Notes under the pieces: model-generated | The model's input: only the letters and a program-made list of their open reading frames with translations | Databases searched by the model: none | What the model was told of the DNA's origin: nothing | Assembly (NCBI RefSeq): GCF_014203045.1 | Contig: NZ_JACHIF010000001.1 | Coordinates: 992,001 to 1,056,000 of the forward strand | Direction: 5' to 3' | DNA length: 64,000 nt | Origin: Prosthecobacter dejongeii | GTDB taxonomy: Bacteria > Verrucomicrobiota > Verrucomicrobiia > Verrucomicrobiales > Verrucomicrobiaceae | Part shown: piece by piece, positions 1 to 64,000 of the stretch | Layout: the number at the start of each line of letters is the position of its first letter | Numbering within the stretch: position 1 is the stretch's first letter | Made by a program: the position numbers and the translations under genes

Positions 1-74
1 CGTCTGTCAAAATGCATTTTCTTGCCGATTGCATGGTGTTTAGCCAAAAGAATTTCAACATCCATGCTTTACAT

Positions 75-91
75 AGTGTAGTTTTCACACT
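75..91. promoter_or_regulatory. Candidate NrtR operator (AGTGT-N7-ACACT)
   Basis: A perfect 5-bp inverted repeat, AGTGT at 75-79 and ACACT at 87-91, lies 11 bases before the start codon of the Nudix-type regulator. NrtR proteins bind palindromes near their own gene and NAD salvage genes, so autoregulation is plausible. I did not find the same repeat before the phosphatase at 929, the glycohydrolase at 2471 or pncB at 4626. A second perfect palindrome, AAAATGCATTTT, lies at 9-20. Both assignments are inference from position. Confidence 0.4.
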
Positions 92-102
92 TTCATAGAG
101 CC

Positions 103-792
103 ATGAAACACACGTATGAATACCCACGCGCTGCTCTTACCGTGGACTGTGTTGTTTTCGGCTTTGATGCTGCAGAACTCCAAGTGCTGCTCATTGAACG
201 TGGGATCTCTCCTTTCAAAGGCCAGTGGGCCCTGCCTGGTGGCTTTGTGCGTGTGGATGAAACCCTCGATGAAGCCGCACGTCGGGAGCTCCTGGAAGAG
301 ACGGGCTTAGAAAAACTCTTTCTCGAACAACTCTACACTTTTAGTTCGGTGAACCGCGACCCTCGCGAGCGAGTCATCAGCGTGGCCTATTATGCCCTGA
401 CCAAGCCTACCTACCACCGTACTCAGGCCACCACCGATGCCGCCGATGCCCAGTGGTTCTCCGTCCGTCACATCCCTGCCCTCGCCTTTGACCATGCCGA
501 TATCCTAGCCACAGCCCTGCAACGACTGCGCGGCAAGCTCCGCTACGAGCCCATCGGCTTTGAACTGCTGCCCCCCAAGTTCACCCTCAGCCACCTCCAA
601 CAGCTCTACGAGGCCGTGCTCGGCACTGAATTGGACAAGCGCAACTTTCGCAAAAAAGTCCTCAGCTACGACCTCCTCCTCCCCCTGGACGAAACCCACC
701 GCGAAGGCGCCCACCGCCCCGCTCAACTCTTCCGCTTCGATCCCGTGCGTTACGAGAAACTCAAGAAAAAGGGATTCCACTTTGAATTATGA
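103..792 (+). CDS. nrtR: NrtR-family NAD metabolism regulator (Nudix + winged helix)
   Basis: This 229-residue protein has the two-part layout of NrtR: an N-terminal Nudix domain and a C-terminal winged-helix segment (about 150-225) containing the typical LDKRNFRKK stretch. NrtR represses NAD salvage genes and is released by ADP-ribose. The Nudix box is complete (residues 47-69, G-x5-E-x7-RELLEETGL), so the protein may also hydrolyse ADP-ribose; many NrtR proteins have lost this. The ATG at 103 follows an inverted repeat that may be its operator. The downstream pncB, pncA, ADP-ribosylglycohydrolase and macro-domain genes fit an NrtR regulon well. Confidence 0.9.
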
Positions 793-928
793 ATTCCTCT
801 CCAAATGGCAGTCCCGACGTTAGCAGCTTCCAAACATTGAGCTGAACGGAAAGGCCTCAATCTCCTTGGCCTCGCCCTCATGGAAGTCCGGGAATATCTA
901 AATCAAAAATTAACCCCCCGAGCCCTTT

Positions 929-1480
929 ATGAACACCCGCCTTCTCCGCCAACTCCCCTTCACCCGCAGCTACTGGGTTGTCCCAGGCAAACTCCTGGCC
1001 GGTTTCTATCCCGGTGACCGCGACCCTTACGTGGCCAATTCGAAACTGACTTCGCTATTCGATTTCGGGGTTTCGCACATCATCAATCTCATGCAGGAGG
1101 ACGAGTGCGACCACACCCGCCAGCGGACCTTTGTGGACTACAGCCCAGCCTGGTACGCGCTCGGCCGCACCCGCAGCCAGCCGGTCACTTGGGAGAATCA
1201 GCCCATCCGCGATCTTGGCATCCCCACCGTCACGCAGATGATTGAGACTCTGGATTCCATTGATGCCGTGCTTGCTGAAGGACGCACCGCCTATGTTCAC
1301 TGCTGGGGTGGGAAAGGACGCACAGGCACCGTCATAGGCTGTTGGCTAGCCCGCCACGGAGAGCCTGATCCCCTCCAAAAGCTGCATCAACTCACCGCTC
1401 ATGCCCGTGCCTATTTCCCCGTCATACCGGAAACCGCCCGGCAGCAAACTTTCGTCACGGATTGGAAACGCCATCAATGA
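929..1480 (+). CDS. Dual-specificity/tyrosine protein phosphatase family
   Basis: This 183-residue protein carries the cysteine-phosphatase signature HCWGGKGRTG, giving nucleophile Cys125 and phosphate-binding Arg131. Asp95 in the IRDLG segment is a likely general acid. There is no signal peptide, so it should be cytoplasmic. Its stop overlaps the ATG of the next gene, an ADP-ribosylglycohydrolase (ATGA), so the two are probably co-translated. The pairing with ADP-ribose enzymes suggests a substrate linked to ADP-ribosylation or a phosphorylated nucleotide product rather than general signalling, but the sequence does not settle this. Confidence 0.8.
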   Translation: MNTRLLRQLPFTRSYWVVPGKLLAGFYPGDRDPYVANSKLTSLFDFGVSHIINLMQEDECDHTRQRTFVDYSPAWYALGRTRSQPVTWENQPIRDLGIPTVTQMIETLDSIDAVLAEGRTAYVHCWGGKGRTGTVIGCWLARHGEPDPLQKLHQLTAHARAYFPVIPETARQQTFVTDWKRHQ

Positions 1481-2421
1481 ACGCCCAAACTAACCAACAA
1501 CGCTTTCTCGGCGGCCTTTACGGATCGCTCGTCGGCGATGCCCTCGGAGTGCCCGTGGAATTCAAACCGCGAGCCGACCGTGTGGCAGATCCTGTGACGG
1601 GCATGCGAGACTATGGCACCCACGGCCAGCCTGCAGGCACGTGGTCGGATGATGGAGCCCTGCTCCTCTGCTCCGTCGAAAGCTTGGTGGAAAAAGGTTT
1701 CGATACCGAGGACATGGGGGCTCGTTTTGTGCGCTGGTGCAACCTCGGGCACTGGACCGCTCATGGAACCGTTTTTGATATCGGCATCGCCACTCGAAAG
1801 GCCTTGCTACTCATTGAGCAAGGTTGCCCCGCTGAGCTGGCAGGTGGCCAGGATCAGTATGACAATGGCAACGGTTCCCTCATGCGCATTCTGCCCGTGG
1901 CCCTGGCTTTTCACCTCAAGGACGAAACTCTCTTTTGCAGCCATTTGGATAGAGCCTCTGCCATCACACACGGTCATCAACGCTCCCAAATGGCCTGTGT
2001 TTTTTATGGGCTCATGGTTCGCGGATTGATCTACGGCCTGGACCCGCAAGCTGCGCTTCAGCAAGCACAAGTCTGTTTCGTAGGTATCTACGAAAAGTCC
2101 GAAGAGTTCAGCCACTTCGTCACGGTGATGCAACCCACACTTGGCACCCTACCAGAATCTCAGATCGGCTCTGGAGGCTACGTCATGGAAACCCTCACCG
2201 CCGCCCTCTGGTGCCTCCTAACCACAAGCTCATTCTCCGAATGCGTCCTCAAAGCCGTGAATCTGGGCGATGACACCGACACCACCGGCTGCGTCGCTGG
2301 CGGCCTTGCAGGTGTCTATTACGGACTCGATTCCATCCCTAAAGACTGGCAGGCCAAACTGCCCCGCCAGCAAAGCCTCCATGATCTTTTCCACCCCTTC
2401 ATTCCTCTCTGTGCACCATGA
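1477..2421 (+). CDS. ADP-ribosylglycohydrolase (DraG family), copy 1
   Basis: The 314-residue product has the DraG-family all-helical fold signatures: an N-terminal GDALGVPVEF stretch, the metal-binding SDD motif at 57-59 and the C-terminal GDDTDTTG at 264-271. These residues hold the two Mg ions that bind ADP-ribose. The enzyme should remove ADP-ribose from a modified protein or small molecule in the cytoplasm. I chose the ATG at 1477, which overlaps the phosphatase stop by four bases, over the upstream TTG at 1462. It is clearly diverged from the second copy that follows, so the pair may act on different ADP-ribosyl linkages. Confidence 0.88.
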   Translation: MNAQTNQQRFLGGLYGSLVGDALGVPVEFKPRADRVADPVTGMRDYGTHGQPAGTWSDDGALLLCSVESLVEKGFDTEDMGARFVRWCNLGHWTAHGTVFDIGIATRKALLLIEQGCPAELAGGQDQYDNGNGSLMRILPVALAFHLKDETLFCSHLDRASAITHGHQRSQMACVFYGLMVRGLIYGLDPQAALQQAQVCFVGIYEKSEEFSHFVTVMQPTLGTLPESQIGSGGYVMETLTAALWCLLTTSSFSECVLKAVNLGDDTDTTGCVAGGLAGVYYGLDSIPKDWQAKLPRQQSLHDLFHPFIPLCAP

Positions 2422-2470
2422 GTCCTGACCGAGCTTTTTTGTAATCTTACACACAACCTAACGCCAAACC

Positions 2471-3403
2471 ATGACAGATAGACACAACGCTCCCACTCAC
2501 GAAGCTCGTCTCCAGAGAGCCTTACTGTCGCTGGATGGTTTGTCGGTAGGGGATGCCTTCGGCCAGTTGCTTTCGACCCAATCACGCAGCGCTAGACGCA
2601 TTGTCGAACATAATGGCCTTCCCGGGCCCCACTGGTGGCACACGGATGACAGTCAAATGGCGATGGCCATCGTGGAGGAACTCGCTGCAACGGGACAGAT
2701 TTCACCTGACTCTCTCGCCGATCGGTTTACCAAGCGCTACTTGGCGGATCCTGGCCGGGGTTATGGCAGAGGGGCCAGATTGCAGTTGCAGGAGATGGCC
2801 CGTGGCACAGGCTGGAGACAGACATCGACAGCAGCTTTCAATGGACGTGGATCCAAAGGAAATGGCAGTGCCATGAGATCGGCTCCTCTAGGTGCTTACT
2901 TCGCCGACGACCTTGAATGTGTTGTCAGTGAAAGCACCCAAAGCTCCGTAGTCACACATTCCCATCCTGAGGGAATCGCGGGCAGTGTCGCGGTTTCCCT
3001 AGCTGCTGCCCAGACTTGGCAGAGTCGTGGGCTAGAATTGAAGGCGGCGCGTCACAGCATCTGGCAAGCAACACTGGAACGGACCCCACACGGCGAAACA
3101 TGGGAGGGACTCCAAAGAGCCTTCGCAGTCCCGCTTGAGATGCTCCCAGAAAATGCGGCTCGCATCCTAGGCTCCGGGTTTCTGGTCACTGCGGCAGACA
3201 CAGTGCCCTTTGCCATTTGGTGTGCCATCCGTCATCTCGATGACTATCGTGAAGCCCTCATCGCCACCCTTGAAGGGGACGGTGACTGTGACACCAACTG
3301 CGCCATCGTCGGCGGCATTGTTTCAATGTTTGTTGGCCGTTCTGGCATTCCGGAAGATTGGCTAAAATCCCGCGAAAGATTGGATCTGAACTTTCTTCCA
3401 TAA
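2471..3403 (+). CDS. ADP-ribosylglycohydrolase (DraG family), copy 2
   Basis: The 310-residue protein keeps the family pattern: GDAF near residue 27, metal-binding TDD at 58-60 and GDGDCDTN at 269-276, where the usual GDxDT core is present with Asn in place of the last Thr. It starts at the ATG at 2471, 49 bases after copy 1, and is probably in the same transcript. Sequence outside the motifs differs strongly from copy 1, which points to old duplication or separate acquisition. The product should cleave ADP-ribose from an unknown acceptor. A RAYT element is inserted directly downstream. Confidence 0.85.
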   Translation: MTDRHNAPTHEARLQRALLSLDGLSVGDAFGQLLSTQSRSARRIVEHNGLPGPHWWHTDDSQMAMAIVEELAATGQISPDSLADRFTKRYLADPGRGYGRGARLQLQEMARGTGWRQTSTAAFNGRGSKGNGSAMRSAPLGAYFADDLECVVSESTQSSVVTHSHPEGIAGSVAVSLAAAQTWQSRGLELKAARHSIWQATLERTPHGETWEGLQRAFAVPLEMLPENAARILGSGFLVTAADTVPFAIWCAIRHLDDYREALIATLEGDGDCDTNCAIVGGIVSMFVGRSGIPEDWLKSRERLDLNFLP

Positions 3404-3424
3404 TGCCCTCCTCCCTTCTTCCCC

Positions 3425-3533
3425 AGCCCTAAAGGGGCGTAACAACAAAGCCCGGGGCAAGCGAGCCTCAGCGAGTGCAGCCCTGGGATTTCAACACCTC
3501 TTCGTCTCTCAAAAAGAGCCCTGAAAGGGCGAG
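3425..3533 (+). repeat. Left inverted arm of the RAYT element
   Basis: Contains an outer block at 3425-3439 (AGCCCTAAAGGGGCG, a variant), a middle block at 3446-3487 and an inner block at 3517-3533 (AGCCCTGAAAGGGCGAG). Each has its reverse complement in the right arm at the mirrored distance. The 29 bases between the middle and inner blocks are not conserved between arms although their length is. Confidence 0.85.
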
Positions 3534-3570
3534 ACAATGACACGCACTTCAAACCCTCAACACCCTCAGC

Positions 3571-4020
3571 ATGTCTCCATCGCTCGCTCAGATTTATATC
3601 CACTTGGTATTCTCGACCAAGGACCGGGAACCTTGCATTAGCAACGCTATCCAGCCAAAACTGCATGCCTATCTTGCTGGCACCTTGAACGCCGTGGATT
3701 GCCCCGCGCTTTGTGTCGGTGGCATGCCTGACCATGTGCATCTTCTCTTTCGACTCGCTGGCACTGTCTCCCTCTCGGATGCGGTGAAGACCGCCAAGGT
3801 AGAATCTTCGAAGTGGATGAAGACACAGGGCCACATCGGCCACTTTACTTGGCAGTCCGGTTACGGTGCTTTTTCTGTCAGCGCATCCCAATTAGAAACG
3901 GTCACTCACTACATTCGAAATCAAGCCGAACACCACGTGGAACGAACTTTCCAAGATGAATTCAGACGCATGCTAGAACTCTACCAAATCGACTACAACG
4001 AGGCCTATGTATGGGATTGA
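3571..4020 (+). CDS. REP-associated tyrosine transposase (Y1/IS200-like)
   Basis: This 149-residue protein is a Y1 HUH nuclease. The metal-binding motif HVH is at 55-57 (context GMPDHVHLL) and the likely catalytic Tyr114 sits in HYIRNQAEHH. Length and motifs are normal for single-domain RAYT/IS200-like enzymes, and the reading frame is intact. RAYTs nick and move short palindromic REP elements, and mirrored hairpin blocks flank this gene on both sides. It is an insertion into the NAD gene group and not a functional member of it. Confidence 0.88.
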   Translation: MSPSLAQIYIHLVFSTKDREPCISNAIQPKLHAYLAGTLNAVDCPALCVGGMPDHVHLLFRLAGTVSLSDAVKTAKVESSKWMKTQGHIGHFTWQSGYGAFSVSASQLETVTHYIRNQAEHHVERTFQDEFRRMLELYQIDYNEAYVWD

Positions 4021-4048
4021 AACGCTTCATCTTCGAGCCCCCATGTGC

Positions 4049-4157
4049 CTCGCCCTTTCAGGGCTTGGACTCAGATTCTTTTCCCTTCTTTATACCCAGG
4101 GCTCCGCTCGCTAAGGCTCGCTTACCCTGGGCTTTGCTGCCACGCCCTTTCAGGGCT
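4049..4157 (-). repeat. Right inverted arm of the RAYT element
   Basis: Contains the inner block at 4049-4065 (exact reverse complement of 3517-3533), the middle block at 4095-4136 whose ends CCCAGGG and CCCTGGG pair perfectly, and the outer block at 4143-4157 (CGCCCTTTCAGGGCT). Block order and spacing mirror the left arm exactly. Confidence 0.85.
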
Positions 4158-4216
4158 GATTAGAATTTGGGAACCTCCATTCCAGAATCCATCTTCGCTT
4201 TTATTAGGCCCATAAA

Positions 4217-4612
4217 ATGACTTCAAAACAGCCCATGAAACGCCAATTCGGATTCCGTTTCTCTTCTACAGATGCTGCTATTTTGCTAACGGCCGCAGTT
4301 GTTGCCACCTGGGTGCATCAGCGCGCTTATGAACTGTGGTGGGTCGTTCCGATGGCCATTGGCCACTTCTTCCTCTTCTGCAATGTCTTCCTAGTTTGGC
4401 GATGCTGGGAACTGATCTGGGCAGGTTCTTTCGTGGTGAATGTTCTCCTTCACATGGTCCAAGGCCACCTGAATTTTTGGCCGATCATGGGCTGGCAATT
4501 ACCTGCGACATTACTCGTAATTTACCTTCAAATAAGATCGCCCTGGTATCACGGAATCTTTGCCAGACAACTGAATCCACGCTTGCAAGAATACCTTGAT
4601 GGTCACCTCTGA
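4217..4612 (+). CDS. Small integral membrane protein, unknown function
   Basis: A 131-residue protein with about four hydrophobic segments (roughly residues 18-34, 41-62, 66-82 and 94-106), rich in Trp and His. I do not recognise a family. It ends within the alternative upstream start codons of pncB (TTG 4596, ATG 4599), so it is almost certainly co-transcribed with pncB. A role in movement of a pyridine precursor would fit the place, but nothing in the sequence shows transport activity. A short cytoplasmic N-terminus ([10 protein letters not shown]) precedes the first segment. Confidence 0.65.
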
Positions 4613-4625
4613 CCCTCCCTTCTCC

Positions 4626-6080
4626 ATGAAAACAGATACCCCCCTCCTCACCGATCTCTATCAGCTCACCATGGCAGCGGGCTATTGGAAGTGTGGTAAA
4701 GCTGAACAAGAAGCCGTCTTCCATCTCTTCTTTCGCAAGCTGCCCTTTGCAGGCGGCTACGCCATCGCTGCCGGTCTGGGCGATGTGGTGAAGTGGCTGC
4801 AAGGTTTCCGCTTTGCCCGAGCGGAGTTGGAGTATCTAGCCACCATCCCTGGACGGGATGGCAAGCCGTTGTTTGAACCTGGGTTCCTCGACTATCTCGG
4901 TGCCATGAAGTGGCAGTGCGATGTGACGGCCATTCCTGAAGGCACGGTGGTGTTTCCTCATGAGCCCCTGCTGCGCATCCAGGGTCCGCTCATTCAGGCT
5001 CAGCTTGTCGAAACTGCTTTGCTGAACATCATCAATTTTCAAACCCTCATCGCCACCAAAGCCGCGCGCGTCTGCCAGGCTGCGCAGGGTGAGCCCGTAT
5101 TGGAATTCGGCCTCCGCCGTGCTCAGGGACCAGACGGTGCCGTGATGGCCAGTAGGGCGGCTTTCATTGGCGGCTGTGCCTCCACCTCGAACGTGCTCGC
5201 AGGCATGACCCATGGCATTCCCGTGCGTGGCACGCATGCTCACTCGTGGGTCATGTCGTTCGACACCGAGCTGGAAGCCTTCGCCACCTATGCCGAGGCC
5301 ATGCCTAACAACTGTGTGTTTCTGGTAGATACCTACGACACCGTGGAAGGCGTCCGCCATGCCGTGGAGATCGGCCACAGGCTGCGGGCTCAAGGTCACG
5401 AACTAGCGGGCATCCGGCTGGACTCGGGAGACCTCGCCTGGCTTAGTACGGAAGCACGCCGCATCCTAGATGAGGGCGGATTTCCTCAAGCCAACATCGT
5501 GGCCAGCAACGACCTGGATGAACATCTCATCGAAAGCCTGAAGCATCAGGGGGCTGCGATCAATGTCTGGGGTGTGGGCACCAAGCTCGTTACGGGTGGT
5601 GAACAGGCTGCTCTGGGCGGCGTTTATAAGCTGGGTGCCATCCGCCATGAAAATGGCGAATGGGAACCCAAGATCAAACTCAGTGAGCAGGCGGTGAAAG
5701 TGAGCAATCCTGGCATCCAGCAAGTGCGCCGTTTCACCCTGAATGGCGAGTTTCGCGGCGATGCCATTTACGATCAAGAAACCGGCTGTCCCGCACCGAC
5801 TGAGATCATGCACCCGGCCGATCCTCAGCGCAGCAAGATCATGCCCGAAGCCGCCACTCATGAGGATCTCTTACAGCCAGTCTTCCAGCGCGGCCAGTTC
5901 GTGGGTGAACAACCTACCCTTCAAGAAATTCAGGCCCGCACCCGTCATCAGCTTCAGCACCTGCACGCCACGGTGAGACGCCTGCAGCATCCTCACGAAT
6001 ACCCTGCCGGGGTCGAAGGTAGCCTAGCGCAAAAGAAGCTGGCGATGATGGCGAAAGCCAAAAGTACTCCAAGGCTTTAG
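4626..6080 (+). CDS. pncB: Nicotinate phosphoribosyltransferase
   Basis: PncB converts nicotinate and PRPP, with ATP hydrolysis, to nicotinate mononucleotide, the entry step of NAD salvage from nicotinic acid. The 484-residue product (from ATG 4626) has the family motifs: TDLYQLTMA near the N-terminus, RGTHAHSWV with the phosphorylated-histidine region, [10 protein letters not shown] and the phosphate-binding stretch [10 protein letters not shown]. Upstream TTG 4596 and ATG 4599 are possible but would overlap the preceding gene. The matching upstream enzyme, nicotinamidase (pncA), lies at the far end of the same gene train at 13979, and the first gene of the region is the NrtR regulator. Confidence 0.93.
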
Positions 6081-6123
6081 CCCGCAAAACGCTCTTCGCT
6101 ATCCAATCCCCATTCACCTCAAG

Positions 6124-6630
6124 ATGACCCTCGAAGCTATCCAAGCCAATATCACCACCCTAGATGTGGATGCCATCGTGAATGCTGCGAATTCATCTTT
6201 GCTAGGCGGTGGCGGTGTGGACGGAGCCATTCATCGCGCCGCTGGGCCGGATCTAGTCCACGAATGCAGGTTGTTAGGCGGCTGCAAAACCGGCCAGGCA
6301 AAGATCACGAGAGGTTATCGGCTCATAGCACGACACATTATCCACACAGTAGGTCCAGTATGGCGGGGTGGCACTCACGGTGAGCCTGAGCTGCTGCGTG
6401 CCTGCTATGACGAGAGCTTACACTTGGCCAATAAACATGGGTTAAGCAGCATTGCCTTTCCTTGCATCTCCACTGGCATTTATGGCTATCCCTTAGACTT
6501 GGCTGCACACATTGCCGTCACCGCAGCACGTGATTTTGCGGTCCGTGACACCTCGCTAAATCACATCGTCTTCTGCTGCTTCTCGATTCAGGATCAGCAG
6601 CTTTATGAGCACATCCTCAAGGCCCCATGA
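6124..6630 (+). CDS. Macro-domain ADP-ribose/O-acetyl-ADP-ribose hydrolase
   Basis: This 168-residue protein is a single macro domain of the YmdB/MacroD type. It shows the ADP-ribose-binding motifs [18 protein letters not shown] near residues 21-38 and [10 protein letters not shown] near 117-126. Such proteins hydrolyse O-acetyl-ADP-ribose and remove mono-ADP-ribose from acidic residues. It follows pncB by 43 bases, and its last codons overlap the start of the radical SAM gene (ATGA at 6627). It is therefore the first gene of the tightly coupled run that ends with pncA, and gives a third ADP-ribose-processing enzyme in this locus. Confidence 0.9.
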
Positions 6631-7418
6631 AAAACGTCTTCCCCATCGTTGACGGTCGCGTGCAGACTCGGTCGCTGGAGTCGCACATTGTGGATCACTG
6701 CAACCTACGTTGCGCGTCGTGCTGCTCCCTGTCCCCTCAGCTGCCAAAGTGGGAGGTGGAACCTGCTGCGCTCGCAGATGAGCTGCGACTCGCGCGCCGG
6801 GTCATTGCGCCGACTTGGCTGAAATTGGTAGGGGGGGAGCCATTGCTACATTCGCGACTCCTTGAATGCCTTGAGGTGGCCAAAGCGGCAAACATCGCCA
6901 CCATTGTTTCCGTCACGACAAATGGCTTTTTACTGCCTCGACAGGCTGACGAATTTTGGGAAATGCTGGATGCCCTTACCGTATCGCTTTATCCCCAGCC
7001 TGCATTGCCTGCCGCCACAATCCAACTCATCGAAGAAAAAGCCGCACAGCATCACGTGCGCCTGAACTGGAAAAAGCAGGACCAGTTTGTGCAAATGGAT
7101 CGCGAAGAACGGTGCGAGGATGATGCAGAAAATGAGGCCGTCTGGGCCGCCTGCTGGTTGAGGCGTCGCTGCCACATGATCCGGGATGGGCGCTTTTATG
7201 CCTGCACCCGCCCGGCTCATTTTAGCAAGATGCTCGATGAGGACTTCACGGCAGATGGAGTGTTATTGCACGAAGCTAACACGGCTGAAGAAATCCAGTC
7301 TTACCTTCAGCGCAGCGAGCCTCTGGAAGCCTGTGCCCTTTGTCTGGGCGGCAATGCTCCGGAAGCCCCACACCGCCAACTGAAACCCGGAGAGGAGCGG
7401 GTGCGAGTGACAGCATGA
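6627..7418 (+). CDS. Radical SAM enzyme with C-terminal cysteine cluster
   Basis: The 263-residue protein has the radical SAM iron-sulfur motif CNLRCASC (Cys25, Cys29, Cys32), followed by a GGEPLL segment typical of the SAM-binding region. The C-terminal third holds further cysteines (CWLRRRC, YACTRP, CALC) that could ligate an auxiliary cluster in a SPASM/twitch-like arrangement. It should generate a 5'-deoxyadenosyl radical and act on an unknown substrate. It overlaps the macro-domain gene upstream and the ligase gene downstream by four bases each. Peptide maturation and sugar modification are both possible; no precursor peptide gene was seen. Confidence 0.82.
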
Positions 7419-8443
7419 AGACGGTGCGCTGCTATGCCCCCTTTGGCATCCGGCCTAGTTACTACACCACCGACGGCCTAACCAAAGGTGAAACCATTCA
7501 TGCAGTGATGGCTCAGTCTCACTCGCAACGGACTTGGGATCTCGGAGGCGTTCGCAACTACTTGGCCCGCCAACCCGATGGGCTGCACACCTGCTTTGCA
7601 GGCATACATGCCATTCCGCCGGGGCATGATCTGGTGCAAACCGAGGACCATTATAAGATCCGGCCCAGCCCGATCTTGCCCAAGATAGACGGACCCTTGA
7701 CCGAATTGCTCAAGCAATCCGTGGCGCGTCTGCTGGCGGATGGAAAACGGGCCGCCGTAGCTTTGAGCGGGGGGCTAGACAGCGCCTTGCTCGTGGCCAT
7801 ACTTCGTCGCTTAGGCCGAGATGACATACCCGTTTTTACGCTCAGCAGCGGCCTCGCTGGTTACTGTGAAAGGCACCTCACCAGCCAGACGGCGAAGCTC
7901 TTAGGTGTAGAAAACTTACAGGTCATCGAAACCGATGAATCCCAATGGATCGCTGCCTTTCCAGAGGTGATCGCAGCGGCTGAGGTGCCGTTGTTCAATC
8001 TACACCCCGTGCATCGCTGGCTGCTGGCCCGAGCCCTGCGGCAGCAAGGCTACGAAGTCCTGCTGACAGGCGATGGAGCGGATCAAGTCTTCGCGGGTAG
8101 CGATCCCCGCAACTACCTGCCCATCATCGGTGCGCTGACACGGGCTGCAGGGCTGGAACTCCGTTCACCCTTCTTCGACGAAATATTAATGGCTGCCGCT
8201 CCCGCCCCCACCCCTGACAAAAGCGCTCTGCGTGAAGTAGCCCGCGCTTGGCTGCCCGAGGCACTGATCACCCGACCCAAAACTGCCACCTATGCCCCTG
8301 ACCTGGATCTCTCTGTTTACTGGAACCAGTCTGCCATTCACGCCTTGGCTCGACAACTCAACCTCCCAGCTCCACAGCCCTGTGTGAATGCCGAGACGGC
8401 GCTGTGGACTTCGTTTGGACTTCTCGCTGATTTTATAAACTGA
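7415..8443 (+). CDS. Asparagine-synthetase-like ATP-dependent ligase lacking the glutaminase domain
   Basis: This 342-residue protein matches the synthetase half of AsnB enzymes. The PP-loop for ATP adenylation is SGGLDS at 118-123 and a second ATP-site motif LTGDGADQVFAGS follows. The N-terminal 90 residues contain only a remnant of the glutaminase region (FAGIHAIPPG) and lack the Cys at position 2. It should adenylate a carboxylate and form an amide from a free amine or from ammonia made by the neighbour, as in beta-lactam-synthetase-like ligases. ATG 7415 overlaps the radical SAM stop; the longer frame from 7340 is rejected. Its stop shares a base with the next start. Confidence 0.82.
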   Translation: MKTVRCYAPFGIRPSYYTTDGLTKGETIHAVMAQSHSQRTWDLGGVRNYLARQPDGLHTCFAGIHAIPPGHDLVQTEDHYKIRPSPILPKIDGPLTELLKQSVARLLADGKRAAVALSGGLDSALLVAILRRLGRDDIPVFTLSSGLAGYCERHLTSQTAKLLGVENLQVIETDESQWIAAFPEVIAAAEVPLFNLHPVHRWLLARALRQQGYEVLLTGDGADQVFAGSDPRNYLPIIGALTRAAGLELRSPFFDEILMAAAPAPTPDKSALREVARAWLPEALITRPKTATYAPDLDLSVYWNQSAIHALARQLNLPAPQPCVNAETALWTSFGLLADFIN

Positions 8444-10212
8444 TGTGCGCCATTGCTGGAATCATCGCTCCTCACTTGGAGACTGAAGTCGCAGCCGAGA
8501 AGTTGCAGACCATGCTGCGCCGTATGCGGCATCGCGGCCCTGATGGAAGTGGCATTCAAAGGCGGCCCAATTGCGTGCTGGGGGCCAATCGCCTAGCTCA
8601 AGTGGATGCGTTTGGCGGACAGCAGCCCATGTCATCGCCCGATGGCCGCTGGACTCTGGTCTTCAATGGCGAAATACACAATCACCGCACTCTGCGGCAA
8701 GATCTGGCCGAGCACTGGCCTTTCATCACACAGTCTGATACGGAGGTGCTGCTCGCCGCACTCGTCACCTGGGGAGAACAGGCGCTGCGACGGCTCAATG
8801 GCATGTTCGCCTTTTTCCTCTGGGATACTCAAAAGAACGAAGGCTTAGCAGGTCGTGACCGGCTAGGCGTGAAGCCTTTTGTCTGGATGCCCTATGCCGA
8901 TGGGCTGGCCTTTGCCTCTGAGGCGAAAGCTCTGATCGAGATCCTGCCAGGAAGGCCCCAGATCCATGCAAAGGCCGTCTTAGAATACTTCGTGGCTCCC
9001 TGCTTCAGCGGCGTGGCAGAGCCCATGTTCGCGGGCATGTACCACCTGCCGCCTGGGCATTTATTGAGCCTCAGAGAAGGCCGCATGGAACAGCGCGCTT
9101 GGTGGCGATATGATCTGCGGAGGAGTGTCAATGAGGATGCCGAAAGTCTGCAACAAACCCTGCACGACCTGCTTCCGCGCACCGTGGCTAGGACCCTGGA
9201 TACCGATACGCGCGCCGCCGTATTTCTCAGCGGCGGATTAGATAGCACACTGCTGGCAGCCTGTGCAAAATCTCACAACGTAACTTGTGGTTATACCATT
9301 GTGTTTGAGGGCCAGCCTCACTTTGACTATGCAAAAGCTTTGATGGTAAAATCTGACGACGTGCCGTTTGCAGCTGAAGCAGCGCGCGAGATCGGGCTGA
9401 ACCACCACCTAGTGCCCGTGAGTCGTGCCACCTTGGCCGATGACCTGCGCACATTGGCGATTCAGAATGATGCCCTGCCAGCCTGGGAGCAAGAGTTGGC
9501 ACAGCACCACCTCGCACGCGCTGTTTCTACCCAATATCGAGCGGTGCTCGTCGGCGATGCAGCGGATGAAACCCACTATGGCTATGGCTTCATGCTGGAT
9601 GATATCAGCATCTGTGGGCCAGCGATTTTGTTGTGCCGTTTTGGCAGTCCTAAACTCAATCCTTCCATGGAAGGCGCAGCCTTAGACCTGATCCATCACT
9701 ACAGCCATCTGATGACCGAAGCAGGCCATGGAAACAACAATCGTGCAGATCGGCTACGTGGCATCACCCATCTCATCGTACAGCGTTGGTTGCCCAGGCT
9801 GCTTCACAATGGAGACATCCACACCATGGCCCACGGTTTGGAGGCCCGTGTGCCCTTTGCGGATGCGGAACTGCTGGAGCTCGCCGTGCAGATCCACCCC
9901 GACTTGGCACTGCACGGGGGCATGGAAAAATCACTTCTCCGCCGGGCAGCCAAAGGGCTTATGCCTGAGACCGCGAGAGTGAGACGGAAGTCTAGCTTGT
10001 CCAAAGATGATGCCTGCACGCGTATCTATCAGCAGGAGGCTCAAAAGGCACTCGATGCCTCGTCCCAGCTCCTCAGTCATTGGTTGGATTTGCAGGCTCT
10101 CCGGCAGCTCTGCCACCCAGCTTACACACCCACCGAAATGGAGCGCGCGCTGCTGTTTCGAGTCATTTGTTTTCACCATTGGGCCACCGCCTACCACGTG
10201 CGAGAACCATGA
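8443..10212 (+). CDS. Glutamine-dependent asparagine-synthetase-like amidotransferase
   Basis: This 589-residue protein has both AsnB domains. The N-terminal glutaminase has the nucleophile Cys2 (MCAIAG), HRGPDGSG near 30-37, Asn75 in NGEIHNH and Asp99, so it should release ammonia from glutamine. The C-terminal synthetase domain has the PP-loop SGGLDS at 263-268 and a GDAADETHYGYGF segment in place of the usual GxGADE. True asparagine synthesis is possible, but the operon with a second AsnB-like ligase, a radical SAM enzyme and glycosyltransferases favours amidation of a specialised product. Confidence 0.85.
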   Translation: MCAIAGIIAPHLETEVAAEKLQTMLRRMRHRGPDGSGIQRRPNCVLGANRLAQVDAFGGQQPMSSPDGRWTLVFNGEIHNHRTLRQDLAEHWPFITQSDTEVLLAALVTWGEQALRRLNGMFAFFLWDTQKNEGLAGRDRLGVKPFVWMPYADGLAFASEAKALIEILPGRPQIHAKAVLEYFVAPCFSGVAEPMFAGMYHLPPGHLLSLREGRMEQRAWWRYDLRRSVNEDAESLQQTLHDLLPRTVARTLDTDTRAAVFLSGGLDSTLLAACAKSHNVTCGYTIVFEGQPHFDYAKALMVKSDDVPFAAEAAREIGLNHHLVPVSRATLADDLRTLAIQNDALPAWEQELAQHHLARAVSTQYRAVLVGDAADETHYGYGFMLDDISICGPAILLCRFGSPKLNPSMEGAALDLIHHYSHLMTEAGHGNNNRADRLRGITHLIVQRWLPRLLHNGDIHTMAHGLEARVPFADAELLELAVQIHPDLALHGGMEKSLLRRAAKGLMPETARVRRKSSLSKDDACTRIYQQEAQKALDASSQLLSHWLDLQALRQLCHPAYTPTEMERALLFRVICFHHWATAYHVREP

Positions 10213-11387
10213 AACGCATCCTCTTTTTCACCATCCCTGAGAAAGGTCATCTCAATCCGATGATCGGCCCCGCCGTGTGGCTGCAGCGCCTGGGGCATGA
10301 GGTGCGCTTTCATGCTGCCCATGACATCTCCGCCCAGCTTCACGCAGCAGGGCTTCAAGCCCTAGAAATGCAGGTGCCTGCTGCGCCACCACCCGATGCC
10401 AATCGTGGGGCTTTCTTCGCTGAAAAGGTACGTGATCCCACTTGGTTACGCGAGTGGATCCAGCGGCTACTGGTGGAGGAAGCACCCGCCCAACTGCCTG
10501 CACTGGAAGCTGCTATCCAGAACTTTCAGCCGGACCTTATCGTGACCGATCCCATGATCTACCCAGCCGCGATTGCTGCGAATCATGCAGGCATTCCCTG
10601 GGTAGCATTGTCAAACTCGCTCAACCCTGTTCTCAATGATCGCATCACCAGCGATCTGCTGGAGACCGTCCAAGCCCTGAGTCCAGCGCGTCAAGCACTC
10701 TTCGCCGCCTATGGCATGAACATGGAGTTCCGTGGCTGCGACATGCTTTCCCCCCAGCTCACCATCGCCTTTACCACACCTGCTTTCATTGGCAGGTCCG
10801 TGCCTGGAGTAGAGATGGTGGGACCGTCGCTACCGCCTACACAGCGCGGAGATGAAACTGAATTCCCTTGGGAGCTTCTCGCCACTGATCGCCCAAAGAT
10901 CTTCATGTCATTCGGCAGCCAGATTTATCATCAACCTTCGCTGTTTCACAAAGTCATCCGGGCCACGGCTGGCATGCGGGTGCAGTTGGTCCTCTCGGTG
11001 AATGATTTGTTCGGCACATCGCTTTTGGCTGATTTACCTCCGCACGTACTAGCCTTTCGTTATGCGCCCCAGCTCAAGCTACTGCCACACGTTCAGGCCT
11101 TCATCACCCATGGCGGGGCCAACAGTGTCATGGAGGCTCTTCACTTTGGCGTGCCTCTACTCATCTCTCCCGTCTGCAATGACCAGTTTCATCAAGCGCA
11201 CTTCATTCGCCATTCGGGTGTAGGTCTGGAGCTGAATCTTGAAAGCGCTACTGTCACAGAAACACGGGACAGTCTGCAGCGACTTCTGAATGACCCAAGC
11301 ATTCAAACTCATGTCAAAAGAGTCGCCGAATCTTACGCCGTGGACGGGGCGCACCGAGCAGCAGAGTTGATCACGGCTCTCTTATGA
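10209..11387 (+). CDS. MGT/UGT-type glycosyltransferase (GT1)
   Basis: The 392-residue protein has the GT1 layout. The N-terminal acceptor domain begins with FTIPEKGHLNPMIGPAVWL and the C-terminal sugar-nucleotide domain contains ITHGGANSVMEA followed by GVPLL and DQFHQA, the family signature. GT1 enzymes move a sugar from a UDP- or TDP-sugar to a small molecule such as a polyketide, flavonoid or sterol, unlike most polysaccharide transferases. It starts at ATG 10209, which overlaps the amidotransferase stop, and ends overlapping the GT2 gene. It supports a small-molecule product for this run of genes. Confidence 0.88.
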   Translation: MKRILFFTIPEKGHLNPMIGPAVWLQRLGHEVRFHAAHDISAQLHAAGLQALEMQVPAAPPPDANRGAFFAEKVRDPTWLREWIQRLLVEEAPAQLPALEAAIQNFQPDLIVTDPMIYPAAIAANHAGIPWVALSNSLNPVLNDRITSDLLETVQALSPARQALFAAYGMNMEFRGCDMLSPQLTIAFTTPAFIGRSVPGVEMVGPSLPPTQRGDETEFPWELLATDRPKIFMSFGSQIYHQPSLFHKVIRATAGMRVQLVLSVNDLFGTSLLADLPPHVLAFRYAPQLKLLPHVQAFITHGGANSVMEALHFGVPLLISPVCNDQFHQAHFIRHSGVGLELNLESATVTETRDSLQRLLNDPSIQTHVKRVAESYAVDGAHRAAELITALL

Positions 11388-12331
11388 AACCATGCATCAC
11401 GCTCGGCATCACCGCCCGGAATGAGGAGGCTTGCATCGCGGCCACCCTCACTTCTGTGCTGCTTGCTGTGGCCTATGCTCAGGGCAAAAACATCGCCACC
11501 TATGAAGTCGTGGCCATCCTGGATGAATGCACCGACAACACGGAAGCGGTGGTTAAAAACTTCCCACGCGTGCAGATCCTCCAGGCTCAGGGTGGTCTCA
11601 TCGAAGCCCAGCGCTCCATCGCCCACAGGCGGCCTTTTGTCATCTTCACCGATGCCGATATCCTCTTGGGTGAAAACGTCATTTTTGAGGTCACTCGGGC
11701 CATGTTGGACGATCCACAGCTTCAAGTGGCTTACCCAACCAAACGCCCCCTGCCACCTCAGCGGTCTAGCCTCATGGCCGCCGCTTTGTATTGCTACAAT
11801 CGCGTGGAAGGTTTCCAAAAAGCCCGCCGCTATTTCAATGGCAAACTCTTCGCCATCCGCGATTGGCAGGCCCCCACTTTGGTGGAGCTAAAGCCTAGGC
11901 TGCTGCAACTGCCCCGAGATCGCTTTTATGACTTCCACGCAGGCTTACGTGTAGATGATATTTGGTTAAGCCGGGACATCCTCCTTCGTTATGGAGTTGA
12001 AGGCATTCGCGAAATCCCAAGCGCAGAGATTCGCTATCGGCCGCCTGAGACTTTCACCGGCATGTATCGCATGTATTTGCGCATGCGGAGAGAGCATGAG
12101 CGGCTAAACCTCCTCTTTCCAGAATCCGTCCCCGCGCATCAGCAGCGCGGTTATGACTGGGAAGCCGAACGCCGCGCCCCCTGGCGTGATCGCCTCCTCT
12201 GGCGCATTTTTCGGCTCGCACTCGGCTGCTGCAATCTATGTTACAGACTGGAAAAATTCTATTTTCAGTCCTTGCCGGGTCAGCCACCGGAGACTTGGCT
12301 CCCTGTCACTGAAACCAAAAAAGCCCTATGA
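11384..12331 (+). CDS. GT2-family glycosyltransferase
   Basis: This 315-residue protein has a GT-A fold start (ITLGITARNEE), a DECTDNTE segment and a metal-binding TDADI motif near residue 89. It lacks clear transmembrane segments, so it should be soluble or peripheral. The family transfers a hexose or hexosamine from a nucleotide sugar. ATGA overlaps at both ends place it in the same transcript as the GT1 enzyme and the ROK-like kinase. The C-terminal part is rich in Arg (YLRMRREHERL), which may help acceptor or membrane contact. The acceptor cannot be read from the sequence. Confidence 0.82.
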   Translation: MKPCITLGITARNEEACIAATLTSVLLAVAYAQGKNIATYEVVAILDECTDNTEAVVKNFPRVQILQAQGGLIEAQRSIAHRRPFVIFTDADILLGENVIFEVTRAMLDDPQLQVAYPTKRPLPPQRSSLMAAALYCYNRVEGFQKARRYFNGKLFAIRDWQAPTLVELKPRLLQLPRDRFYDFHAGLRVDDIWLSRDILLRYGVEGIREIPSAEIRYRPPETFTGMYRMYLRMRREHERLNLLFPESVPAHQQRGYDWEAERRAPWRDRLLWRIFRLALGCCNLCYRLEKFYFQSLPGQPPETWLPVTETKKAL

Positions 12332-13119
12332 TCCGAGTGCGTCCCAGCGGTATCTTCCCTTTGGAACTTTGGGACCTGTGTCTCGGCACGGGCATCTTGT
12401 GGGATCACATGTCCCAGGCAGATTTTGGTGGTGTCCTGAAACACAGCCTCACGCAGGTTTGGGAGGGCCAAGGAGCAACGCGTTCTGAAGGCTTGGTGCC
12501 TGAGTGCGTGCGGGGTTTTCAGGGACTCTATCTAGCAGGTGGCGGCGCCGAAAGCGTGCTGGCAAGTCTTCAAGAGGGCCCTTGGTCAAGAACCCACCTT
12601 TGCACAGCCTCACACTTTGCAGGTGATGCAGGTGGACATTTTTTGTTAGGCCAGCAGGGCCTCACAGGATGGGTTCTCGATTTAGGCCAGAGTGCTCTCA
12701 AGATCAGTGCAGCAGGCTATCAACAGACGTGGCCTCGTGACCTGACACGACTACCCCTGAGGGAGGATAGGCTGGATACCTCGGTCGCTGACCAGCGTGC
12801 CGAGCTGCGGCATTTTATTGCGAAGGCACTGCAAAGTTTCCTCCACCTCATGGGCCGACGGCCTGATGGTCTAGTCTGCGCTCTACCCAGCCGTCTGGAC
12901 GATTTAGGCATACCCGAAGGCAGCTCCTACATCGGCATGGGAGGTGATGCCTCCTTACTTCCTGAGGCATTGGTACTGGCTGGGTTCGGCCAAACACAGC
13001 TCCTTGTTTTAAACGATGCTGAATTGGCCGCGACTTCGGCCTTGCTGGATCCTCTGGTGCAAAGACGCACTTTAGTTCTCACCCTCGGCTTTGGCGTAGG
13101 TGCGGCCTTGATCACCTGA
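12328..13119 (+). CDS. ROK/ASKHA-like kinase, motif order suggests circular permutation
   Basis: The 263-residue protein carries ASKHA-fold motifs in an unusual order. An adenosine-motif-like segment (LYLAGGGAE, about 68-75) and a C-terminal-helix-like AGDAGGHFLLG (about 98-108) come first. The phosphate-1 motif follows (VLDLGQSALK, 116-125), then the catalytic VLNDAELAA and the phosphate-2 motif TLGFGVGAAL at the very C-terminus. In normal ROK kinases the phosphate motifs come first and the adenosine motif last. The 135-residue distance between the phosphate motifs is normal. It could phosphorylate a sugar for the neighbouring glycosyltransferases. A truncated pseudokinase remains possible. 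Confidence 0.6.
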   Translation: MIRVRPSGIFPLELWDLCLGTGILWDHMSQADFGGVLKHSLTQVWEGQGATRSEGLVPECVRGFQGLYLAGGGAESVLASLQEGPWSRTHLCTASHFAGDAGGHFLLGQQGLTGWVLDLGQSALKISAAGYQQTWPRDLTRLPLREDRLDTSVADQRAELRHFIAKALQSFLHLMGRRPDGLVCALPSRLDDLGIPEGSSYIGMGGDASLLPEALVLAGFGQTQLLVLNDAELAATSALLDPLVQRRTLVLTLGFGVGAALIT

Positions 13120-13120
13120 C

Positions 13121-13960
13121 ATGAGCACGGCCCTTTTCATTTCCCCCCATCTGGATGACGCAGTCTTTTCCTGCGCCACGCTGATTCAGCGACTTGTCGC
13201 CAAAGGCACGCGGGTGGTGGTGGCCACGGTTTTCACCGAAGGCTCACTGGATTACCCTCAAAGACGCGATGAGGATAGGAAAGCACTTCACTCGTTAGGC
13301 GTTGAAGCCATTCATCTGGGTCATCTGGATGCTCCTGACAGGATGCCTCGTTACCAAACTTTTCGTGAAATCATCTTTGGCTGGCATGACGCAGATTCGC
13401 ACACCTTGCAGGCAGTGACACATTCTCTGACCGATTGTTTAAACCAAATCCGCCCCACCTACCTCTACGCACCCCTCGGGGTAGGCACGCATGTGGATCA
13501 TCGCCTAACACATGATTCCGCTAGGCAGCTTCGTGGGCCACAGAGACTGACCTTTTATGAAGATCGCCCCTATGCCTATGCGGTGGGTGCCACCGAGCTA
13601 CGCCTGCGTGAATTAGGTTTCGATGGTGGCCCTATTTGTGTGCAACTCCTGTTAAAAAGCTTTCGCCAGTTGCCACATGTGAAACAGTTCCTACCGACCG
13701 GACCCGAACGAAAACTTTGCGAAAAATGGCTCCTCCAACCTCTCCAAAAACAGTCATCAGTGCTCGCTACGAATCAGCTCATTCAAGCCACGGATCACGA
13801 AGCTTGGGTAAGCCAAACATCGGCTTTTTATTATGACACCCAGTTTCAAGCCTTTTGCGGTACACTGAAGCGACTGAAACAAACAGACCTCCGCCACAGT
13901 CAGCTACTTGGCAGTAAAAGCCGACGCACTGAAAGATACTGGCAGCTTCCTCAAATCTAG
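13121..13960 (+). CDS. PIG-L family (LmbE-like) deacetylase
   Basis: The 279-residue protein has the zinc-site motif SPHLDDA (His10, Asp13) and the second motif GTHVDHR (His124, His127). PIG-L enzymes remove N-acetyl groups from GlcNAc-containing compounds, as in mycothiol and bacillithiol synthesis, glycopeptide tailoring or GPI anchors. The HLDDA form replaces the common HPDDE, a variation frequent in one subfamily. It lies one base after the ROK-like gene and 18 bases before pncA. Together with two glycosyltransferases it suggests that an N-acetylated sugar is attached and then unmasked to a free amine, which the AsnB-like ligases could acylate. Confidence 0.85.
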   Translation: MSTALFISPHLDDAVFSCATLIQRLVAKGTRVVVATVFTEGSLDYPQRRDEDRKALHSLGVEAIHLGHLDAPDRMPRYQTFREIIFGWHDADSHTLQAVTHSLTDCLNQIRPTYLYAPLGVGTHVDHRLTHDSARQLRGPQRLTFYEDRPYAYAVGATELRLRELGFDGGPICVQLLLKSFRQLPHVKQFLPTGPERKLCEKWLLQPLQKQSSVLATNQLIQATDHEAWVSQTSAFYYDTQFQAFCGTLKRLKQTDLRHSQLLGSKSRRTERYWQLPQI

Positions 13961-13978
13961 CATTTGCCCTTATTCCTT

Positions 13979-14575
13979 ATGAAAGCCCTTCTCCTCATCG
14001 ACATCCAAAACGACTTCATGCCTGGCGGTTCACTCGCTGTGCCGGGGGGTGACCAGATCATCCCCAGGGTCAGTGAACTGATGCCAAAGTATGACCTTGT
14101 CGTCGCCACTCAAGATTGGCACCCAGAGAACCACGGCAGCTTTGCCAACAATCATCCCGGCAAGAACGTTTTTGAACAAATTTCGTTAGACGGGTTACCC
14201 CAGACCTTGTGGCCCACGCACTGTGTGCAAAACACAGGAGGTGCATTGTTTGCCCCTGGCCTCGATACCCGGCTCATTCAGAGGGTGTTTACCAAAGGCA
14301 TGAACCCACAGATTGATAGTTACAGTGGCCTTCATGACAATGGTCATCGTGCCTCCACAGGCATGGGTGAGTGGCTCCAGTCTCAGGGTGTCACGGAATT
14401 GCACGTCGCAGGAGTGGCCACGGATTACTGCGTAAAGTTCACCGTGCTAGATGCTCTGACGGAAGGCTTTCAAGTCAGCCTCATCACCGATGCCTGCCGT
14501 GGAGTGAATCTCCAACCTGGTGATGTGGAGCGCGCCATCAAAGACATGCAGGCGGCTGGATGCAAGATGATGTGA
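13979..14575 (+). CDS. pncA: Nicotinamidase
   Basis: The 198-residue product is an isochorismatase-fold nicotinamidase that hydrolyses nicotinamide to nicotinate and ammonia. The catalytic triad is visible as Asp8, Lys106 and Cys151 (VATDYCVKF), and the metal ligands as Asp46, His48 and His52 (QDWHPENH). It feeds PncB, encoded at 4626 in the same gene train. I chose ATG 13979; an in-frame TTG lies at 13964. The place at the end of the amidotransferase/glycosyltransferase genes is unexpected and ties those genes to NAD metabolism by transcription. Confidence 0.93.
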   Translation: MKALLLIDIQNDFMPGGSLAVPGGDQIIPRVSELMPKYDLVVATQDWHPENHGSFANNHPGKNVFEQISLDGLPQTLWPTHCVQNTGGALFAPGLDTRLIQRVFTKGMNPQIDSYSGLHDNGHRASTGMGEWLQSQGVTELHVAGVATDYCVKFTVLDALTEGFQVSLITDACRGVNLQPGDVERAIKDMQAAGCKMM

Positions 14576-14670
14576 AAGTGATGCGGTCACTCCTGTCTGG
14601 AAGGGCAGGATCGAAAACTTGTCCGCCTGCACGAATAGCACAGGCGGCGGAAATCTAACGCCCTTCGATT

Positions 14671-14688
14671 GCAGGCAAGAGTGCCTGC
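14671..14688. repeat. Intergenic hairpin between converging genes
   Basis: GCAGGCA (14671-14677) and TGCCTGC (14682-14688) form a 7-bp stem with a 4-base loop. A second inverted pair, CCGCCTG and CAGGCGG, lies just upstream (about 14631-14648). Neither is followed by a T-run on either strand. They may be a bidirectional terminator without a U-tract or members of an intergenic repeat family. They occupy the gap between pncA and the converging DUF1080 gene. Confidence 0.4.
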
Positions 14689-14705
14689 ATCACTTCCACT
14701 ACCGC

Positions 14706-15383
14706 TTACTTTAGTTCCTGAATGCGGATGTTCCGCCACATGACTTCTTTGCCGATAGCTTCGGTTTTTTTGCCCACGCCATGCACCTGGAGGGCGATCA
14801 CACCTTCTTTGGTCATGTCGTCTTTGAGATCCGCAGCTGGCACTCCATTGATGAAGGTTTTGATGCTGTCGCCTTTGCACTCAATGCGGGCCTTATTCCA
14901 CTCGCCTTGTTTGAAGGCTTTGCGTGCAGCTTCGTTGTTTTTCAGGTCAAACAGCCAGCCGCGCCGGCCTTCATCATAGATTCCGCCTGTGTAAGCACGT
15001 GCGCTGGGGTCAATTTCAAACTGATAACCATGAACGCGGTCCGCTGGAAACTTTTTCTTTTTCCCCGCGATCTCCACTTCCGTTTCCTTCGTGTAGTAGT
15101 TGCTGCGGAACTGGATGCCGGAGTTCATGGAGGGGTCCACTTTGAATTCCAGTTCCAGGATGAAGTCGCCGTACTTCTTGGCCGTGCAGAGGAAAGAGTT
15201 ACCCGTATTGGGCACCGTCTTCCCTACCACCGCGCCATTTTCCACACGATACTCGGCAGAGCCGCTGTGCTGCTCCCAACCAGTCAGGGTCTTACCATCA
15301 AAGAGGGGGACAAAGGCATCCTGAGCACTGGCAGAGGTGAGCAGGGATAACAGGGCGAGTGGCAGCAGAAGGCGTAATTTCAT
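14706..15383 (-). CDS. Secreted DUF1080 (3-keto-disaccharide hydrolase) protein
   Basis: The 225-residue product starts with a signal peptide (MKLRLLLPLALLSLLTSASAQ) and has the DUF1080 pattern FVPLFDGKTLTGW followed by a concanavalin-like beta sandwich. Members of this family are abundant in Verrucomicrobiota and Planctomycetota, and some act as 3-keto-disaccharide hydrolases or bind carbohydrate. It should be exported. I chose ATG 15383 over the upstream in-frame start at 15440, since the signal peptide begins there. It lies 50 bases after the SnoaL-like gene and may be read through from that operon, although its function looks unrelated. Confidence 0.87.
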   Translation of the reverse strand: MKLRLLLPLALLSLLTSASAQDAFVPLFDGKTLTGWEQHSGSAEYRVENGAVVGKTVPNTGNSFLCTAKKYGDFILELEFKVDPSMNSGIQFRSNYYTKETEVEIAGKKKKFPADRVHGYQFEIDPSARAYTGGIYDEGRRGWLFDLKNNEAARKAFKQGEWNKARIECKGDSIKTFINGVPAADLKDDMTKEGVIALQVHGVGKKTEAIGKEVMWRNIRIQELK

Positions 15384-15432
15384 GGTAGGTCCTTCTTGAA
15401 CGCCGCCAGCCACCTGCATCTGGCGAAATATC

Positions 15433-15828
15433 TCACGCATCCGCCGTCATGGCCTGCCACATAGGGTGCGTGTCTGCATACATGCGGAAGCGTGTCACCT
15501 TACCTTCTTTAAGATCATACACATGCGCCACGGCCACGCGCATGGACTTGCCCGTCGCAGGCGATGTACCGGAGTAATGGCCTAGAACAGTCACACGATC
15601 GCCGAACTCCATCATCTCCTCCTCCGTGAAGGCAAAGCCTGTCCAGCGACGGGAATTGGCACGGAAAACATTTTCGATGACCGAGGCAGGACCATGCCAG
15701 GTGGAGCCACCTGGAAAACCTGCGCTCTGCTGCCAAACGATATCTTCAGCACAAAGAGCATGTACTGCGGCATCGTCCTTTTCACGCATGGCGCGGTAGA
15801 GATCACGGATGGTTTCAAGAGAAGTCAT
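15433..15828 (-). CDS. SnoaL-like (NTF2 fold) protein
   Basis: This 131-residue protein has the NTF2-like cone fold pattern of SnoaL proteins: an N-terminal helix (LETIRDLYRAMREKD), an FPGGSTWHGP segment and the closing beta strands with RVAVAHVYDL. The family includes isomerases, cyclases and uncharacterised small-ligand-binding proteins. Its ATG at 15828 overlaps the stop of the MFS exporter gene by four bases, so it belongs to the NemR-like operon. It may bind or process a reactive substrate of the Old Yellow Enzyme two genes upstream. The exact role cannot be read. Confidence 0.78.
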   Translation of the reverse strand: MTSLETIRDLYRAMREKDDAAVHALCAEDIVWQQSAGFPGGSTWHGPASVIENVFRANSRRWTGFAFTEEEMMEFGDRVTVLGHYSGTSPATGKSMRVAVAHVYDLKEGKVTRFRMYADTHPMWQAMTADA

Positions 15829-17051
15829 GAAGCAATAGAGGAAGGAACCACAATGTCCTGGGTACGCACTCGAGTACCGATCCAATAACTGAGAGCAGAT
15901 GCCGCCACAGCGACGTAACCGATACGGTTGTAATGAACCAACTCGCCGGTAGGGGCCGTGGTGACCATGAAGCCGGCAAGGCTAGCCGCTACCCCCGCGC
16001 CCAGATCCCTCACGCAGGCATTCAGGCTCATGAAGGCCCCGCGCTGAGACTGAGGCACGGCCAAAGAACCGATGGCCTGTGCAGGGACAAAACGACCGCT
16101 GGCAAAGATAAAAAACAGACCGCTCAAACTGAGGATAGCCACGGTAGGAAGATGAGGAGCATGTGTGATGGTCAGCACCACGCCAGCTGCCACAATGATC
16201 ATGATGCCCAGCACCTGAATGCGACCCAGGCGATCCGCCAGACGTCCTACCCACGGTGAAGTAAAAATGGTTAGGCAACCACCGATCAGATAAACCAGCG
16301 AGAGATGCTCTTCGGGCAGTCCCAAGTTATGCACCAGATACGGAGAGAGCAGAGGGATCATGATCATGTGCCCGAGCACCAACATGAAGATGAACATCAA
16401 AGCCCAACCAGCATTGGCATTGCGCAGCAGCGCCCAAAAAGCTTCGCCACGCAGTGTGGTGCTGACTTTCAAGTGGTCACGGATAGGTGGCAAATAATAC
16501 CACAACGACAGCCATGTCACGATGCCGATGCCCACGATCACAAAAAAGGGTGTTTCCCAGGTAAACTTCTGCGCCAGATAAAGCCCCAGAGGCACGCCCA
16601 GTGCCGCAGCGGCGGAGAATGCAGTCATCACGATGCCCATGCCAGCGGCACGTCTTTCAGGGGGTACCACATCACTCACGATGGCCATGATCAAGGCCCC
16701 GGAAACACCGCCAAAAGCACCACAGATAATGCGTGCTTGCGTCAATGCTGCTGCGGTATGCGCCAAGGCACAAGCCAGGGTGCCAATGATGAACCCCGCA
16801 AAACAAAACAACAGCAGTTTACGGCGATCAAACCGATCCATAAACGGCGCTGCTAGCAGACCAACGATGCCAGCTGCAAAAGTATAAGCGGCGACCATGC
16901 CGCTGAACCGCTCTGGCCCGATGTCTAGCTCCCGCATGAGCTGCGGGCCCAGAGGCATCATGACCATGAAGTCCATGATGTGGGCAAACTGGACCGTCGC
17001 TAAAAGAATGAGCAGAGCCTTCTCAGAGACGGGTGGGCGCTGGGTAGCCAT
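15825..17051 (-). CDS. MFS exporter (drug/arabinose-efflux type)
   Basis: The 408-residue protein has about twelve hydrophobic segments and the motif DRFDRRKLL after the second segment, typical of the DHA1 efflux branch of the major facilitator superfamily. It should sit in the inner membrane and export a small molecule. Its ATG at 17051 shares a base with the stop of the Old Yellow Enzyme gene (an alternative GTG is at 17054), and its stop overlaps the SnoaL-like gene. Under a NemR-like regulator, export of an electrophile or its reduced product is a reasonable inference. Confidence 0.87.
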   Translation of the reverse strand: MATQRPPVSEKALLILLATVQFAHIMDFMVMMPLGPQLMRELDIGPERFSGMVAAYTFAAGIVGLLAAPFMDRFDRRKLLLFCFAGFIIGTLACALAHTAAALTQARIICGAFGGVSGALIMAIVSDVVPPERRAAGMGIVMTAFSAAAALGVPLGLYLAQKFTWETPFFVIVGIGIVTWLSLWYYLPPIRDHLKVSTTLRGEAFWALLRNANAGWALMFIFMLVLGHMIMIPLLSPYLVHNLGLPEEHLSLVYLIGGCLTIFTSPWVGRLADRLGRIQVLGIMIIVAAGVVLTITHAPHLPTVAILSLSGLFFIFASGRFVPAQAIGSLAVPQSQRGAFMSLNACVRDLGAGVAASLAGFMVTTAPTGELVHYNRIGYVAVAASALSYWIGTRVRTQDIVVPSSIAS

Positions 17052-18133
17052 CACGCCGCAGTTCGGGTTGGATAGTCCGTGTATCCCTTCGCATCATGAG
17101 AGTAGAAGGTGCTGGCATCAGGCTCCACCAGAGGTACGCCCGCCTGGAGGCACTCGACCAGATCTGGATTGCTGATGTAATGATGACCAAACGCGACGCC
17201 TTCAAGGGTACCTACTTCCACGGCTTGGGCGGCCTCTTCCGGCGTATAGCCCATGTTACCGATCAAAGCCCCTTTAAAACAGGCACGCGCGATGCTGACC
17301 ATGTCCCCCTGCTGCACACCGAAGAAATCGGCACGCATGAGATGCAAGTAGGCAATGCCACGCTGGTCCAGTTGTGTAGCCACATAAGCGGTTAGACCTG
17401 CGGGGTCACTGTCTTCCATGGAGTTGAAGCTATTCAGTGGTGAAATGCGCACGCCCACATAACCCACGCCCCAGACATCAGTGACGGCATCCACCACTTC
17501 TAGAAGCAGGCGAGCCCGGTTTTCCAAAGGGCCTCCGTACTCACCACTGCGACGGTTGCTGCCATCACGCAGAAATTGATCCAGCAGATAGCCATTAGCT
17601 CCATGGACTTCCACGCCATCAAAGCCGGCCACCTTGGCATTCAAAGCCGCTTTTTTGAATCCTTCGACGATCTGCGGCAGCTCATCATCACGCAGTTCAC
17701 GCGGGGTGGCATAAGGCTTCTTTCCTTCCGGCGTGTGAGCTTCATCATTGGTAATGGGGATCGCGCTGGCGGAGACGGGGACGGCCCCATTGTTGAAATA
17801 GGGATGGCAGGCTCGGCCTCCATGCCAGAGCTGGAGAAAGATGCGGCCCCCTTTCGCATGCACCGCATCCGTCACCTTTCTCCAGGCAACGATTTGCGCG
17901 TCTGAGTAGATGCCTGGTTCACGTCCCGCAAAGGCGGAGTTCCCCTCCATAACCATGGTGGCCTCTGCCACGATGAGACCTGCACTGGCGCGCTGGGTGT
18001 AGTAGTCCACCATCAGATCTGTGGGCACGTGATTCACGTCGGCCCGGCACCGGGTCAGCGGTGCCATGAAGATGCGATTGGGCACTGCCACGGCACCGAG
18101 GGTGAGTGGGCTAAAGAGGGAAGGGGATGACAT
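17051..18133 (-). CDS. nemA: Old Yellow Enzyme, N-ethylmaleimide-reductase type
   Basis: The 360-residue TIM barrel has the hallmark segments of FMN-dependent ene-reductases: PNRIFMAPLTRCRA, LQLWHGGR, HGANGYLLDQFLRDGSNRR and the phosphate-binding GNMGYTPEEA. It reduces activated double bonds of electrophiles such as maleimides and quinones with NAD(P)H. Length is normal. It lies in the middle of an operon controlled by a TetR regulator resembling E. coli NemR, which controls nemA, so the symbol is given by analogy. The next gene upstream is an alcohol dehydrogenase, 18 bases away. Confidence 0.88.
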   Translation of the reverse strand: MSSPSLFSPLTLGAVAVPNRIFMAPLTRCRADVNHVPTDLMVDYYTQRASAGLIVAEATMVMEGNSAFAGREPGIYSDAQIVAWRKVTDAVHAKGGRIFLQLWHGGRACHPYFNNGAVPVSASAIPITNDEAHTPEGKKPYATPRELRDDELPQIVEGFKKAALNAKVAGFDGVEVHGANGYLLDQFLRDGSNRRSGEYGGPLENRARLLLEVVDAVTDVWGVGYVGVRISPLNSFNSMEDSDPAGLTAYVATQLDQRGIAYLHLMRADFFGVQQGDMVSIARACFKGALIGNMGYTPEEAAQAVEVGTLEGVAFGHHYISNPDLVECLQAGVPLVEPDASTFYSHDAKGYTDYPTRTAA

Positions 18134-18151
18134 GACGAATAATAGAATTGG

Positions 18152-19174
18152 TTAGGCACTCAGATCATTTTCCAGCACAATTCGGTAGCGGGCTTTGCCA
18201 GAACGCAGGTGCTCCAGTGCATCATTGGCGCGAGACATAGGGAAAGTCTCTGTGGTCGGCGCAATGCTGTGACGGGCGCAAAATTCTAGCATGGTGTCCA
18301 CCGTGGCCGGGCTGCCCAGAGGTGAACCTGAGACAGATTTTTGACCCGAGATCATCGGGAAGGCCGCGAGGCCCATCGGCTCCAAAACCGCTCCGACGGT
18401 GTGCAGGCGGCCCTTAGGCTTGAGCGCCGCAATGTACGTGTTCCAGTCCAGAGCCACATTGGTCGTATTGAGGATAAAATCGAAGCTGCCATTCGCCTTG
18501 TTAAGGTCTCCCTTGTCTCGCGAATTCAGCGTGCGATGAGCCCCGAGCTGCAAGGCTTCTTCGCGCTTCGAATCACTGCTGGTAAAGGCCACCACCTCAC
18601 AGCCCCAAGCACGGAGGAACTTCAAAGCCAGGTGTCCCAAACCACCGATGCCAATGACACCCACGCGATCTGTGGGCTGCACACCGCATTGAATGATGGG
18701 ATTAAACACAGTGATGCCGCCGCAGAAAAGTGGGCCTGCCTTGCTGGCATCCAGCGTCTCGGGAAGGGGATTCAGCCAAGTCCAATGAGCGCGCACACGA
18801 CTGGCAAAGCCTCCGTGACGACCTACGATGGTACCCTCCGCTGTGGGGCAGAGGTTTTGATTCCCAGACAGACACTGAGCGCAGGCACCACAGCTTCCCG
18901 AGTTCCACCCCAGGCCTACCCGATCTCCCACTTTGAGACGTTTCGTGTGCGGCCCCAGTTCCACCACTTTGCCCACGACTTCATGACCTGGAACAAAGGG
19001 GTAACTGGAGATGCCCCAGTCATTGTCCAGCATGGAAAGATCACTGTGGCAGATGCCGCAGGACTCCACGGCGATTTCTACCTGTTCATCACCGAGTGGC
19101 CCCGGTGTGTATTCATAAGATTGCAGGGCCTGTTTGGCACCAAAGGCAGCTAGGGCGTGAATGGGCGTACTCAT
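18152..19174 (-). CDS. Zinc-dependent NAD(P) alcohol dehydrogenase (YahK/cinnamyl type)
   Basis: The 340-residue medium-chain dehydrogenase has the catalytic-zinc motif CGICHSDL, GHEVVG, the structural-zinc cysteine set (CGACAQC and CPTAEG) and the nucleotide-binding GIGGLGHLALKFL. It probably reduces aldehydes to alcohols with NADPH in the cytoplasm. It sits between the DUF5069 gene and the Old Yellow Enzyme gene on the same strand. Aldehyde reduction fits a reactive-carbonyl defence role for this operon. Short spacing to both neighbours supports one transcript. Confidence 0.9.
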   Translation of the reverse strand: MSTPIHALAAFGAKQALQSYEYTPGPLGDEQVEIAVESCGICHSDLSMLDNDWGISSYPFVPGHEVVGKVVELGPHTKRLKVGDRVGLGWNSGSCGACAQCLSGNQNLCPTAEGTIVGRHGGFASRVRAHWTWLNPLPETLDASKAGPLFCGGITVFNPIIQCGVQPTDRVGVIGIGGLGHLALKFLRAWGCEVVAFTSSDSKREEALQLGAHRTLNSRDKGDLNKANGSFDFILNTTNVALDWNTYIAALKPKGRLHTVGAVLEPMGLAAFPMISGQKSVSGSPLGSPATVDTMLEFCARHSIAPTTETFPMSRANDALEHLRSGKARYRIVLENDLSA

Positions 19175-19203
19175 ATGTGGGGTGAATGAGGTGATATGGG
19201 AGT

Positions 19204-19641
19204 CTAAGCTTTGCCACCGAAGGTGACATGATCGTCGAGATCGAGGAAATCGAACCAGGTGCCGATGTCTTCACGGTCTGCGCCGCCAGCCTCGGCCACC
19301 TTTTCATTGATAAATGAACGGCTTTCATTGTCGGCAGGCACCGCCGTTTCACGATGGGCGCTCCATTGGGCAATCTCCCAATCGCTGTGCTGATGTGCAC
19401 GGTTTTCAAGAATCCACGCCAGGACAGCCCCATCTCCCAGGCCTTCACTCACCTGCGTTTTCAGGGCCTCATGATCCACCCCGGCGAAATCGAAAAAGCG
19501 GCGGTCCATGGGGCAATTGTAGTGATACTCGCCTGCCGTGCCTGCGATTTCTGCGCGGCATTTATCGAGTAATCGAGGCAGCAGCACATAACCGCCCAGG
19601 CGGACACGTGGGCTGCGGGGAGGACGCTGGGTGAGATTCAT
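19204..19641 (-). CDS. DUF5069 family protein
   Basis: This 145-residue cytoplasmic protein matches what I recall of DUF5069: PRVRLGGYVLLPRLLDKCRAE near the N-terminus, followed by NCPMDRRFFDF and an acidic C-terminus. No catalytic motif is known. It is encoded 29 bases after thioredoxin and 29 bases before the alcohol dehydrogenase. Co-transcription with redox and electrophile-handling genes is the only hint of function. There is no signal peptide or membrane segment. Confidence 0.78.
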   Translation of the reverse strand: MNLTQRPPRSPRVRLGGYVLLPRLLDKCRAEIAGTAGEYHYNCPMDRRFFDFAGVDHEALKTQVSEGLGDGAVLAWILENRAHQHSDWEIAQWSAHRETAVPADNESRSFINEKVAEAGGADREDIGTWFDFLDLDDHVTFGGKA

Positions 19642-19670
19642 AACGTGGAAAGGTTCCCGGGAATATCGGA

Positions 19671-19988
19671 TCAGGCTGCCAGAGCGGCTTCAATGAACGC
19701 TTTGCTTTTAACGCCAGTGATCGTGTTCACAGGCAGGCCATTCTTAAACACGATGAGTGTCGGGATGGCGCGAATGCCAAAACGCTCAGCCAGTTCCGGA
19801 TGTGCATCAATGTCCACCTTCGCGATGGTCGCAGTGCCTGCTTGTTCACCAGCGATCTGGTCGAGGATCGGTGCTAGCATCTTACACGGGCCACACCATT
19901 CAGCCCAAAAGTCCACCAGGACAGGCTGGCCCGCGGCGTTATTGATTGCGGCATCGAAGGTTTCGTTGGTGAGAGATTGGGGTTTCAT
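19671..19988 (-). CDS. trxA: Thioredoxin
   Basis: The 105-residue protein is a classical thioredoxin with the active site WCGPC (Cys32, Cys35), the conserved FWAEWCGPCK context and the cis-proline segment IRAIPTLIVFKNG. It reduces protein disulfides in the cytoplasm. It is the first gene of the operon and its upstream region carries a TAGACC-N4-GGTTTA palindrome matching the one before the TetR gene. Induction by electrophiles or oxidants is therefore likely. It could be one of several thioredoxins in the genome. Confidence 0.93.
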   Translation of the reverse strand: MKPQSLTNETFDAAINNAAGQPVLVDFWAEWCGPCKMLAPILDQIAGEQAGTATIAKVDIDAHPELAERFGIRAIPTLIVFKNGLPVNTITGVKSKAFIEAALAA

Positions 19989-20017
19989 AAAGCTAGGTTT
20001 TGAGTTCGAGTTACGTT

Positions 20018-20037
20018 TGAATAGACCAGTCGGTTTA
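20018..20037 (-). promoter_or_regulatory. Operator and promoter of the thioredoxin operon
   Basis: TAGACC-AGTC-GGTTTA at 20022-20037 is an imperfect copy of the perfect palindrome in front of the TetR gene. On the minus strand a possible -10 (TATTCA, 20018-20023) abuts it, giving a leader of about 22 bases before the trxA ATG. The -35 is weak (TTAACT or TAACTT, 18-19 base spacing). Binding of the NemR-like regulator here would block transcription of the whole operon. Confidence 0.6.
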
Positions 20038-20052
20038 CTGGAAGTTAAAAAA

Positions 20053-20649
20053 CTAAATTTTGTGGGGAGATAGGGTGGATTTCAAAAAGGTAATGGCTTC
20101 ACGCAGGGCAGTCACACTGCGAGTGGTGGACGCGCGGTGCATGGCACCCGTCCAGAGATCCAAAATCACCGGGGCCATGAGGGTGGGCTCAATACTGGTG
20201 GCCATCTTGCCTTTTTGGACACCTTCGATGAGCAATTTTTCGAAAATAGCCACCCATTCCCGAGTTCCCTGAGCCAGGACTTCTCGCATCGGCTCGCTAA
20301 AATCTGCGACCTCAGAGGCCAATTTGATGACTAAACAGGGACATTTCCCTTCAGATTCTAAGGTCCGGCAGACATTCGACTCCAAATAAGTCACCAGTCT
20401 AAGAAGGGGATCTGGCTCTGGGGTGGGGGAAAGCAGCAGCTTACTTTTATAAGCGGTGGACTCCGCTACATAGTGTCGCAGCATCTCCACCCCAAACTGC
20501 TCCTTCGACTCAAAGTGATGATAAAAAGACCCCTTGGGCACTTTAACAGCTTTGAGAATTTCATTGAGCCCCACCGAATGAAAGCTCTTCTCAAGCATCA
20601 GCCCTTCGGCCGCGTCGAGGATGCGTTCCTTCGTGGATCTGTCGCTCAT
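20053..20649 (-). CDS. TetR-family regulator, NemR-like
   Basis: The 198-residue repressor has a TetR helix-turn-helix (residues about 25-48, VPKGSFYHHFESKEQFG), very similar to E. coli NemR as I recall it. The ligand-domain segment CPCLVIKLASEVADFSEPMR aligns with the NemR region containing redox-sensing Cys106, giving Cys105 here, with an extra Cys103. The NemR lysine partner of that cysteine appears to be replaced by Ser. It should release DNA when electrophiles or oxidised chlorine species react with it. It likely represses itself and the trxA-OYE-MFS operon through two matching palindromes. Confidence 0.82.
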   Translation of the reverse strand: MSDRSTKERILDAAEGLMLEKSFHSVGLNEILKAVKVPKGSFYHHFESKEQFGVEMLRHYVAESTAYKSKLLLSPTPEPDPLLRLVTYLESNVCRTLESEGKCPCLVIKLASEVADFSEPMREVLAQGTREWVAIFEKLLIEGVQKGKMATSIEPTLMAPVILDLWTGAMHRASTTRSVTALREAITFLKSTLSPHKI

Positions 20650-20656
20650 GATTACA

Positions 20657-20685
20657 TCAATAGACCGATTGGTCTAATGAGTCAA
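20657..20685 (-). promoter_or_regulatory. TetR-gene promoter with operator in the spacer
   Basis: On the minus strand a -35 TTGACT (20680-20685) and a -10 TATTGA (20657-20662) are separated by 17 bases. The perfect palindrome TAGACC-GATT-GGTCTA (20661-20676) fills this spacer. Repressor binding would exclude RNA polymerase. The expected start point is at or next to the ATG at 20649, so the mRNA may be leaderless; no ribosome-binding site is visible. Confidence 0.7.
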
Positions 20686-20809
20686 CGAAAATTGAATGTT
20701 AAACTGAAATGCCCGCGCACGAATCACAAGTCTTGCCTAGCTAAAGCGGCTTGATATTGCGCCAGCGAAGTTGAGCAGGAGTTGCACCGCTGCTCTTCAC
20801 GTTTAACAT

Positions 20810-20833
20810 CATCTCCTTTGATTTGAGGAGATG
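20810..20833 (-). terminator. Hairpin at the 3' end of tRNA-Val
   Basis: CATCTCCT (20810-20817) and AGGAGATG (20826-20833) pair over 8 bp with an 8-base loop, immediately downstream of and slightly overlapping the tRNA CCA end. The following minus-strand bases (ATGTTAAACG) contain only a short T-run. It could be a terminator or a processing hairpin. Confidence 0.4.
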
Positions 20834-20906
20834 GTGCGCGGTACAGGATTTGAACCTGTGACCCCCACCATGTCAAGGTGATGCTCTACCACTGAGCTAA
20901 CTGCGC
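20832..20906 (-). tRNA. tRNA-Val (anticodon GAC)
   Basis: The 75-base cloverleaf reads on the minus strand with acceptor, D stem GCTC/GAGC, anticodon stem TCACC/GGTGG with loop TTGACAT, T stem ACAGG/CCTGT with loop TTCAAAT, and an encoded CCA. Anticodon GAC reads GUC and GUU valine codons. The acceptor stem has one mismatch, A5 opposite C68. Sequence otherwise follows bacterial tRNA-Val(GAC) closely. Confidence 0.95.
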
Positions 20907-21078
20907 GTTTGTCGGATGGATTCTTTAATGCCTTTCACCCAGGCGGGCAACTGTTTTTTCACAAGGTGGTAAGGCTTCTTACACACAGGTCGATTTCTCA
21001 AAGGCAGAAGAGAATCAAATCGAACCGAAAATTAATATTCGTTTCTTCGCAGCGTTCAGTACACTCGCTTTTTCCATT

Positions 21079-22002
21079 ATGACCACACGCCGCTCGTTCC
21101 TCACCGCCAGTCTCAGCGCCCTAGGCGCTACCGCACTTCCCGCCATCGAGCCGATCAAGCGGGCCGGAAAAAGCCGCATGCAGTTAGGCGTGGCCGCTTA
21201 CAGCTTCCGTGAACGCTTCCAGTGGATGCGCGGCAAGGAGCAAAAAGCCAAAGAGGGGCAAAAGCCCTGGAGCATCCTGGATTTCATCGACTGGTGCGCG
21301 GATAACAATGTGCCGGGAGCGGAGGTGACGAGCTACTTTTTCCCACCCGATGTGGATGAGAAATACCTGCTGGAAGTGAAACGCCACGCTTACCTGCGCG
21401 GGGTGCAACTCGCCGGGACGGCCGTAGGTAACAACTTTGCCCTGCCCAAAGGTGAAAAGCTGGATCAAGAGATCGCCGATGTGAAACGCTGGATCGATTA
21501 CTCCGCCATCATGAGTGCCCCTCACATCCGGGTCTTCGCCGGGCCACAGCCGAAGGGACTGAGTGAAGAGGAAGCCGTAGCGAACTGCCAAGCCGCCTAC
21601 CAAGAGTGCCTGGACTACGCCGCCAAAAAAGGCGTCTTTTTGGGCCTGGAAAACCACGGCGGCATCGTGGCCGAGCCAGAAAACCTCATCAAAATGGTGA
21701 AGGCCGCCAACAGCCCCTGGGCAGGCATCAACTTCGACAGCGGCAACTTCCACACGGAAGACCCGTACGCTGACCTGGCCAAGATCGCCCCCTACTCCGT
21801 GAATGTACAGTTGAAGATGGAAATCAGCCGTAAAGGCGCCGCTAAAGGCGAACATGAGCCGAGCGATGTGGATCGCGTCTTAAAGATCCTGCGCGAAGCC
21901 AATTACCAAGGCTGGTTCACCCTCGAGTATGAAGTGAAGAACACCGATCCTCTGGTGGAAGTGCCCAAGATCCTCGAGATGCTGCGACCGAAGCTAGCTT
22001 AA
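21079..22002 (+). CDS. Tat-exported sugar phosphate isomerase/epimerase-like TIM barrel
   Basis: The 307-residue protein opens with a twin-arginine signal (TTRRSFLTASLSALGATALPAI) and continues as an AP-endonuclease-2-like xylose-isomerase TIM barrel. Metal ligands are suggested by GLENHGG, INFDSGNFHTEDP and LEYEV near the C-terminus. Such exported hydroxypyruvate-isomerase-like proteins are common in Verrucomicrobiota and Planctomycetota and probably epimerise or open keto-sugars. The next metabolic gene on this strand is an MFS transporter at 22611, so a sugar uptake pair is possible although a four-helix-bundle gene is inserted between them. Confidence 0.85.
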   Translation: MTTRRSFLTASLSALGATALPAIEPIKRAGKSRMQLGVAAYSFRERFQWMRGKEQKAKEGQKPWSILDFIDWCADNNVPGAEVTSYFFPPDVDEKYLLEVKRHAYLRGVQLAGTAVGNNFALPKGEKLDQEIADVKRWIDYSAIMSAPHIRVFAGPQPKGLSEEEAVANCQAAYQECLDYAAKKGVFLGLENHGGIVAEPENLIKMVKAANSPWAGINFDSGNFHTEDPYADLAKIAPYSVNVQLKMEISRKGAAKGEHEPSDVDRVLKILREANYQGWFTLEYEVKNTDPLVEVPKILEMLRPKLA

Positions 22003-22006
22003 TAAA

Positions 22007-22072
22007 AGTTGGCGGTTGTTGAGCAGTGGCGCAAAGCTGTTTGCACTGGCTGGCTATAGTTGGCGGTTGTTG
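22007..22072 (+). repeat. Direct repeat AGTTGGCGGTTGTTG, two copies
   Basis: The 15-base sequence occurs exactly at 22007-22021 and 22058-22072, 51 bases apart. A near reverse complement (AAACAACTGCCAACT) lies at 22546-22560 after the four-helix-bundle gene, with a further related CAGCAAACAACTGC at 22562-22575. The gene is thus flanked by inverted related repeats. Confidence 0.7.
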
Positions 22073-22157
22073 GCATGGATTTGAAAATGCTCAAATGCGA
22101 ATCCCTTGGCAACTCAACCCACCAAATCGACGATACACTTCTATCTGTTTGTGAATC

Positions 22158-22535
22158 ATGAGAAAGCAATTCCCCTTTGAGAAGCTTGAAGTCTGGCAAC
22201 GCGCAAGGCAGTTAGTGACCCATGTTTACGAGTGCTCACGAACCTTTCCGAAAGACGAGCGTTTCGGCCTAACCAGTCAATTGACCCGCTCGGCCGTTTC
22301 CGTGGCCAATAATTTGGCCGAAGGCTGTGGAAGATCGAGTCTAAAAGATCAGGCGCATTTTTCCGCTCAGGCTTACGGTTCACTTATGGAAACAGCATCT
22401 GACCTCATCATTGCGACCGATCTGGGATTTTCCCAAGAAAAGGTCACCGATCCATTGTTGGATCAAGCTTATGACCTGAGTGTGCGTATTCATAATCTCC
22501 GCGAATCCCAGCTCCGCCGCGCCGCAGACTCTTAG
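22158..22535 (+). CDS. Four-helix bundle protein (23S rRNA intervening-sequence family)
   Basis: The 125-residue protein matches the four-helix-bundle family first found in 23S rRNA intervening sequences: FEKLEVWQRARQLV at the start, then RSAVSVANNLAEGCGR and a helical C-terminus. It has no catalytic motif. Related helical bundles act as accessory proteins of diversity-generating reverse transcriptases, but no reverse transcriptase is seen here. It is flanked on both sides by short repeats in inverted orientation. This suggests a small mobile cassette placed between the isomerase and transporter genes. Confidence 0.85.
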   Translation: MRKQFPFEKLEVWQRARQLVTHVYECSRTFPKDERFGLTSQLTRSAVSVANNLAEGCGRSSLKDQAHFSAQAYGSLMETASDLIIATDLGFSQEKVTDPLLDQAYDLSVRIHNLRESQLRRAADS

Positions 22536-22545
22536 AAACAACGGC

Positions 22546-22575
22546 AAACAACTGCCAACTACAGCAAACAACTGC
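22546..22575 (-). repeat. Inverted copies of the upstream 15-base repeat
   Basis: AAACAACTGCCAACT at 22546-22560 is the reverse complement of the 22007 and 22058 repeats with one mismatch. CAGCAAACAACTGC at 22562-22575 is a partial further copy. They begin about ten bases after the stop codon of the four-helix-bundle gene. Confidence 0.65.
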
Positions 22576-22610
22576 TTAACCACGACTCAACCACCCATCA
22601 CCCCTCCCAC

Positions 22611-24080
22611 ATGCCCGCTCCCAAACTTACCTCCACTCAGTGGCTGATCTGCTTCATCGCAGCGATCGGCTTTGCCTTCGATATTTATGAACTGCTGATG
22701 CTACCGCTGATCGTGAAGCCAGCGCTGGCTTCTCTGGGGGGAGTGGGGCCAGATGGGGTGCCGCTTTTACTGCCTGGGACACCCCAGTTCACGGAGTGGG
22801 CGCGCATGCTGTTTTTCATTCCCGCTCTAGCCGGGGGCGTCTTTGGCCTCATTGGCGGTTATTTGACGGACCGTCTCGGCCGCCGCCGGGTGCTCACTTA
22901 CAGCATCCTTCTTTATGCCTTTGCCGCCTGCGCTGCTGGCTTTTCCCAGAACCTCTATCAACTCCTGTTCTTCCGCTGCCTAGTCTTCATCGGCGTGTGT
23001 GTGGAGTTCGTGGCGGCTGTGGCATGGCTGGCGGAGCTGTTCAAAGACAACGTACAGCGTGAAAAAGTGCTGGGTTACACCCAGGCTTTCTCCTCCATCG
23101 GCGGCTTGCTCGTTGCGGGTGCCAATGTGCTGGCAGCCAAGTTCGCTCTGGATCTGCCCGCCATTCACGGCGGCCACGAGGCCTGGCGGTACACGCTGAT
23201 CTCGGGCGTCATTCCAGCCCTGCCGCTCATCTTGATCCGCCCGTTCCTGCCAGAGTCGCCCGAGTGGGCGCGCAAGAAAGAGGCTGGCGTGCTCAAGCGC
23301 CCAAGCATCCGCGAGTTGTTCGCGCCAGAACTCATCCGCACCACCGTGCTGACCACCCTGGTTTTCGCAGCCAGCTACGGCATTGCCTTTGGCGCCATCC
23401 AGCAGCTTCCTCAGATCCTGGGTGCGCAGGCACTGAATACGCCGAATGAAGCCGGTCATGCCGCGATGATCGCCACCGCCAAAGGTGCCGTGGGCAAAGC
23501 CGTCCAGGAAGCCAAGGCTGAAGGCAAACCCGAGATCCCCGCCGGTAAGAAGCGCCAGATCGGTGGCAATGCCAGCGATGCTGCCGTGGCCCAAATCACC
23601 TTCTGGCAGGAAATCGGCGGCATGGTTGGTCGTATTGCCCTGGCTCTGCTGGCCGTCGCCATCGTTAGCCGCCGCACCTTGTTCCGTGTTTTCCAGATCC
23701 CCGCACTCATCTTGGTGCCGCTGCTTTTCTGGTGGATGGCTGGCCAACTCAATAACCCGGAGAGCCTGGGCATCATCAAGATCGGCATCTTCGTCGCCGG
23801 TTTCCTCACCGTGGCGCAGTTCAGCTTTTGGGGGAACTACATTCCCCTGGTCTTCCCCATGCACCTTCGTGGCACGGGTGAAAGCTTTGCCGCCAACATC
23901 GGGGGCCGCGTCATCGGCACTGCGGCTGCCTGGATCACCCTGACGCTGGCGGCTTCTGACAAGCCTGATCCTGCCCGCATCGCCATCGTCGGTGCCTGTG
24001 TGGCCGGTGGCTATGCCCTCATCGGTGCCATCCTCACCCAATTCCTGCCTGAGCCGAAGCCAGATGCTGACGAGCATTGA
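22611..24080 (+). CDS. MFS transporter, sugar-porter-like
   Basis: The 489-residue protein has about twelve transmembrane segments and the MFS loop motif GGYLTDRLGRRRVL, plus a FLPESPEWARKK segment that matches the PESPRW signature of sugar and organic-acid porters. A polar insert of about 50 residues (near 290-335, rich in Lys, Ala and Gly) lies between transmembrane segments 7 and 8. It should import or export a small solute at the inner membrane. A clear hairpin terminator follows. The Tat-exported isomerase upstream hints at a sugar substrate. Confidence 0.87.
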   Translation: MPAPKLTSTQWLICFIAAIGFAFDIYELLMLPLIVKPALASLGGVGPDGVPLLLPGTPQFTEWARMLFFIPALAGGVFGLIGGYLTDRLGRRRVLTYSILLYAFAACAAGFSQNLYQLLFFRCLVFIGVCVEFVAAVAWLAELFKDNVQREKVLGYTQAFSSIGGLLVAGANVLAAKFALDLPAIHGGHEAWRYTLISGVIPALPLILIRPFLPESPEWARKKEAGVLKRPSIRELFAPELIRTTVLTTLVFAASYGIAFGAIQQLPQILGAQALNTPNEAGHAAMIATAKGAVGKAVQEAKAEGKPEIPAGKKRQIGGNASDAAVAQITFWQEIGGMVGRIALALLAVAIVSRRTLFRVFQIPALILVPLLFWWMAGQLNNPESLGIIKIGIFVAGFLTVAQFSFWGNYIPLVFPMHLRGTGESFAANIGGRVIGTAAAWITLTLAASDKPDPARIAIVGACVAGGYALIGAILTQFLPEPKPDADEH

Positions 24081-24109
24081 TCATGGACGACGCTTAAAAT
24101 CATCCCACG

Positions 24110-24140
24110 AAAGAGCGGCAGCGATGCCGCTCTTTTTATT
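24110..24140 (+). terminator. Rho-independent terminator
   Basis: AAAGAGCGGCA (24110-24120) pairs with TGCCGCTCTTT (24125-24135) around a GCGA tetraloop, followed by TTATT. The T-rich run serves the + strand MFS gene. The symmetrical A/T flanks mean it may also stop the converging pseudouridine synthase gene, whose stop codon overlaps the 3' edge. Confidence 0.85.
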
Positions 24141-24828
24141 TCACATCAGGCAGCTCCAGCACCCGCCACTCGCCCGGAGCCAAATCCCCCAGCCTGTAGT
24201 CTCCAAAACGGCTGCGGTGCAGCTTTTCCACGTGCCAACCCTGGCTAGCGAACATGCGGCGCACCTGATGATAACGCCCCTCCATGAGCGTCAGCCTCGC
24301 AGTGAGGGGACCCGTGATCTCGAGCTGCGCCGGCAGGCAGGGTTTATCCTCACCACGCAGCAGTACGCTGCCGCTAGCGAAGGTGGTGATGAGGGCGGGA
24401 TCAAGCTCCCGATCCACCGTGACTTCGTAGATTTTTTCCACCTCGGCTTTGGGCGAGGTGTAGCGGTGAACCAGAGGCCCCAGGTCCGTGATGAGGAGCA
24501 AGCCACTGGTGTCTTTGTCCAACCGCCCAATGCTGGTGATGGCGGGTTTCCGCGCCATCCAGCGAGGCGGGAGCAGTTCATAAACGGTGGTTCCTTCGCC
24601 GTCGCTGTGCGTGCAAACATGGCCTAACGGCTTGTTCAACATGACCAAAAGGCCATCGGGTGCTTCCAGCGGTTCATCGTCCAGCCTGACGTCGGAGGCT
24701 TCGACCTTTTGATCCGGCCTTTTCACCACCTCCCCGCGCCAGAGCACGCGCCCTTTTTTGACAAAATCCGCGACTTCTTTACGCGAACCATAACCGAGGG
24801 AGGAGAGCAGTTGATCAAGGCGAGGCAC
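24136..24828 (-). CDS. RsuA/RluB-type pseudouridine synthase, copy 1
   Basis: The 230-residue protein has an N-terminal S4 RNA-binding domain (LDQLLSSLGYGSRKEVADFVKKG) and the catalytic segment GRLDKDTSGLLL with the nucleophilic Asp. This family converts uridine to pseudouridine in 16S or 23S rRNA. It starts with GTG at 24828 nine bases after a membrane protein gene. A second, distinct copy lies at 44275-44967, so one may be RsuA (16S U516) and the other RluB/E/F-like. The sequence alone does not decide which. Confidence 0.88.
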   Translation of the reverse strand: MPRLDQLLSSLGYGSRKEVADFVKKGRVLWRGEVVKRPDQKVEASDVRLDDEPLEAPDGLLVMLNKPLGHVCTHSDGEGTTVYELLPPRWMARKPAITSIGRLDKDTSGLLLITDLGPLVHRYTSPKAEVEKIYEVTVDRELDPALITTFASGSVLLRGEDKPCLPAQLEITGPLTARLTLMEGRYHQVRRMFASQGWHVEKLHRSRFGDYRLGDLAPGEWRVLELPDVK

Positions 24829-24837
24829 AACCTCAGG

Positions 24838-25923
24838 CTAGCTGTCAGGCGTCACTGTGCAAGCTGGCGCGTTAAAAGCCCGCAGTTCCGTGCCGTGGCA
24901 GTCCTGGCAGTGGCTCGCTGTGGCCTGAAACTGGGCCAAGCATCCTGGGCAGTAGAGAGCCGAACCTGGCTGCTGAAGGGGGACTGTCTCCAAGGCCGTC
25001 AGAGGCACCTCTTGCGCCATGAAGTACCTCTCCAAAGCGAGACTTTGTAGATTGGAGGTGGCTGAGGGTTGATAGCGAGTTTGGTTCCAAAGTTCAGTCG
25101 CCAGCTTTTTCCAAGCAGCCTCGCCCACTTGCGCGCGAGCTGCGAGTGGGTGGGATGGGCAGGGTGTGTTGAAGTCACACAAGTGATCCGCCGCACGCAT
25201 CGCATGCTGAGGCAGGAGTGCGATGGCAAGGGCCTTCCAAAAACGATAAGGCAAACCCTGAGCCCGACGGAAAAACAAGATGGCTTGGGTAAACTGGAGC
25301 ATGAAAAGAACCGCAGTGGCCCAAAGCATTTCGACAGTATCTCCTAACCAACGATATAGAATAACCAGGACAACGAACGTCCAGATAAAGATAAGATGAC
25401 TTAGCCAACGTAGCTGACGCGTCTGGGCGGTGATGGAAGCGGTGAGTTCTAAAAGAGGCGCAGCCTCAAGGGTGGCCTGGGCGTGCTGGAGGAAATCTGC
25501 GGCACGCGCCTCCTGAGTGAGCGAGATCCAGCAGGTGACCTGCTCCTGCGCATGGCGCGCGTGCACTTCACTCAGGCAGCGGATGCGGTACCCAGGGGCC
25601 AAATGCAGGCTGCGCCCATCCGCACGAGGCTGAACTTTTTCCCAAGAGAGGAGCAGGGGACGCAGCCGGTCCTGTCGGATCTCTAAGCCCGCTGAAGCAG
25701 GGACGAGCAGCCAGGGCAGCGTGGCCACATGGGCCTGCAAAGGCGGTAAAAAAGCCAGTAATGCAGGTGAGCCTCCAGCGAGCTGAACAGGCTGGAAGGC
25801 CGTACGAAAATGCCAGTGGTCTCCACTCCCCAATAACAAGAAGCAACGCGGCGGTAGCCAACGCAGGCACTCCAGCAAGTAGAGCACTGCGAAAATGAGC
25901 AGCAGGGACTGGCCGTCAGTCAT
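24838..25923 (-). CDS. Membrane protein with C-terminal zinc-ribbon-like motif
   Basis: This 361-residue protein is not recognised. It has an N-terminal hydrophobic segment (about 7-31), two central ones (about 173-192 and 199-216), and a C-terminal CPGC-x10-CQDC pattern that could bind zinc. The central region is rich in Trp, Leu and Arg. It lies nine bases before the pseudouridine synthase gene and seven bases after a DUF2167 gene, so the three are probably co-transcribed. Membrane location is likely; no enzyme motif is seen. Confidence 0.7.
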   Translation of the reverse strand: MTDGQSLLLIFAVLYLLECLRWLPPRCFLLLGSGDHWHFRTAFQPVQLAGGSPALLAFLPPLQAHVATLPWLLVPASAGLEIRQDRLRPLLLSWEKVQPRADGRSLHLAPGYRIRCLSEVHARHAQEQVTCWISLTQEARAADFLQHAQATLEAAPLLELTASITAQTRQLRWLSHLIFIWTFVVLVILYRWLGDTVEMLWATAVLFMLQFTQAILFFRRAQGLPYRFWKALAIALLPQHAMRAADHLCDFNTPCPSHPLAARAQVGEAAWKKLATELWNQTRYQPSATSNLQSLALERYFMAQEVPLTALETVPLQQPGSALYCPGCLAQFQATASHCQDCHGTELRAFNAPACTVTPDS

Positions 25924-25929
25924 GGACGG

Positions 25930-26844
25930 TTAGATCTGTTCCTTCTTGCCAAAGAGCTTGCCGATCAGGCTTTTGATGGCGATGCCAACCCCGGCAATGA
26001 TGACAAACACACCTTTACCCAGTTTGGCTAACAGGCCTCCCAACTTGGCGAAAAGACCCATTTTACCAGCAGCAACGGCAGCGCCCCCAGCTACCAGAGC
26101 CGTGAGACCATATTTCGCCACCTTATCACCTTCGCGATACTCGGCATAGCTGTTGCCCGCCACGTATTGGAAACCTGCGATGATGCTCTGATACTGAGGA
26201 AGCAACGTGGTCATTTCTTCAGGACCACAGACCAGATCCACCTCCATGACACCACTGCGGCCTAAGAGGCGCGTGCTGTAATTGATGGACTCGCCATTTT
26301 TAGAACCGATACGCAGGGCCCACTCGAGGTTTTTGGTCTGGTCGTTGAAGCGAGGAGCAACGGCCCAGCCTAACAATTGAAGTTCTTCCAGCCCCATCTC
26401 CCGCCGGCGTTCATTGCCGATTTTTTGCCCTTCTTGAAGGGATTTTAGCATGGCATCCGCATCCAGTTGGTTCTTTTCATCATCCTTGACGTAACCGGAA
26501 TCTTCGAACTCGAAGATGACCCAGGGGCCTTGGCCTTCGGTGGTCAGCATGCCCAGCTCAGACTCACCTGGCAGGTTACCATACATCTTCAGCAGCGAGC
26601 GCGTGCCGTTACCGTCGGTGAAGCGCCAGCCTTTAGGGATGGCGACCTCCGCCATCGTGCCCAATTTGGCTTTGCCTTCGCGAGTCCATCCCAGAGACTC
26701 GATTTTATCGAGAAACTGTTTTTCTAGGGCAGCACGTTCTTCAGCGGTGGGTTCCGCGTCAGGCTTGGACTCCTGGGCAGCAAGTGAAGAAACGACCAGG
26801 CTCATAAGGAGACCTGCCAGGGTGAGAGGGCGTAAAATAGACAT
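25930..26844 (-). CDS. DUF2167 family membrane-anchored protein
   Basis: The 304-residue protein has a signal peptide (MSILRPLTLAGLLMSLVVSSLAAQ), a long periplasmic part with the DUF2167 pattern (AEVAIPKGWRF, LGMLTTEGQGPWVIFEFEDSG) and C-terminal hydrophobic Gly-rich segments ending in KKEQI. Family function is unknown; members are linked loosely to envelope stress in other bacteria. It is the first gene of a three-gene minus-strand set with the zinc-ribbon membrane protein and an rRNA pseudouridine synthase. Confidence 0.82.
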   Translation of the reverse strand: MSILRPLTLAGLLMSLVVSSLAAQESKPDAEPTAEERAALEKQFLDKIESLGWTREGKAKLGTMAEVAIPKGWRFTDGNGTRSLLKMYGNLPGESELGMLTTEGQGPWVIFEFEDSGYVKDDEKNQLDADAMLKSLQEGQKIGNERRREMGLEELQLLGWAVAPRFNDQTKNLEWALRIGSKNGESINYSTRLLGRSGVMEVDLVCGPEEMTTLLPQYQSIIAGFQYVAGNSYAEYREGDKVAKYGLTALVAGGAAVAAGKMGLFAKLGGLLAKLGKGVFVIIAGVGIAIKSLIGKLFGKKEQI

Positions 26845-26960
26845 TGGATCTCCGTGGTAAAACTGAGTGGGCAGCTTAGTGGCCTAGCTGAGAGGGCGTC
26901 AAGCCAAGGAACATGGCAATTTGCCAACTTTAGTTAGGCCTGACCGAGCATCTGAAACCT

Positions 26961-29078
26961 TTATAAACCGAGGTCTTCGCGGACTTGGGGGTCTGCGAGG
27001 AGGGTTTCTTTGGCAGAAGCGACAATGTCCGCTGCCTTGCGCGCACGGGTGGCCATTTCGTTGAATTTGGCGTAGGTGCGGGCTGGGTTCAAGACTTCGC
27101 TACGGACGATTTCTCCGTAGTCGAGCAGGGCATCTACATAGGGCCAAACACGGGCATCCAGGCGCGGGCGGAGATTGCGAAGGCGATTCATGGTCCCACC
27201 CAGTTCATCCTGCTTCAGCGTGCTGACGGTGCCTTTGAAGTCGTTTTTGATGGAGCTGACGAGGCCCATTGCATTGGCATCAGCCCCCTCCAGGGAGCCG
27301 CCAATAGAAAGGGTGGTAGGTGTGCGCCCCTGAGCAAAGAGGAGCAGGTGTTTGGCAGACAGGCTATTGGGGGCTTTTTCCAAAATGGCCTGGAGCCGGG
27401 CGATGGCCTGCTGACTCCTCAAGATGGCCACCATCTGCCGTGGATCTCGCAATAGGACGCTGCGGATGACCTCAAACTCATCCACCGCCTGCTGCAAAGC
27501 GGTGGCGCGCTGGGTGGAGGCCAAGCTGACGGCTTGCTCGAAGGTTTCCAAACCAAAAACGTGAATGCCCACCAGAGCGGAAGGGCCGTCCATCACGATA
27601 ATGTCAGAAACAGCCTTTTCATTTTTTGCCGGGATGGCGACGATTTTACAGGCCCCCTTCGTGGCCCCTCGCAGCTTAGCGGAAACACCGCCGATGGGTT
27701 GCACACTGCCATCGGCATTCATGTCACCTGTGACGGCAAAGCTAGGATCCCAGGTCTGGCCTGTGTAGAGGGACTCCACCAAAAGCGTGCAGGCAACGGC
27801 AGCCGAGGGTCCATCTTTACCGGAGTATTTTTCCTCAAAGGCGATCTCGAGATCCTGATTGGCCGGGAGGCCCTCGTGACGGAGGAAAATGTATTTACGC
27901 ACTTCGTTGAGCGCCGTCATCATCTCCGCTCCCACAGACTGGCTGAAGCGCAGATTGGAGTTCCCCGGCACAGCGGTCATGTTCATGCGGGTGACCTCCC
28001 CCGCTGTGAGGCCTGTGGCGAGGGGCATGACCAGGAGCCCATTCACATGGGTCTGCTTCAGCTTCAGTTCCTTGGCGGAACTGGGCGCTGCTGGCACGGT
28101 ACCAGGCATGGAGGCCGGGGAGCCTGGCACTGAATTTTCTGCCACTGAAAGAGGCAGGAAGTTTTGGATGGGGCGGGCAGCGATTTGCGTCATGTTCTCC
28201 ATGACAAGCACGCCATTTTCGACCGTCGCAGTCAGGGAACAGCCTCCGGCGATGGGTTGCTCCACCAGCGTGATGCCGACGCCATCGGCGATCTGAGGTG
28301 GGAGTTTCTCAGGAGTGCCATTCACCCAGCGGACCGGCAGCATGACCATGGGGCTGGTGCCGCCAGCACCAATGAGCACCCGATTCCCAGAGAACAAGCC
28401 GCTGCACCGTTCAAAAGTGACCTGAGAAACGGTCAACAACAGGCTGGGGTGAATGAATGAGTTTAAAAAACGGGTGTAGCGCACTGCGGGGCGGCGGGCC
28501 AAATCCGCAAAGCTGCTAGCGGCGTTCGTTTGCGTGCGCAGCTCCATGCTGCGCATGCGCTGGTCGATGATGACGCTGTCCATCATCTCGAGCCCGAGAT
28601 GATTCATCGAAACCAGCCAGCCGCCAGAGTGGACAATGCTATTGATGATGCGGAGGGACGCAGGCGTGATGGTTTGCGTGGGATCACCATTGAATTCACA
28701 ACGATCCAGACCGCAGGAATCAAAGGACGCTTCTGCGCCAGGATCCAGAACGAACTGGCATTCACGAAACAGAGCCCCGCGCGCCTTCAAATGAGCACCT
28801 TTGCGGACGATGAAGCGGATTTTTTCCACAATGCTGGCGGCATCAAACTCCAGAGTGCAAGCTGCCCCAGAGGTGGCGATGACCACATCACCATCTCCAG
28901 AGTAATAATTCGCGGGCAGACGAATCGAGTCTGCTAGGACGTGCCTGTTCCCAGGGAAGGTCAGCCGCTTATAGGAAGTCTGCTGAGCTTCAGCGCAAGG
29001 CAAAACCGTCACCATAGAAAGGCTAATGCACAGCCATACGAGGCGTTCAAAGTTCCAAGGGCGGGTTTTTTCCTTCAT
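26961..29078 (-). CDS. Exported Lon-type (S16) protease with novel N-terminal half
   Basis: The 705-residue protein starts with a signal peptide (about 1-32). Residues about 60-300 look beta-rich and repetitive, possibly a right-handed beta helix. The Lon proteolytic domain follows, with catalytic Ser425 (KDGPSAAVA) and Lys468 (GGVSAKLRG); the 43-residue distance is the same as in E. coli Lon. No ATPase domain is present. The C-terminal 200 residues are helical. It should be an ATP-independent Ser-Lys protease acting outside the cytoplasm. Substrate unknown. Confidence 0.8.
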   Translation of the reverse strand: MKEKTRPWNFERLVWLCISLSMVTVLPCAEAQQTSYKRLTFPGNRHVLADSIRLPANYYSGDGDVVIATSGAACTLEFDAASIVEKIRFIVRKGAHLKARGALFRECQFVLDPGAEASFDSCGLDRCEFNGDPTQTITPASLRIINSIVHSGGWLVSMNHLGLEMMDSVIIDQRMRSMELRTQTNAASSFADLARRPAVRYTRFLNSFIHPSLLLTVSQVTFERCSGLFSGNRVLIGAGGTSPMVMLPVRWVNGTPEKLPPQIADGVGITLVEQPIAGGCSLTATVENGVLVMENMTQIAARPIQNFLPLSVAENSVPGSPASMPGTVPAAPSSAKELKLKQTHVNGLLVMPLATGLTAGEVTRMNMTAVPGNSNLRFSQSVGAEMMTALNEVRKYIFLRHEGLPANQDLEIAFEEKYSGKDGPSAAVACTLLVESLYTGQTWDPSFAVTGDMNADGSVQPIGGVSAKLRGATKGACKIVAIPAKNEKAVSDIIVMDGPSALVGIHVFGLETFEQAVSLASTQRATALQQAVDEFEVIRSVLLRDPRQMVAILRSQQAIARLQAILEKAPNSLSAKHLLLFAQGRTPTTLSIGGSLEGADANAMGLVSSIKNDFKGTVSTLKQDELGGTMNRLRNLRPRLDARVWPYVDALLDYGEIVRSEVLNPARTYAKFNEMATRARKAADIVASAKETLLADPQVREDLGL

Positions 29079-29198
29079 ATAGACCTGATCAATTGACCTA
29101 AACTTCTCTCAGTCAGCCGCGCTGCTGTCCAGCATTTTACGTGCCTGAGGCAAAATCCTGCCCTTGCTTCTCGAAACGGCCCCCGCTAAACGCATTTC

Positions 29199-29768
29199 AT
29201 GTCTCTCGAATCCGACCGCACCGAACTCGCCCAGATCCTTCGCACCAAATCCGTGAAAACGGGCAAATTCACCCTGGCTTCTGGCAAGGAGAGTGATCTT
29301 TACGTGGACTGCCGGGTGACCACCCTGGATGCCCGAGGTGCCGTCCTGGTAGGCCGCGTGCTGCATGATCTGCTGCGCAAAGAGGAAGCCGCCAAGGGCC
29401 TGAGCATCGGCTCCCTGGGCGGACTGACCATGGGCGCAGACCCCATCACCCTCGCTGTGGCGATGACATCCAGCCTCGCTGGCGAGACCAAGCTCATCCA
29501 GGCCTTCAACGTGCGCAAAGAACCGAAAGGCCATGGTCGGGGCAAGCGCATCGAAGGAAACTTTGATCCTAGCCAGCCTGTGGTCGTGGTGGATGACGTT
29601 ATCACCACGGGCGATTCCACGCTGAAAGCCATCCAGGCCATCGAAGAAGAAGGCGGCAAGGTCGCCTTTGCCCTCATCCTGGTGGATCGCCAGGAAGGGG
29701 GTCGCCAAAACATCGAGAGCAAAGGCTACCCGGTCGTGGCTGCTTACACACGCGCTGACCTGGTGTAG
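29199..29768 (+). CDS. pyrE: Orotate phosphoribosyltransferase
   Basis: The 189-residue protein makes orotidine 5'-phosphate from orotate and PRPP in pyrimidine synthesis. The PRPP-binding loop is VVVVDDVITTGDS near 128-140, and the N-terminus has the usual TGKFTLASGKESDLYVDCR. Length is slightly short but normal for this type. It stands alone between the divergent protease gene and a gene for a secreted protein. Dihydroorotase (pyrC), two steps earlier in the pathway, is encoded 32 kb away at 61832. Confidence 0.93.
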   Translation: MSLESDRTELAQILRTKSVKTGKFTLASGKESDLYVDCRVTTLDARGAVLVGRVLHDLLRKEEAAKGLSIGSLGGLTMGADPITLAVAMTSSLAGETKLIQAFNVRKEPKGHGRGKRIEGNFDPSQPVVVVDDVITTGDSTLKAIQAIEEEGGKVAFALILVDRQEGGRQNIESKGYPVVAAYTRADLV

Positions 29769-29815
29769 TACTTTTCTCACGGTGTCATTCAATTGACAGA
29801 CGGTCGGCTCGCGGG

Positions 29816-31897
29816 ATGCTGGATCCCGTGAGCATGCTTATCTCCGGCTTTAGACTCGGGCTTTTCAGCCTAGCCATGCTCCACGCCAGCCAGGCCGGAG
29901 CGCAAGTCACTTCCCGGACAGACACGGTGGGCAAATGGCTGAATGAATGGCATGCCGCAGGCACCGCCGCTGGACTGAGTGAGATCACTTATGAAAACCG
30001 GGATGGCAAGCACTCCCCCTTGCCGCCGGGCCTTTACCCCCAACTCCAGACCTTCCAGCCCGATGCTAAAAGCGGGCCGCCTACGGGGCCTGCGGTTGTT
30101 TTGCGCCTGAATCCCACTGTAGGCAACTGCTCCATGTCCGCCCCAGCAGACAAGGGTGGTAGCCTACCGCGAATGTATCAGATGGATCCTTCCGGCCAGA
30201 AGTTCCTCATGATGCAGTATCTGGCGAATAACCTCATGATCTACCCTGAACATCAGGACCATGATCCAGGTGCCAATGGCATCGGAGGCTATGGAGACAT
30301 GTATCCTTCGAACAATGCCTGCACGCTGATCACTCAAGGCTCATCCGGCAGTGACCAACCCTTTCTCAAAGCCATCCTCGCCACGCTAGCGGCCTTCCCT
30401 CCAGATACCCAGCGCACTCTGATCCAAAAACGCCTGCTCATACCCACCGTGCAGTCCCTCTTCCGGCAGGCCAATCGGCAGGTCAAAACCGAGACGGATT
30501 ATTTCACGGGGAAGGCCCATCCCGTGGTGTTTGACGCGGCAGATTTGGACGAAGAAAAAATGGTACGCCTCGCCCATGAAATGCGTCCCCCCATGATCCC
30601 ACCCGTGGTGCAGATGGAAGTCCTCAAGGAGACTGCCGGAGCGGAGGGTAAAGACTTCTTTGAAGCCGGAAAACCGCACCCGTCCAAGCTAGCAGATACG
30701 CCCGTGTCCATCGCCCGCATCATGCGTGAACGCAGCAGCGAATCCACCCTGGTCATCAGTGCCCGCAAGAGCGCAGATCTCATGGGCCGCCCGGTCAAAC
30801 TGCAATGGCATCTGCTACAAGGAGATCCACGCTTCGTCAGCCTGGAAAGTTCCCCCGAAGTCCCCGAGGCACGCGTACGAGTACGCTGGCAGCCCCCCAT
30901 CCAGTCGGTCCGCGGCCTGCTCAGTCACCGCATAGACATTGGCGTGTTTGCCTCCAACGGCATCAGCACCAGCGCACCTGCCTTCATCACTTTCTACCTG
31001 CTGCCTAACGAAAGACATTTCTATGATGCGCAGGGCCGCGTTTCAGAAATCTATTACCAGGCTCATAACCCGGATTTAGGCCTACCCACCAGCCCGCGAG
31101 ATCTGCGGTGGCTCCAGGCCATGCGAGCCATTTCGATCACCGGAGAAGGCCTACGCAGTCGGCTCACCGAAAAGCTGCTGCCGCCCGCAGAACGGCTGGC
31201 CATCTCCCAGCTCTGGCAGCCCCTGAATGAGCAGTGGCTCGCCCAACAAAAAATAGAGTCCGATCCGGCGAAGAAAGAAGAGTCTGAAAAGTTGAAAAAT
31301 CGTTTGTTAGATGATGTCGCTAAGGCCCTCCATCAGCCTTTGTCGGGTAACCCAGGATCGACAGCCCGTCTCGCCATCGAGCATTCATTGGAGGGCATCG
31401 TAGCATTCACAGATCTGTTCCCGGCTTTCCAAAAAGAACTGCTCACGCTCGCGGCCAAATCCCCCAAAACCACGGCAGTGGCAGACATCGCCACCGAAGT
31501 GAAGCGCCTGCAAGATCTCAACATCCTGCTCGAAGAAAATGGAGGCACCTTCACGACTGCCACAGCTCCCGACAAGCTCACCTCAGCGGATCGTTATTAC
31601 CTCAGCGGGCTCAATCGAACCCTGCTCAGCCAAGTTCTTTTTCCCGAAGTTCTGGAACGCTCGCTGGCCCCTGCCTGGGTGGACCCACGACTGACCACGC
31701 CTAAACCCTGGCGGGATGTGAATCGTTATGATGAATCAGGCCGTTTGATTGGCTGGATTCGGCATCAAGGCCGACGCACCGCGTGGTTTGATCCCGAGGG
31801 ACGGCACTTGCCCGAAGGACCGAAGAAGCCCGAGCTAGCTCAACCCGTGGTTTACGAGAAGACGGAAAAAGGCGTGCTAGATTGGCGGGTCAGGTAG
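29816..31897 (+). CDS. Large exported protein of unknown function
   Basis: The 693-residue protein has a signal peptide (around residues 7-29, ending near SQAGAQ). It contains a stretch with a Cys pair (TVGNCSM and SNNACTL), a central Ig-like beta region (about 300-390) and a helical C-terminal half ending in a YD-like strand pair (RYDESGRLIGW, TAWFDPEGRHL). I recognise no family. It follows pyrE by 47 bases and precedes a secreted FAD enzyme by 24 bases. A role in cell-surface structure or polymer binding is possible. Confidence 0.7.
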   Translation: MLDPVSMLISGFRLGLFSLAMLHASQAGAQVTSRTDTVGKWLNEWHAAGTAAGLSEITYENRDGKHSPLPPGLYPQLQTFQPDAKSGPPTGPAVVLRLNPTVGNCSMSAPADKGGSLPRMYQMDPSGQKFLMMQYLANNLMIYPEHQDHDPGANGIGGYGDMYPSNNACTLITQGSSGSDQPFLKAILATLAAFPPDTQRTLIQKRLLIPTVQSLFRQANRQVKTETDYFTGKAHPVVFDAADLDEEKMVRLAHEMRPPMIPPVVQMEVLKETAGAEGKDFFEAGKPHPSKLADTPVSIARIMRERSSESTLVISARKSADLMGRPVKLQWHLLQGDPRFVSLESSPEVPEARVRVRWQPPIQSVRGLLSHRIDIGVFASNGISTSAPAFITFYLLPNERHFYDAQGRVSEIYYQAHNPDLGLPTSPRDLRWLQAMRAISITGEGLRSRLTEKLLPPAERLAISQLWQPLNEQWLAQQKIESDPAKKEESEKLKNRLLDDVAKALHQPLSGNPGSTARLAIEHSLEGIVAFTDLFPAFQKELLTLAAKSPKTTAVADIATEVKRLQDLNILLEENGGTFTTATAPDKLTSADRYYLSGLNRTLLSQVLFPEVLERSLAPAWVDPRLTTPKPWRDVNRYDESGRLIGWIRHQGRRTAWFDPEGRHLPEGPKKPELAQPVVYEKTEKGVLDWRVR

Positions 31898-31921
31898 GGT
31901 ATATCATGGCCCCCCAAAGCC

Positions 31922-33721
31922 ATGCGAATTTTACCCCTAGCCCTTCTCTTCGCCCCCTGCCTTCAGGCAGCGGACCTGCAAACGGATGTCTGCATTTACG
32001 GCGCCACTCCAGGGGGAGTCGCCGCCGCTCTTTCGGCAGCCAAATCTGGCGCTGAAGTGGTTTTGGTAGAGCCCACCGCACGCCTAGGCGGGCTCCTGAC
32101 CAGCGGGCTTTCCCATACAGATTTTCATTCTTTTGAATCTCTCACTGGCAGCTTTTTGGAATTCAGCCAGCGCGTGAAGGCCCATTACATCAAGACCTAT
32201 GGAGCCGACTCTGAGCAGGTGAAGGCCTGCTTTGAAGGCACCTTTGGCGAGCCGAAGGTGAACCTTTTCATTTTAGAGCAGATGCTGAAGGAGCAAACCC
32301 GCATCACCGTGCATAAACAGGCCGTTTTGACCTCTGTGGATGTGGAAGATGACGCGATCGCTCAGGCGGTATTCACCACCGGTCAGGACACGCTCCAGGT
32401 GAAAGCCAAAGTCTTCATTGATGGCAGTTACGAAGGGGATCTCCTGGCCAATGCCGGGGTGAAATACCATGTCGGCCGCGAAGGGCAGGATCAATATGGA
32501 GAATCCCTGGCACCCGAGAAAGACGATGGTCAACTGCAAGCCTACAACTTCCGCTTTTGTGCCACGGATGACCCGAACAATCGTGTGCCCATCACCGCCC
32601 CCAAGGGCTACCGCCGCGAGGATTTTGTCGCCGTCTTGGACTTCTTAAAACCAGGGAAGATTGATCGCGTTTTTGGTTATCCTTCGCGCTGCATTGTCAA
32701 AGCACAGACGCCTGCTTTGCCGAACCGAAAGTATGACCTCAATGACGTCTCCCGTGGTCTCATTCGTCTTTCCATGCCCGGGCATAACCTAGGCTGGCCG
32801 GAAGGCGATGAAGCGACCCGACAGGCCATCTATGAGGAGCATCTGCGTTACAATGTGGGGCTGCTCTACTTCCTCATCAATGACCCAGCCGTGCCGGAGG
32901 TCATCCAGCAGCCCGCTCGCGAATGGGGCTGGTGCAAAGATGAGTTCACTGAGACCCTGCACCTCCCCCCGCAGCTCTATGTGCGCGAGGCACGCCGCAT
33001 GGTGGGGCAGCATGTTTACACCCAGCAGGACAGTGAACACGCCCCCGGCGACGCCCGCGCCAAGCTGTTTACAGACGCCATCGCCATGGGCGATTATGGC
33101 AACAACTGCCATGGCACCTCCCACGACGGACCCCAGATCGGCGGCAAACACGGGGGGGAAATGTACAATCCCGTGCCGCCTTATCAGATCCCTTATGGGG
33201 CGCTGGTTTCCAAGGAGCGGAACAATCTGCTGGTGCCCGTGGCGGTTTCTTCTTCCCACGTCGGTTTCTGTGCTCTGCGTCTGGAGCCCATCTGGATGTC
33301 TCTCGGCCAAGCGTCCGGACATGCCGCAGCCATCGCAATCCAGACGGGTAAACCCGTGCATGAAATCCAACTCGCAGCCTTACAGGCCCGCCTGCATCAG
33401 GATAAATCCGCTACCGTTTATATTGCCGATGTGCTGCCAGGGCATCCCCAGTTTGAAGCCGTGCAGTGGTGGGGCACAGCTGGTGGACTGCACGGGCTGA
33501 ACCCCATGCCAGACAAACCCGGTCAGCGCGGTAAGAACCTGCACGGCCAATACTTTGAGGCGAATCCTGGCCATGCGGCGGAACTCAGCCGTGCCATGGA
33601 TGAAAGCACGCGCAATCGCTGGCTGAAGCTGGCAGTCAACTTAGGCCTGCCTACCGAAGATTTGGCCAAGGCTGCCACCCGTGGCGAATTCATCCAGACC
33701 GCTTTTGCGAAAAAACGCTGA
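31922..33721 (+). CDS. Exported FAD-dependent oxidoreductase (FAD_oxidored type)
   Basis: The 599-residue protein has a short signal peptide (MRILPLALLFAPCLQA) followed by the FAD-binding start DVCIYGATPGGVAAALSAAKSG and GGLLTSGLSHTD. The family, sometimes annotated as xanthan-lyase-like, is common in Verrucomicrobiota and in Planctomycetota polysaccharide loci. It probably oxidises a carbohydrate outside the cytoplasm. The start ATG at 31922 gives a normal length. The next gene encodes a GT4 glycosyltransferase on the same strand. Confidence 0.85.
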   Translation: MRILPLALLFAPCLQAADLQTDVCIYGATPGGVAAALSAAKSGAEVVLVEPTARLGGLLTSGLSHTDFHSFESLTGSFLEFSQRVKAHYIKTYGADSEQVKACFEGTFGEPKVNLFILEQMLKEQTRITVHKQAVLTSVDVEDDAIAQAVFTTGQDTLQVKAKVFIDGSYEGDLLANAGVKYHVGREGQDQYGESLAPEKDDGQLQAYNFRFCATDDPNNRVPITAPKGYRREDFVAVLDFLKPGKIDRVFGYPSRCIVKAQTPALPNRKYDLNDVSRGLIRLSMPGHNLGWPEGDEATRQAIYEEHLRYNVGLLYFLINDPAVPEVIQQPAREWGWCKDEFTETLHLPPQLYVREARRMVGQHVYTQQDSEHAPGDARAKLFTDAIAMGDYGNNCHGTSHDGPQIGGKHGGEMYNPVPPYQIPYGALVSKERNNLLVPVAVSSSHVGFCALRLEPIWMSLGQASGHAAAIAIQTGKPVHEIQLAALQARLHQDKSATVYIADVLPGHPQFEAVQWWGTAGGLHGLNPMPDKPGQRGKNLHGQYFEANPGHAAELSRAMDESTRNRWLKLAVNLGLPTEDLAKAATRGEFIQTAFAKKR

Positions 33722-33779
33722 GATGCCCCGGGCCGCGACTATCGCTTGACGTGTCCTTTCACAGAGCCATCGAAAGAGC

Positions 33780-34895
33780 ATGCCCACCCAGCCTGCCCTC
33801 AACCGCCGCATCCTGCACACCGAATGGTCCCTCGGTTGGGGAGGGCAGGAGATCCGCATCCTGCGTGAGATGGAGGCTTTCCGGGCACGCGGCTGGCACA
33901 TGCAGCTCGTTTGTCGTGAGGCGTCCACCATCTCAAAACGCGCTATCGAGTCCGGCTTTCAAGTTTCGCATCTCCCTTTCAAGTCCGCCTTCCATTTACC
34001 CACGGTGTTTGGCCTCGCCCAACTGATCCGCCGTGAGCGCATTGACCTCGTCCACACCCACAGTTCTGTGGATGGCTGGGTGGGTGGCATGGGGGCCAAA
34101 CTGGCCGGCGTGCCCATGGTGCGCAGCCGCCACCTTTCCTCCCCCGTGCGCCGGGGGCTGAATTCCAAGATCGTCTATGACCTGCTCCCAGAGGCCGTGA
34201 TTTCCAGTGGGCGACACATTCGGGATCATTTGGTCCAGGATGGCGGCTGCCATCCCGAGCGGCAGTACTCCGTGCCAGCCGGGGCAGATACTAGCATCTT
34301 CCACCCAGGTGTCTCTGTGGATGGGCTGCGCGCATCTTTCGGCTTTGCAGAGACGGATCAGATCATCGGCATCGTGGCTGTGCTGCGTAGCTGGAAGGGA
34401 CATGAGATCCTGCTGGAGGCCTTCATGACCCTAGCTAAAGAAATGCCCCAGGCGCGTTTGCTCATCGTGGGGGAGGGACCGCAGCGGCCCACCCTGCAAA
34501 GGCGCATCCAGGAAGCCGGCCTGGAAGGCCGGGCCGTCCTCACCGGGCACCGGACAGATGTGGCGAATGTCATGAAAATCATGAACGTGTGCGTGCTGCC
34601 TTCGCTGAAAAATGAAGCCACCTCCCAGGTGCTGCCCCAGGCCATGCTGGTGGGCACACCTGTGGTTTCCTCTTCCGCCGGCGGGCTGACAGAGGTGGTG
34701 GCAGATGGCGTCTGGGGTCGTGTAGTCCCCCCAGGAGATGTGCCCGCGCTGGCGCAGGCCCTCCGCGAGGTGTTTGCCCAGCCCGAGTTAACTCAAAAAA
34801 TGGCCCTCAGAGCCCGCGAGCATGCCCTGGAGGAACTGACTTTCGAGACACAGATCGACCGAACGGAAGCCGTGTATCGCAAGCTTTTAAGTTAG
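33780..34895 (+). CDS. GT4-family glycosyltransferase
   Basis: The 371-residue GT-B protein begins with LHTEWSLGWGGQEIRIL, a typical acceptor-side Gly-rich loop, and has GIVAVLRSWKGHEILLEAF and VGEGPQRP of the donor domain. The usual E-x7-E motif reads E-x7-Q here (NEATSQVLPQAM), a conservative change seen in some members. It should add a sugar from a nucleotide sugar to a growing lipopolysaccharide or exopolysaccharide on the cytoplasmic side. It is the first of a loose set of polysaccharide genes up to 44.3 kb. Confidence 0.87.
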   Translation: MPTQPALNRRILHTEWSLGWGGQEIRILREMEAFRARGWHMQLVCREASTISKRAIESGFQVSHLPFKSAFHLPTVFGLAQLIRRERIDLVHTHSSVDGWVGGMGAKLAGVPMVRSRHLSSPVRRGLNSKIVYDLLPEAVISSGRHIRDHLVQDGGCHPERQYSVPAGADTSIFHPGVSVDGLRASFGFAETDQIIGIVAVLRSWKGHEILLEAFMTLAKEMPQARLLIVGEGPQRPTLQRRIQEAGLEGRAVLTGHRTDVANVMKIMNVCVLPSLKNEATSQVLPQAMLVGTPVVSSSAGGLTEVVADGVWGRVVPPGDVPALAQALREVFAQPELTQKMALRAREHALEELTFETQIDRTEAVYRKLLS

Positions 34896-34945
34896 GCCGT
34901 TTTCAAAAAGACTGCCCGATTAATAAACTTCTCTCTCTTTCTCAC

Positions 34946-36340
34946 TCAAGAAGCACCAGCGCCACGCAGGACAGCCGGGAGGGTGCGGAGCAGGATCGTC
35001 AAATCCAGCCACAGAGACCAATTATCAATGTATTGAAGATCCAGGGCGACCCAGTCTTCAAAATTCCGGATGCCATTGCGGCCTGCGACTTGCCACAGGC
35101 AGGTGAGGCCAGGCTTCACGCTCAGGCGGCGGCGCTGAGCGTGTTTTTCGATCTTCTCGATCTCGTAAACTGGCAGCGGCCGCGGCCCGACCAGGCTCAT
35201 TTCCCCCCGCAAGACGTTGATCAACTGCGGCAGCTCATCAATGCTCATGCGTCGAAGCCAGCGGCCGAAGGGGAAGATGCGCGGATCGGCAGTGATTTTA
35301 AAAACCGGGCCGGTCATTTCATTCGCCGCTTCCAGCTCAGCGCGGCGTGCCTCAGCATCGGCATGCATGGTGCGGAATTTCCACATGCTGAAGGCTTTAC
35401 CGTAGTGGCCACTGCGTTCCTGACGGAAAAAGATGGGCCCTGAAGAGGAGAGACGTATGCCGATCATGGCCACGAGCCAAAGGGGCAACGTCAGTAGCAA
35501 CAGCACGGCTGCGCCCACACGATCCACAATTTCCTTGAACCATAGGGCCCAGGACACTTGGGGCGTGCTGTGGAAGACCAGCATGAGCCGACCACCGAGG
35601 ACATCAAAGGTGGGACGGGCGATGGCGGTCTGGAAGAAATCCGCAGCGATCCAGGCCTCGACCCCCTCAGTTTCGCAGGCCTGCACGGCCTCTTCGATCT
35701 TGCTAAAATGCACGTGCTGAGCGGCAAAAATCACCCGCGCTACGGAATGCTGGTGCATTTCCGCCACGAGGTCACTCACAGGTCGCAGCGTGATGTCAAT
35801 AAGCGCACAGATCTCCAAACTGGCGCGTTGCTCCGCTGGCAGCCGTTCGACAAAATCCTGCATGTCTGACTTGAGACCCGCCAAGAGCACTTTTTCACGC
35901 CCCTTGCCTGAGGCGATGCGGTGACGCAGCTTGCTCTTTTGGACTGTCTCCCGGATGAGCAAAGCAAAGCCAGCCAGCGCGACGGCCAGGATGACCACCG
36001 AGCGGCTGGGCACCTCCCACTTCATGAAAACGACCAAAGCGCCGACCACCATGCCGATGATGACCAGCCCCTCGCCCAACTGCCGGAGGCTCTGCGCGGG
36101 GGATTTGTGATAAAGATTGGAGTAAAATCCCCGAGCCTCCAGCACCAGGGGCGTGAACGGACCCACCACGGCCATGATCCAGTAGAGTTTCTCCATGGGT
36201 GGAATTTCCACCAAGTCAGGCCAAACATGGGCAAGAACGGTGGACCGGAGAAAGTATGCGAGCCATAGGCAGAAGATCAGCAAAGCGCTGTCTAGCAACT
36301 GCGTGAGCTGCAAATTGATTTCCTGTCGGCGGCCAATCAT
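34946..36340 (-). CDS. Polyprenyl-phosphate sugar-phosphate transferase (exopolysaccharide initiation)
   Basis: The 464-residue protein has about four N-terminal transmembrane segments, a central Rossmann-like cytoplasmic part and a C-terminal bacterial sugar transferase domain (SGPIFFRQERSG, MWKFRTMHADAE, DELPQLINVLRGEMSLVGPRP). It starts glycan assembly by moving a sugar-1-phosphate to undecaprenyl phosphate. The layout is that of WbaP/EpsB-type enzymes. It diverges from aroD across a 64-base AT-rich gap. Enzymes of this kind often sit near exosortase loci, and a PEP-CTERM protein is encoded at 52006, but no exosortase is visible. Confidence 0.9.
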   Translation of the reverse strand: MIGRRQEINLQLTQLLDSALLIFCLWLAYFLRSTVLAHVWPDLVEIPPMEKLYWIMAVVGPFTPLVLEARGFYSNLYHKSPAQSLRQLGEGLVIIGMVVGALVVFMKWEVPSRSVVILAVALAGFALLIRETVQKSKLRHRIASGKGREKVLLAGLKSDMQDFVERLPAEQRASLEICALIDITLRPVSDLVAEMHQHSVARVIFAAQHVHFSKIEEAVQACETEGVEAWIAADFFQTAIARPTFDVLGGRLMLVFHSTPQVSWALWFKEIVDRVGAAVLLLLTLPLWLVAMIGIRLSSSGPIFFRQERSGHYGKAFSMWKFRTMHADAEARRAELEAANEMTGPVFKITADPRIFPFGRWLRRMSIDELPQLINVLRGEMSLVGPRPLPVYEIEKIEKHAQRRRLSVKPGLTCLWQVAGRNGIRNFEDWVALDLQYIDNWSLWLDLTILLRTLPAVLRGAGAS

Positions 36341-36404
36341 AATCTGAGTATTACTATCCTACGCGATTACTTTAATTCTATTAAAATTATAACAAACCTA
36401 GCGA
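36341..36404. promoter_or_regulatory. AT-rich divergent promoter region
   Basis: The 64 bases between the divergent sugar transferase and aroD genes are much richer in A and T than their surroundings (TTTAATTCTATTAAAATTATAA at its centre). TATAAC at 36388-36393 could be a -10 for aroD, giving a very short leader. Individual boxes cannot be assigned with certainty. Confidence 0.45.
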
Positions 36405-37115
36405 ATGCCTCAACTTCTTTCCTCCAGTAACCTGCTCCTGTCTTCGCGCCCGCTGACAGTCGGGGTCATTCCAGATCTTAATACCCTGCAGCTTTGGGCC
36501 GGCCTTTCCCCTGCGCAGCGGGAGTTATCCTGTGACGTCATCGAGCTACGTCTTGATACCCTCAAAACTCCAGCCGCAGACATCCGCACTGCCCTAGCGG
36601 GAAATGCCATCCCCGTCCTATTGACCGCCCGTCATCCTGCGGAAGGTGGGCAGGGCACTGAGGCCGCCGCAGGCCGGATTGCCCTGCTGGAGCCGCTGCT
36701 GGACCTGGCCACCCTGGTGGACATAGAGCTACGCAGCGCCATGGACATGCGCCCTCTTGTGCAGAAGGCCCAAGGCATGGGCGTGCGGGTCATCGGCTCC
36801 TTCCATGATTTCCAGGCAACTCCTGGGGAGGAAGTCCTGCGTGGAGCCATCAACTTTGCCCAGCCAGCCGGGCTGGATGCCGTGAAGCTGGCCACATTTC
36901 TGAATAAATCCGAAGATCTAAACCGTTTGATCACCCTCACCTCTGAGGTGCATCGGCTGCGACTTTCCAGCATGGGCATGGGTCCTTTAGGGCGAGTCTC
37001 GCGGTTGGTCCTTGCAAAGTGTGGCAGCCTGCTCAACTACGGCTATCTTGGCGAGGCGAATGCTCCTGGGCAGTGGCCTGCCGCTCGGTTGAAGGAACTC
37101 CTGGCTGAACTGTGA
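36405..37115 (+). CDS. aroD: 3-dehydroquinate dehydratase, type I
   Basis: The 236-residue TIM barrel converts 3-dehydroquinate to 3-dehydroshikimate in the aromatic amino-acid pathway through a Schiff base. The catalytic His is in GSFHDF and the Schiff-base Lys in LDAVKLATFL; EIDLR-like VIELRLD and SSMGMGPLGRVSR near the C-terminus match the type I family. The start ATG 36405 gives a normal length. Only one base separates it from the D,D-carboxypeptidase gene, so the two are co-transcribed despite unrelated functions. Confidence 0.9.
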   Translation: MPQLLSSSNLLLSSRPLTVGVIPDLNTLQLWAGLSPAQRELSCDVIELRLDTLKTPAADIRTALAGNAIPVLLTARHPAEGGQGTEAAAGRIALLEPLLDLATLVDIELRSAMDMRPLVQKAQGMGVRVIGSFHDFQATPGEEVLRGAINFAQPAGLDAVKLATFLNKSEDLNRLITLTSEVHRLRLSSMGMGPLGRVSRLVLAKCGSLLNYGYLGEANAPGQWPAARLKELLAEL

Positions 37116-37116
37116 T

Positions 37117-38166
37117 ATGACCACTTTCCACAAAACCACCGCTCACCGCTGGCTCTCTCTCCTGGCGCTGCTGCCCCTCACTGGCTGCGAAGACCCACAA
37201 CGCGAACTGAAAATCCAGTGGCGTGAGGATGAGGTCAATAAAAAGGAGGCCGCCATCATTCAGCGTGAGCTGGCCCTTTCTAAGGACAAGCAGGTGGTGG
37301 AAAGCTCCCGCCTAGACCTCCTGGCGAAAGAAAAGAGTGTGGCCATTTTGCAAAAGCAACTGGCCCAAGAAGTGGAGAAAACCAAACGCGTGCGCCGTGA
37401 GGTGGAGATCCGCGAGCTGCGGGGCCCCATCCCTCAGGTGAGTGCCGACCGCGTCATCGTGGTGGATACCGCGTCTGATGAGGTCCTTTTTGAAAAAAAT
37501 CCAGACAAGCGCGGTGCCATCGCCAGCACCACCAAGTTGCTCACCGCCTTGCTTGTGGTCGAAGCCGGAGACCTGGACAAGATCGTCACCGTCGAACTGA
37601 GTGATACCCAGTGCTCCCCCGTGCGCCTTGGTCTGAAGGTGGGGGAACAATTCACCCGCCGCCAGTTGCTCACCGCCATGTTGGTGAAAAGCTCCAACGA
37701 CATCGCCCAGGCTCTGGCCCGGGACAATGCAGGCAGCGTGGAAGCCTTTGCCGCCAAAATGAACGAGCGCTGCTTGGCTCTCGGCCTTCAAGACAGCCAC
37801 TACGTGAATCCTCACGGCCTGCCTTCCCGCAATGATGACGAGCCCTTTAGCACGGCTCGGGATCTAAGCCGCATCGCCAAAGCCTGCGATGGAAAGCCGG
37901 AAATCCGTGAGATCGTCAAACTGCAAAAGTACACCTTCAAATGGCCGAGTGGTAAAGTGACGGAACTTTCCAATACGAACCGTGTGCTGCGCAGTGCAGG
38001 CTACTGCGATGGCATGAAAACAGGCTACACCGATGCCGCCGGTTACTGCCTGGTAGCCAGTGGCGAGCGGAATGGCCGCCGCCGCATCGTCGTCGTTCTC
38101 AATGATACCGAAGGCGGTGTCTGGAAAGATGCGCAGGCCCTCCTCGACTGGGCACTGAAGGCCTAA
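37117..38166 (+). CDS. D-alanyl-D-alanine carboxypeptidase lipoprotein
   Basis: The 349-residue serine hydrolase has the penicillin-binding-protein motifs STTK at 137-140, SSN at 192-194 and KTG in GMKTGYTDAAG. It trims peptidoglycan stem peptides or, as in this family, acts as a DacA/PBP5-like enzyme. The N-terminus has a lipobox (PLTGC, Cys24), followed by an Arg/Glu/Lys-rich coiled coil of about 70 residues (30-100) that would hold the catalytic domain away from the membrane. It lies one base after aroD and 18 bases before a methyltransferase gene. Confidence 0.9.
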   Translation: MTTFHKTTAHRWLSLLALLPLTGCEDPQRELKIQWREDEVNKKEAAIIQRELALSKDKQVVESSRLDLLAKEKSVAILQKQLAQEVEKTKRVRREVEIRELRGPIPQVSADRVIVVDTASDEVLFEKNPDKRGAIASTTKLLTALLVVEAGDLDKIVTVELSDTQCSPVRLGLKVGEQFTRRQLLTAMLVKSSNDIAQALARDNAGSVEAFAAKMNERCLALGLQDSHYVNPHGLPSRNDDEPFSTARDLSRIAKACDGKPEIREIVKLQKYTFKWPSGKVTELSNTNRVLRSAGYCDGMKTGYTDAAGYCLVASGERNGRRRIVVVLNDTEGGVWKDAQALLDWALKA

Positions 38167-38184
38167 ACCCAAGATCTCTCCCCC

Positions 38185-38883
38185 ATGCCTGACTCTCCTG
38201 CTGCTGAATTTGATGCCTACGCAGGCGACTATGATGCCGCCATCAATCGCGGGTTAAAATTTACTGGTGAGACGAAAGAGTACTTTGCGGAAACGCGCAT
38301 GCGCTGGCTGAAGGATCGGCTGGGTGCCCAAGGTGCACATCCGCGCACTTGCCTGGACTTTGGCTGTGGCACGGGGACCTCAGCCTCTCTACTGATGGAG
38401 GGGCTGCATCTGGAGCAATACATCGGCTTTGATCCCTCCAGTGAATCCGTGGCCGAGGCCATCAAGGATCACCCTCATGGCAACTACTCCTTCGTTCACG
38501 AGGCGGATCTGCTGCCCCGGAATCACTTTGACCTGGCTTTCTGCAACGGTGTGTTTCACCACATCCCCGTTGCTGCCCGGGCGGAAGCTTTTCAGCGCGT
38601 GTATGCAAGCGTGAAACCCGGGGGCTGGTTTGCCTTTTGGGAAAACAATAAGTGGAATCCCATCGTGCATCTATTGATGAGCCGTGTGCCCTTTGATCGG
38701 GATGCCATCATGCTCTTTCCCGCAGAGGCAGCCGGGCAGATGAAAACGGCCGGATTCCGCATCGTGCTGCGAGATTACCTGTTTGTTTTTCCGGCGAGCT
38801 TGAAGGCCCTGCGTCCTCTGGAGCCCACGCTGTGCAAGCTGCCGCTGGGAGGCCAGTACTTGGTTTTGGCTCGAAAGGATTGA
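38185..38883 (+). CDS. Class I SAM-dependent methyltransferase
   Basis: The 232-residue protein has the SAM-binding motif I CLDFGCGTGTS (near 54-64), an FDPSSESV acidic strand and HFDLAFCNGVFHHI as motif IV. It should methylate a small molecule or a lipid/sugar acceptor. It is encoded between a carboxypeptidase lipoprotein and a GT2 glycosyltransferase with 4-18 base gaps, so methylation of a cell-envelope glycan is a reasonable inference. No membrane segment is present. Confidence 0.85.
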   Translation: MPDSPAAEFDAYAGDYDAAINRGLKFTGETKEYFAETRMRWLKDRLGAQGAHPRTCLDFGCGTGTSASLLMEGLHLEQYIGFDPSSESVAEAIKDHPHGNYSFVHEADLLPRNHFDLAFCNGVFHHIPVAARAEAFQRVYASVKPGGWFAFWENNKWNPIVHLLMSRVPFDRDAIMLFPAEAAGQMKTAGFRIVLRDYLFVFPASLKALRPLEPTLCKLPLGGQYLVLARKD

Positions 38884-38887
38884 GCTC

Positions 38888-40033
38888 ATGTGGCTGCTGC
38901 TCCTGCTGACCTGCCTGCTATTGATCGCCTATGCGCATGCGGGTTACCCGCTGTGGATGGCGCTGCTGGCCCGCCTGAGGCCAAAGCAGGTCAAGACCGA
39001 TGGAACCTTGCCCGCAGGCATGAGCGTGGTGATGAGCGTGTACAATGCGGAATCCCGGATCCAGGAACGACTGCGCAACCTGTTAGGCTGCGAATGGCCA
39101 GGAGAGCTGGAGATCGTCGTTTTTTGTGATGGCTGCACCGATGCTACGGCAGAAAAAGTGGCAGAGCTAGCAGACACTCGAGTGCGTGTGATGAGCCACC
39201 CCCAGCAGCGTGGTAAAGCGACCGCTCTGAATGAAGCCCTGCCTACCTGCCGATATCCAGTAGTCGTTCTCTGCGATGCGCGACAGGATTTCCACCCGCA
39301 GGCCTTGATGGAACTGACGCAGCCCTTTGCGGATGCAGAGGTGGGCGCCGTCAGCGGGCTTTTGGAAATCGCTGCTTCCGCTTCAGGCAGTGGCCAGGGC
39401 GTGGATCTTTACTGGAAAATCGAACGCAAACTGCGCGAGTGGGAGGGGCGGTACGATTCGGTGATCGGCTGCACCGGGGCGATCTATGCCATCCGTCGTC
39501 AGCTTTTTCAGCCGCTGCACCCCGCCACCATTTTGGATGATGTGGTGGTGCCCATGCGCATTGCCGTGGCAGGACACCGGGTGCTTTATGCGCCCACCGC
39601 CATTGCTTATGATCCCCAGACGCTGGACCCAGCGCTGGAAAAAAAGCGTAAGCTGCGGACCCTCGCTGGCAATTACCAGATGATGGAACACTTCCCTGGC
39701 TGGATTTTGCCCTGGCGGAATCGCACTTGGTGGCAGCTCATTTCCCACAAGTACCTGCGGCTGGCAGTCCCCTGGCTCATGCTCGCGGTGCTGCTCCTCT
39801 CCGTGCTTGCCCCACCGTCTCCTTGGGTGGTACTGCTGCTGGCGGGCCAAGTCTTCGCCTACGGAGCCGCCACACTGGGGCTGCTTTTCCCCCAGATGAA
39901 GCTGCGGCTCTTTTCCATTCCAGCCGGGTTTTTACTGCTGCAGGTGACCTGCCTGCGCGCGCTGGGTGCTTACTTCAAAGCCCGGCGTGATGCACTCAGC
40001 CTCTGGCAGGCCGCCCCAGTTAAGGCATCTTGA
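38888..40033 (+). CDS. Membrane GT2-family glycosyltransferase
   Basis: The 381-residue protein has an N-terminal transmembrane segment, a GT-A domain (GMSVVMSVYNAE, VFCDGCTDAT, CDARQDFHP, DDVVVPMRIA) and about three C-terminal membrane segments. This layout matches processive or polyprenyl-linked GT2 enzymes such as those of cellulose/hyaluronan-like systems. It should work at the inner membrane on an extracellular glycan. It follows the methyltransferase by four bases. Its 3' end overlaps the converging EEP gene by 14 bases. Confidence 0.87.
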   Translation: MWLLLLLTCLLLIAYAHAGYPLWMALLARLRPKQVKTDGTLPAGMSVVMSVYNAESRIQERLRNLLGCEWPGELEIVVFCDGCTDATAEKVAELADTRVRVMSHPQQRGKATALNEALPTCRYPVVVLCDARQDFHPQALMELTQPFADAEVGAVSGLLEIAASASGSGQGVDLYWKIERKLREWEGRYDSVIGCTGAIYAIRRQLFQPLHPATILDDVVVPMRIAVAGHRVLYAPTAIAYDPQTLDPALEKKRKLRTLAGNYQMMEHFPGWILPWRNRTWWQLISHKYLRLAVPWLMLAVLLLSVLAPPSPWVVLLLAGQVFAYGAATLGLLFPQMKLRLFSIPAGFLLLQVTCLRALGAYFKARRDALSLWQAAPVKAS

Positions 40034-41159
40034 GCGTCACCGTGGTGGTGAGAGCACGGTGCTGAGAACGGCGATCCGCCTCCGTGACGCATTGCTCCAC
40101 CTGCCAGTGACGGCTGGCAAAAACATAATCAATCCGCAGCCAGGGACCACCCATGCTCAAAGGATTGTGAGTGCTACCAGGAAAACTGAGGCCAAAACCC
40201 TGCCCCGCCTCGGCGTGCGAGTCCTGCAACTCCCGCGTGATGAGGCGATGCACGTAACCGACATGTGGCGAGTTAAAATCGCCGGCCAGCAGAGTCGGCA
40301 GGGGGTCTTCACGCACCGCTTTGAGGATGATTTCAGCATCCGCGATCTGGCCATCCCAGAACGTCTGCATTTGCTGCCGCTTACCAGCCCAAGGGGTCCC
40401 TGGAAGCCCAAGGATGCCATACAGGAAACCCCCGCGCACCTGGTGCCCCAGCACTTCACGGGGAGTCTGGAGATGCACACTGTAAAGCGCTATTTTTTGG
40501 CCTTTCCAGTCGATGACAAAGCGCACCGCTTTGGGCGACTGCCCCGGCAGGGCGGGCAACATTTTTTCCTCCAGCACGGGGTAACGGCTGAGCAGTGTGT
40601 GCTCGCCCAAGTTGCGAGTGTGCGGCAGGTCGGCGTAATCTGGATCTGCCGCGTAACCCGCAGCCCGGCCATAGGCTTCTTGCAGGACAATGATGTCCGG
40701 AAGCGTGGCCTCTTTGAAAGGTTTAAGGCTCTGATTCATGTGCTGCCCACGGTTGTAGGTCATCACTTTCAGAGCTGTTTCCCCAGTGAAGGCGTCTTGG
40801 CCTGGCCGCCAGTCTAGAAACCCATAACCGAACCACAGCATCACCCCCAGCAAAAACAGCAGGGCGCGGCGATGCAAAAGCAGAGCGGCGAAGGCGAGCG
40901 GGGGCGCAGGCAGCCACCAGATGGAAGGTGGCAAAAAAATGAGGAAGGCCGTCGTGACATTGCGCTCACCACCCCAACTGAGCGCCTGTGTAACGACAAT
41001 TAACGAAACGATGTAGAGAATGACGCTCCAAAGCGTCAGACGCCGCAACCAGCGCAGGAGAATGGGAAAGCAGCCCTCATTTTCCGATGCCGCGATCATT
41101 GCGCGACCTGTGCGGGCGAGAAGAGTATCCGGGGCGGGGGGGCTCGCTTCAGAATCCAT
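40020..41159 (-). CDS. Membrane-anchored endonuclease/exonuclease/phosphatase (EEP) family protein
   Basis: The 379-residue protein has about three N-terminal transmembrane segments (residues about 33-115) and a C-terminal EEP fold: VMTYNRG, VLQEAYG, LAGDFNSPHVG and YVFASRHWQ with the last His motif in SQHRALTT. Such proteins cleave phosphodiester bonds in nucleic acids, phospholipids or inositol phosphates, here probably outside the cytoplasm. I chose ATG 41159; the longer frame starts at 41207 without membrane sense. Its 3' end overlaps the GT2 gene. Confidence 0.85.
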   Translation of the reverse strand: MDSEASPPAPDTLLARTGRAMIAASENEGCFPILLRWLRRLTLWSVILYIVSLIVVTQALSWGGERNVTTAFLIFLPPSIWWLPAPPLAFAALLLHRRALLFLLGVMLWFGYGFLDWRPGQDAFTGETALKVMTYNRGQHMNQSLKPFKEATLPDIIVLQEAYGRAAGYAADPDYADLPHTRNLGEHTLLSRYPVLEEKMLPALPGQSPKAVRFVIDWKGQKIALYSVHLQTPREVLGHQVRGGFLYGILGLPGTPWAGKRQQMQTFWDGQIADAEIILKAVREDPLPTLLAGDFNSPHVGYVHRLITRELQDSHAEAGQGFGLSFPGSTHNPLSMGGPWLRIDYVFASRHWQVEQCVTEADRRSQHRALTTTVTLKMP

Positions 41160-41210
41160 GGGCAAGTCTTTGTGTGAAACGAAGGGCTGGGGAAAGCCCG
41201 GCCACAAAGC

Positions 41211-41465
41211 TTACTGTGGCTGTCCCACTGGGTTTTTCAGCGGTGGGTCTGGAACGATGATGACAGGATTGTCCACCTCACGAAAGGCAGGGACAAAGGG
41301 CGACTCCACTTTTTCCCAGACGCCAGGACCTTTGCGGGCCGGATCCGTTTCTTTCAAATAAATACCCCAAGTCATGAGCGCCAGAACGGTCATCAGACAA
41401 ATCATCAAAAGGGACTCCAGCATGGTAAAGCCCGATGATGGAGCGCGGACGGCGGTGTGACGCAT
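41211..41465 (-). CDS. Short pseudopilin-like protein
   Basis: The 84-residue product has a class III prepilin signal: GFTMLESLLMICLMTVLALMTWG, with Gly before the cleavage site, Phe+1 and Glu+5. The rest is a short, Pro-rich periplasmic tail. It is far smaller than normal pseudopilins and no secretion or pilus genes lie nearby, so it depends on a prepilin peptidase elsewhere. It is encoded 52 bases upstream of the EEP gene. A role as a minor pilin-like protein is likely. Confidence 0.7.
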   Translation of the reverse strand: MRHTAVRAPSSGFTMLESLLMICLMTVLALMTWGIYLKETDPARKGPGVWEKVESPFVPAFREVDNPVIIVPDPPLKNPVGQPQ

Positions 41466-41552
41466 GAAAGTAGGGATCGGAAAAACGGATCAGGACTATC
41501 AAGTCCTGGGAGCAAGATGTGAGGGTGAGGGGAAGCCGCGGCTGGAATGTTT

Positions 41553-41720
41553 TTAGAACATTCCACGCTCTCTCTGCACTTCTTTAGGGACACGCGTTCT
41601 AGGAGCCGTGCCCATGCCCTGGCCACCGTAGTAGTTGCCGTTTTTGCTGTGGCCGAAAGGATAGGCGCAACTGCTGAGCAGGGCGCCAGCCACAAAAAGA
41701 AGTGTAAGACGGAGGATCAT
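41553..41720 (-). CDS. Small lipoprotein, unknown
   Basis: The 55-residue protein has a lipoprotein signal with lipobox LLSSC near residue 18, then a Gly/Asn/Tyr-rich part and a basic end. Start ATG 41720 is chosen since the signal peptide begins there; the frame continues upstream without sense. No family is recognised. It lies 87 bases before the pseudopilin-like gene on the same strand and may share its transcript. Confidence 0.6.
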   Translation of the reverse strand: MILRLTLLFVAGALLSSCAYPFGHSKNGNYYGGQGMGTAPRTRVPKEVQRERGMF

Positions 41721-41935
41721 GAAGTGCGCGGGCTTGATTTTTTGACTCACGGCCCGTGCTATGAAAGCTATGGGCTGGATGACAATTCCCCAGGGGTGGA
41801 TCTTTGCAAGCGTCAAGAATGGCTTGTATGCGGAGTTTATGTGAGGCCTCCCTCACGGATTTCCTGGGAAAGTGGTGGCACGGGGAACATATTTCCACCA
41901 TAGAAAGGCGCTCACGCTTACCGCATTTTATTGTC

Positions 41936-43234
41936 ATGTCTTCCGACTCACTCATTGGCATCATCGGTCTCGGCTATGTCGGACTCCCTCTCAGCTTGCG
42001 ATTTGCCCAATGCGGCAGTCGAGTTCTTGGTCTGGATATTGACCCTACGAAAGTCAATAAGTTGACCGCAGGTGAGACCTATATTCTGCACATCCCTGAA
42101 AAAGACATTGCCGCAGCAGTCAGCGAGGGTCGTTTCCGCGCCACGACTGATTTTTCCCAGGCGGCAGAGTGCAACGCACTGATCATCTGTGTGCCTACCC
42201 CTCTGGCCGCAGGCAATGAGCCGGACCTGAGCTACGTGCTGAACACCGGCCGGGCCATCGCTCCTTACCTCCAGAAGGGCCAACTCGTGGTCCTGGAATC
42301 CACCACTTACCCCGGGACGACGGATGGGGAACTGCGAGAAGTTCTCGAAGCAGGCTCTGGCCTGATTGCTGGGGTGGACTTTCACCTCGCCTTTTCTCCC
42401 GAGCGCGAAGATCCAGGTAATCCCCTGAGCGATGTTTCCCGCATCCCGAAAGTCATCGGCGGCCTCACCCCCGCCTGTCAGCAGCGCGCCATGGAAGTCT
42501 ATGGCCGGGCCATCCAAACGCTGGTGCCGGTGGACTCCTGCCGCATCGCCGAGGCGGTCAAACTGACGGAGAACATCTTCCGCGCGGTCAACATCGCCAT
42601 GGTGAATGAGCTGAAGGTGGTGTATGACAAAATGGGCATTGATATCTGGGAAGTCATCGCTGCTGCCAAGACCAAACCCTTTGGTTTCATGCCCTTCTAC
42701 CCTGGCCCAGGCCTGGGCGGCCACTGCATCCCCATTGATCCGTTTTACCTCACCTGGAAAGCCCGTCAATACGGCCAGGAGACACGCTTCATCGAACTGG
42801 CAGGCGAGGTCAATACTGCCATGCCGGCCTACGTCATCCAGCGCTGCCGCGAGGCGCTGGCGGCCCATGGCAAAGAATTGAAGGGTAGCAAAGTCCTTCT
42901 GCTAGGCATCGCCTACAAACCAAATGTGGACGATGACCGCGAAAGCCCAGCCTACGTCCTCTGGGAAATGCTGGAAGAGGCAGGCGCCGACGTGGTTTAC
43001 CACGACCCGCACGTCCCCGTCATCCGGCCTTCGCGTGAGCACGGCCACTTTGCAGGTCGCCTCAGTGTGGATTTGTCTGCTGAGAACCTCGCCAGCTATG
43101 ACCTGGTCCTTCTGGCGACGAATCACCAAGCCGTGGATTATCCACTGATCGCCGAAAATGCCCGCCTCATCGTGGATACACGCAATGCCTTTGGCCAGTT
43201 GCTCAAAGGCCAGCCGCATTATTACAAAGCTTAG
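41936..43234 (+). CDS. UDP-N-acetyl-hexosamine 6-dehydrogenase (WecC/WbpA/TviB type)
   Basis: The 432-residue protein has the NAD-binding start [18 protein letters not shown] and the catalytic cysteine in [12 protein letters not shown], with [15 protein letters not shown] before it. It oxidises a UDP-HexNAc to the uronic acid for polysaccharide synthesis. The form GGHCIPIDP is typical of the UDP-GlcNAc branch rather than UDP-glucose dehydrogenase. Start ATG 41936 removes a Trp-rich upstream extension. A UDP-sugar 4-epimerase gene follows after 101 bases, as in Vi antigen and O-antigen loci. Confidence 0.88.
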
Positions 43235-43335
43235 CCCGAATTCCGCTGAGGAAGACCTGATCTCTGGCCGCTTTGGAACCATCCAGTGATTGCAAATCGC
43301 CCTGACACGTTCCAAACGATGGCCTTACCTTTTTT

Positions 43336-44271
43336 ATGAAAGCTCTCATCACCGGCGGTGCCGGATTCATTGGTTCTCACATTGCTGAAGCTCTCTGTGC
43401 CCGTGGGGCGAGTGTGGTCGTGCTGGACAATCTCAGCCTGGGTAACCTGGAGAATCTAGCCTGGAAAAAACCGGGGGATGATTTGGAATTCGTTCAGGGA
43501 GACATCGGCGATGAAGCGCTGCTGGCGAAGATCACCGCCGGTTGTGACTGGGTGTTTCATGAAGGTGCCCTGCCTTCGGTGCCCCGCTCCGTGGCACAAC
43601 CGTGGGAGAGCAATTCGCAAAACCTGGATGGCACACTGAAGGTCCTCATCGCAGCCCGCGATGCCGGCGTGAAGCGCTTCATGTTCGCCAGTTCCTCCTC
43701 CATTTATGGCGATTCCGATGCTCCTTCCAAGTACGAAGGCCTGCCACCGAACCCGCTTTCACCTTACGCATTGCAGAAATACGCGAGTGAGAAGTACGGC
43801 CAGCTTTTCCACCGCCTGTATGGTCTGGAAACCGTGGGTCTGCGTTACTTCAATGTCTTTGGTCCGCGCCAGGCCTTTGATTCACCCTACTCAGGCGTGA
43901 TCGCTAAATACTGCACCGCCATGCTCAAAGGCGAGCGCCCTCTGGTGTTTGGCGATGGTCTCCAGGCCCGCGACTTTACCTTTGTGGACAATGCCGTCTC
44001 TGCCAACCTGCTGGCCGCTGAGGCCCCCGCAGAAAAGGTGGCGGGCAAGTTCTTCAATACCGCAGCGGGCGACTCCATTTCCCTCCTGCAACTCATCGAA
44101 GAACTGAATCAACTGACCAACCAGAAACTGGAACCCGAATTCCAACCCCCACGCGTGGGCGATGTGCGGAACTCCCTGGCAGACATCTCCGCTGCCCGTG
44201 AAGCCATGGGTTACGAGGTGCTGGTGGACTGGAAGGATGGCGTGGCACGCACGCTCGACTTCTACCGTTAA
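43336..44271 (+). CDS. NAD-dependent UDP-hexosamine 4-epimerase (SDR)
   Basis: The 311-residue extended SDR has the NAD motif GGAGFIGSHIAEAL and the catalytic Ser and YxxxK set (SSSSIYGDSDAP, SPYALQKYASEKY). WbpP/TviC-like enzymes interconvert UDP-GlcNAc and UDP-GalNAc, or their uronic acids. With the dehydrogenase just upstream it could make UDP-GalNAcA for a surface polymer. The start ATG at 43336 gives a normal length. It converges on the second RsuA-like gene with a three-base gap. Confidence 0.88.
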   Translation: MKALITGGAGFIGSHIAEALCARGASVVVLDNLSLGNLENLAWKKPGDDLEFVQGDIGDEALLAKITAGCDWVFHEGALPSVPRSVAQPWESNSQNLDGTLKVLIAARDAGVKRFMFASSSSIYGDSDAPSKYEGLPPNPLSPYALQKYASEKYGQLFHRLYGLETVGLRYFNVFGPRQAFDSPYSGVIAKYCTAMLKGERPLVFGDGLQARDFTFVDNAVSANLLAAEAPAEKVAGKFFNTAAGDSISLLQLIEELNQLTNQKLEPEFQPPRVGDVRNSLADISAAREAMGYEVLVDWKDGVARTLDFYR

Positions 44272-44274
44272 GCT

Positions 44275-44967
44275 TTAAAAAGCGGCGACTTCCTCAGCGG
44301 TCAGCGGCCGCCATTGACCTGCCTGCAAATCTGTGGGCAGGCGAAGACTGCCGATGCTTTCCCGATGCAGCGCAGTGACGCGGTTTTGCACGCGGTGAAA
44401 CATGCGCTTCACCTGGTGGTAGCGCCCTTCATAGAGCGTCAGCCGTGCTCGGCGCGGGGCGAGGATCTCCAGCTCCGCAGGCAGGGTGGTGATGTCTTCG
44501 GTATGGAAGTAAAATCCAGCCGCAAAGGCAGCCACTGCATCTGGAAGAATGTCTTCCGCCGTTTCCACAAGATACACCTTTGCCACGTGCTCCACAGGCT
44601 CCATCAGGCGCTTGGACCAGCGGCCATCGTTCGTTAAGAGGATCAACCCAGAGGTGCCACGGTCCAGCCTCCCCGCGATGTGCAGGGTGTGTTTGTCGGG
44701 ATCATCCAACAGATCAATGACCGTGCGGTGCACGGGATCCACGGTGGCACTGAGGATGCCCACAGGCTTATGCAGCATGAGGTAGAGCGCTCTCTCAGGT
44801 TCTTGAAGAAGGGTGTCATCCAGCTCAATTCGGGTGAAGCGATCCACCTCCTGCTGATTGCTGGTGCAGACACTGCCATCCACCCGAACGCGCCGGGCCG
44901 CAATCAGCCGATGGGCTGCACTGCGACCCAGGGAGGACTGTTTGGCAAGGAAGCGGTCCAGTTTCAT
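44275..44967 (-). CDS. RsuA-type pseudouridine synthase, copy 2
   Basis: The 230-residue protein has an S4 domain (LDRFLAKQSSLGRSAAHRLI) and the catalytic AGRLDRGTSGLILLTNDG with the nucleophilic Asp. RYHQVKRMFHRVQNRVTALHR at the C-terminus matches RsuA, which makes pseudouridine 516 in 16S rRNA. It is the more RsuA-like of the two copies in this window (the other is at 24136). It is encoded alone on the minus strand, converging with the epimerase gene. Confidence 0.87.
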   Translation of the reverse strand: MKLDRFLAKQSSLGRSAAHRLIAARRVRVDGSVCTSNQQEVDRFTRIELDDTLLQEPERALYLMLHKPVGILSATVDPVHRTVIDLLDDPDKHTLHIAGRLDRGTSGLILLTNDGRWSKRLMEPVEHVAKVYLVETAEDILPDAVAAFAAGFYFHTEDITTLPAELEILAPRRARLTLYEGRYHQVKRMFHRVQNRVTALHRESIGSLRLPTDLQAGQWRPLTAEEVAAF

Positions 44968-45042
44968 CTGGAAGATGAGGTTGGCCCAGGGGTGTCAAAA
45001 AACCCAGTGGGCGCGTGCGGGCTGATTGCCGGCTTGGAGAGA

Positions 45043-45873
45043 TCAGCCAGGAAAGTCCATCACTTCCGCCAGCACGCTACAAAGGGAGATCGTTTCTTCT
45101 TCTGAGGGCGCTTGGGCTTTTACCAAAGCGATCTGCAAGAGCCCTAGGCGGGTGGGGCAGGGGAGAATGGTGAGTGTTTCTCCCGTGGCCAAAATCTGCC
45201 GCGATACCTGGGAGGCACCGCTAGCGGCCTGCGCACTGGCACGAATGGCGGCATTCCACGCCATCATGGTGGAGAGGACCAGACCCGATTTTTTCGGCGG
45301 TCCCCAGAGAAGATCCCCATATTCATCCACGATGAGGAGTTCCCCTGCATTCCAACGGCTGCCAGCCCAGAGGGAGTAAGCTTCGAGTCGATCTTTGACC
45401 GACGCGCCTTGAGAGATAGGCACCTGCGGCAGCTCGACCGGGGCCGCGCTGAAATGCGTGGGCGGTGGTGAAGGGGTAAAGGCAGGTTCAGGAGCCGGAC
45501 TGGCAGGCGCGGAAACCTCCTCCTCCACGGCCACAGGGGCAGGCTCGACAGCAGCCGGAGCCTCAACCACAGGCGGCTGGGCTGTGACCACGGAGGCAGT
45601 TTCCGCCGGGGGAGCGACGGGCTGCGGGGTCAATAAACCAGCGTGGATGGCTTTTTCGCGGATGGACTGAAGCCGCTGGCGAAAGGCTGCCAGATTAGGT
45701 GCTAGGGCAGCTTCTTCGACTTTGACCACGACAGGATCGGTGACCAAAGGCTCGACGGGCTCCGGTTTTGGCGGAGCGACCGGGACAGGTGCCGGAATTT
45801 TGGGGGTGAGAGATGGGCGCAGAGACTCCGCCAGTACGGCGACCTCTTCGGGATCAATCCAGGAGACTTGCAT
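45043..45873 (-). CDS. Proline-rich protein with C-terminal Roadblock-like domain
   Basis: The 276-residue product has a short N-terminal motif (MQVSWIDPEEVAVLAESLRPSL), a Pro/Ala/Val-rich linker (about 30-160) and a C-terminal globular domain of about 115 residues resembling Roadblock/LC7, with LWAGSRWNAGELLIVDEYGDLLW and a helical TMMAWNAAIRASAQA. Roadblock proteins bind small GTPases or MinD/ParA ATPases. The ATG at 45873 lies inside the end of the ParA gene, so the two overlap by about 20 bases and should work together. A role in positioning a cell-surface machine is inferred. Confidence 0.65.
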   Translation of the reverse strand: MQVSWIDPEEVAVLAESLRPSLTPKIPAPVPVAPPKPEPVEPLVTDPVVVKVEEAALAPNLAAFRQRLQSIREKAIHAGLLTPQPVAPPAETASVVTAQPPVVEAPAAVEPAPVAVEEEVSAPASPAPEPAFTPSPPPTHFSAAPVELPQVPISQGASVKDRLEAYSLWAGSRWNAGELLIVDEYGDLLWGPPKKSGLVLSTMMAWNAAIRASAQAASGASQVSRQILATGETLTILPCPTRLGLLQIALVKAQAPSEEETISLCSVLAEVMDFPG

Positions 45874-46723
45874 GATTATCGGAGGCTTCGCGTTCCTGGA
45901 GCAGGCCGGTGCGTTGTTCAATTTCTGCGGCGATCTGGTCAAAGATCAATGCTTCGGGGGGAGGGTTGCGTTTGATCAAAGCCACCGGGACTCCCATGGC
46001 GCTAGCTTCGAGAAAGGAACCCATGCGAGGGATGGACTGTTCAAACATCAAGTCTGCAGGCAGCAGGGCACGGAGTTCAGCCACCACTTTTTGGCTGATC
46101 TGATTTTCACCCATGACCATCGTCAGCAGGATGCCCGCCACTTTGACTCCAGCCCCCTCCGCGCGGAAGCGGGATAGAGTCTCCAGCATGTGCGGCACGC
46201 TGCGCACGGCCAGGGGCTCAGCCTGCTGAGGCAGGATGACGTAATCGCAAGCCTTTACCACGGACTCTGACATGCCATTGAGACCCGCAGCGGTGTCAAT
46301 GATGAGGCAGTCCACACCGCGCAGTTCGGCAGCGCGCAGCAGGTCTGCCAAACGCGCCGGCACCTCCGCCGGGGACCAGCCCTGGCGAGCGCAGGCATCA
46401 TACTGGCCGGCAGGCAGGATTTGCAGTTCGGGTAAGCGGGTGGAAAGCACCAGCTTGTTGAAGTTTTTTTCCCCGGTCAGAAAATCATAAAAGCCCTGCT
46501 TCGCCTTGGTCGAACGGGCCAGGGATAGACCGACTCCGCCCTGTGGATCGGTATCCACGAGCAGGGTATTCCATCCGCGCCGTGCGAGCGAGTACGCGAG
46601 GTTGATGCACAGCGTGGTTTTACCCACACCGCCTTTTTGACTGGCCGTTGCAATGGCGATCACAGTGCGCAGATAGACGCAACCCAGCGAGAATGCAGCC
46701 GCTTTTTTCACGACCTTGCACAT
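45854..46723 (-). CDS. ParA/MinD-family ATPase
   Basis: The protein has the deviant Walker A motif KGGVGKTT near the N-terminus, the switch I-like DTDPQGG and Walker B-like LIIDTAAGLNG. These ATPases form DNA- or membrane-bound dimers that position plasmids, chromosomes or protein clusters. I give the ATG at 46723 (289 residues); a TTG at 46735 and a GTG at 46663, right before the first strand, are alternatives. No parB or chromosome-partition genes are adjacent; the partner is the Roadblock-like gene that overlaps its 3' end. It is therefore more likely an orphan positioning ATPase. Confidence 0.87.
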   Translation of the reverse strand: MCKVVKKAAAFSLGCVYLRTVIAIATASQKGGVGKTTLCINLAYSLARRGWNTLLVDTDPQGGVGLSLARSTKAKQGFYDFLTGEKNFNKLVLSTRLPELQILPAGQYDACARQGWSPAEVPARLADLLRAAELRGVDCLIIDTAAGLNGMSESVVKACDYVILPQQAEPLAVRSVPHMLETLSRFRAEGAGVKVAGILLTMVMGENQISQKVVAELRALLPADLMFEQSIPRMGSFLEASAMGVPVALIKRNPPPEALIFDQIAAEIEQRTGLLQEREASDNHASLLD

Positions 46724-46785
46724 CGCCTCACACAAGGGCTCCTCTGGCTAAGCTGAGGAAGCCGCGACAGTCATGGAGCCAGCCC

Positions 46786-47292
46786 TTACTCCACGGCGCC
46801 GATCCAGGTCTTCGACTTGCCGTTCTCAAGCTTTTCCAAGTCCAGGGGAGCTGGCTTTTTCACTTCCGCTTTTTCACCACGAACCTCTAAGGTGAGGGCT
46901 CCCTGCAAATGGGCTTTCTCCAACCAGTAACGGATGCGCACGTCCTGAGCTGTCTGCGCAGGGACCTGCGGCGGCTTTTCCGTGGCGAGGGTGAAAAGCG
47001 GCACCTCTTTCCCCTCCGCTGTCACTAGGCGCACATCGGGGGGCTGAAAGGAGAAAGGGCGGGGGCTGGTATTGCGGTAACGCAGCTCAATGTCCAGCCG
47101 GGCATTGCCATAATCACGCTCCAGAGTGCAGCGGTGGATTTTCAAACCTGGCTCGGTAGTCGTCACCTCGGCAGCCAGGGGCTCTGGATTGCCTTCTGAG
47201 GCCTCCTCCGTCGTAAAAACCCAGAGGGTGACCCCGAGGCTGAGGAGAATGAGCAGCCAGACTTCGAATCGTTTCAGGAAAGACATGGCCAT
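46786..47292 (-). CDS. Single-pass anchored protein, unknown
   Basis: The 168-residue product has one N-terminal membrane segment (about 10-26, WLLILLSLGVTLWVF) and a beta-rich periplasmic domain (DARLDIELRYRNTSPRPFSF-like strands, one Cys). I do not recognise the family, although the domain resembles small late-embryogenesis-type or Ig-like folds. It lies 51 bases upstream of the ParA gene on the same strand and may be in its transcript. ATG 47292 and ATG 47286 are both possible starts. Confidence 0.6.
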   Translation of the reverse strand: MAMSFLKRFEVWLLILLSLGVTLWVFTTEEASEGNPEPLAAEVTTTEPGLKIHRCTLERDYGNARLDIELRYRNTSPRPFSFQPPDVRLVTAEGKEVPLFTLATEKPPQVPAQTAQDVRIRYWLEKAHLQGALTLEVRGEKAEVKKPAPLDLEKLENGKSKTWIGAVE

Positions 47293-47408
47293 GGCGTGAT
47301 GCAGACACGACGGTTTTGCAATGAGAGATGTGAGCGCAACCCCAGGCAGTGCTAAAGCCCTCGTTGCATAAAATCTTGCGGCAGGGCTCCCCTACGTCAG
47401 ACTGCGGC

Positions 47409-49181
47409 GTGAAGTTTATCCTGCTCTCCGCCCTGCTCAGTGTGTGTCTCCACTCCGCACAAGCCCTGGAAATCCCTGCCGGAGGGACCGAGATCGGCAG
47501 CTCTCTGAAAGCCAGCGCCAACGCGGAAGCGGGAAAAGCCGTGACTCTGGAAAAGGGGGCACGCATCACGGTAGAAAAGGCTGACGCATCCAAAGCCTAT
47601 CTTGCCCAGTTTACCGTCCCCTGCACGCCTGAGATCAAAGCCGGGGAGCCTGTGCTAGCGGTGATCAAGGCCCGTGTCCTGGGCCCGTCCTCTAAAGGGG
47701 TAATGATAGCCAAACTGCAATTGCAACAAGCCCCCTACCTAGCCCTCAGCGCGGAAACCACCCTGGAGGTTCATCCTGAATGGACTGAATTGCCGGTGAC
47801 TTTGGTGCCCAACAAAAACGCAGACGCAGGCATGGCGGCGCTAGTCTTGCTGTGCGGGCAAAAAGAACAGGCCTTGGAGGTCGAAAGCGTCCGACTGTTC
47901 AGCTACCCAGCGAAAACAGACATCGCCACCTTACCGCGCATCCGCCGCAGTTATGCCGGGCGTGAGGCCCAGGCTCCCTGGCGAAAAGCCGCGCTGGAGC
48001 GGATCGAAAAACATCGCCAAGCCGATCTGGCTCTGACCCTGACGGACCCGGCGGGTCAACCCCTGAAGAACACCGAAGTCCGCGCTGTTTTGCAGCGCCA
48101 TGAATTTGGTTTTGGTTCCGCTGTGCCCGTAAAATGGCTACTGGAAGACAGCCAGGATGGGCGGAACTTCCGGAATATTGTGGATCGCCTGTTTAGCATC
48201 GTGGTGTTTGAAAACGATCTCAAAGAAGGGGAGTGGCCGCCCGAGGCGAGCGCCGAAAAACGCCACCACCGCAATGCCCAGCTCGACCAAGCTTTCGCTT
48301 GGCTTCAGGCGCGTCACATCCCGGTGCGCGGCCACTACCTCATGCAGGTGGCGACCCCCTACAATCTCCACGGCATCAACGACGCCGAGGTCATCCGGCA
48401 GCGGATCTTCGAAGGCACCCGTGAGCGGCTCGGCTTCGTGAAAGACCGTGTGCGTGAATGGGATGTGATCAATCACCCCATCGCCTGGCATGGCGCTGAC
48501 ATGTTGAATGCAAAACCCGGATTGGCAGAGATTGACCGGGAAACCTACCGGCTGGCACGGTCCCTGACGGACCTGCCTTTTTGGGTCAACGAAGATCAGA
48601 TCTTCCGCCCCGGCCCGCAGCAAGAGCGCACCTTCACCTACATCCAGGCGCTGAATGAAGCCGGTCTCTCCGTAGCAGGCCTGGGCAACCAGGCCCACTT
48701 TGACGAAAGCTTTCTGCCATCCCCTGAGGACCTTCTAGCCGTGACCGATCGCTACGCGAAAATCGTTCCCTCGCAGTCCATCACGGAATTTGATGTGGTG
48801 ACGCAGGCCGATGAAGAGCTGGCCGCAGATTACACCCGCGACGTGCTGATCGCCTGTTTTAGCCATCCCGCCTACAGCAGCATCCTTCTTTGGGGTTTTT
48901 GGGAAGGCACGCACTGGAAACCTGAAGCCGCCTCCTGGAACAAGGACTGGTCCATCCGTCTTCGCGGTGAGGTACTGGAAGAGTGGATCGGCCGACGCTG
49001 GCGCACAGATGTGACTTTAAAAACCGATGCCGAAGGCCGGGTCAAATGGCGGGGGTTTCCCGGTGACTATCTGGTGACGACCTATCTTGAAGGTGGAGTG
49101 GCCAACAGCACGGTGACACTCCATCATCAGAAGCCGACTGGGCGCGCCAGCCTCCAAAAAACCTCCGCGCCCCAGCCCTGA
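47409..49181 (+). CDS. Secreted GH10-like protein with altered acid/base site
   Basis: The 590-residue protein (GTG 47409, signal MKFILLSALLSVCLHSAQA; an in-frame GTG at 47349 is upstream) has an N-terminal beta domain of about 200 residues and a C-terminal GH10 TIM barrel. The nucleophile motif ITEFDV is intact (Glu codon 48786-48788). At the acid/base site, where GH10 xylanases read WDVxNE, this protein reads WDVINHP: His (codon 48474-48476) replaces Glu. The active-site HxxVW segment is also changed to RGHYLM. It may bind xylan without cleaving it, or use another proton donor. Confidence 0.8.
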   Translation: MKFILLSALLSVCLHSAQALEIPAGGTEIGSSLKASANAEAGKAVTLEKGARITVEKADASKAYLAQFTVPCTPEIKAGEPVLAVIKARVLGPSSKGVMIAKLQLQQAPYLALSAETTLEVHPEWTELPVTLVPNKNADAGMAALVLLCGQKEQALEVESVRLFSYPAKTDIATLPRIRRSYAGREAQAPWRKAALERIEKHRQADLALTLTDPAGQPLKNTEVRAVLQRHEFGFGSAVPVKWLLEDSQDGRNFRNIVDRLFSIVVFENDLKEGEWPPEASAEKRHHRNAQLDQAFAWLQARHIPVRGHYLMQVATPYNLHGINDAEVIRQRIFEGTRERLGFVKDRVREWDVINHPIAWHGADMLNAKPGLAEIDRETYRLARSLTDLPFWVNEDQIFRPGPQQERTFTYIQALNEAGLSVAGLGNQAHFDESFLPSPEDLLAVTDRYAKIVPSQSITEFDVVTQADEELAADYTRDVLIACFSHPAYSSILLWGFWEGTHWKPEAASWNKDWSIRLRGEVLEEWIGRRWRTDVTLKTDAEGRVKWRGFPGDYLVTTYLEGGVANSTVTLHHQKPTGRASLQKTSAPQP

Positions 49182-49267
49182 GCAGAGCCGTCACCGGGCA
49201 AAAGTTTTCATTTCCAAACGGCAAGCGTAGTGCCCTTTGTAAGCGCTTCGAATTTCCCACACGCCCT

Positions 49268-49813
49268 ATGTCACGCATCGTCCTCGGCATCACCGGCTCC
49301 ATTGCCGCTTACAAGGCGGCAGATCTGGCCAGCCAGCTCACCAAAGCTGGGCACGAGGTGACCTGTGTGCTGACGAAGGGTGCGCTGGAATTTGTCACCC
49401 CGCTGACGCTGGCCACCCTCTCACGCCGCCCAGTAGTGACGGATTTGTTTGCTGAAAAAGAAGGCTGGCAGCCCGGTCACATCCAACTCGCTGATGATGC
49501 GGATCTGCTGCTCATCGCGCCTGCTACCGCCAACGTTCTAGCCTCCATGGCGCATGGGTTTGCCAACGACGCGCTGACGGCCATCGCCCTGGCCACACGG
49601 GCTCCCCTCTTGATCGCGCCAGCGATGAACGGCAAAATGTGGCTGCACCCGGCGACTCTGAAAAATGTGGAAACACTCAAGGGCTGGGGCGCGCAATTCA
49701 TCGAACCTGCGGAAGGGCTGCTGGCCTGCGGTTACGAAGGCGTGGGCCGTCTGGCTCCTGTGGAAGAAATCCTGGCAGCCGTGCAGGTCCTCTTAAACAA
49801 GGGAGCCGCATGA
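49268..49813 (+). CDS. coaC: Phosphopantothenoylcysteine decarboxylase (CoaC, separate)
   Basis: The 181-residue flavoprotein starts with LGITGSIAAYKAADL and has the catalytic His in GHIQLADDADLLLIAPATAN, the PAMNGKMW motif and the conserved ACGYEGVGRL. It removes CO2 from phosphopantothenoylcysteine in coenzyme A synthesis. In most bacteria this is the N-terminal half of a CoaBC fusion; here the stop codon overlaps the start of a separate coaB gene (ATGA at 49810). Both halves keep their catalytic motifs. Confidence 0.9.
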   Translation: MSRIVLGITGSIAAYKAADLASQLTKAGHEVTCVLTKGALEFVTPLTLATLSRRPVVTDLFAEKEGWQPGHIQLADDADLLLIAPATANVLASMAHGFANDALTAIALATRAPLLIAPAMNGKMWLHPATLKNVETLKGWGAQFIEPAEGLLACGYEGVGRLAPVEEILAAVQVLLNKGAA

Positions 49814-50460
49814 AGATCCTCATCACCGCTGGCCCAACACGCGAACCTCTGGACCCGGTGCGTTATCTAACCAACCGTTCCTCTGGCAAAATGGGCTACG
49901 CCCTGGCCGAAGCCGCCCGAGACCGAGGGCATGAGGTGACGCTGATCTCCGGCCCCGTCTCCCTACCTATGCCCGAAGGCCTGACCATGGTGAAGGTGGA
50001 AACCGCCCGCCAAATGTACGAGGCCGTGAGCAGCCACCTGAGCGGGCAGGATACCGCCATTTTTTCCGCGGCCGTGGCGGATTACCGACCGGTCGCCAGG
50101 GCCGAACAAAAGATCAAAAAAACAGGCGAGACCCTGACCCTGACGCTGGAGAAAACCGAGGATATTCTCGGCTCGGCCCGCGGCGTGTTCGGTTTCACCG
50201 GTTACCTAGTGGGTTTCGCGGCTGAGACGGAACGACTGCTGGAACATGCGCACGACAAGCTAGCACGCAAAGGCTGCGACCTCGTCATCGCCAATGATGT
50301 CTCGCAGGTGGGCATCGGGTTTGACAGCACGGAGAACGAAGTCACTCTGTGCCTGCCTGACGCCTCGCCCTTCCCCCTGCCACGTCAGAGCAAGGCTGCG
50401 CTGGCTCGCGAGTTGATCGCGTTCATCACCCAGCAGGCCGCCTTGAAAAAAACCCTTTGA
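49810..50460 (+). CDS. coaB: Phosphopantothenate-cysteine ligase (CoaB, separate)
   Basis: The 216-residue protein joins phosphopantothenate and cysteine using CTP. It has the start ITAGPTREPLDPVRYLTNRSSGKMG, the AAVADYRP motif and the KIKK segment of the CoaB domain. ATG 49810 is in frame with a longer upstream reading frame that would overlap coaC, and the ATGA overlap supports this start. It is encoded directly after coaC, equal to a CoaBC fusion split at the domain junction. An inositol-phosphatase-family gene follows after 36 bases. Confidence 0.9.
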   Translation: MKILITAGPTREPLDPVRYLTNRSSGKMGYALAEAARDRGHEVTLISGPVSLPMPEGLTMVKVETARQMYEAVSSHLSGQDTAIFSAAVADYRPVARAEQKIKKTGETLTLTLEKTEDILGSARGVFGFTGYLVGFAAETERLLEHAHDKLARKGCDLVIANDVSQVGIGFDSTENEVTLCLPDASPFPLPRQSKAALARELIAFITQQAALKKTL

Positions 50461-50496
50461 TCTCCTCCGGGACATTCGCCTCCATCCCTTCATTCC

Positions 50497-51255
50497 ATGC
50501 CAGAACTCATCGCCATCGCCATCGAAGCCGCCACTCAGGCCGGCAACCTCATCCGGGACAACTTCGGCTCTGAAAAGACCGTCAATGAGATGCATCGCCG
50601 CGATGTGAAACTGGAACTGGATGTACGCAGCCAAAAGCTCATCACCGACATCATCCTGGGTTACCACGCGGACCACCGCATCCTGGGTGAAGAAGAAGGT
50701 GATGTGGGCGGCGATGGCGATGTGGAATGGATCGTGGACCCGATCGATGGCACGGTGAACTACTTCTACGGCATCCCGCATTTTTGCGTGTCCATCGCTG
50801 CACGTGTTCGCTCCACCAAGGAGCCTTTGCTGGGCGTGATCCATGACCCGATGCAGAATGAAACCTGGTCCGTCGTCAAAGGCGGCGTCGCCACCCTCAA
50901 TGGCAAACCTATCACTGCCAGCACACGCGCCCAGATGAGCGAGGCGGTGGTGACGGTCGGTTTCTCCAAGAGCAAATCCGCCCTGGATGCGGGCTTTGAG
51001 CGCTACCGCCGCATCAGCTACGAGGTCTTCAAGACACGCATGCTGGGCAGTGCTGCCCTTGCGCTGGCCTACATCGCCTGCGGGCGACTGGATGCGTATG
51101 TGGAGGAGCAGATCAGCCTTTGGGACATCGCCGCCGGCGTCATGCTGGTGGAAGCTGCCGGAGGCAAGATCGTCACCCGCGACAGCACCGTGCGCCCAGG
51201 CACCATGTTCATCTGCGCCACCAATGGCAAGCTGGACATCGAGCCCTACCTGTAA
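50497..51255 (+). CDS. Inositol monophosphatase family protein
   Basis: The 252-residue protein has the IMPase motifs GEEEGD, WIVDPIDGTVNYFYG and WDIAAGVMLVEAAGG, which place the Mg ligands of the Li-sensitive phosphatase fold. Substrates could be inositol phosphates, fructose-1,6-bisphosphate or PAP. The start is ATG 50497. It follows coaB on the same strand, so the three genes may share a transcript. It converges on the YjdF-like gene with a three-base gap. Confidence 0.9.
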   Translation: MPELIAIAIEAATQAGNLIRDNFGSEKTVNEMHRRDVKLELDVRSQKLITDIILGYHADHRILGEEEGDVGGDGDVEWIVDPIDGTVNYFYGIPHFCVSIAARVRSTKEPLLGVIHDPMQNETWSVVKGGVATLNGKPITASTRAQMSEAVVTVGFSKSKSALDAGFERYRRISYEVFKTRMLGSAALALAYIACGRLDAYVEEQISLWDIAAGVMLVEAAGGKIVTRDSTVRPGTMFICATNGKLDIEPYL

Positions 51256-51258
51256 GCG

Positions 51259-51978
51259 TTAAGCCGCTTTCGAGGTCACCTTCAGGCTCTCACTCCACTC
51301 CCGGGCAAAGTCCCGCTGGCAACGCTTGTTGACGGCAGCATTCAAAGTCATGGCGATGAGAGCCCCCAGGCCAGCCAGCGCCATGTCTTTGTGTGCATCC
51401 CAGACATCTCCCTGGGTGCCCAGGTAGGCGTTGCCCAAGTCGCCCCCAAAGGCCGTGGCCGCCGCCCACTCGATGAGCTCAAAAATGGCTGAGGTGGAAA
51501 GCATGATGTCCAGCGGCAGGAAGTAGGACCAAAAACCACGCACGCCTGCCACACGCAGGAAGATCTCGCGGAAGGGATACGCACACAGTAGCCCATAAAG
51601 AAAATGCAGCAGGCGGTCGAAATGATTCCGTTCCCACCCCATGAGGTCATTGAAGGTGCCGCCCGTCAGTGCCAGCCACCACTGGTCATACGGCACCTTT
51701 TCATAGGTGTAGTGGGCGCCGACCTCATGCAGGCACAGGAAAACAAAAATAAGGGTGTGCGACACCCGTGAGAACAGCCGCCTTTTCCAGCCCCAGAGCA
51801 GCAAGGCTGAGGCAGGCACCAGTAGCACATTTTCCAGCAACCAATCGTGACGATAGTGTGGACTGATGGCCAAGGCTGACCACCAGGCGACGAATAGGCC
51901 TAACAGTAAGCAGGTGTACTTCTCGTAGCTCAGGTATTTCATGAGGGGCAAAGAGGCTTTGCTCACATTGAAGAGCAT
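51259..51978 (-). CDS. YjdF-like inner-membrane protein (DUF2238)
   Basis: The 239-residue protein has about six hydrophobic segments and the DUF2238 pattern: HEVGAHYTYEKVPYD, WERNHFDRLLHFLYGLL and ELIEWAAATAFGGDLGNAYLGTQGDVWDAHKDM. Conserved His, Glu and Asp residues inside the membrane region suggest a metal-dependent or proton-linked activity, but family function is unknown. ATG 51978 has an AAGGTGG sequence upstream as ribosome-binding site; ATG 51942 is an alternative. It follows the autotransporter-like gene by 27 bases. Confidence 0.82.
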   Translation of the reverse strand: MLFNVSKASLPLMKYLSYEKYTCLLLGLFVAWWSALAISPHYRHDWLLENVLLVPASALLLWGWKRRLFSRVSHTLIFVFLCLHEVGAHYTYEKVPYDQWWLALTGGTFNDLMGWERNHFDRLLHFLYGLLCAYPFREIFLRVAGVRGFWSYFLPLDIMLSTSAIFELIEWAAATAFGGDLGNAYLGTQGDVWDAHKDMALAGLGALIAMTLNAAVNKRCQRDFAREWSESLKVTSKAA

Positions 51979-52005
51979 CCACCACCTTTCGCCCAGCCTT
52001 TTCCA

Positions 52006-53619
52006 TCAAACGATGGGCTTACGGCGGCGATTGAAAAGCAGCATGGAAAGCCCCACGCAGAGCAGCAGCGCACGCCCGGGCTCAGGCGTTACCACGAGGT
52101 AAACGGCATTTGCCCAGGTGGTGGTATCGAGCGTGTAGGTGAAGCCACTGGGCATGTTGCCAAAAGTGAAATCGGCAGGGTTATAGGTGAGCAGTCCTGT
52201 CCAGTCGAATAGCTTGTAAGCGCCATTTCCAAAGCCTCCAAGGTCAGTGACATTAAGCTGACCCGCCAAAGCGAGATTTCCCTGCACACTGACTTCGTCA
52301 TCTGTGATGCTATCAAAGGTGCTGAGGTCAAATCTGAGCACCGAAGTGGGGGTAAGCGTGAGGCCGGTGACATCACCCACAGTGAGCTTACTGCCCAGGC
52401 TGACGCCTGCGGCACTCACATCCCCAGGTGACAGGATCGCACCCGCAGACAAAGAAACTTCGCGCGTCAGCGTGCCGTTGCCGCCCAAGATGGCTCCTGA
52501 ACTGACCTGCACATTCTTACCACTGGGGCTGGTGAGCACACTGCCATTGACCAAGAAGGTGCCTGCCTGCACGAGGGTATTGCCCTGCCAGTTATTACTG
52601 CTGCCCGTGATGGCCACGATGCCGTTGCCGATCTTCACCACGTCATCTGCCGTGCCGGTGGTGCCTGCACCACGGACGATGTTGGCGATGTTTACCCGGC
52701 CTCCTGCGGCTGCGGTAACGGTCAGCTTGCTGGCGGCCTTGGTGCCATTGCCATTGGTCGTCGTGATGGTACCCGTATAATTAGAGATGTGCGCGGTATC
52801 ACCACCGATGGTGTAGTTGTGCGTGACCGCAGGAAAGCTGGTGGAGGAAGAAGCCAGAGTGATGGTACGGCCGATGGTCACGGCATTGCTGGCCAGCAGG
52901 ATGCCAGTGAGCGCCCCGCCATCATAAGTGGTTCCCATATTGATCGCACCGGTGCTATTGCCAAAGGCCCCATTGGCCCCGCTGGGGGCATCCACCAGAA
53001 GCTTGACGGTGGCACTCCAAATGCTGGTGGTCTTGGTGTAGCTGTTGAGGGCATTCAAAACGAAAGTACCACCGCTGTTGAAGGCCAGTTGGCCAGCCCC
53101 GGTGCCGGAAATCACGCCATTGAAGGTGGTGACACGACTACCGCCGCCGAGGAAGCGGATGTTCGTCGCCGCGCTCATGTCAATGCTGCCATTGAAGGTC
53201 ATGTTCCCGCTGACCGCATTGAACCCGATGCTGGTGCCTGTGAAAACGATGTTGTTATTGATCGTCTGCAGCGCGGAGGATTCATTGCGCAAATGCAGCC
53301 CGGAATCATGACCTATACCCGTGCCTGCAAGATTAATCACGCCCGTGCCGCTGAGGGTAAATGCAGAAGCACCTGTGATGAACTTGAGCGTCTGCACGCT
53401 GACATTGGTATCTACATCCACCGCAGGTTTGACCGAACCTAAAAAACGCACATCATCCAGCGGGGAAGTGATGGCCGGAATGGCATTCGTATTCCAGTTA
53501 TCCGCTGTGCTCCATTTATTGTCCGCCCCTCCACCATCCCAGTCCACCGTGATGGCGGTAGCAGGAGAAAGGCAGGCCAAAAGGGCAAGGCATGGAAAAA
53601 CAAATGCGCGAAAGCTCAT
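52006..53619 (-). CDS. Secreted autotransporter-repeat protein with PEP-CTERM tail
   Basis: The 537-residue protein has a signal peptide (to about residue 23), then TWxGxxxNxW-like N-terminal strands (VDWDGGGADNKWSTADNW), a long beta-helical part with many Thr, Asn and Gly, a typical autotransporter-associated segment (NNWQGNTLVQAGTFLVNGS) and a C-terminal PEP-CTERM sorting signal (TPEPGRALLLC... then RRRK). Exosortase would cleave and anchor or release it. Such proteins abound in Verrucomicrobiota. No exosortase gene is seen in this window. Confidence 0.87.
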   Translation of the reverse strand: MSFRAFVFPCLALLACLSPATAITVDWDGGGADNKWSTADNWNTNAIPAITSPLDDVRFLGSVKPAVDVDTNVSVQTLKFITGASAFTLSGTGVINLAGTGIGHDSGLHLRNESSALQTINNNIVFTGTSIGFNAVSGNMTFNGSIDMSAATNIRFLGGGSRVTTFNGVISGTGAGQLAFNSGGTFVLNALNSYTKTTSIWSATVKLLVDAPSGANGAFGNSTGAINMGTTYDGGALTGILLASNAVTIGRTITLASSSTSFPAVTHNYTIGGDTAHISNYTGTITTTNGNGTKAASKLTVTAAAGGRVNIANIVRGAGTTGTADDVVKIGNGIVAITGSSNNWQGNTLVQAGTFLVNGSVLTSPSGKNVQVSSGAILGGNGTLTREVSLSAGAILSPGDVSAAGVSLGSKLTVGDVTGLTLTPTSVLRFDLSTFDSITDDEVSVQGNLALAGQLNVTDLGGFGNGAYKLFDWTGLLTYNPADFTFGNMPSGFTYTLDTTTWANAVYLVVTPEPGRALLLCVGLSMLLFNRRRKPIV

Positions 53620-53719
53620 GGGGGGGTGGCCATGATGCCGCGTCTCGCCTGATGATCAACCTTAACGAGGCCTAAAGCCTTCGCGGGGGGAGTTTCTGCA
53701 AAAAGACCCAGCGGGAACC

Positions 53720-55465
53720 TTACTTTTTCGGAGCCGCCGCCTTCAATTCCGCAAGCAGTGCCTGGATCTTTTGGCGGAGAGCTTTGAACTCAGCGCTGCC
53801 TTTGTCCAAGCTGGCGAGTTGGGCATTCAGCTTTCTGATTTCCGCCGCTTGAGCGCGCCGCGCTTGGATACCGCGGCCAGAGGTGGCCCCCTCTTTGGCC
53901 TCCACATCATCCCAGTCATCCGTGCGGAAGACGGAGGCAGGCAGGCCTTCACTATTTACCAGATTCGCCCCCTCTGGATTGGAGGCCCAGGCATAACGGA
54001 CGGCTACTGGCTGTTTCACTTCCGCACTGCTGACCACGACGCTATCCGTCCCGTCCACCTTGGCCTCCGCCCAGTGCCAGACTTTGTCTGCACCAGCGAT
54101 TTCAAATCGTTTCAGCGCCCCGCCATCGCGGCTTTTTAAACCGTTGCCTGCGTGATCAAAGGTCACCTGGATCGCCCCGTCTTTCACCTCGCTGCTTTTG
54201 TAAAGAGGGCTGCTGTAGAGGAGATCACGTCCATAATCCTTCGCCAAAGCCCAACGGGCGAGGCGGTAACCAGGCGTCATTTTATCCTTCGGGTGGATGT
54301 CACTCACCTCCCCCACGTCGTTGATGACGGCCATGCCAGTCTTGGGCGTGGTCTCCAAAATATGCCGCATCCGGTCCTGAAGCAGGGCCCAGGGATCTGG
54401 CGTGCCGGGAGCCGTCGAAGGCGCGCGATAATTCGCCAACTGCACGAAGTAGAAGGAAAACTCATCTCCCCAGCGCTGCCGCCAGTCACGGATCATCAGC
54501 GGCAGGGATTCATCATAGGGCACTGCCCCCACTTTGGCATTGCCCTCTCCCTGATACCAAATGGCCCCGCGCAGCGTGTAGCCGACGAAGGGGTGAATCA
54601 TCGCATCAAAAAGCACACCCGGTTTGCCCTCAGTCAACAAGGGCGGCTTGGGGACCACGGGCTTCTTGGGCAGGCGCTTGCGCACCTCGGCCGATTTGCC
54701 CTTGGCCGCAGCCATAGTCGCTTTCCATTTTTCCAATCTAGCTTCGTAGTCAGCCTGAGCGGCCGCAGGTTCATAACTCGCAGCTTCGGCCACCAGCTTG
54801 TCCACGAGGGCCTTGCTAGCCGGGTGGGTATTGAGAGCCTCGCGACTGGTGAAAGTTTCCACCGGTTTACCGCCCCAGCAGGTCTTTAGCACCCCCACGG
54901 GAATGCCCAGCTCTTGGTGAAGTTTCAGCGCAAAGAAAAACGCCACGGCAGAATAGCCGGGGACGGTCTCTGGACTGCACAGTGACCACTCACCCTCAAT
55001 GTCCCGCTGCGGCGTTTCCGCCGTCACCAGGGGAGCATTGAACATGCGGAGCCCGGGGTAATTCGCCTTAGCCATCAGCTCCGCATAGGCTGGCGCGCGG
55101 TTCATGGTGAAGTACATGTTTGACTGCCCAGAGGCCAGCCACACCTCCCCCACCAGCACATCTTTGACCAACACCGTCTCCGCCCCTGAGGTGATCTTGA
55201 GCTCTTTTCCTTCAGCATCTGCAGGACCCGTTTCAATCGCCACCCGCCATTGCCCCTGAGCGTCTGCTTTGCCCACAGCCGTCTTGCCTTTGAAAGCCAC
55301 GGTTACCTCGGCCAGTGGATCTGCGTGACCCCAAAGGGCCGCCGCACGCTCCCGCTGGAGGATCATGTGATCACTAAAGAAATGTGGCAGTGAAAGCTCT
55401 GCCAGAACACTGCCCGGCAGGCTGAGGAGAAGGATGGCCAAGGAACGGCGTGAGAAATATTTCAT
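53720..55465 (-). CDS. Secreted sialate O-acetylesterase-like protein
   Basis: The 581-residue protein has a signal peptide (MKYFSRRSLAILLLSLPGSVLAE), an N-terminal Ig-like domain and an SGNH-type esterase domain with the nucleophile Ser in VWLASGQSNM and the second block AIWYQGEGNAK. It removes acetyl groups from sialic acids or plant polysaccharides, which fits polysaccharide use by Verrucomicrobiota. The C-terminal 60 residues form a charged coiled coil (QARRAQAAEIRKLNAQLASL). ATG 55465 is chosen over 55492 because the signal begins there. Confidence 0.88.
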   Translation of the reverse strand: MKYFSRRSLAILLLSLPGSVLAELSLPHFFSDHMILQRERAAALWGHADPLAEVTVAFKGKTAVGKADAQGQWRVAIETGPADAEGKELKITSGAETVLVKDVLVGEVWLASGQSNMYFTMNRAPAYAELMAKANYPGLRMFNAPLVTAETPQRDIEGEWSLCSPETVPGYSAVAFFFALKLHQELGIPVGVLKTCWGGKPVETFTSREALNTHPASKALVDKLVAEAASYEPAAAQADYEARLEKWKATMAAAKGKSAEVRKRLPKKPVVPKPPLLTEGKPGVLFDAMIHPFVGYTLRGAIWYQGEGNAKVGAVPYDESLPLMIRDWRQRWGDEFSFYFVQLANYRAPSTAPGTPDPWALLQDRMRHILETTPKTGMAVINDVGEVSDIHPKDKMTPGYRLARWALAKDYGRDLLYSSPLYKSSEVKDGAIQVTFDHAGNGLKSRDGGALKRFEIAGADKVWHWAEAKVDGTDSVVVSSAEVKQPVAVRYAWASNPEGANLVNSEGLPASVFRTDDWDDVEAKEGATSGRGIQARRAQAAEIRKLNAQLASLDKGSAEFKALRQKIQALLAELKAAAPKK

Positions 55466-55680
55466 GATGGATCTGCCCCCATGAACGCTCATTGTCTCAG
55501 GACCTTACCAAACAGTGCCCGCAAAAAACAGAAAAAGGTCTAACTAAAAAGTGTGTTCTTCGGAAAGCGGTACTGAGCCTCTGTTGCGAACTCTCTCCCC
55601 TCTCTTGGCACAATCACACGTGAACGTAATAGATGCCTTCACAGCCCGTAGTCGGTGATGAATCTCCACCGAATCCGACC

Positions 55681-57018
55681 ATGAAAATGCATCGCTTGTG
55701 CTCCGGCCACCACTCCAACCTTTTCACCACCGCCCAGGGCCGGCGTGATTTTCTCCAGGTGGGTGCCATGGCTGGCCTGGGGCTCACGCTGCCGCATTTG
55801 CTGAAGCTTCAAGCAGCCCAAATGAACCTGCCCCCCGTGGAGTCCTACAAGCCCGTCGCTACCTCCATCATTCACATCTACCTCCCCGGCGGCATGGCCC
55901 AACATGAATCCTGGGATCCGAAACCCTTGGCCGCTCCTGATTACCGGGGCCCTTTCAGCCCTGTCAAAGGTGTCACTGGCGAATACGTGGGCGGGCAGTT
56001 TACGAACATCGCTAAGATCCTGGACAAGATCAGCATCATCCGGTCCGTGACCCATGGTGAGGCTGCGCACGAACGTGGCACGCACAACATGTTCACCGGC
56101 TACCGCCCCAGCCCGGCGATCAAGTTTCCCAGCTTCGGCACCATTATCTCTCATGAGCAGGGACCGCGAAACAATCTACCTCCCTACATTGCCATTCCAA
56201 ACATCATCGCGCCGGATCAAGGCAGCGGCTATCTCAGCAGTGCCTTTGGCCCCTTTGCTCTGGGGAGTGATCCAGCGGATAAAAACTTCACGGTGCGCGA
56301 CCTCGCCGCTCCCAAGGACATTGATGACCGCCGTTTCGAGCGCCGCCGCTCCCTGCTCGCTGCCGTGGATGAACATTTCCGCAGCCAAGAGAAATCCGAT
56401 GGCCTCACTGCCATGGATAGCTTTTATGATGCGGCCTACAACCTCATCAGTTCCACTCAAGCAAGAGAAGCCTTTAACCTCAATGCCGAGCCTAACAAAC
56501 TTCGCGATGAATATGGACGCAATGCGGCTGGACAACGCTTTTTGTTAGCCCGCCGCCTTGTCGAGGCAGGCACCCGCATGGTCTCCGTGAACTACGGTAG
56601 CTGGGATCATCACTCGAACATCAAAGGCTCCTTTGAAAGTCAGGCCCCGCAGTTCGATGTGGCTTTTGCAAGGCTGATCAAGGATCTGGACGAACGTGGC
56701 ATGCTGGATACCACGCTCGTGCTGGTCAGTTCCGAATTCGGTCGTGCCCCCAAGATCAATTCCACCAATGGCCGCGACCATTATCCGCGTGTTTTCTCCG
56801 TGGCGATGGCGGGTGGCGGCGTGAAAAGAGGCTTTGTCTATGGCAAGTCAGACGCCCTGGGTGCCGAACCTGAGGAGAACCCGGTGGGGCCCGAAGATCT
56901 CGCCCGCACGATGTACCGCTTGCTCGGCATCAATGCCTCCAAGCGCCTCGTCTTAGAGGGTGTGCGCCCGATTGACATCGTCAATGGCGGGCGTTTGCTC
57001 ACGGAATTGATCGCGTAG
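55681..57018 (+). CDS. Tat-exported DUF1501 (sulfatase-like) protein
   Basis: The 445-residue protein has a twin-arginine-like signal (GRRDFLQVGAMAGLGLTLPHLL) and the DUF1501 pattern of an alkaline-phosphatase-like fold: IIHIYLPGGMAQHESWDPK, the HGEAAHERGTHNMFTGYRPS site, SWDHHSNI and SSEFGRAPKIN near the C-terminus. Family members are numerous in Planctomycetota and Verrucomicrobiota and occur beside DUF1549/DUF1553 or cytochrome genes. An in-frame ATG lies at 55633. The c-type cytochrome gene converges on its 3' end. Activity on sulfated or phosphorylated carbohydrate is assumed, not shown. Confidence 0.85.
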   Translation: MKMHRLCSGHHSNLFTTAQGRRDFLQVGAMAGLGLTLPHLLKLQAAQMNLPPVESYKPVATSIIHIYLPGGMAQHESWDPKPLAAPDYRGPFSPVKGVTGEYVGGQFTNIAKILDKISIIRSVTHGEAAHERGTHNMFTGYRPSPAIKFPSFGTIISHEQGPRNNLPPYIAIPNIIAPDQGSGYLSSAFGPFALGSDPADKNFTVRDLAAPKDIDDRRFERRRSLLAAVDEHFRSQEKSDGLTAMDSFYDAAYNLISSTQAREAFNLNAEPNKLRDEYGRNAAGQRFLLARRLVEAGTRMVSVNYGSWDHHSNIKGSFESQAPQFDVAFARLIKDLDERGMLDTTLVLVSSEFGRAPKINSTNGRDHYPRVFSVAMAGGGVKRGFVYGKSDALGAEPEENPVGPEDLARTMYRLLGINASKRLVLEGVRPIDIVNGGRLLTELIA

Positions 57019-57038
57019 TGGACCCTGCAGAGTACGCC

Positions 57039-58022
57039 TCATTTCTTTGCCACAGACCAACGCTCGACGTTGTTTTCCACCGCTGGCAGCGTCTTCAAAT
57101 AATCGTAAATGGCACCCAGGTCTTCCTCTGTCATGTTCGCATACATGGTCCAGGGCATGACAGTCTGCATTTCACCTTTGGCGGCATCCACTGGCATAGG
57201 TTTGAAAGTCCCCGGCGCGTAGGCTTTGAAGCGGTCCACAAACATCTGTTTGGTCCACGCACCGATGCCGGTAACGGCGTGGGGCGTGATGTTAGGCGAG
57301 CGCACTGTGCCGCTGGGCATGGCAAATTCAAAGCCGCCTGCATAAGGCGCGCCCACTCGTTTGCCCTTTTCCATCTTCGTGTGGCACTCCGTGCAGCCCG
57401 CTGCATTCGCCAGATAGCCACCATAAGCGACCACGTCCGTCTTCGCAGGCAGTGACACGGGCTGGGCAGGCTGCGGCATGAGATGCATGATCACGTTCAC
57501 TGGCGGGTCCGCTTTCGAGGGGCCAGGGCTACTTTCCTGCGCCGGAAGGCTGCGCAGATAAGCGATGATGCTGTACACATCCTCGGCCGCCATTTTGCCA
57601 TAAGAAGGATAAGGCATGATCGGGAAAAGTGGGTGCCCGTCCTTGCTCACTCCGCTAGTGATGGCTCGATACAGCTCGCCATCCGTCCAGCTTTTGAGCC
57701 CGTGAGGCGTGATGTTCGGCGCAATAAAAGACCCGGGGAAATTCATCGTCTGGTCAAATTTCTCACCCCCAACGCCCAAAGTCCCTGGCTTCAGTGGACC
57801 TGAAAACAGCGCCCAATCTCGTGTACTGTGGCAGTCCATGCACACAGCCACGCTATTGGCTAGGTAAGCCCCACGGGCCAGCCGCTCGGGCGTGGCTTCC
57901 ACCTTGAGGTCCGCCTGCACCGGAATGTTAGGCAAGTAATTGACCACATAAAAGACGCCCCCAGCGACGAAGAGAAGCGCCAGTAACAGCAGGGCACCCA
58001 GGATTTTAAGCAGCTTTTTCAT
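57039..58022 (-). CDS. Membrane-anchored diheme c-type cytochrome
   Basis: The 327-residue protein has an N-terminal membrane anchor (about 4-27) and two heme-binding CxxCH motifs: CMDCH near 60 and CTECH near 215. It should pass electrons in the periplasm. Repeated halves (both with NITPHG or NITPHAV after the heme motif) indicate an internal duplication. It converges with the DUF1501 gene; a small secreted-protein gene lies upstream on the same strand. Partner oxidoreductase is not encoded next to it. Confidence 0.88.
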   Translation of the reverse strand: MKKLLKILGALLLLALLFVAGGVFYVVNYLPNIPVQADLKVEATPERLARGAYLANSVAVCMDCHSTRDWALFSGPLKPGTLGVGGEKFDQTMNFPGSFIAPNITPHGLKSWTDGELYRAITSGVSKDGHPLFPIMPYPSYGKMAAEDVYSIIAYLRSLPAQESSPGPSKADPPVNVIMHLMPQPAQPVSLPAKTDVVAYGGYLANAAGCTECHTKMEKGKRVGAPYAGGFEFAMPSGTVRSPNITPHAVTGIGAWTKQMFVDRFKAYAPGTFKPMPVDAAKGEMQTVMPWTMYANMTEEDLGAIYDYLKTLPAVENNVERWSVAKK

Positions 58023-58083
58023 TAGTGGCTTCCACTAGCAAGGAAGTTTTTCCAAAGCAAGCAGATCCCATACAAGTCATCCC

Positions 58084-58638
58084 CTATTCAAGGGTGTCAA
58101 AACCCTGACCTAACCGAGGTTGATACCCTTTGGCGATCCGCTCTATCCAGGCGGAATACTTCTTTTCCTCCTTCTGCGGATAAGTCATCCGCCAGCCCGA
58201 TCCATACTTGGCATTGGCGGTGTACTTTTCATAAAAGCCCGTGCCATCTTCCATCACGCCAGAAATCACATACCAACTGTCGGTCTTTCGTTGGTAAGTG
58301 ATCGTGCGACCTGAAGCAACGAGATCATCCTTCCACCGCACATCCAGATCGGCGGTGCCCTCCACATTGAAGCATCCATAAACCGCTAGCCGCACCTTGC
58401 CATCGGGCGTCGCAAAAGCCTGACCATCCCCGTTGGTCGGCGGCTCCAATGCTACGAGTCCTGGTGGAACGGGAATCACCGCCCCAAAGCGCGGATTTTG
58501 ATAAGTCCGCCACCCATCTTTGCCCAGAGTAAGCTCTATCTGCCAGTCCTCATCCTGGGCTTGTAGAGTGCCGAGCAATGAAGTGGATAGATATAAAGCG
58601 CCAAGAAATAGAACCCACCGGGAATGGCAACACATCAT
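58084..58638 (-). CDS. Small secreted protein, unknown
   Basis: The 184-residue product has a signal peptide (MMCCHSRWVLFLGALYLSTSLLGTLQAQ) and a compact beta-rich domain (GWRTYQNPRFGAVIPVPPGL, VRLAVYGCFNVEGTADLDVRWKDDLV). I recognise no family; the FGAVIPVP pattern resembles small conserved domains seen in exported proteins of this phylum. ATG 58638 is chosen; an in-frame GTG lies at 58662. It lies 61 bases before the cytochrome gene on the same strand. Confidence 0.65.
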   Translation of the reverse strand: MMCCHSRWVLFLGALYLSTSLLGTLQAQDEDWQIELTLGKDGWRTYQNPRFGAVIPVPPGLVALEPPTNGDGQAFATPDGKVRLAVYGCFNVEGTADLDVRWKDDLVASGRTITYQRKTDSWYVISGVMEDGTGFYEKYTANAKYGSGWRMTYPQKEEKKYSAWIERIAKGYQPRLGQGFDTLE

Positions 58639-58766
58639 GATGAGAAAGGGTTTAAAGATCACACCTTGATCCTGCCCGAAAGTACTAACCTGAACAGTAA
58701 AAACACTGGGAAATCATTCCAGCGCACTTGCTAAAGAGCCGCAGCCATCGCACCCATTCCATGCGC

Positions 58767-59363
58767 ATGAAAATACCTCTTTTTCTGATCCTCACCTTGC
58801 TCGTCCTGAGTCGCTCTTTCAGCCAGGCGGAGCAGTTCGTTTTATTCGACGTGACATTCCCATTTACCAAGGCCGATGCTGACAACAGCACGCCCAGCAA
58901 GTCCCACTACTACGTGAAAAGTGATCGTCTGAATCCTCAGCGACCCAAAGACTGGACCACCCCGGTGGACTATCGCAACGGCACGGTGCATGTGCGGCTG
59001 GAGGTGCTGGATAAACCTGCGGGCAGCGCACCGACGACCTGGAGTGTTTGTTACATCCCCTACAAAGGTCAAAACCACGGTTATGGCTGCATCGGCACAG
59101 GTGTTTATCAGGAAAAGGGTGTGTATGAAAAGGACATCGCCATGACCAGTTTTTGGCAAAACAACGATATCCTTTGGGACCAGGGCATCAAAGAAATGCA
59201 CTTGGTTCTGAAGGATCATACCAACACCCACGCCCACAAGCGCGCAGACTCAGAAAAGTTCTTTCCCACTCGGGTGCGCATGACGCTCATCCAGGTTTCG
59301 AAGGGAGCCACGTATGATGCGAAGCTTTTGCCTGAACTCTCAGAAACAGCCGTGAAGAAGTGA
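58767..59363 (+). CDS. Small secreted protein, unknown
   Basis: The 198-residue protein has a signal peptide (MKIPLFLILTLLVLSRSFSQAEQ) and a beta-sandwich-like domain rich in Tyr, Thr and Asp (DVTFPFTKADADNSTPSKS, YIPYKGQNHGYGCIGTG). No family is recognised. ATG 58767 fits the signal; ATG 58761 is six bases upstream. It is divergent from the 58084 gene. A strong 14-bp inverted repeat overlaps its stop codon. Confidence 0.65.
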   Translation: MKIPLFLILTLLVLSRSFSQAEQFVLFDVTFPFTKADADNSTPSKSHYYVKSDRLNPQRPKDWTTPVDYRNGTVHVRLEVLDKPAGSAPTTWSVCYIPYKGQNHGYGCIGTGVYQEKGVYEKDIAMTSFWQNNDILWDQGIKEMHLVLKDHTNTHAHKRADSEKFFPTRVRMTLIQVSKGATYDAKLLPELSETAVKK

Positions 59364-59395
59364 AGGCTCTGTAACAGGGCACTTCACTTCTTCAC
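59352..59395 (+). repeat. Long perfect hairpin overlapping a stop codon
   Basis: GTGAAGAAGTGAAG (59352-59365) and CTTCACTTCTTCAC (59382-59395) pair exactly over 14 bp. The inner GCTCTGT and ACAGGGC extend the stem with one mismatch, so about 20 pairs enclose a tiny loop. The stop codon of the gene at 58767 lies within the left arm. No T-run follows. It may be a Rho-dependent stop, an mRNA-stabilising structure or a repeat-family member. Confidence 0.6.
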
Positions 59396-59431
59396 CTACC
59401 GGATCATTAAATCTGGTTAGGCCGAGATTTC

Positions 59432-59695
59432 TCAATGCCAATGACCACGATGGTAGCCCGATGAACGATAAGGAGAACGACGGTAATGGCCGTGATAACG
59501 CCGGTCATAGTGACGGTCATTGTGGTTGTTCGCCAGGCTATAGGCCAGCAAACCAGCGGCAGCCGCGCCGAGCACGGCCCCCTCAGGGGTGACCACCTGC
59601 TGCGGCCTGCCATAGGCATCGTAAGCGGTGGTGCAATTGGTCAAGGTGGTGCCTAAAAGCAAAGCCACGAGAAGATAATGGAGTCGAGTTTTCAC
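59432..59695 (-). CDS. Small glycine-zipper-like lipoprotein
   Basis: The 87-residue protein (GTG 59695) has a lipoprotein signal with lipobox LTNC, an Ala/Gly-rich segment (EGAVLGAAAAGLLAY) and a His/Arg/Tyr-rich tail with several HYDR and HYRR pieces. It resembles small outer-membrane lipoproteins of unknown function. An upstream in-frame ATG exists at 59848, but the extension would precede the signal peptide. It is encoded 63 bases after the phosphotransferase gene on the same strand. Confidence 0.65.
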   Translation of the reverse strand: MKTRLHYLLVALLLGTTLTNCTTAYDAYGRPQQVVTPEGAVLGAAAAGLLAYSLANNHNDRHYDRRYHGHYRRSPYRSSGYHRGHWH

Positions 59696-59757
59696 AACGA
59701 CTCTGACGCAGTACTCAAGAGGCGTATTCAAACCGTTCGTATCATTTGCGGAGAAGT

Positions 59758-60636
59758 CTATCCAGACAACGCTGCAAGCCAATCCAGCCGACGCTGCAAT
59801 TTTGCTTGCCGCTCCGCATTTGGATTCGGGTACAGGATGGGGTACCAAGCGCTCATGACAGCAGCTCGGGCAATAAAGCTGTGGTGCAGTGCTTCTTCAC
59901 GGACCGCTCCACCAGCATCCCGATACGCGGTGAGGATCTGGTCCACCGTGTCATGATCTTCCTCAAGGATCTTCGCATTCCAAAGGATGGAGGCGAGGTC
60001 CCACTCCACCGGCCCAGAAAAGGTGTCTTCCCAGTCTGCCCACAACAAACCCGTGGTTGTGTTCATGAGATTCCCCAAGTGCGCATCTCCATGTAAGGGC
60101 TGATGAGGAAAGGCAGCCAGTTTTTCCGTAGAGATAGTTAGGCAGTCACGGAGTAAAGACAGGGTGGCATCAGGAAAGAGTGCGCGTTCTTTCAGGGTGG
60201 CCAGAAGAGCGAGGCTTTCAGTCAAGATCGCCAACTTTGGCAAAGGTTCCGGGAAATGGCGCAAGACTTCATGGCAATGCTGCAAGGTAGCGCCAATTTC
60301 TTTCGGTTCAGGGGCCGCCTCGATGGTTGAAACGTATAACCAAAAGTTCAATGTGTAACCCAGATGCTCATGCGGTTCCTGCGGCAGATCCGGATGCATG
60401 GGCACCACGGGCGCTCCCTGCTGCGTCAGGTGGCGTGCCAGTGCTGTCTCACGGGCAAACCATTCTGTGCCCTGGCGCGGCCCGTCCACATCCTGCACCA
60501 CCCGCGCCACCAGTGTCTCGCTCAGCCGCAGCACCAGCGTGTTTCCATCCTGCAAGACTTCACAGCGATCTAGAGTGACGCCGTGGGCGAGAGCGGTTTC
60601 TGTGGCCGCACGAATGGGAAGGTCGAGGTGGCTCAT
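59758..60636 (-). CDS. Aminoglycoside-phosphotransferase-family kinase
   Basis: The 292-residue protein has the APH/choline-kinase catalytic set: PLHGDAHLGNLM (His, Asp, Asn of the HGDxHxxN motif) and the metal-binding WADWEDTFSG. It phosphorylates a small molecule; a housekeeping or detoxifying kinase is as likely as antibiotic resistance. Its ATG overlaps the stop of the trmO gene by four bases, so they are co-translated. The N-terminal nucleotide lobe (VLQDGNTLVLRLSETLVARV) appears complete. Confidence 0.85.
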   Translation of the reverse strand: MSHLDLPIRAATETALAHGVTLDRCEVLQDGNTLVLRLSETLVARVVQDVDGPRQGTEWFARETALARHLTQQGAPVVPMHPDLPQEPHEHLGYTLNFWLYVSTIEAAPEPKEIGATLQHCHEVLRHFPEPLPKLAILTESLALLATLKERALFPDATLSLLRDCLTISTEKLAAFPHQPLHGDAHLGNLMNTTTGLLWADWEDTFSGPVEWDLASILWNAKILEEDHDTVDQILTAYRDAGGAVREEALHHSFIARAAVMSAWYPILYPNPNAERQAKLQRRLDWLAALSG

Positions 60637-61310
60637 GGCGCAGAGAAGGGGCTACAGGCGACGACCTTGGCACAGTCCGGCAGGGCGGCCCAGCGCACGC
60701 GCCACCCTGCGATCTCCGTCACGTACTCACGGATGTTATCCGCATGATACGCGGGCTGGGGCTGCAAAGCTAAAGACTGATCCATGATGACGCGCACCTC
60801 TTCCGGTGGCTGCGGGCACTCCCACAGCACGGGCACCCGCACGGGTGGAGTATCGGCAAAGCTGCTGTTCGCCTCTGGAACGGAGTCTGCGTAGCGGATA
60901 TATGGTTTGATGTCAAAAATGGGTGTGCCATCCACTAGATCCACACCCGAGACAAAAAGGCGCGGGGCTTTGTCCCCCTCCAGCCCTACACGGTCCAGTT
61001 TCACCACACTCAAAGTTAGGCGATTGGGCCGAAAAGGTGAACGTGTGGCAAACACGCCTTTGCGCTCATTGCCCCCTAGCCTCGGTGGGCGAACGGTGAG
61101 GGAGGTCGGCTCTTCCTTCACCAGATGAAACTGGGTGATCAGCCACAGGTGGCTAAACTCCTCCATGCCTCGCACCGCCTCCACACGACGGAAAGCGGGC
61201 TCAAATTCGACAATGCCCCAAGCCGCAGGCACCAGCCCCGGCTGTCTCGGCACCCCAAACTTGTCCGTATAGCAAGTCCGCAGGGTGGCGATGGGTGTAA
61301 TTTCAGGCAT
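60633..61310 (-). CDS. trmO: tRNA (t6A37) N6-methyltransferase (TrmO/TsaA)
   Basis: The 225-residue protein methylates the N6-threonylcarbamoyladenosine at position 37 of tRNA using SAM. It has the TsaA motifs TDKFGVPRQPGLVPAAWGIVEF, RGMEEFSHLWLI, FATRSPFRPNRL and GTPIFDIKPYI. ATG 61310 is chosen over the in-frame upstream start 61346. It lies 20 bases after the thioredoxin-fold gene and overlaps the APH-family kinase gene. Confidence 0.9.
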   Translation of the reverse strand: MPEITPIATLRTCYTDKFGVPRQPGLVPAAWGIVEFEPAFRRVEAVRGMEEFSHLWLITQFHLVKEEPTSLTVRPPRLGGNERKGVFATRSPFRPNRLTLSVVKLDRVGLEGDKAPRLFVSGVDLVDGTPIFDIKPYIRYADSVPEANSSFADTPPVRVPVLWECPQPPEEVRVIMDQSLALQPQPAYHADNIREYVTEIAGWRVRWAALPDCAKVVACSPFSAP

Positions 61311-61330
61311 GCGGTGAAAGCGCGCAGAGA

Positions 61331-61765
61331 CTACTTGGACGTCCACTCCTTGACCAGCTTGGCCCCCGCACCCGCACCCATGGCAGCGGTGCCTTTTTGC
61401 ACCAGAGATCCATCGGTATTGAAGAGGAAGTACACAGGACGGTCCATGCCCTCACTGCCGATCACATCGCGGATGTTCCGGTCTTTGAAATCCGTGATCA
61501 CTAGGATGAAATGTTCACGAACCAGCTTCTTCGTTTCTTCCAGTTCCAGCATGCCTTTGATGTGGAAGGCTTGCCCATTCTTCTTCTCATCATAGGCAAA
61601 CACCAGCACCCGTTTATTATCCTTTTCGCCGCGTTTGATCGCAGCCCCCACACTGTTACCCGAGTTCATGCCCATGAAGGCCTGCGAATCAAACTCGTCC
61701 GCCTGCACCTGAGCGAGCAAGAGTACCAAAAAGAGAAAAGGAGAGAGGAGAAAGCGTGAGGTCAT
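61331..61765 (-). CDS. Secreted thioredoxin-fold protein lacking CxxC
   Basis: The 144-residue protein has a signal peptide (MTSRFLLSPFLFLVLLLAQVQA) and a thioredoxin-like core (KRVLVFAYDEKKNGQAFHIKGM, MDRPVYFLFNTDGSLVQKG), with the cis-Pro segment DRPVYFLF. The position of the redox CxxC is taken by DEKKN, so it cannot act as a disulfide reductase. It may bind a partner or a peptide. It is upstream of trmO on the same strand. Confidence 0.7.
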   Translation of the reverse strand: MTSRFLLSPFLFLVLLLAQVQADEFDSQAFMGMNSGNSVGAAIKRGEKDNKRVLVFAYDEKKNGQAFHIKGMLELEETKKLVREHFILVITDFKDRNIRDVIGSEGMDRPVYFLFNTDGSLVQKGTAAMGAGAGAKLVKEWTSK

Positions 61766-61831
61766 GGTCTAGCCTGTCAGCGGATTGACGCTTGGCAACG
61801 ATGTTTCTTTGACACCGAAGCACGGTCGCGA

Positions 61832-62926
61832 TCAGCCCAAAATCCGCCAGGTGAGCTCAATGCCCAAACCCAGAGGTAAGGGGGTGATGGGACCTACTGG
61901 GGTTTCCAACAACGGTGTTTGTGACGGGCCTTTTTCCATCTGGAAACGCTGCATGGAAGCAGGGAAACCGTAGAAACCAGGACCATTCAGGCTGAGGAAA
62001 CGCTCGAACAAAGCCAGACCATCCGCCGAGCTGAGATCCACACCCGCCTCTTCAAATGCCATGGCATAAAGCTGCGGTGCACAGCCGCCCGTGAAGCAGC
62101 CAGCCGCACAGCCACAGGCCGTCGCTTTGGTTGTGTGAGGGGCGCTGTCGGTGCCGGCAAAAAACTTGCTTTGGCCTGCCACCGTCACCTGCTGCCGCAG
62201 CGCTGCACGATCATCCTGGAACTTGACGATGGGCAGGCAATACAGGTGGTATTTCAGGCCCTGGATCAGGTGCCCCATCGTGTAAAGCAAGTGCTGCGGC
62301 GTGATCGTAGCCCCCACGTGGTCCGGGGCCTTCGCCACAAACTCAGCCGCCGTGCGCGTAGTGATGTGCTCACACACGATGCGCAGTTTCGGGTGCGCGG
62401 CCAAAAGGCGCGGCATCCGCTCGGTGTAAAATCGCGTCTCGGCATTCTGCTGCGCATCAATGTAGTCTGGCCCGCTCAGTCCATGCTGCTCCCCGTGGAT
62501 GCACAGGATGATGCCCTGCTCCTCCATGGCCTGAAGGACCTCACCGCCGATGAGGTCATCCATAGGCAGGCCATGCTCGGCATTCGTGGTGCCATGCGGT
62601 GGGTAGTATTTGCAGGCCCGCAACAGGCCAGAGGCAGCCCCTTCGCGAATCATCGCCGCCGTGGTCTGGCGCGTGAGATAAAGCGGGACGATGAGTTGCT
62701 CAAAAACCTCTGCCCCTGCAGCGCGCAAGTCTGCTGAATAACTCTCCAGGGACCAGCCATCGGCCTGCGCCTCACCAGACACCCGGGAAACCGGAGGCTG
62801 CGTGTTTGGCATCGCTAGGGCCCCCGCACAGCCCATGTCTAGGTGCGCCTTCACATAAGCCGCCATAGCAGGGCCTTGGCGAAAGTGCGTGTGGAGGTCG
62901 AACCAGCGAGGAAGATCAAGTGTCAT
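61832..62926 (-). CDS. pyrC: Dihydroorotase
   Basis: The 364-residue TIM-barrel amidohydrolase forms dihydroorotate from carbamoyl aspartate. The metal motif is DLHTHFRQG near the N-terminus, AMPNTQPP follows, ACKYYPPHGTTN has the carbamylated Lys, and GTDSAPHTTKA has the catalytic Asp. These match the class II (PyrC, homodimeric) type. ATG 62926 is the start. It stands apart from pyrE at 29199. Confidence 0.92.
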   Translation of the reverse strand: MTLDLPRWFDLHTHFRQGPAMAAYVKAHLDMGCAGALAMPNTQPPVSRVSGEAQADGWSLESYSADLRAAGAEVFEQLIVPLYLTRQTTAAMIREGAASGLLRACKYYPPHGTTNAEHGLPMDDLIGGEVLQAMEEQGIILCIHGEQHGLSGPDYIDAQQNAETRFYTERMPRLLAAHPKLRIVCEHITTRTAAEFVAKAPDHVGATITPQHLLYTMGHLIQGLKYHLYCLPIVKFQDDRAALRQQVTVAGQSKFFAGTDSAPHTTKATACGCAAGCFTGGCAPQLYAMAFEEAGVDLSSADGLALFERFLSLNGPGFYGFPASMQRFQMEKGPSQTPLLETPVGPITPLPLGLGIELTWRILG

Positions 62927-63031
62927 GCCATTCCGTTAGCGCGAGAAGGCGACGGATCAATGCCGAGGTGAAAGAGTCGAGATGACCACTTCACCACGGA
63001 TCTGTGGTTTCCTCATGATCCGCGCCTCGGT

Positions 63032-63325
63032 CTAACGGCGCAGTCTTTTACACCTCCCTCGGTAGCGCTTGCACAGGCCGTGCAGCACTAGACCACCCAG
63101 CACGCTGAGGCACACCACGAACAAACCTAGTCGCAGGTGCGAGGCCGCGGCAGCGGAGATGCTGATGCCAGTCATGAGGGCCACATAGGCGGCCATGCAA
63201 ACCGGACATTTTGGCATCGCGATGAGCATGAGACTGGAGAAAACCACACTCGCAGCCTGTGCGATACCTCGTTTGCCAACCTCTGCGCGCCGGGAGTGCT
63301 CCACACAGCAGGAGAGCTTTTTCAT
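63032..63325 (-). CDS. Small membrane protein with CPVC motif (MerC-like)
   Basis: The 97-residue protein has about two to three hydrophobic segments and a CPVC pair inside one of them (AMPKCPVCMAAYVAL), preceded by a cytoplasmic CC pair. This resembles small MerC/MerT-like metal or thiol proteins, although full family identity is uncertain. Its ATG overlaps the stop of the DUF899 gene (ATGA), so they are co-translated. The basic C-terminus (KRYRGRCKRLRR) indicates a cytoplasmic end. Confidence 0.65.
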   Translation of the reverse strand: MKKLSCCVEHSRRAEVGKRGIAQAASVVFSSLMLIAMPKCPVCMAAYVALMTGISISAAAASHLRLGLFVVCLSVLGGLVLHGLCKRYRGRCKRLRR

Positions 63326-64000
63326 GCGCGTTCGGCGGGTTGGCAGCAGGGCGCTGTTTGGTTGCTTGCCGTCTCGTATTGATCGTGGTGACGCCACCAG
63401 ACCCCTCCTTCCTCATTGCGCCCCAGCGGAGCCCGGTCCAGCCAAGGATACATGCCCCACAGGCTATCCACACCGCGCGAGTATGTGGAATAAGTGTGAT
63501 AGACCGTCCCGCCCTCCTGAATGAAGGCGCTCATCCCCGGTCTCTGCCGAAGATAGGTGGGGGTATTGACACCGCACATGGTGGCAAATTCAAACTCCGC
63601 CACCTCACCTCCGCCCGGCTTGCCATCGCGCCATTCCTGCTGCGGCTCACGGGTGAAGTTGTACTCCAGGCCGTTCCGTTGCTGCTCCTCGGTGTATGAG
63701 GCGCAGAAGTCGAAATTGAAATCGCACCCCAACGAGGACGCCCACGGAAAGCTCCAGCCCATTCGCTTTTTGAAGGCCACCAGTTTCTCCAGCGGGGCCA
63801 GGGAAACCGCCGTCAGCAGCACATCATGATTCGCCAGATGGACGGCAATGCCATTGAACCCATCGGCAATCGATGAGCAGGAAGGACAGCCCGCCGTGTA
63901 GTCCGGACCAAACATGAAATGGTAAACCAAAAGTTGCGAACGGCCCTGGAACAGGTCTGCCAATTTGGCTTCACCCGCCTCGGTCATGAAGCGGTAATCT
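63322..64000 (-). CDS. DUF899 thioredoxin-like protein, cut by window end
   Basis: The visible 220 or so residues match DUF899: LLVYHFMFGPDYTAGCPSCSSIADGFNG, RMGWSFPWASSLGCDFNFDF and a YHTYSTYSRGVDSLWGMYPWLDRAP segment. The family is thioredoxin-like with a GCPSCS site and unknown function. The start lies outside the window, since the family is longer than the visible part; the Met at 63987 is internal. It ends in CCQPAERA and overlaps the CPVC membrane protein gene. A thiol-related pair is likely. Confidence 0.82.
   Translation of the reverse strand, partial: DYRFMTEAGEAKLADLFQGRSQLLVYHFMFGPDYTAGCPSCSSIADGFNGIAVHLANHDVLLTAVSLAPLEKLVAFKKRMGWSFPWASSLGCDFNFDFCASYTEEQQRNGLEYNFTREPQQEWRDGKPGGGEVAEFEFATMCGVNTPTYLRQRPGMSAFIQEGGTVYHTYSTYSRGVDSLWGMYPWLDRAPLGRNEEGGVWWRHHDQYETASNQTAPCCQPAERA

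Follow-up and report, generated by a model that had tools for sequence, protein, structure and literature searches.

Inverted three-hairpin arms around a HUH/Y1 transposase gene look like the composite REP of a group recorded as REP-free

The transposase gene and its two arms

We analysed a window of 64,000 nucleotides from Prosthecobacter dejongeii (contig NZ_JACHIF010000001.1, positions 992,001 to 1,056,000; the genome is called G000 here). Inside an NAD/ADP-ribose gene group, which includes two ADP-ribosylglycohydrolases, NAPRTase and others, two inverted arms of 109 bases enclose the gene of a 149-aa HUH/Y1 transposase, and the element spans window positions 3425-4157. Followed from its outer to its inner end, each arm starts with a short hairpin and continues with a middle hairpin that has an AG foot; a variable spacer then leads to a second short hairpin. 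The features are:

3425-3439, + strand: left outer mini-hairpin, its pairs retained with compensatory changes in an alignment of 17 arms
3451-3487, + strand: left middle hairpin, stem CCCGGGG/CCCTGGG, AG foot at 3449-3450, from the fold and the 17-arm alignment
3488-3516, + strand: left spacer of 29 nt, variable in sequence, 17 of 29 columns identical to the relative G033
3517-3536, + strand: left inner mini-hairpin (3517-3531) and tag, 20/20 identical to G033
3571-4020, + strand: HUH/Y1 transposase gene, 149 aa, matching Pfam Y1_Tnp (PF01797) at 2.1e-25 and NCBIfam NF033573 above its cut-off
4046-4065, - strand: right inner mini-hairpin and tag, inverted copy of the left inner block
4066-4094, - strand: right spacer of 29 nt, 15/29 identical to G033
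4095-4131, - strand: right middle hairpin, AG foot at 4132-4133, from the fold and the 17-arm alignment
4143-4157, - strand: right outer mini-hairpin, inverted copy of the left outer block

The outer (3425-3439 and 4143-4157), middle (3446-3487 and 4095-4136) and inner blocks (3517-3536 and 4046-4065) are inverted copies, and the distance from the start of the outer block to the start of the inner block is 92 in each arm. BLAST aligned the arms to each other over 113 inverted bases with 72% identity (E 3e-17), and none of 111 placebo positions of the same size in related loci gave an inverted repeat at E<1e-5. These results confirm the mirrored arms, with three blocks at matching distances in each, that an earlier note on this DNA had described. 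The same note held that the bases between the blocks differ but keep their length, and this was borne out, as the two spacers are unlike in sequence and both 29 nt long. Between G000 and G033, identity was 80-100% in the hairpin blocks, 52 and 59% in the spacers, 76-88% in flanking non-coding DNA and 92% in the gene. In the 17-arm alignment of the window's arm family, changes on both sides were kept at 4 of 21 predicted pairs. The foot of the middle hairpin reads AAAG in the window arms.

Both spacers (3488-3516 and 4066-4094) diverge more between G000 and G033 than the flanking non-coding DNA, which may be due to gene conversion or rapid change. Within the middle hairpin (3446-3487), GCGAGC is repeated directly in several copies of the family; in the left arm of the relative G067 (L022:1378-1480) it is an inverted pair, as the flipping of a short internal stretch would produce.

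The protein carries the motifs DHVH, WQ, YIRNQAEHH and a C-terminal TFQDEF..YVWD. Sixteen member proteins have DH.H, WQ, Y---Q--HH and the C-terminal tail in common, with Q118 and H121-H122 invariant (n=16). The gene is under purifying selection (dN/dS 0.11, G000 against G033). An AlphaFold model (pLDDT 88.9) gave the ISDra2 and IS608 transposases with DNA as best PDB matches in Foldseek (E ~1e-8), TnpA-REP 4er8 being weaker (3.5e-5), and a sequence-profile search against the PDB returned the same IS200/IS605 set. The NCBIfam IS200/IS605 transposase model (NF033573) scored 65.5 bits against a cut-off of 55, whereas the RAYT model (NF047646) reached 24.8 bits, far below its cut-off of 80.

The earlier note had called the protein a RAYT, and this did not hold. 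A classical (class 2) RAYT is ruled out by YIRNQAEHH in place of Y---NP and by the NF047646 score; of the inverted REPs with GT[AG]G foot that go with that class, the inverted palindromic arms are present but the foot is not. The features of IS200/IS605 subclass 1.1 (Y[IV]ENQ, W[TS], near-identical copies) are also lacking, since the protein has YIRNQ and WQ and its paralogs are 39-48% identical. By motif and length the protein appears to fit TnpA_Y1 subclass 1.2 of Quentin 2018 (PMC6006769), a placement made apart from that paper's own profile HMMs and tree: it has DH[IV]H, WQ, Y---Q--HH, a length near 148 aa and the C-terminal tail, and, like the subclass as described there, few diverged copies per genome.

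Gene-less copies, paralogs and relatives

The 15-mer AGCCCTGAAAGGGCG has 13 exact copies in G000. A covariance model of 17 arms found 13 arms of at least 70 bits, every one on contig C1: two of them enclose the gene, eight make up four gene-less pairs and three stand alone. The gene-less pairs (C1:385066/385200, 386663/386801, 432184/432318 and 435995/436128) are covariance-model matches whose inner tags lie 22-24 nt apart; the transposase gene thus occupies the place of the short centre of a REPIN, the name for gene-less inverted repeat pairs with a short centre at several sites. Of the genome-wide REP family expected in the earlier note, the family was found, as copies of whole arms in gene-less pairs, but it is low-copy and was found only on C1. 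The closest relatives of the protein are in G033 (92% identity), G042 (73%) and G067 (73%), where arms accompany the gene, as the note had anticipated. All three genomes hold gene-less arms too, in pairs in G033 and G042.

Segmental duplication or recombination seems to have produced some of the gene-less copies. The copies at 432 and 436 kb have flanks in common. G000 has two REPINs 1.34 kb apart where G033 has a single one, as if recombination between two REPINs had removed or added the segment between them. Among the compared arm copies of G000, G033 and G042, we found no clean pair of empty and filled sites, and mobility is therefore only inferred. The single arm at C1:198604, beside what we take to be rpsA, is common to G033, and synteny with G042 stops after the adjoining gene, leaving no empty site. 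The arm at 388.86 kb is missing from G033, yet the junction is not clean, and the G033 pair at C2:491.9 kb corresponds to the repeat-rich 432/436-kb region, again with no empty site. Of four isolated arms inspected from other families, three lacked an inverted partner of at least 30 nt and the fourth had other inverted repeats.

Four further transposase genes of G000 are 39-48% identical to the window gene. Judged by eye, all four have the same arm order of short hairpin, AG-footed middle hairpin, spacer and short hairpin, in different sequences, and each paralog has a separate arm family. Arm copies in the own genome were counted for three of these families: the L003 family has at least 42 and the L004 family at least 40, dispersed over several contigs, and the L005 family has four, all local. 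At the L002 paralog (G000:C2:227861-231310), both flanks are long arrays of alternating hairpins over hundreds of bases.

In a search of 48 genomes, 12 of the genus bear NAPRTase, and 3 of these 12 have the transposase with its arms; in G033 and G042 the gene lies at the same site of the NAD locus as in G000. Two genomes have arm remnants at this locus and no transposase gene. What G041 retains is a single degraded arm, which lies between orf131 and an ADP-ribosylglycohydrolase gene. In G034 a complete arm precedes the second ADP-ribosylglycohydrolase gene, and after that gene, in the transposase's place, there is a remainder of about 36 nt of the two outer hairpins. Both cases are probably gene losses. 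The other seven genomes have neither gene nor arm at the locus, mostly in a different gene order. The comparison with relatives suggested in the earlier note yielded gene-free loci and no clean pre-insertion site. In the NAPRTase tree, support is at the level of pairs (G000 with G033, G042 with G041). One gain followed by losses that left arms behind fits these data; there may also have been two gains at the locus. In six transposase-free genomes (G020, G005, G029, G022, G044 and G001; L260-L262 and L264-L266), a macro-domain gene stands before NAPRTase and not after it, and the NAD locus of G020 presumably also holds a KptA-like gene.

Arms and their layout across phyla

To survey related loci we used the best 80 matches of one peptide pattern, a sample that for this reason is biased to close relatives; 67 of them had at least 300 nt on each side. 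Inverted arms at E<1e-5 were present at 47 of these 67 loci, in eight named phyla, with the reservation that many records are metagenome bins whose phylum labels may be wrong. Within this sample from the best 80, arms were found in Verrucomicrobia (16/20), Planctomycetes (11/12), Bacteroidetes (8/20), Acidobacteria (3/4), Armatimonadetes (2/2), Fibrobacteres, Calditrichota and Hydrogenedentota (1/1 each) and at loci of unnamed phylum (4/4), and not in Sumerlaeota or Proteobacteria (0/1 each). The 20 loci without arms include 12 of the 20 from Bacteroidetes. Cross-paired flanks, used as a control, gave inverted arms in 8 of 200 cases. In G000 and the relatives from our genome set, arms occurred at 25 of 31 loci; the arms and the protein of G048, a member of the same family, appear to match those of Verrucomicrobium sp. 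BvORR034 exactly. Arm similarity followed protein similarity (Mantel rho 0.37; maximum of 500 permutations 0.23), a correlation that is partly phylogeny because related genomes share both.

These arms would be at odds with the record of subclass 1.2. Quentin 2018 (PMC6006769) scores it 'no' for REP, reports it as generally without IS200-type terminal structures, places it mostly in Cyanobacteria and Bacteroidetes and counts 101 members. In contrast, having arms is the norm among the Verrucomicrobia and Planctomycetes loci that we examined. The literature that we searched, mostly titles and the opening lines of abstracts, did not mention arms at genes of subclass 1.2, and the 14-mer AGCCCTGAAAGGGC was absent from it.

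Under strict hairpin criteria, the arm layout could be assigned for one flank or both at 34 of the 47 armed loci, and for both at 29. In this strict set the mean gap was 11 nt from the outer hairpin to the middle stem and 23 nt from the middle to the inner hairpin. With wide limits, 98 of all 134 flanks were laid out, against 3 of 134 when shuffled, and the gaps peaked at 9-13 nt (53/98) and 21-24 nt (34/98). Arm totals were equal in just 3 of 29 elements across phyla (mean difference 3.7 nt), and the arms measure 110/111 in G033 and 104/109 in G042. The 'exact' mirroring of the earlier note therefore describes the window copy and is not general, and the idea that an exact mirror is selected was rejected; the spacing classes are conserved.

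An AG preceded the middle stem in 54 of 63 arms of the strict set, although AG was given no score bonus, and the base before it was C or T in 54 of 63; in the wide-limit set, 53 of 98 arms had the AG foot. The short hairpins carried the triloops GAA, AAC or AAA in 92 of 126 cases and their complements in four. Such strand polarity of triloop and foot is what recognition of single strands would leave. A conserved cleavage dinucleotide (CT) was sought beside the hairpins and none was seen.

A REPIN-like reading and its rivals

Like the RAYT or TnpA-REP systems of class 2, the element has a HUH/Y1 protein between inverted palindromic repeats, gene-less inverted pairs elsewhere, a low-copy gene with its own repeat family, and an AG at the hairpin foot as in GTAG. 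It differs from them in Y---Q--HH instead of Y---NP, in arms that each carry three hairpins where those systems have one REP, and in retaining only the AG of GTAG. With IS608 and ISDra2 of IS200/IS605 it has the fold, the HUH and tyrosine motifs and the subterminal hairpins with a 5' guide position in common; unlike these, it has long inverted-repeat arms of three hairpins each, no recent gene-bearing copies and inheritance at one site.

The best explanation, and in our view a probable one, is a REPIN-like element whose central loop has been filled by its own HUH/Y1 transposase gene and whose arms act as single-strand substrates of that enzyme. The arms would be read as single-stranded DNA, the outer-to-inner strand of each folding into a mini-hairpin, the AG-footed middle hairpin and a second mini-hairpin. 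The NNAG-footed middle hairpin would correspond to a REP with GTAG guide, and the mini-hairpins on either side of it, whose triloops are of purine type (GAA, AAC, AAA), would frame it. By analogy with IS608 and REP enzymes, the AG foot would act as the guide; for a REP system, PMC8266576 proposes that A3G4 of the GTAG guide selects CT cleavage. The transposase would bind the arm hairpins in their single-stranded state, at replication forks for instance. It would use its tyrosine for cleavage, and it would mobilise or copy gene-less elements in trans, whereas its own gene would by now be fixed in the NAD locus and maintained by selection. The mini-hairpins might hold the DNA in place or offer a docking site to a second subunit, which is a guess. 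We observe the anatomy, the gene-less whole-arm copies, the purifying selection, the arm family of each paralog, the spread over many phyla and the arm remnants at gene-free loci; we infer binding, cleavage, the strand used and mobility. Arguing for this explanation are the gene-less pairs, the arm families of the paralogs, the 47 of 67 loci against the controls, the AG foot and triloops, the both-side changes, the arm-protein correlation, the dN/dS, the ISDra2/IS608 TnpA fold and the A3G4 precedent. Against it stand the missing clean empty and filled sites, the duplicate-like copies, the lack of a conserved CT site, the small families of the window (13 arms, all on C1) and of L005 (four, local), and the 20 armless loci.

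The most serious rival, which we nevertheless regard as unlikely, is that the arms spread and change solely by homologous recombination, gene conversion and duplication, and that the transposase, having ceased to move them, now serves some other role on single-stranded DNA. The one REPIN in G033 against two in G000 is as recombination predicts, the common flanks of the 432- and 436-kb copies point the same way, and spacers more divergent than their flanks would be seen in patchy conversion. However, local duplication hardly yields the dispersed L003 and L004 arm copies on several contigs. An ordinary insertion sequence of the IS200/IS605 kind, which takes its gene along as one unit when it moves, would agree with the NF033573 score, the closest folds and the hairpins at both ends; it is disfavoured, and we give it very little credence, since G000 has no second near-identical copy, the gene lies at a single site in G000, G033 and G042, and the arms are inverted repeats that are also found gene-less. 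Least credible, if only slightly, is a chance position of the gene between host hairpins that terminate transcription or stabilise mRNA. The arms are intergenic and their stems stable, as such elements would be, but the same three-hairpin layout accompanies this enzyme across eight named phyla, each paralog has its own arm sequence, and triloops and AG foot are strand-polar.

Within the REPIN-like explanation, a HUH transposase group that is on record as REP-free seems to have a composite REP in these arms. The conserved layout and the copying of whole arms suggest that the transposase may recognise the entire arm, as the earlier note had proposed. A bolder version, which we put at somewhat under an even chance, is that a further REP-moving HUH lineage, recorded as REP-less, reads a composite arm of about 110 nt and binds both arms as one multi-hairpin single-strand complex. 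If true, an AG-guided hairpin would be read between two purine-triloop mini-hairpins at conserved distances of about 11 and 23 nt, in a complex unlike the recognition of one hairpin per end by IS608 and known REPs. The enzyme group as described, with its regular arm layout, gene-less copies and an arm family for each paralog, offers many natural enzyme-arm pairs in which to study what a REP transposase reads in DNA, and would correct the view of subclass 1.2 as having 'no REPs'. The element remains a variant of the REP/REPIN theme.

The 1.34-kb segment between the two REPINs of G000 (C1:385313-386662, L209) presumably contains small toxin-antitoxin-like and DUF2200-like genes. A separate repeat of about 230 bases, with ends like CGTAGGGCGGGTGTG / CCGCCCTACGAGGG, adjoins REPIN copies; at G000:C1:385313 and 388973 (L209) it directly follows the REPIN end on the right, it occurs also in L211, and it looks like a miniature inverted-repeat element.
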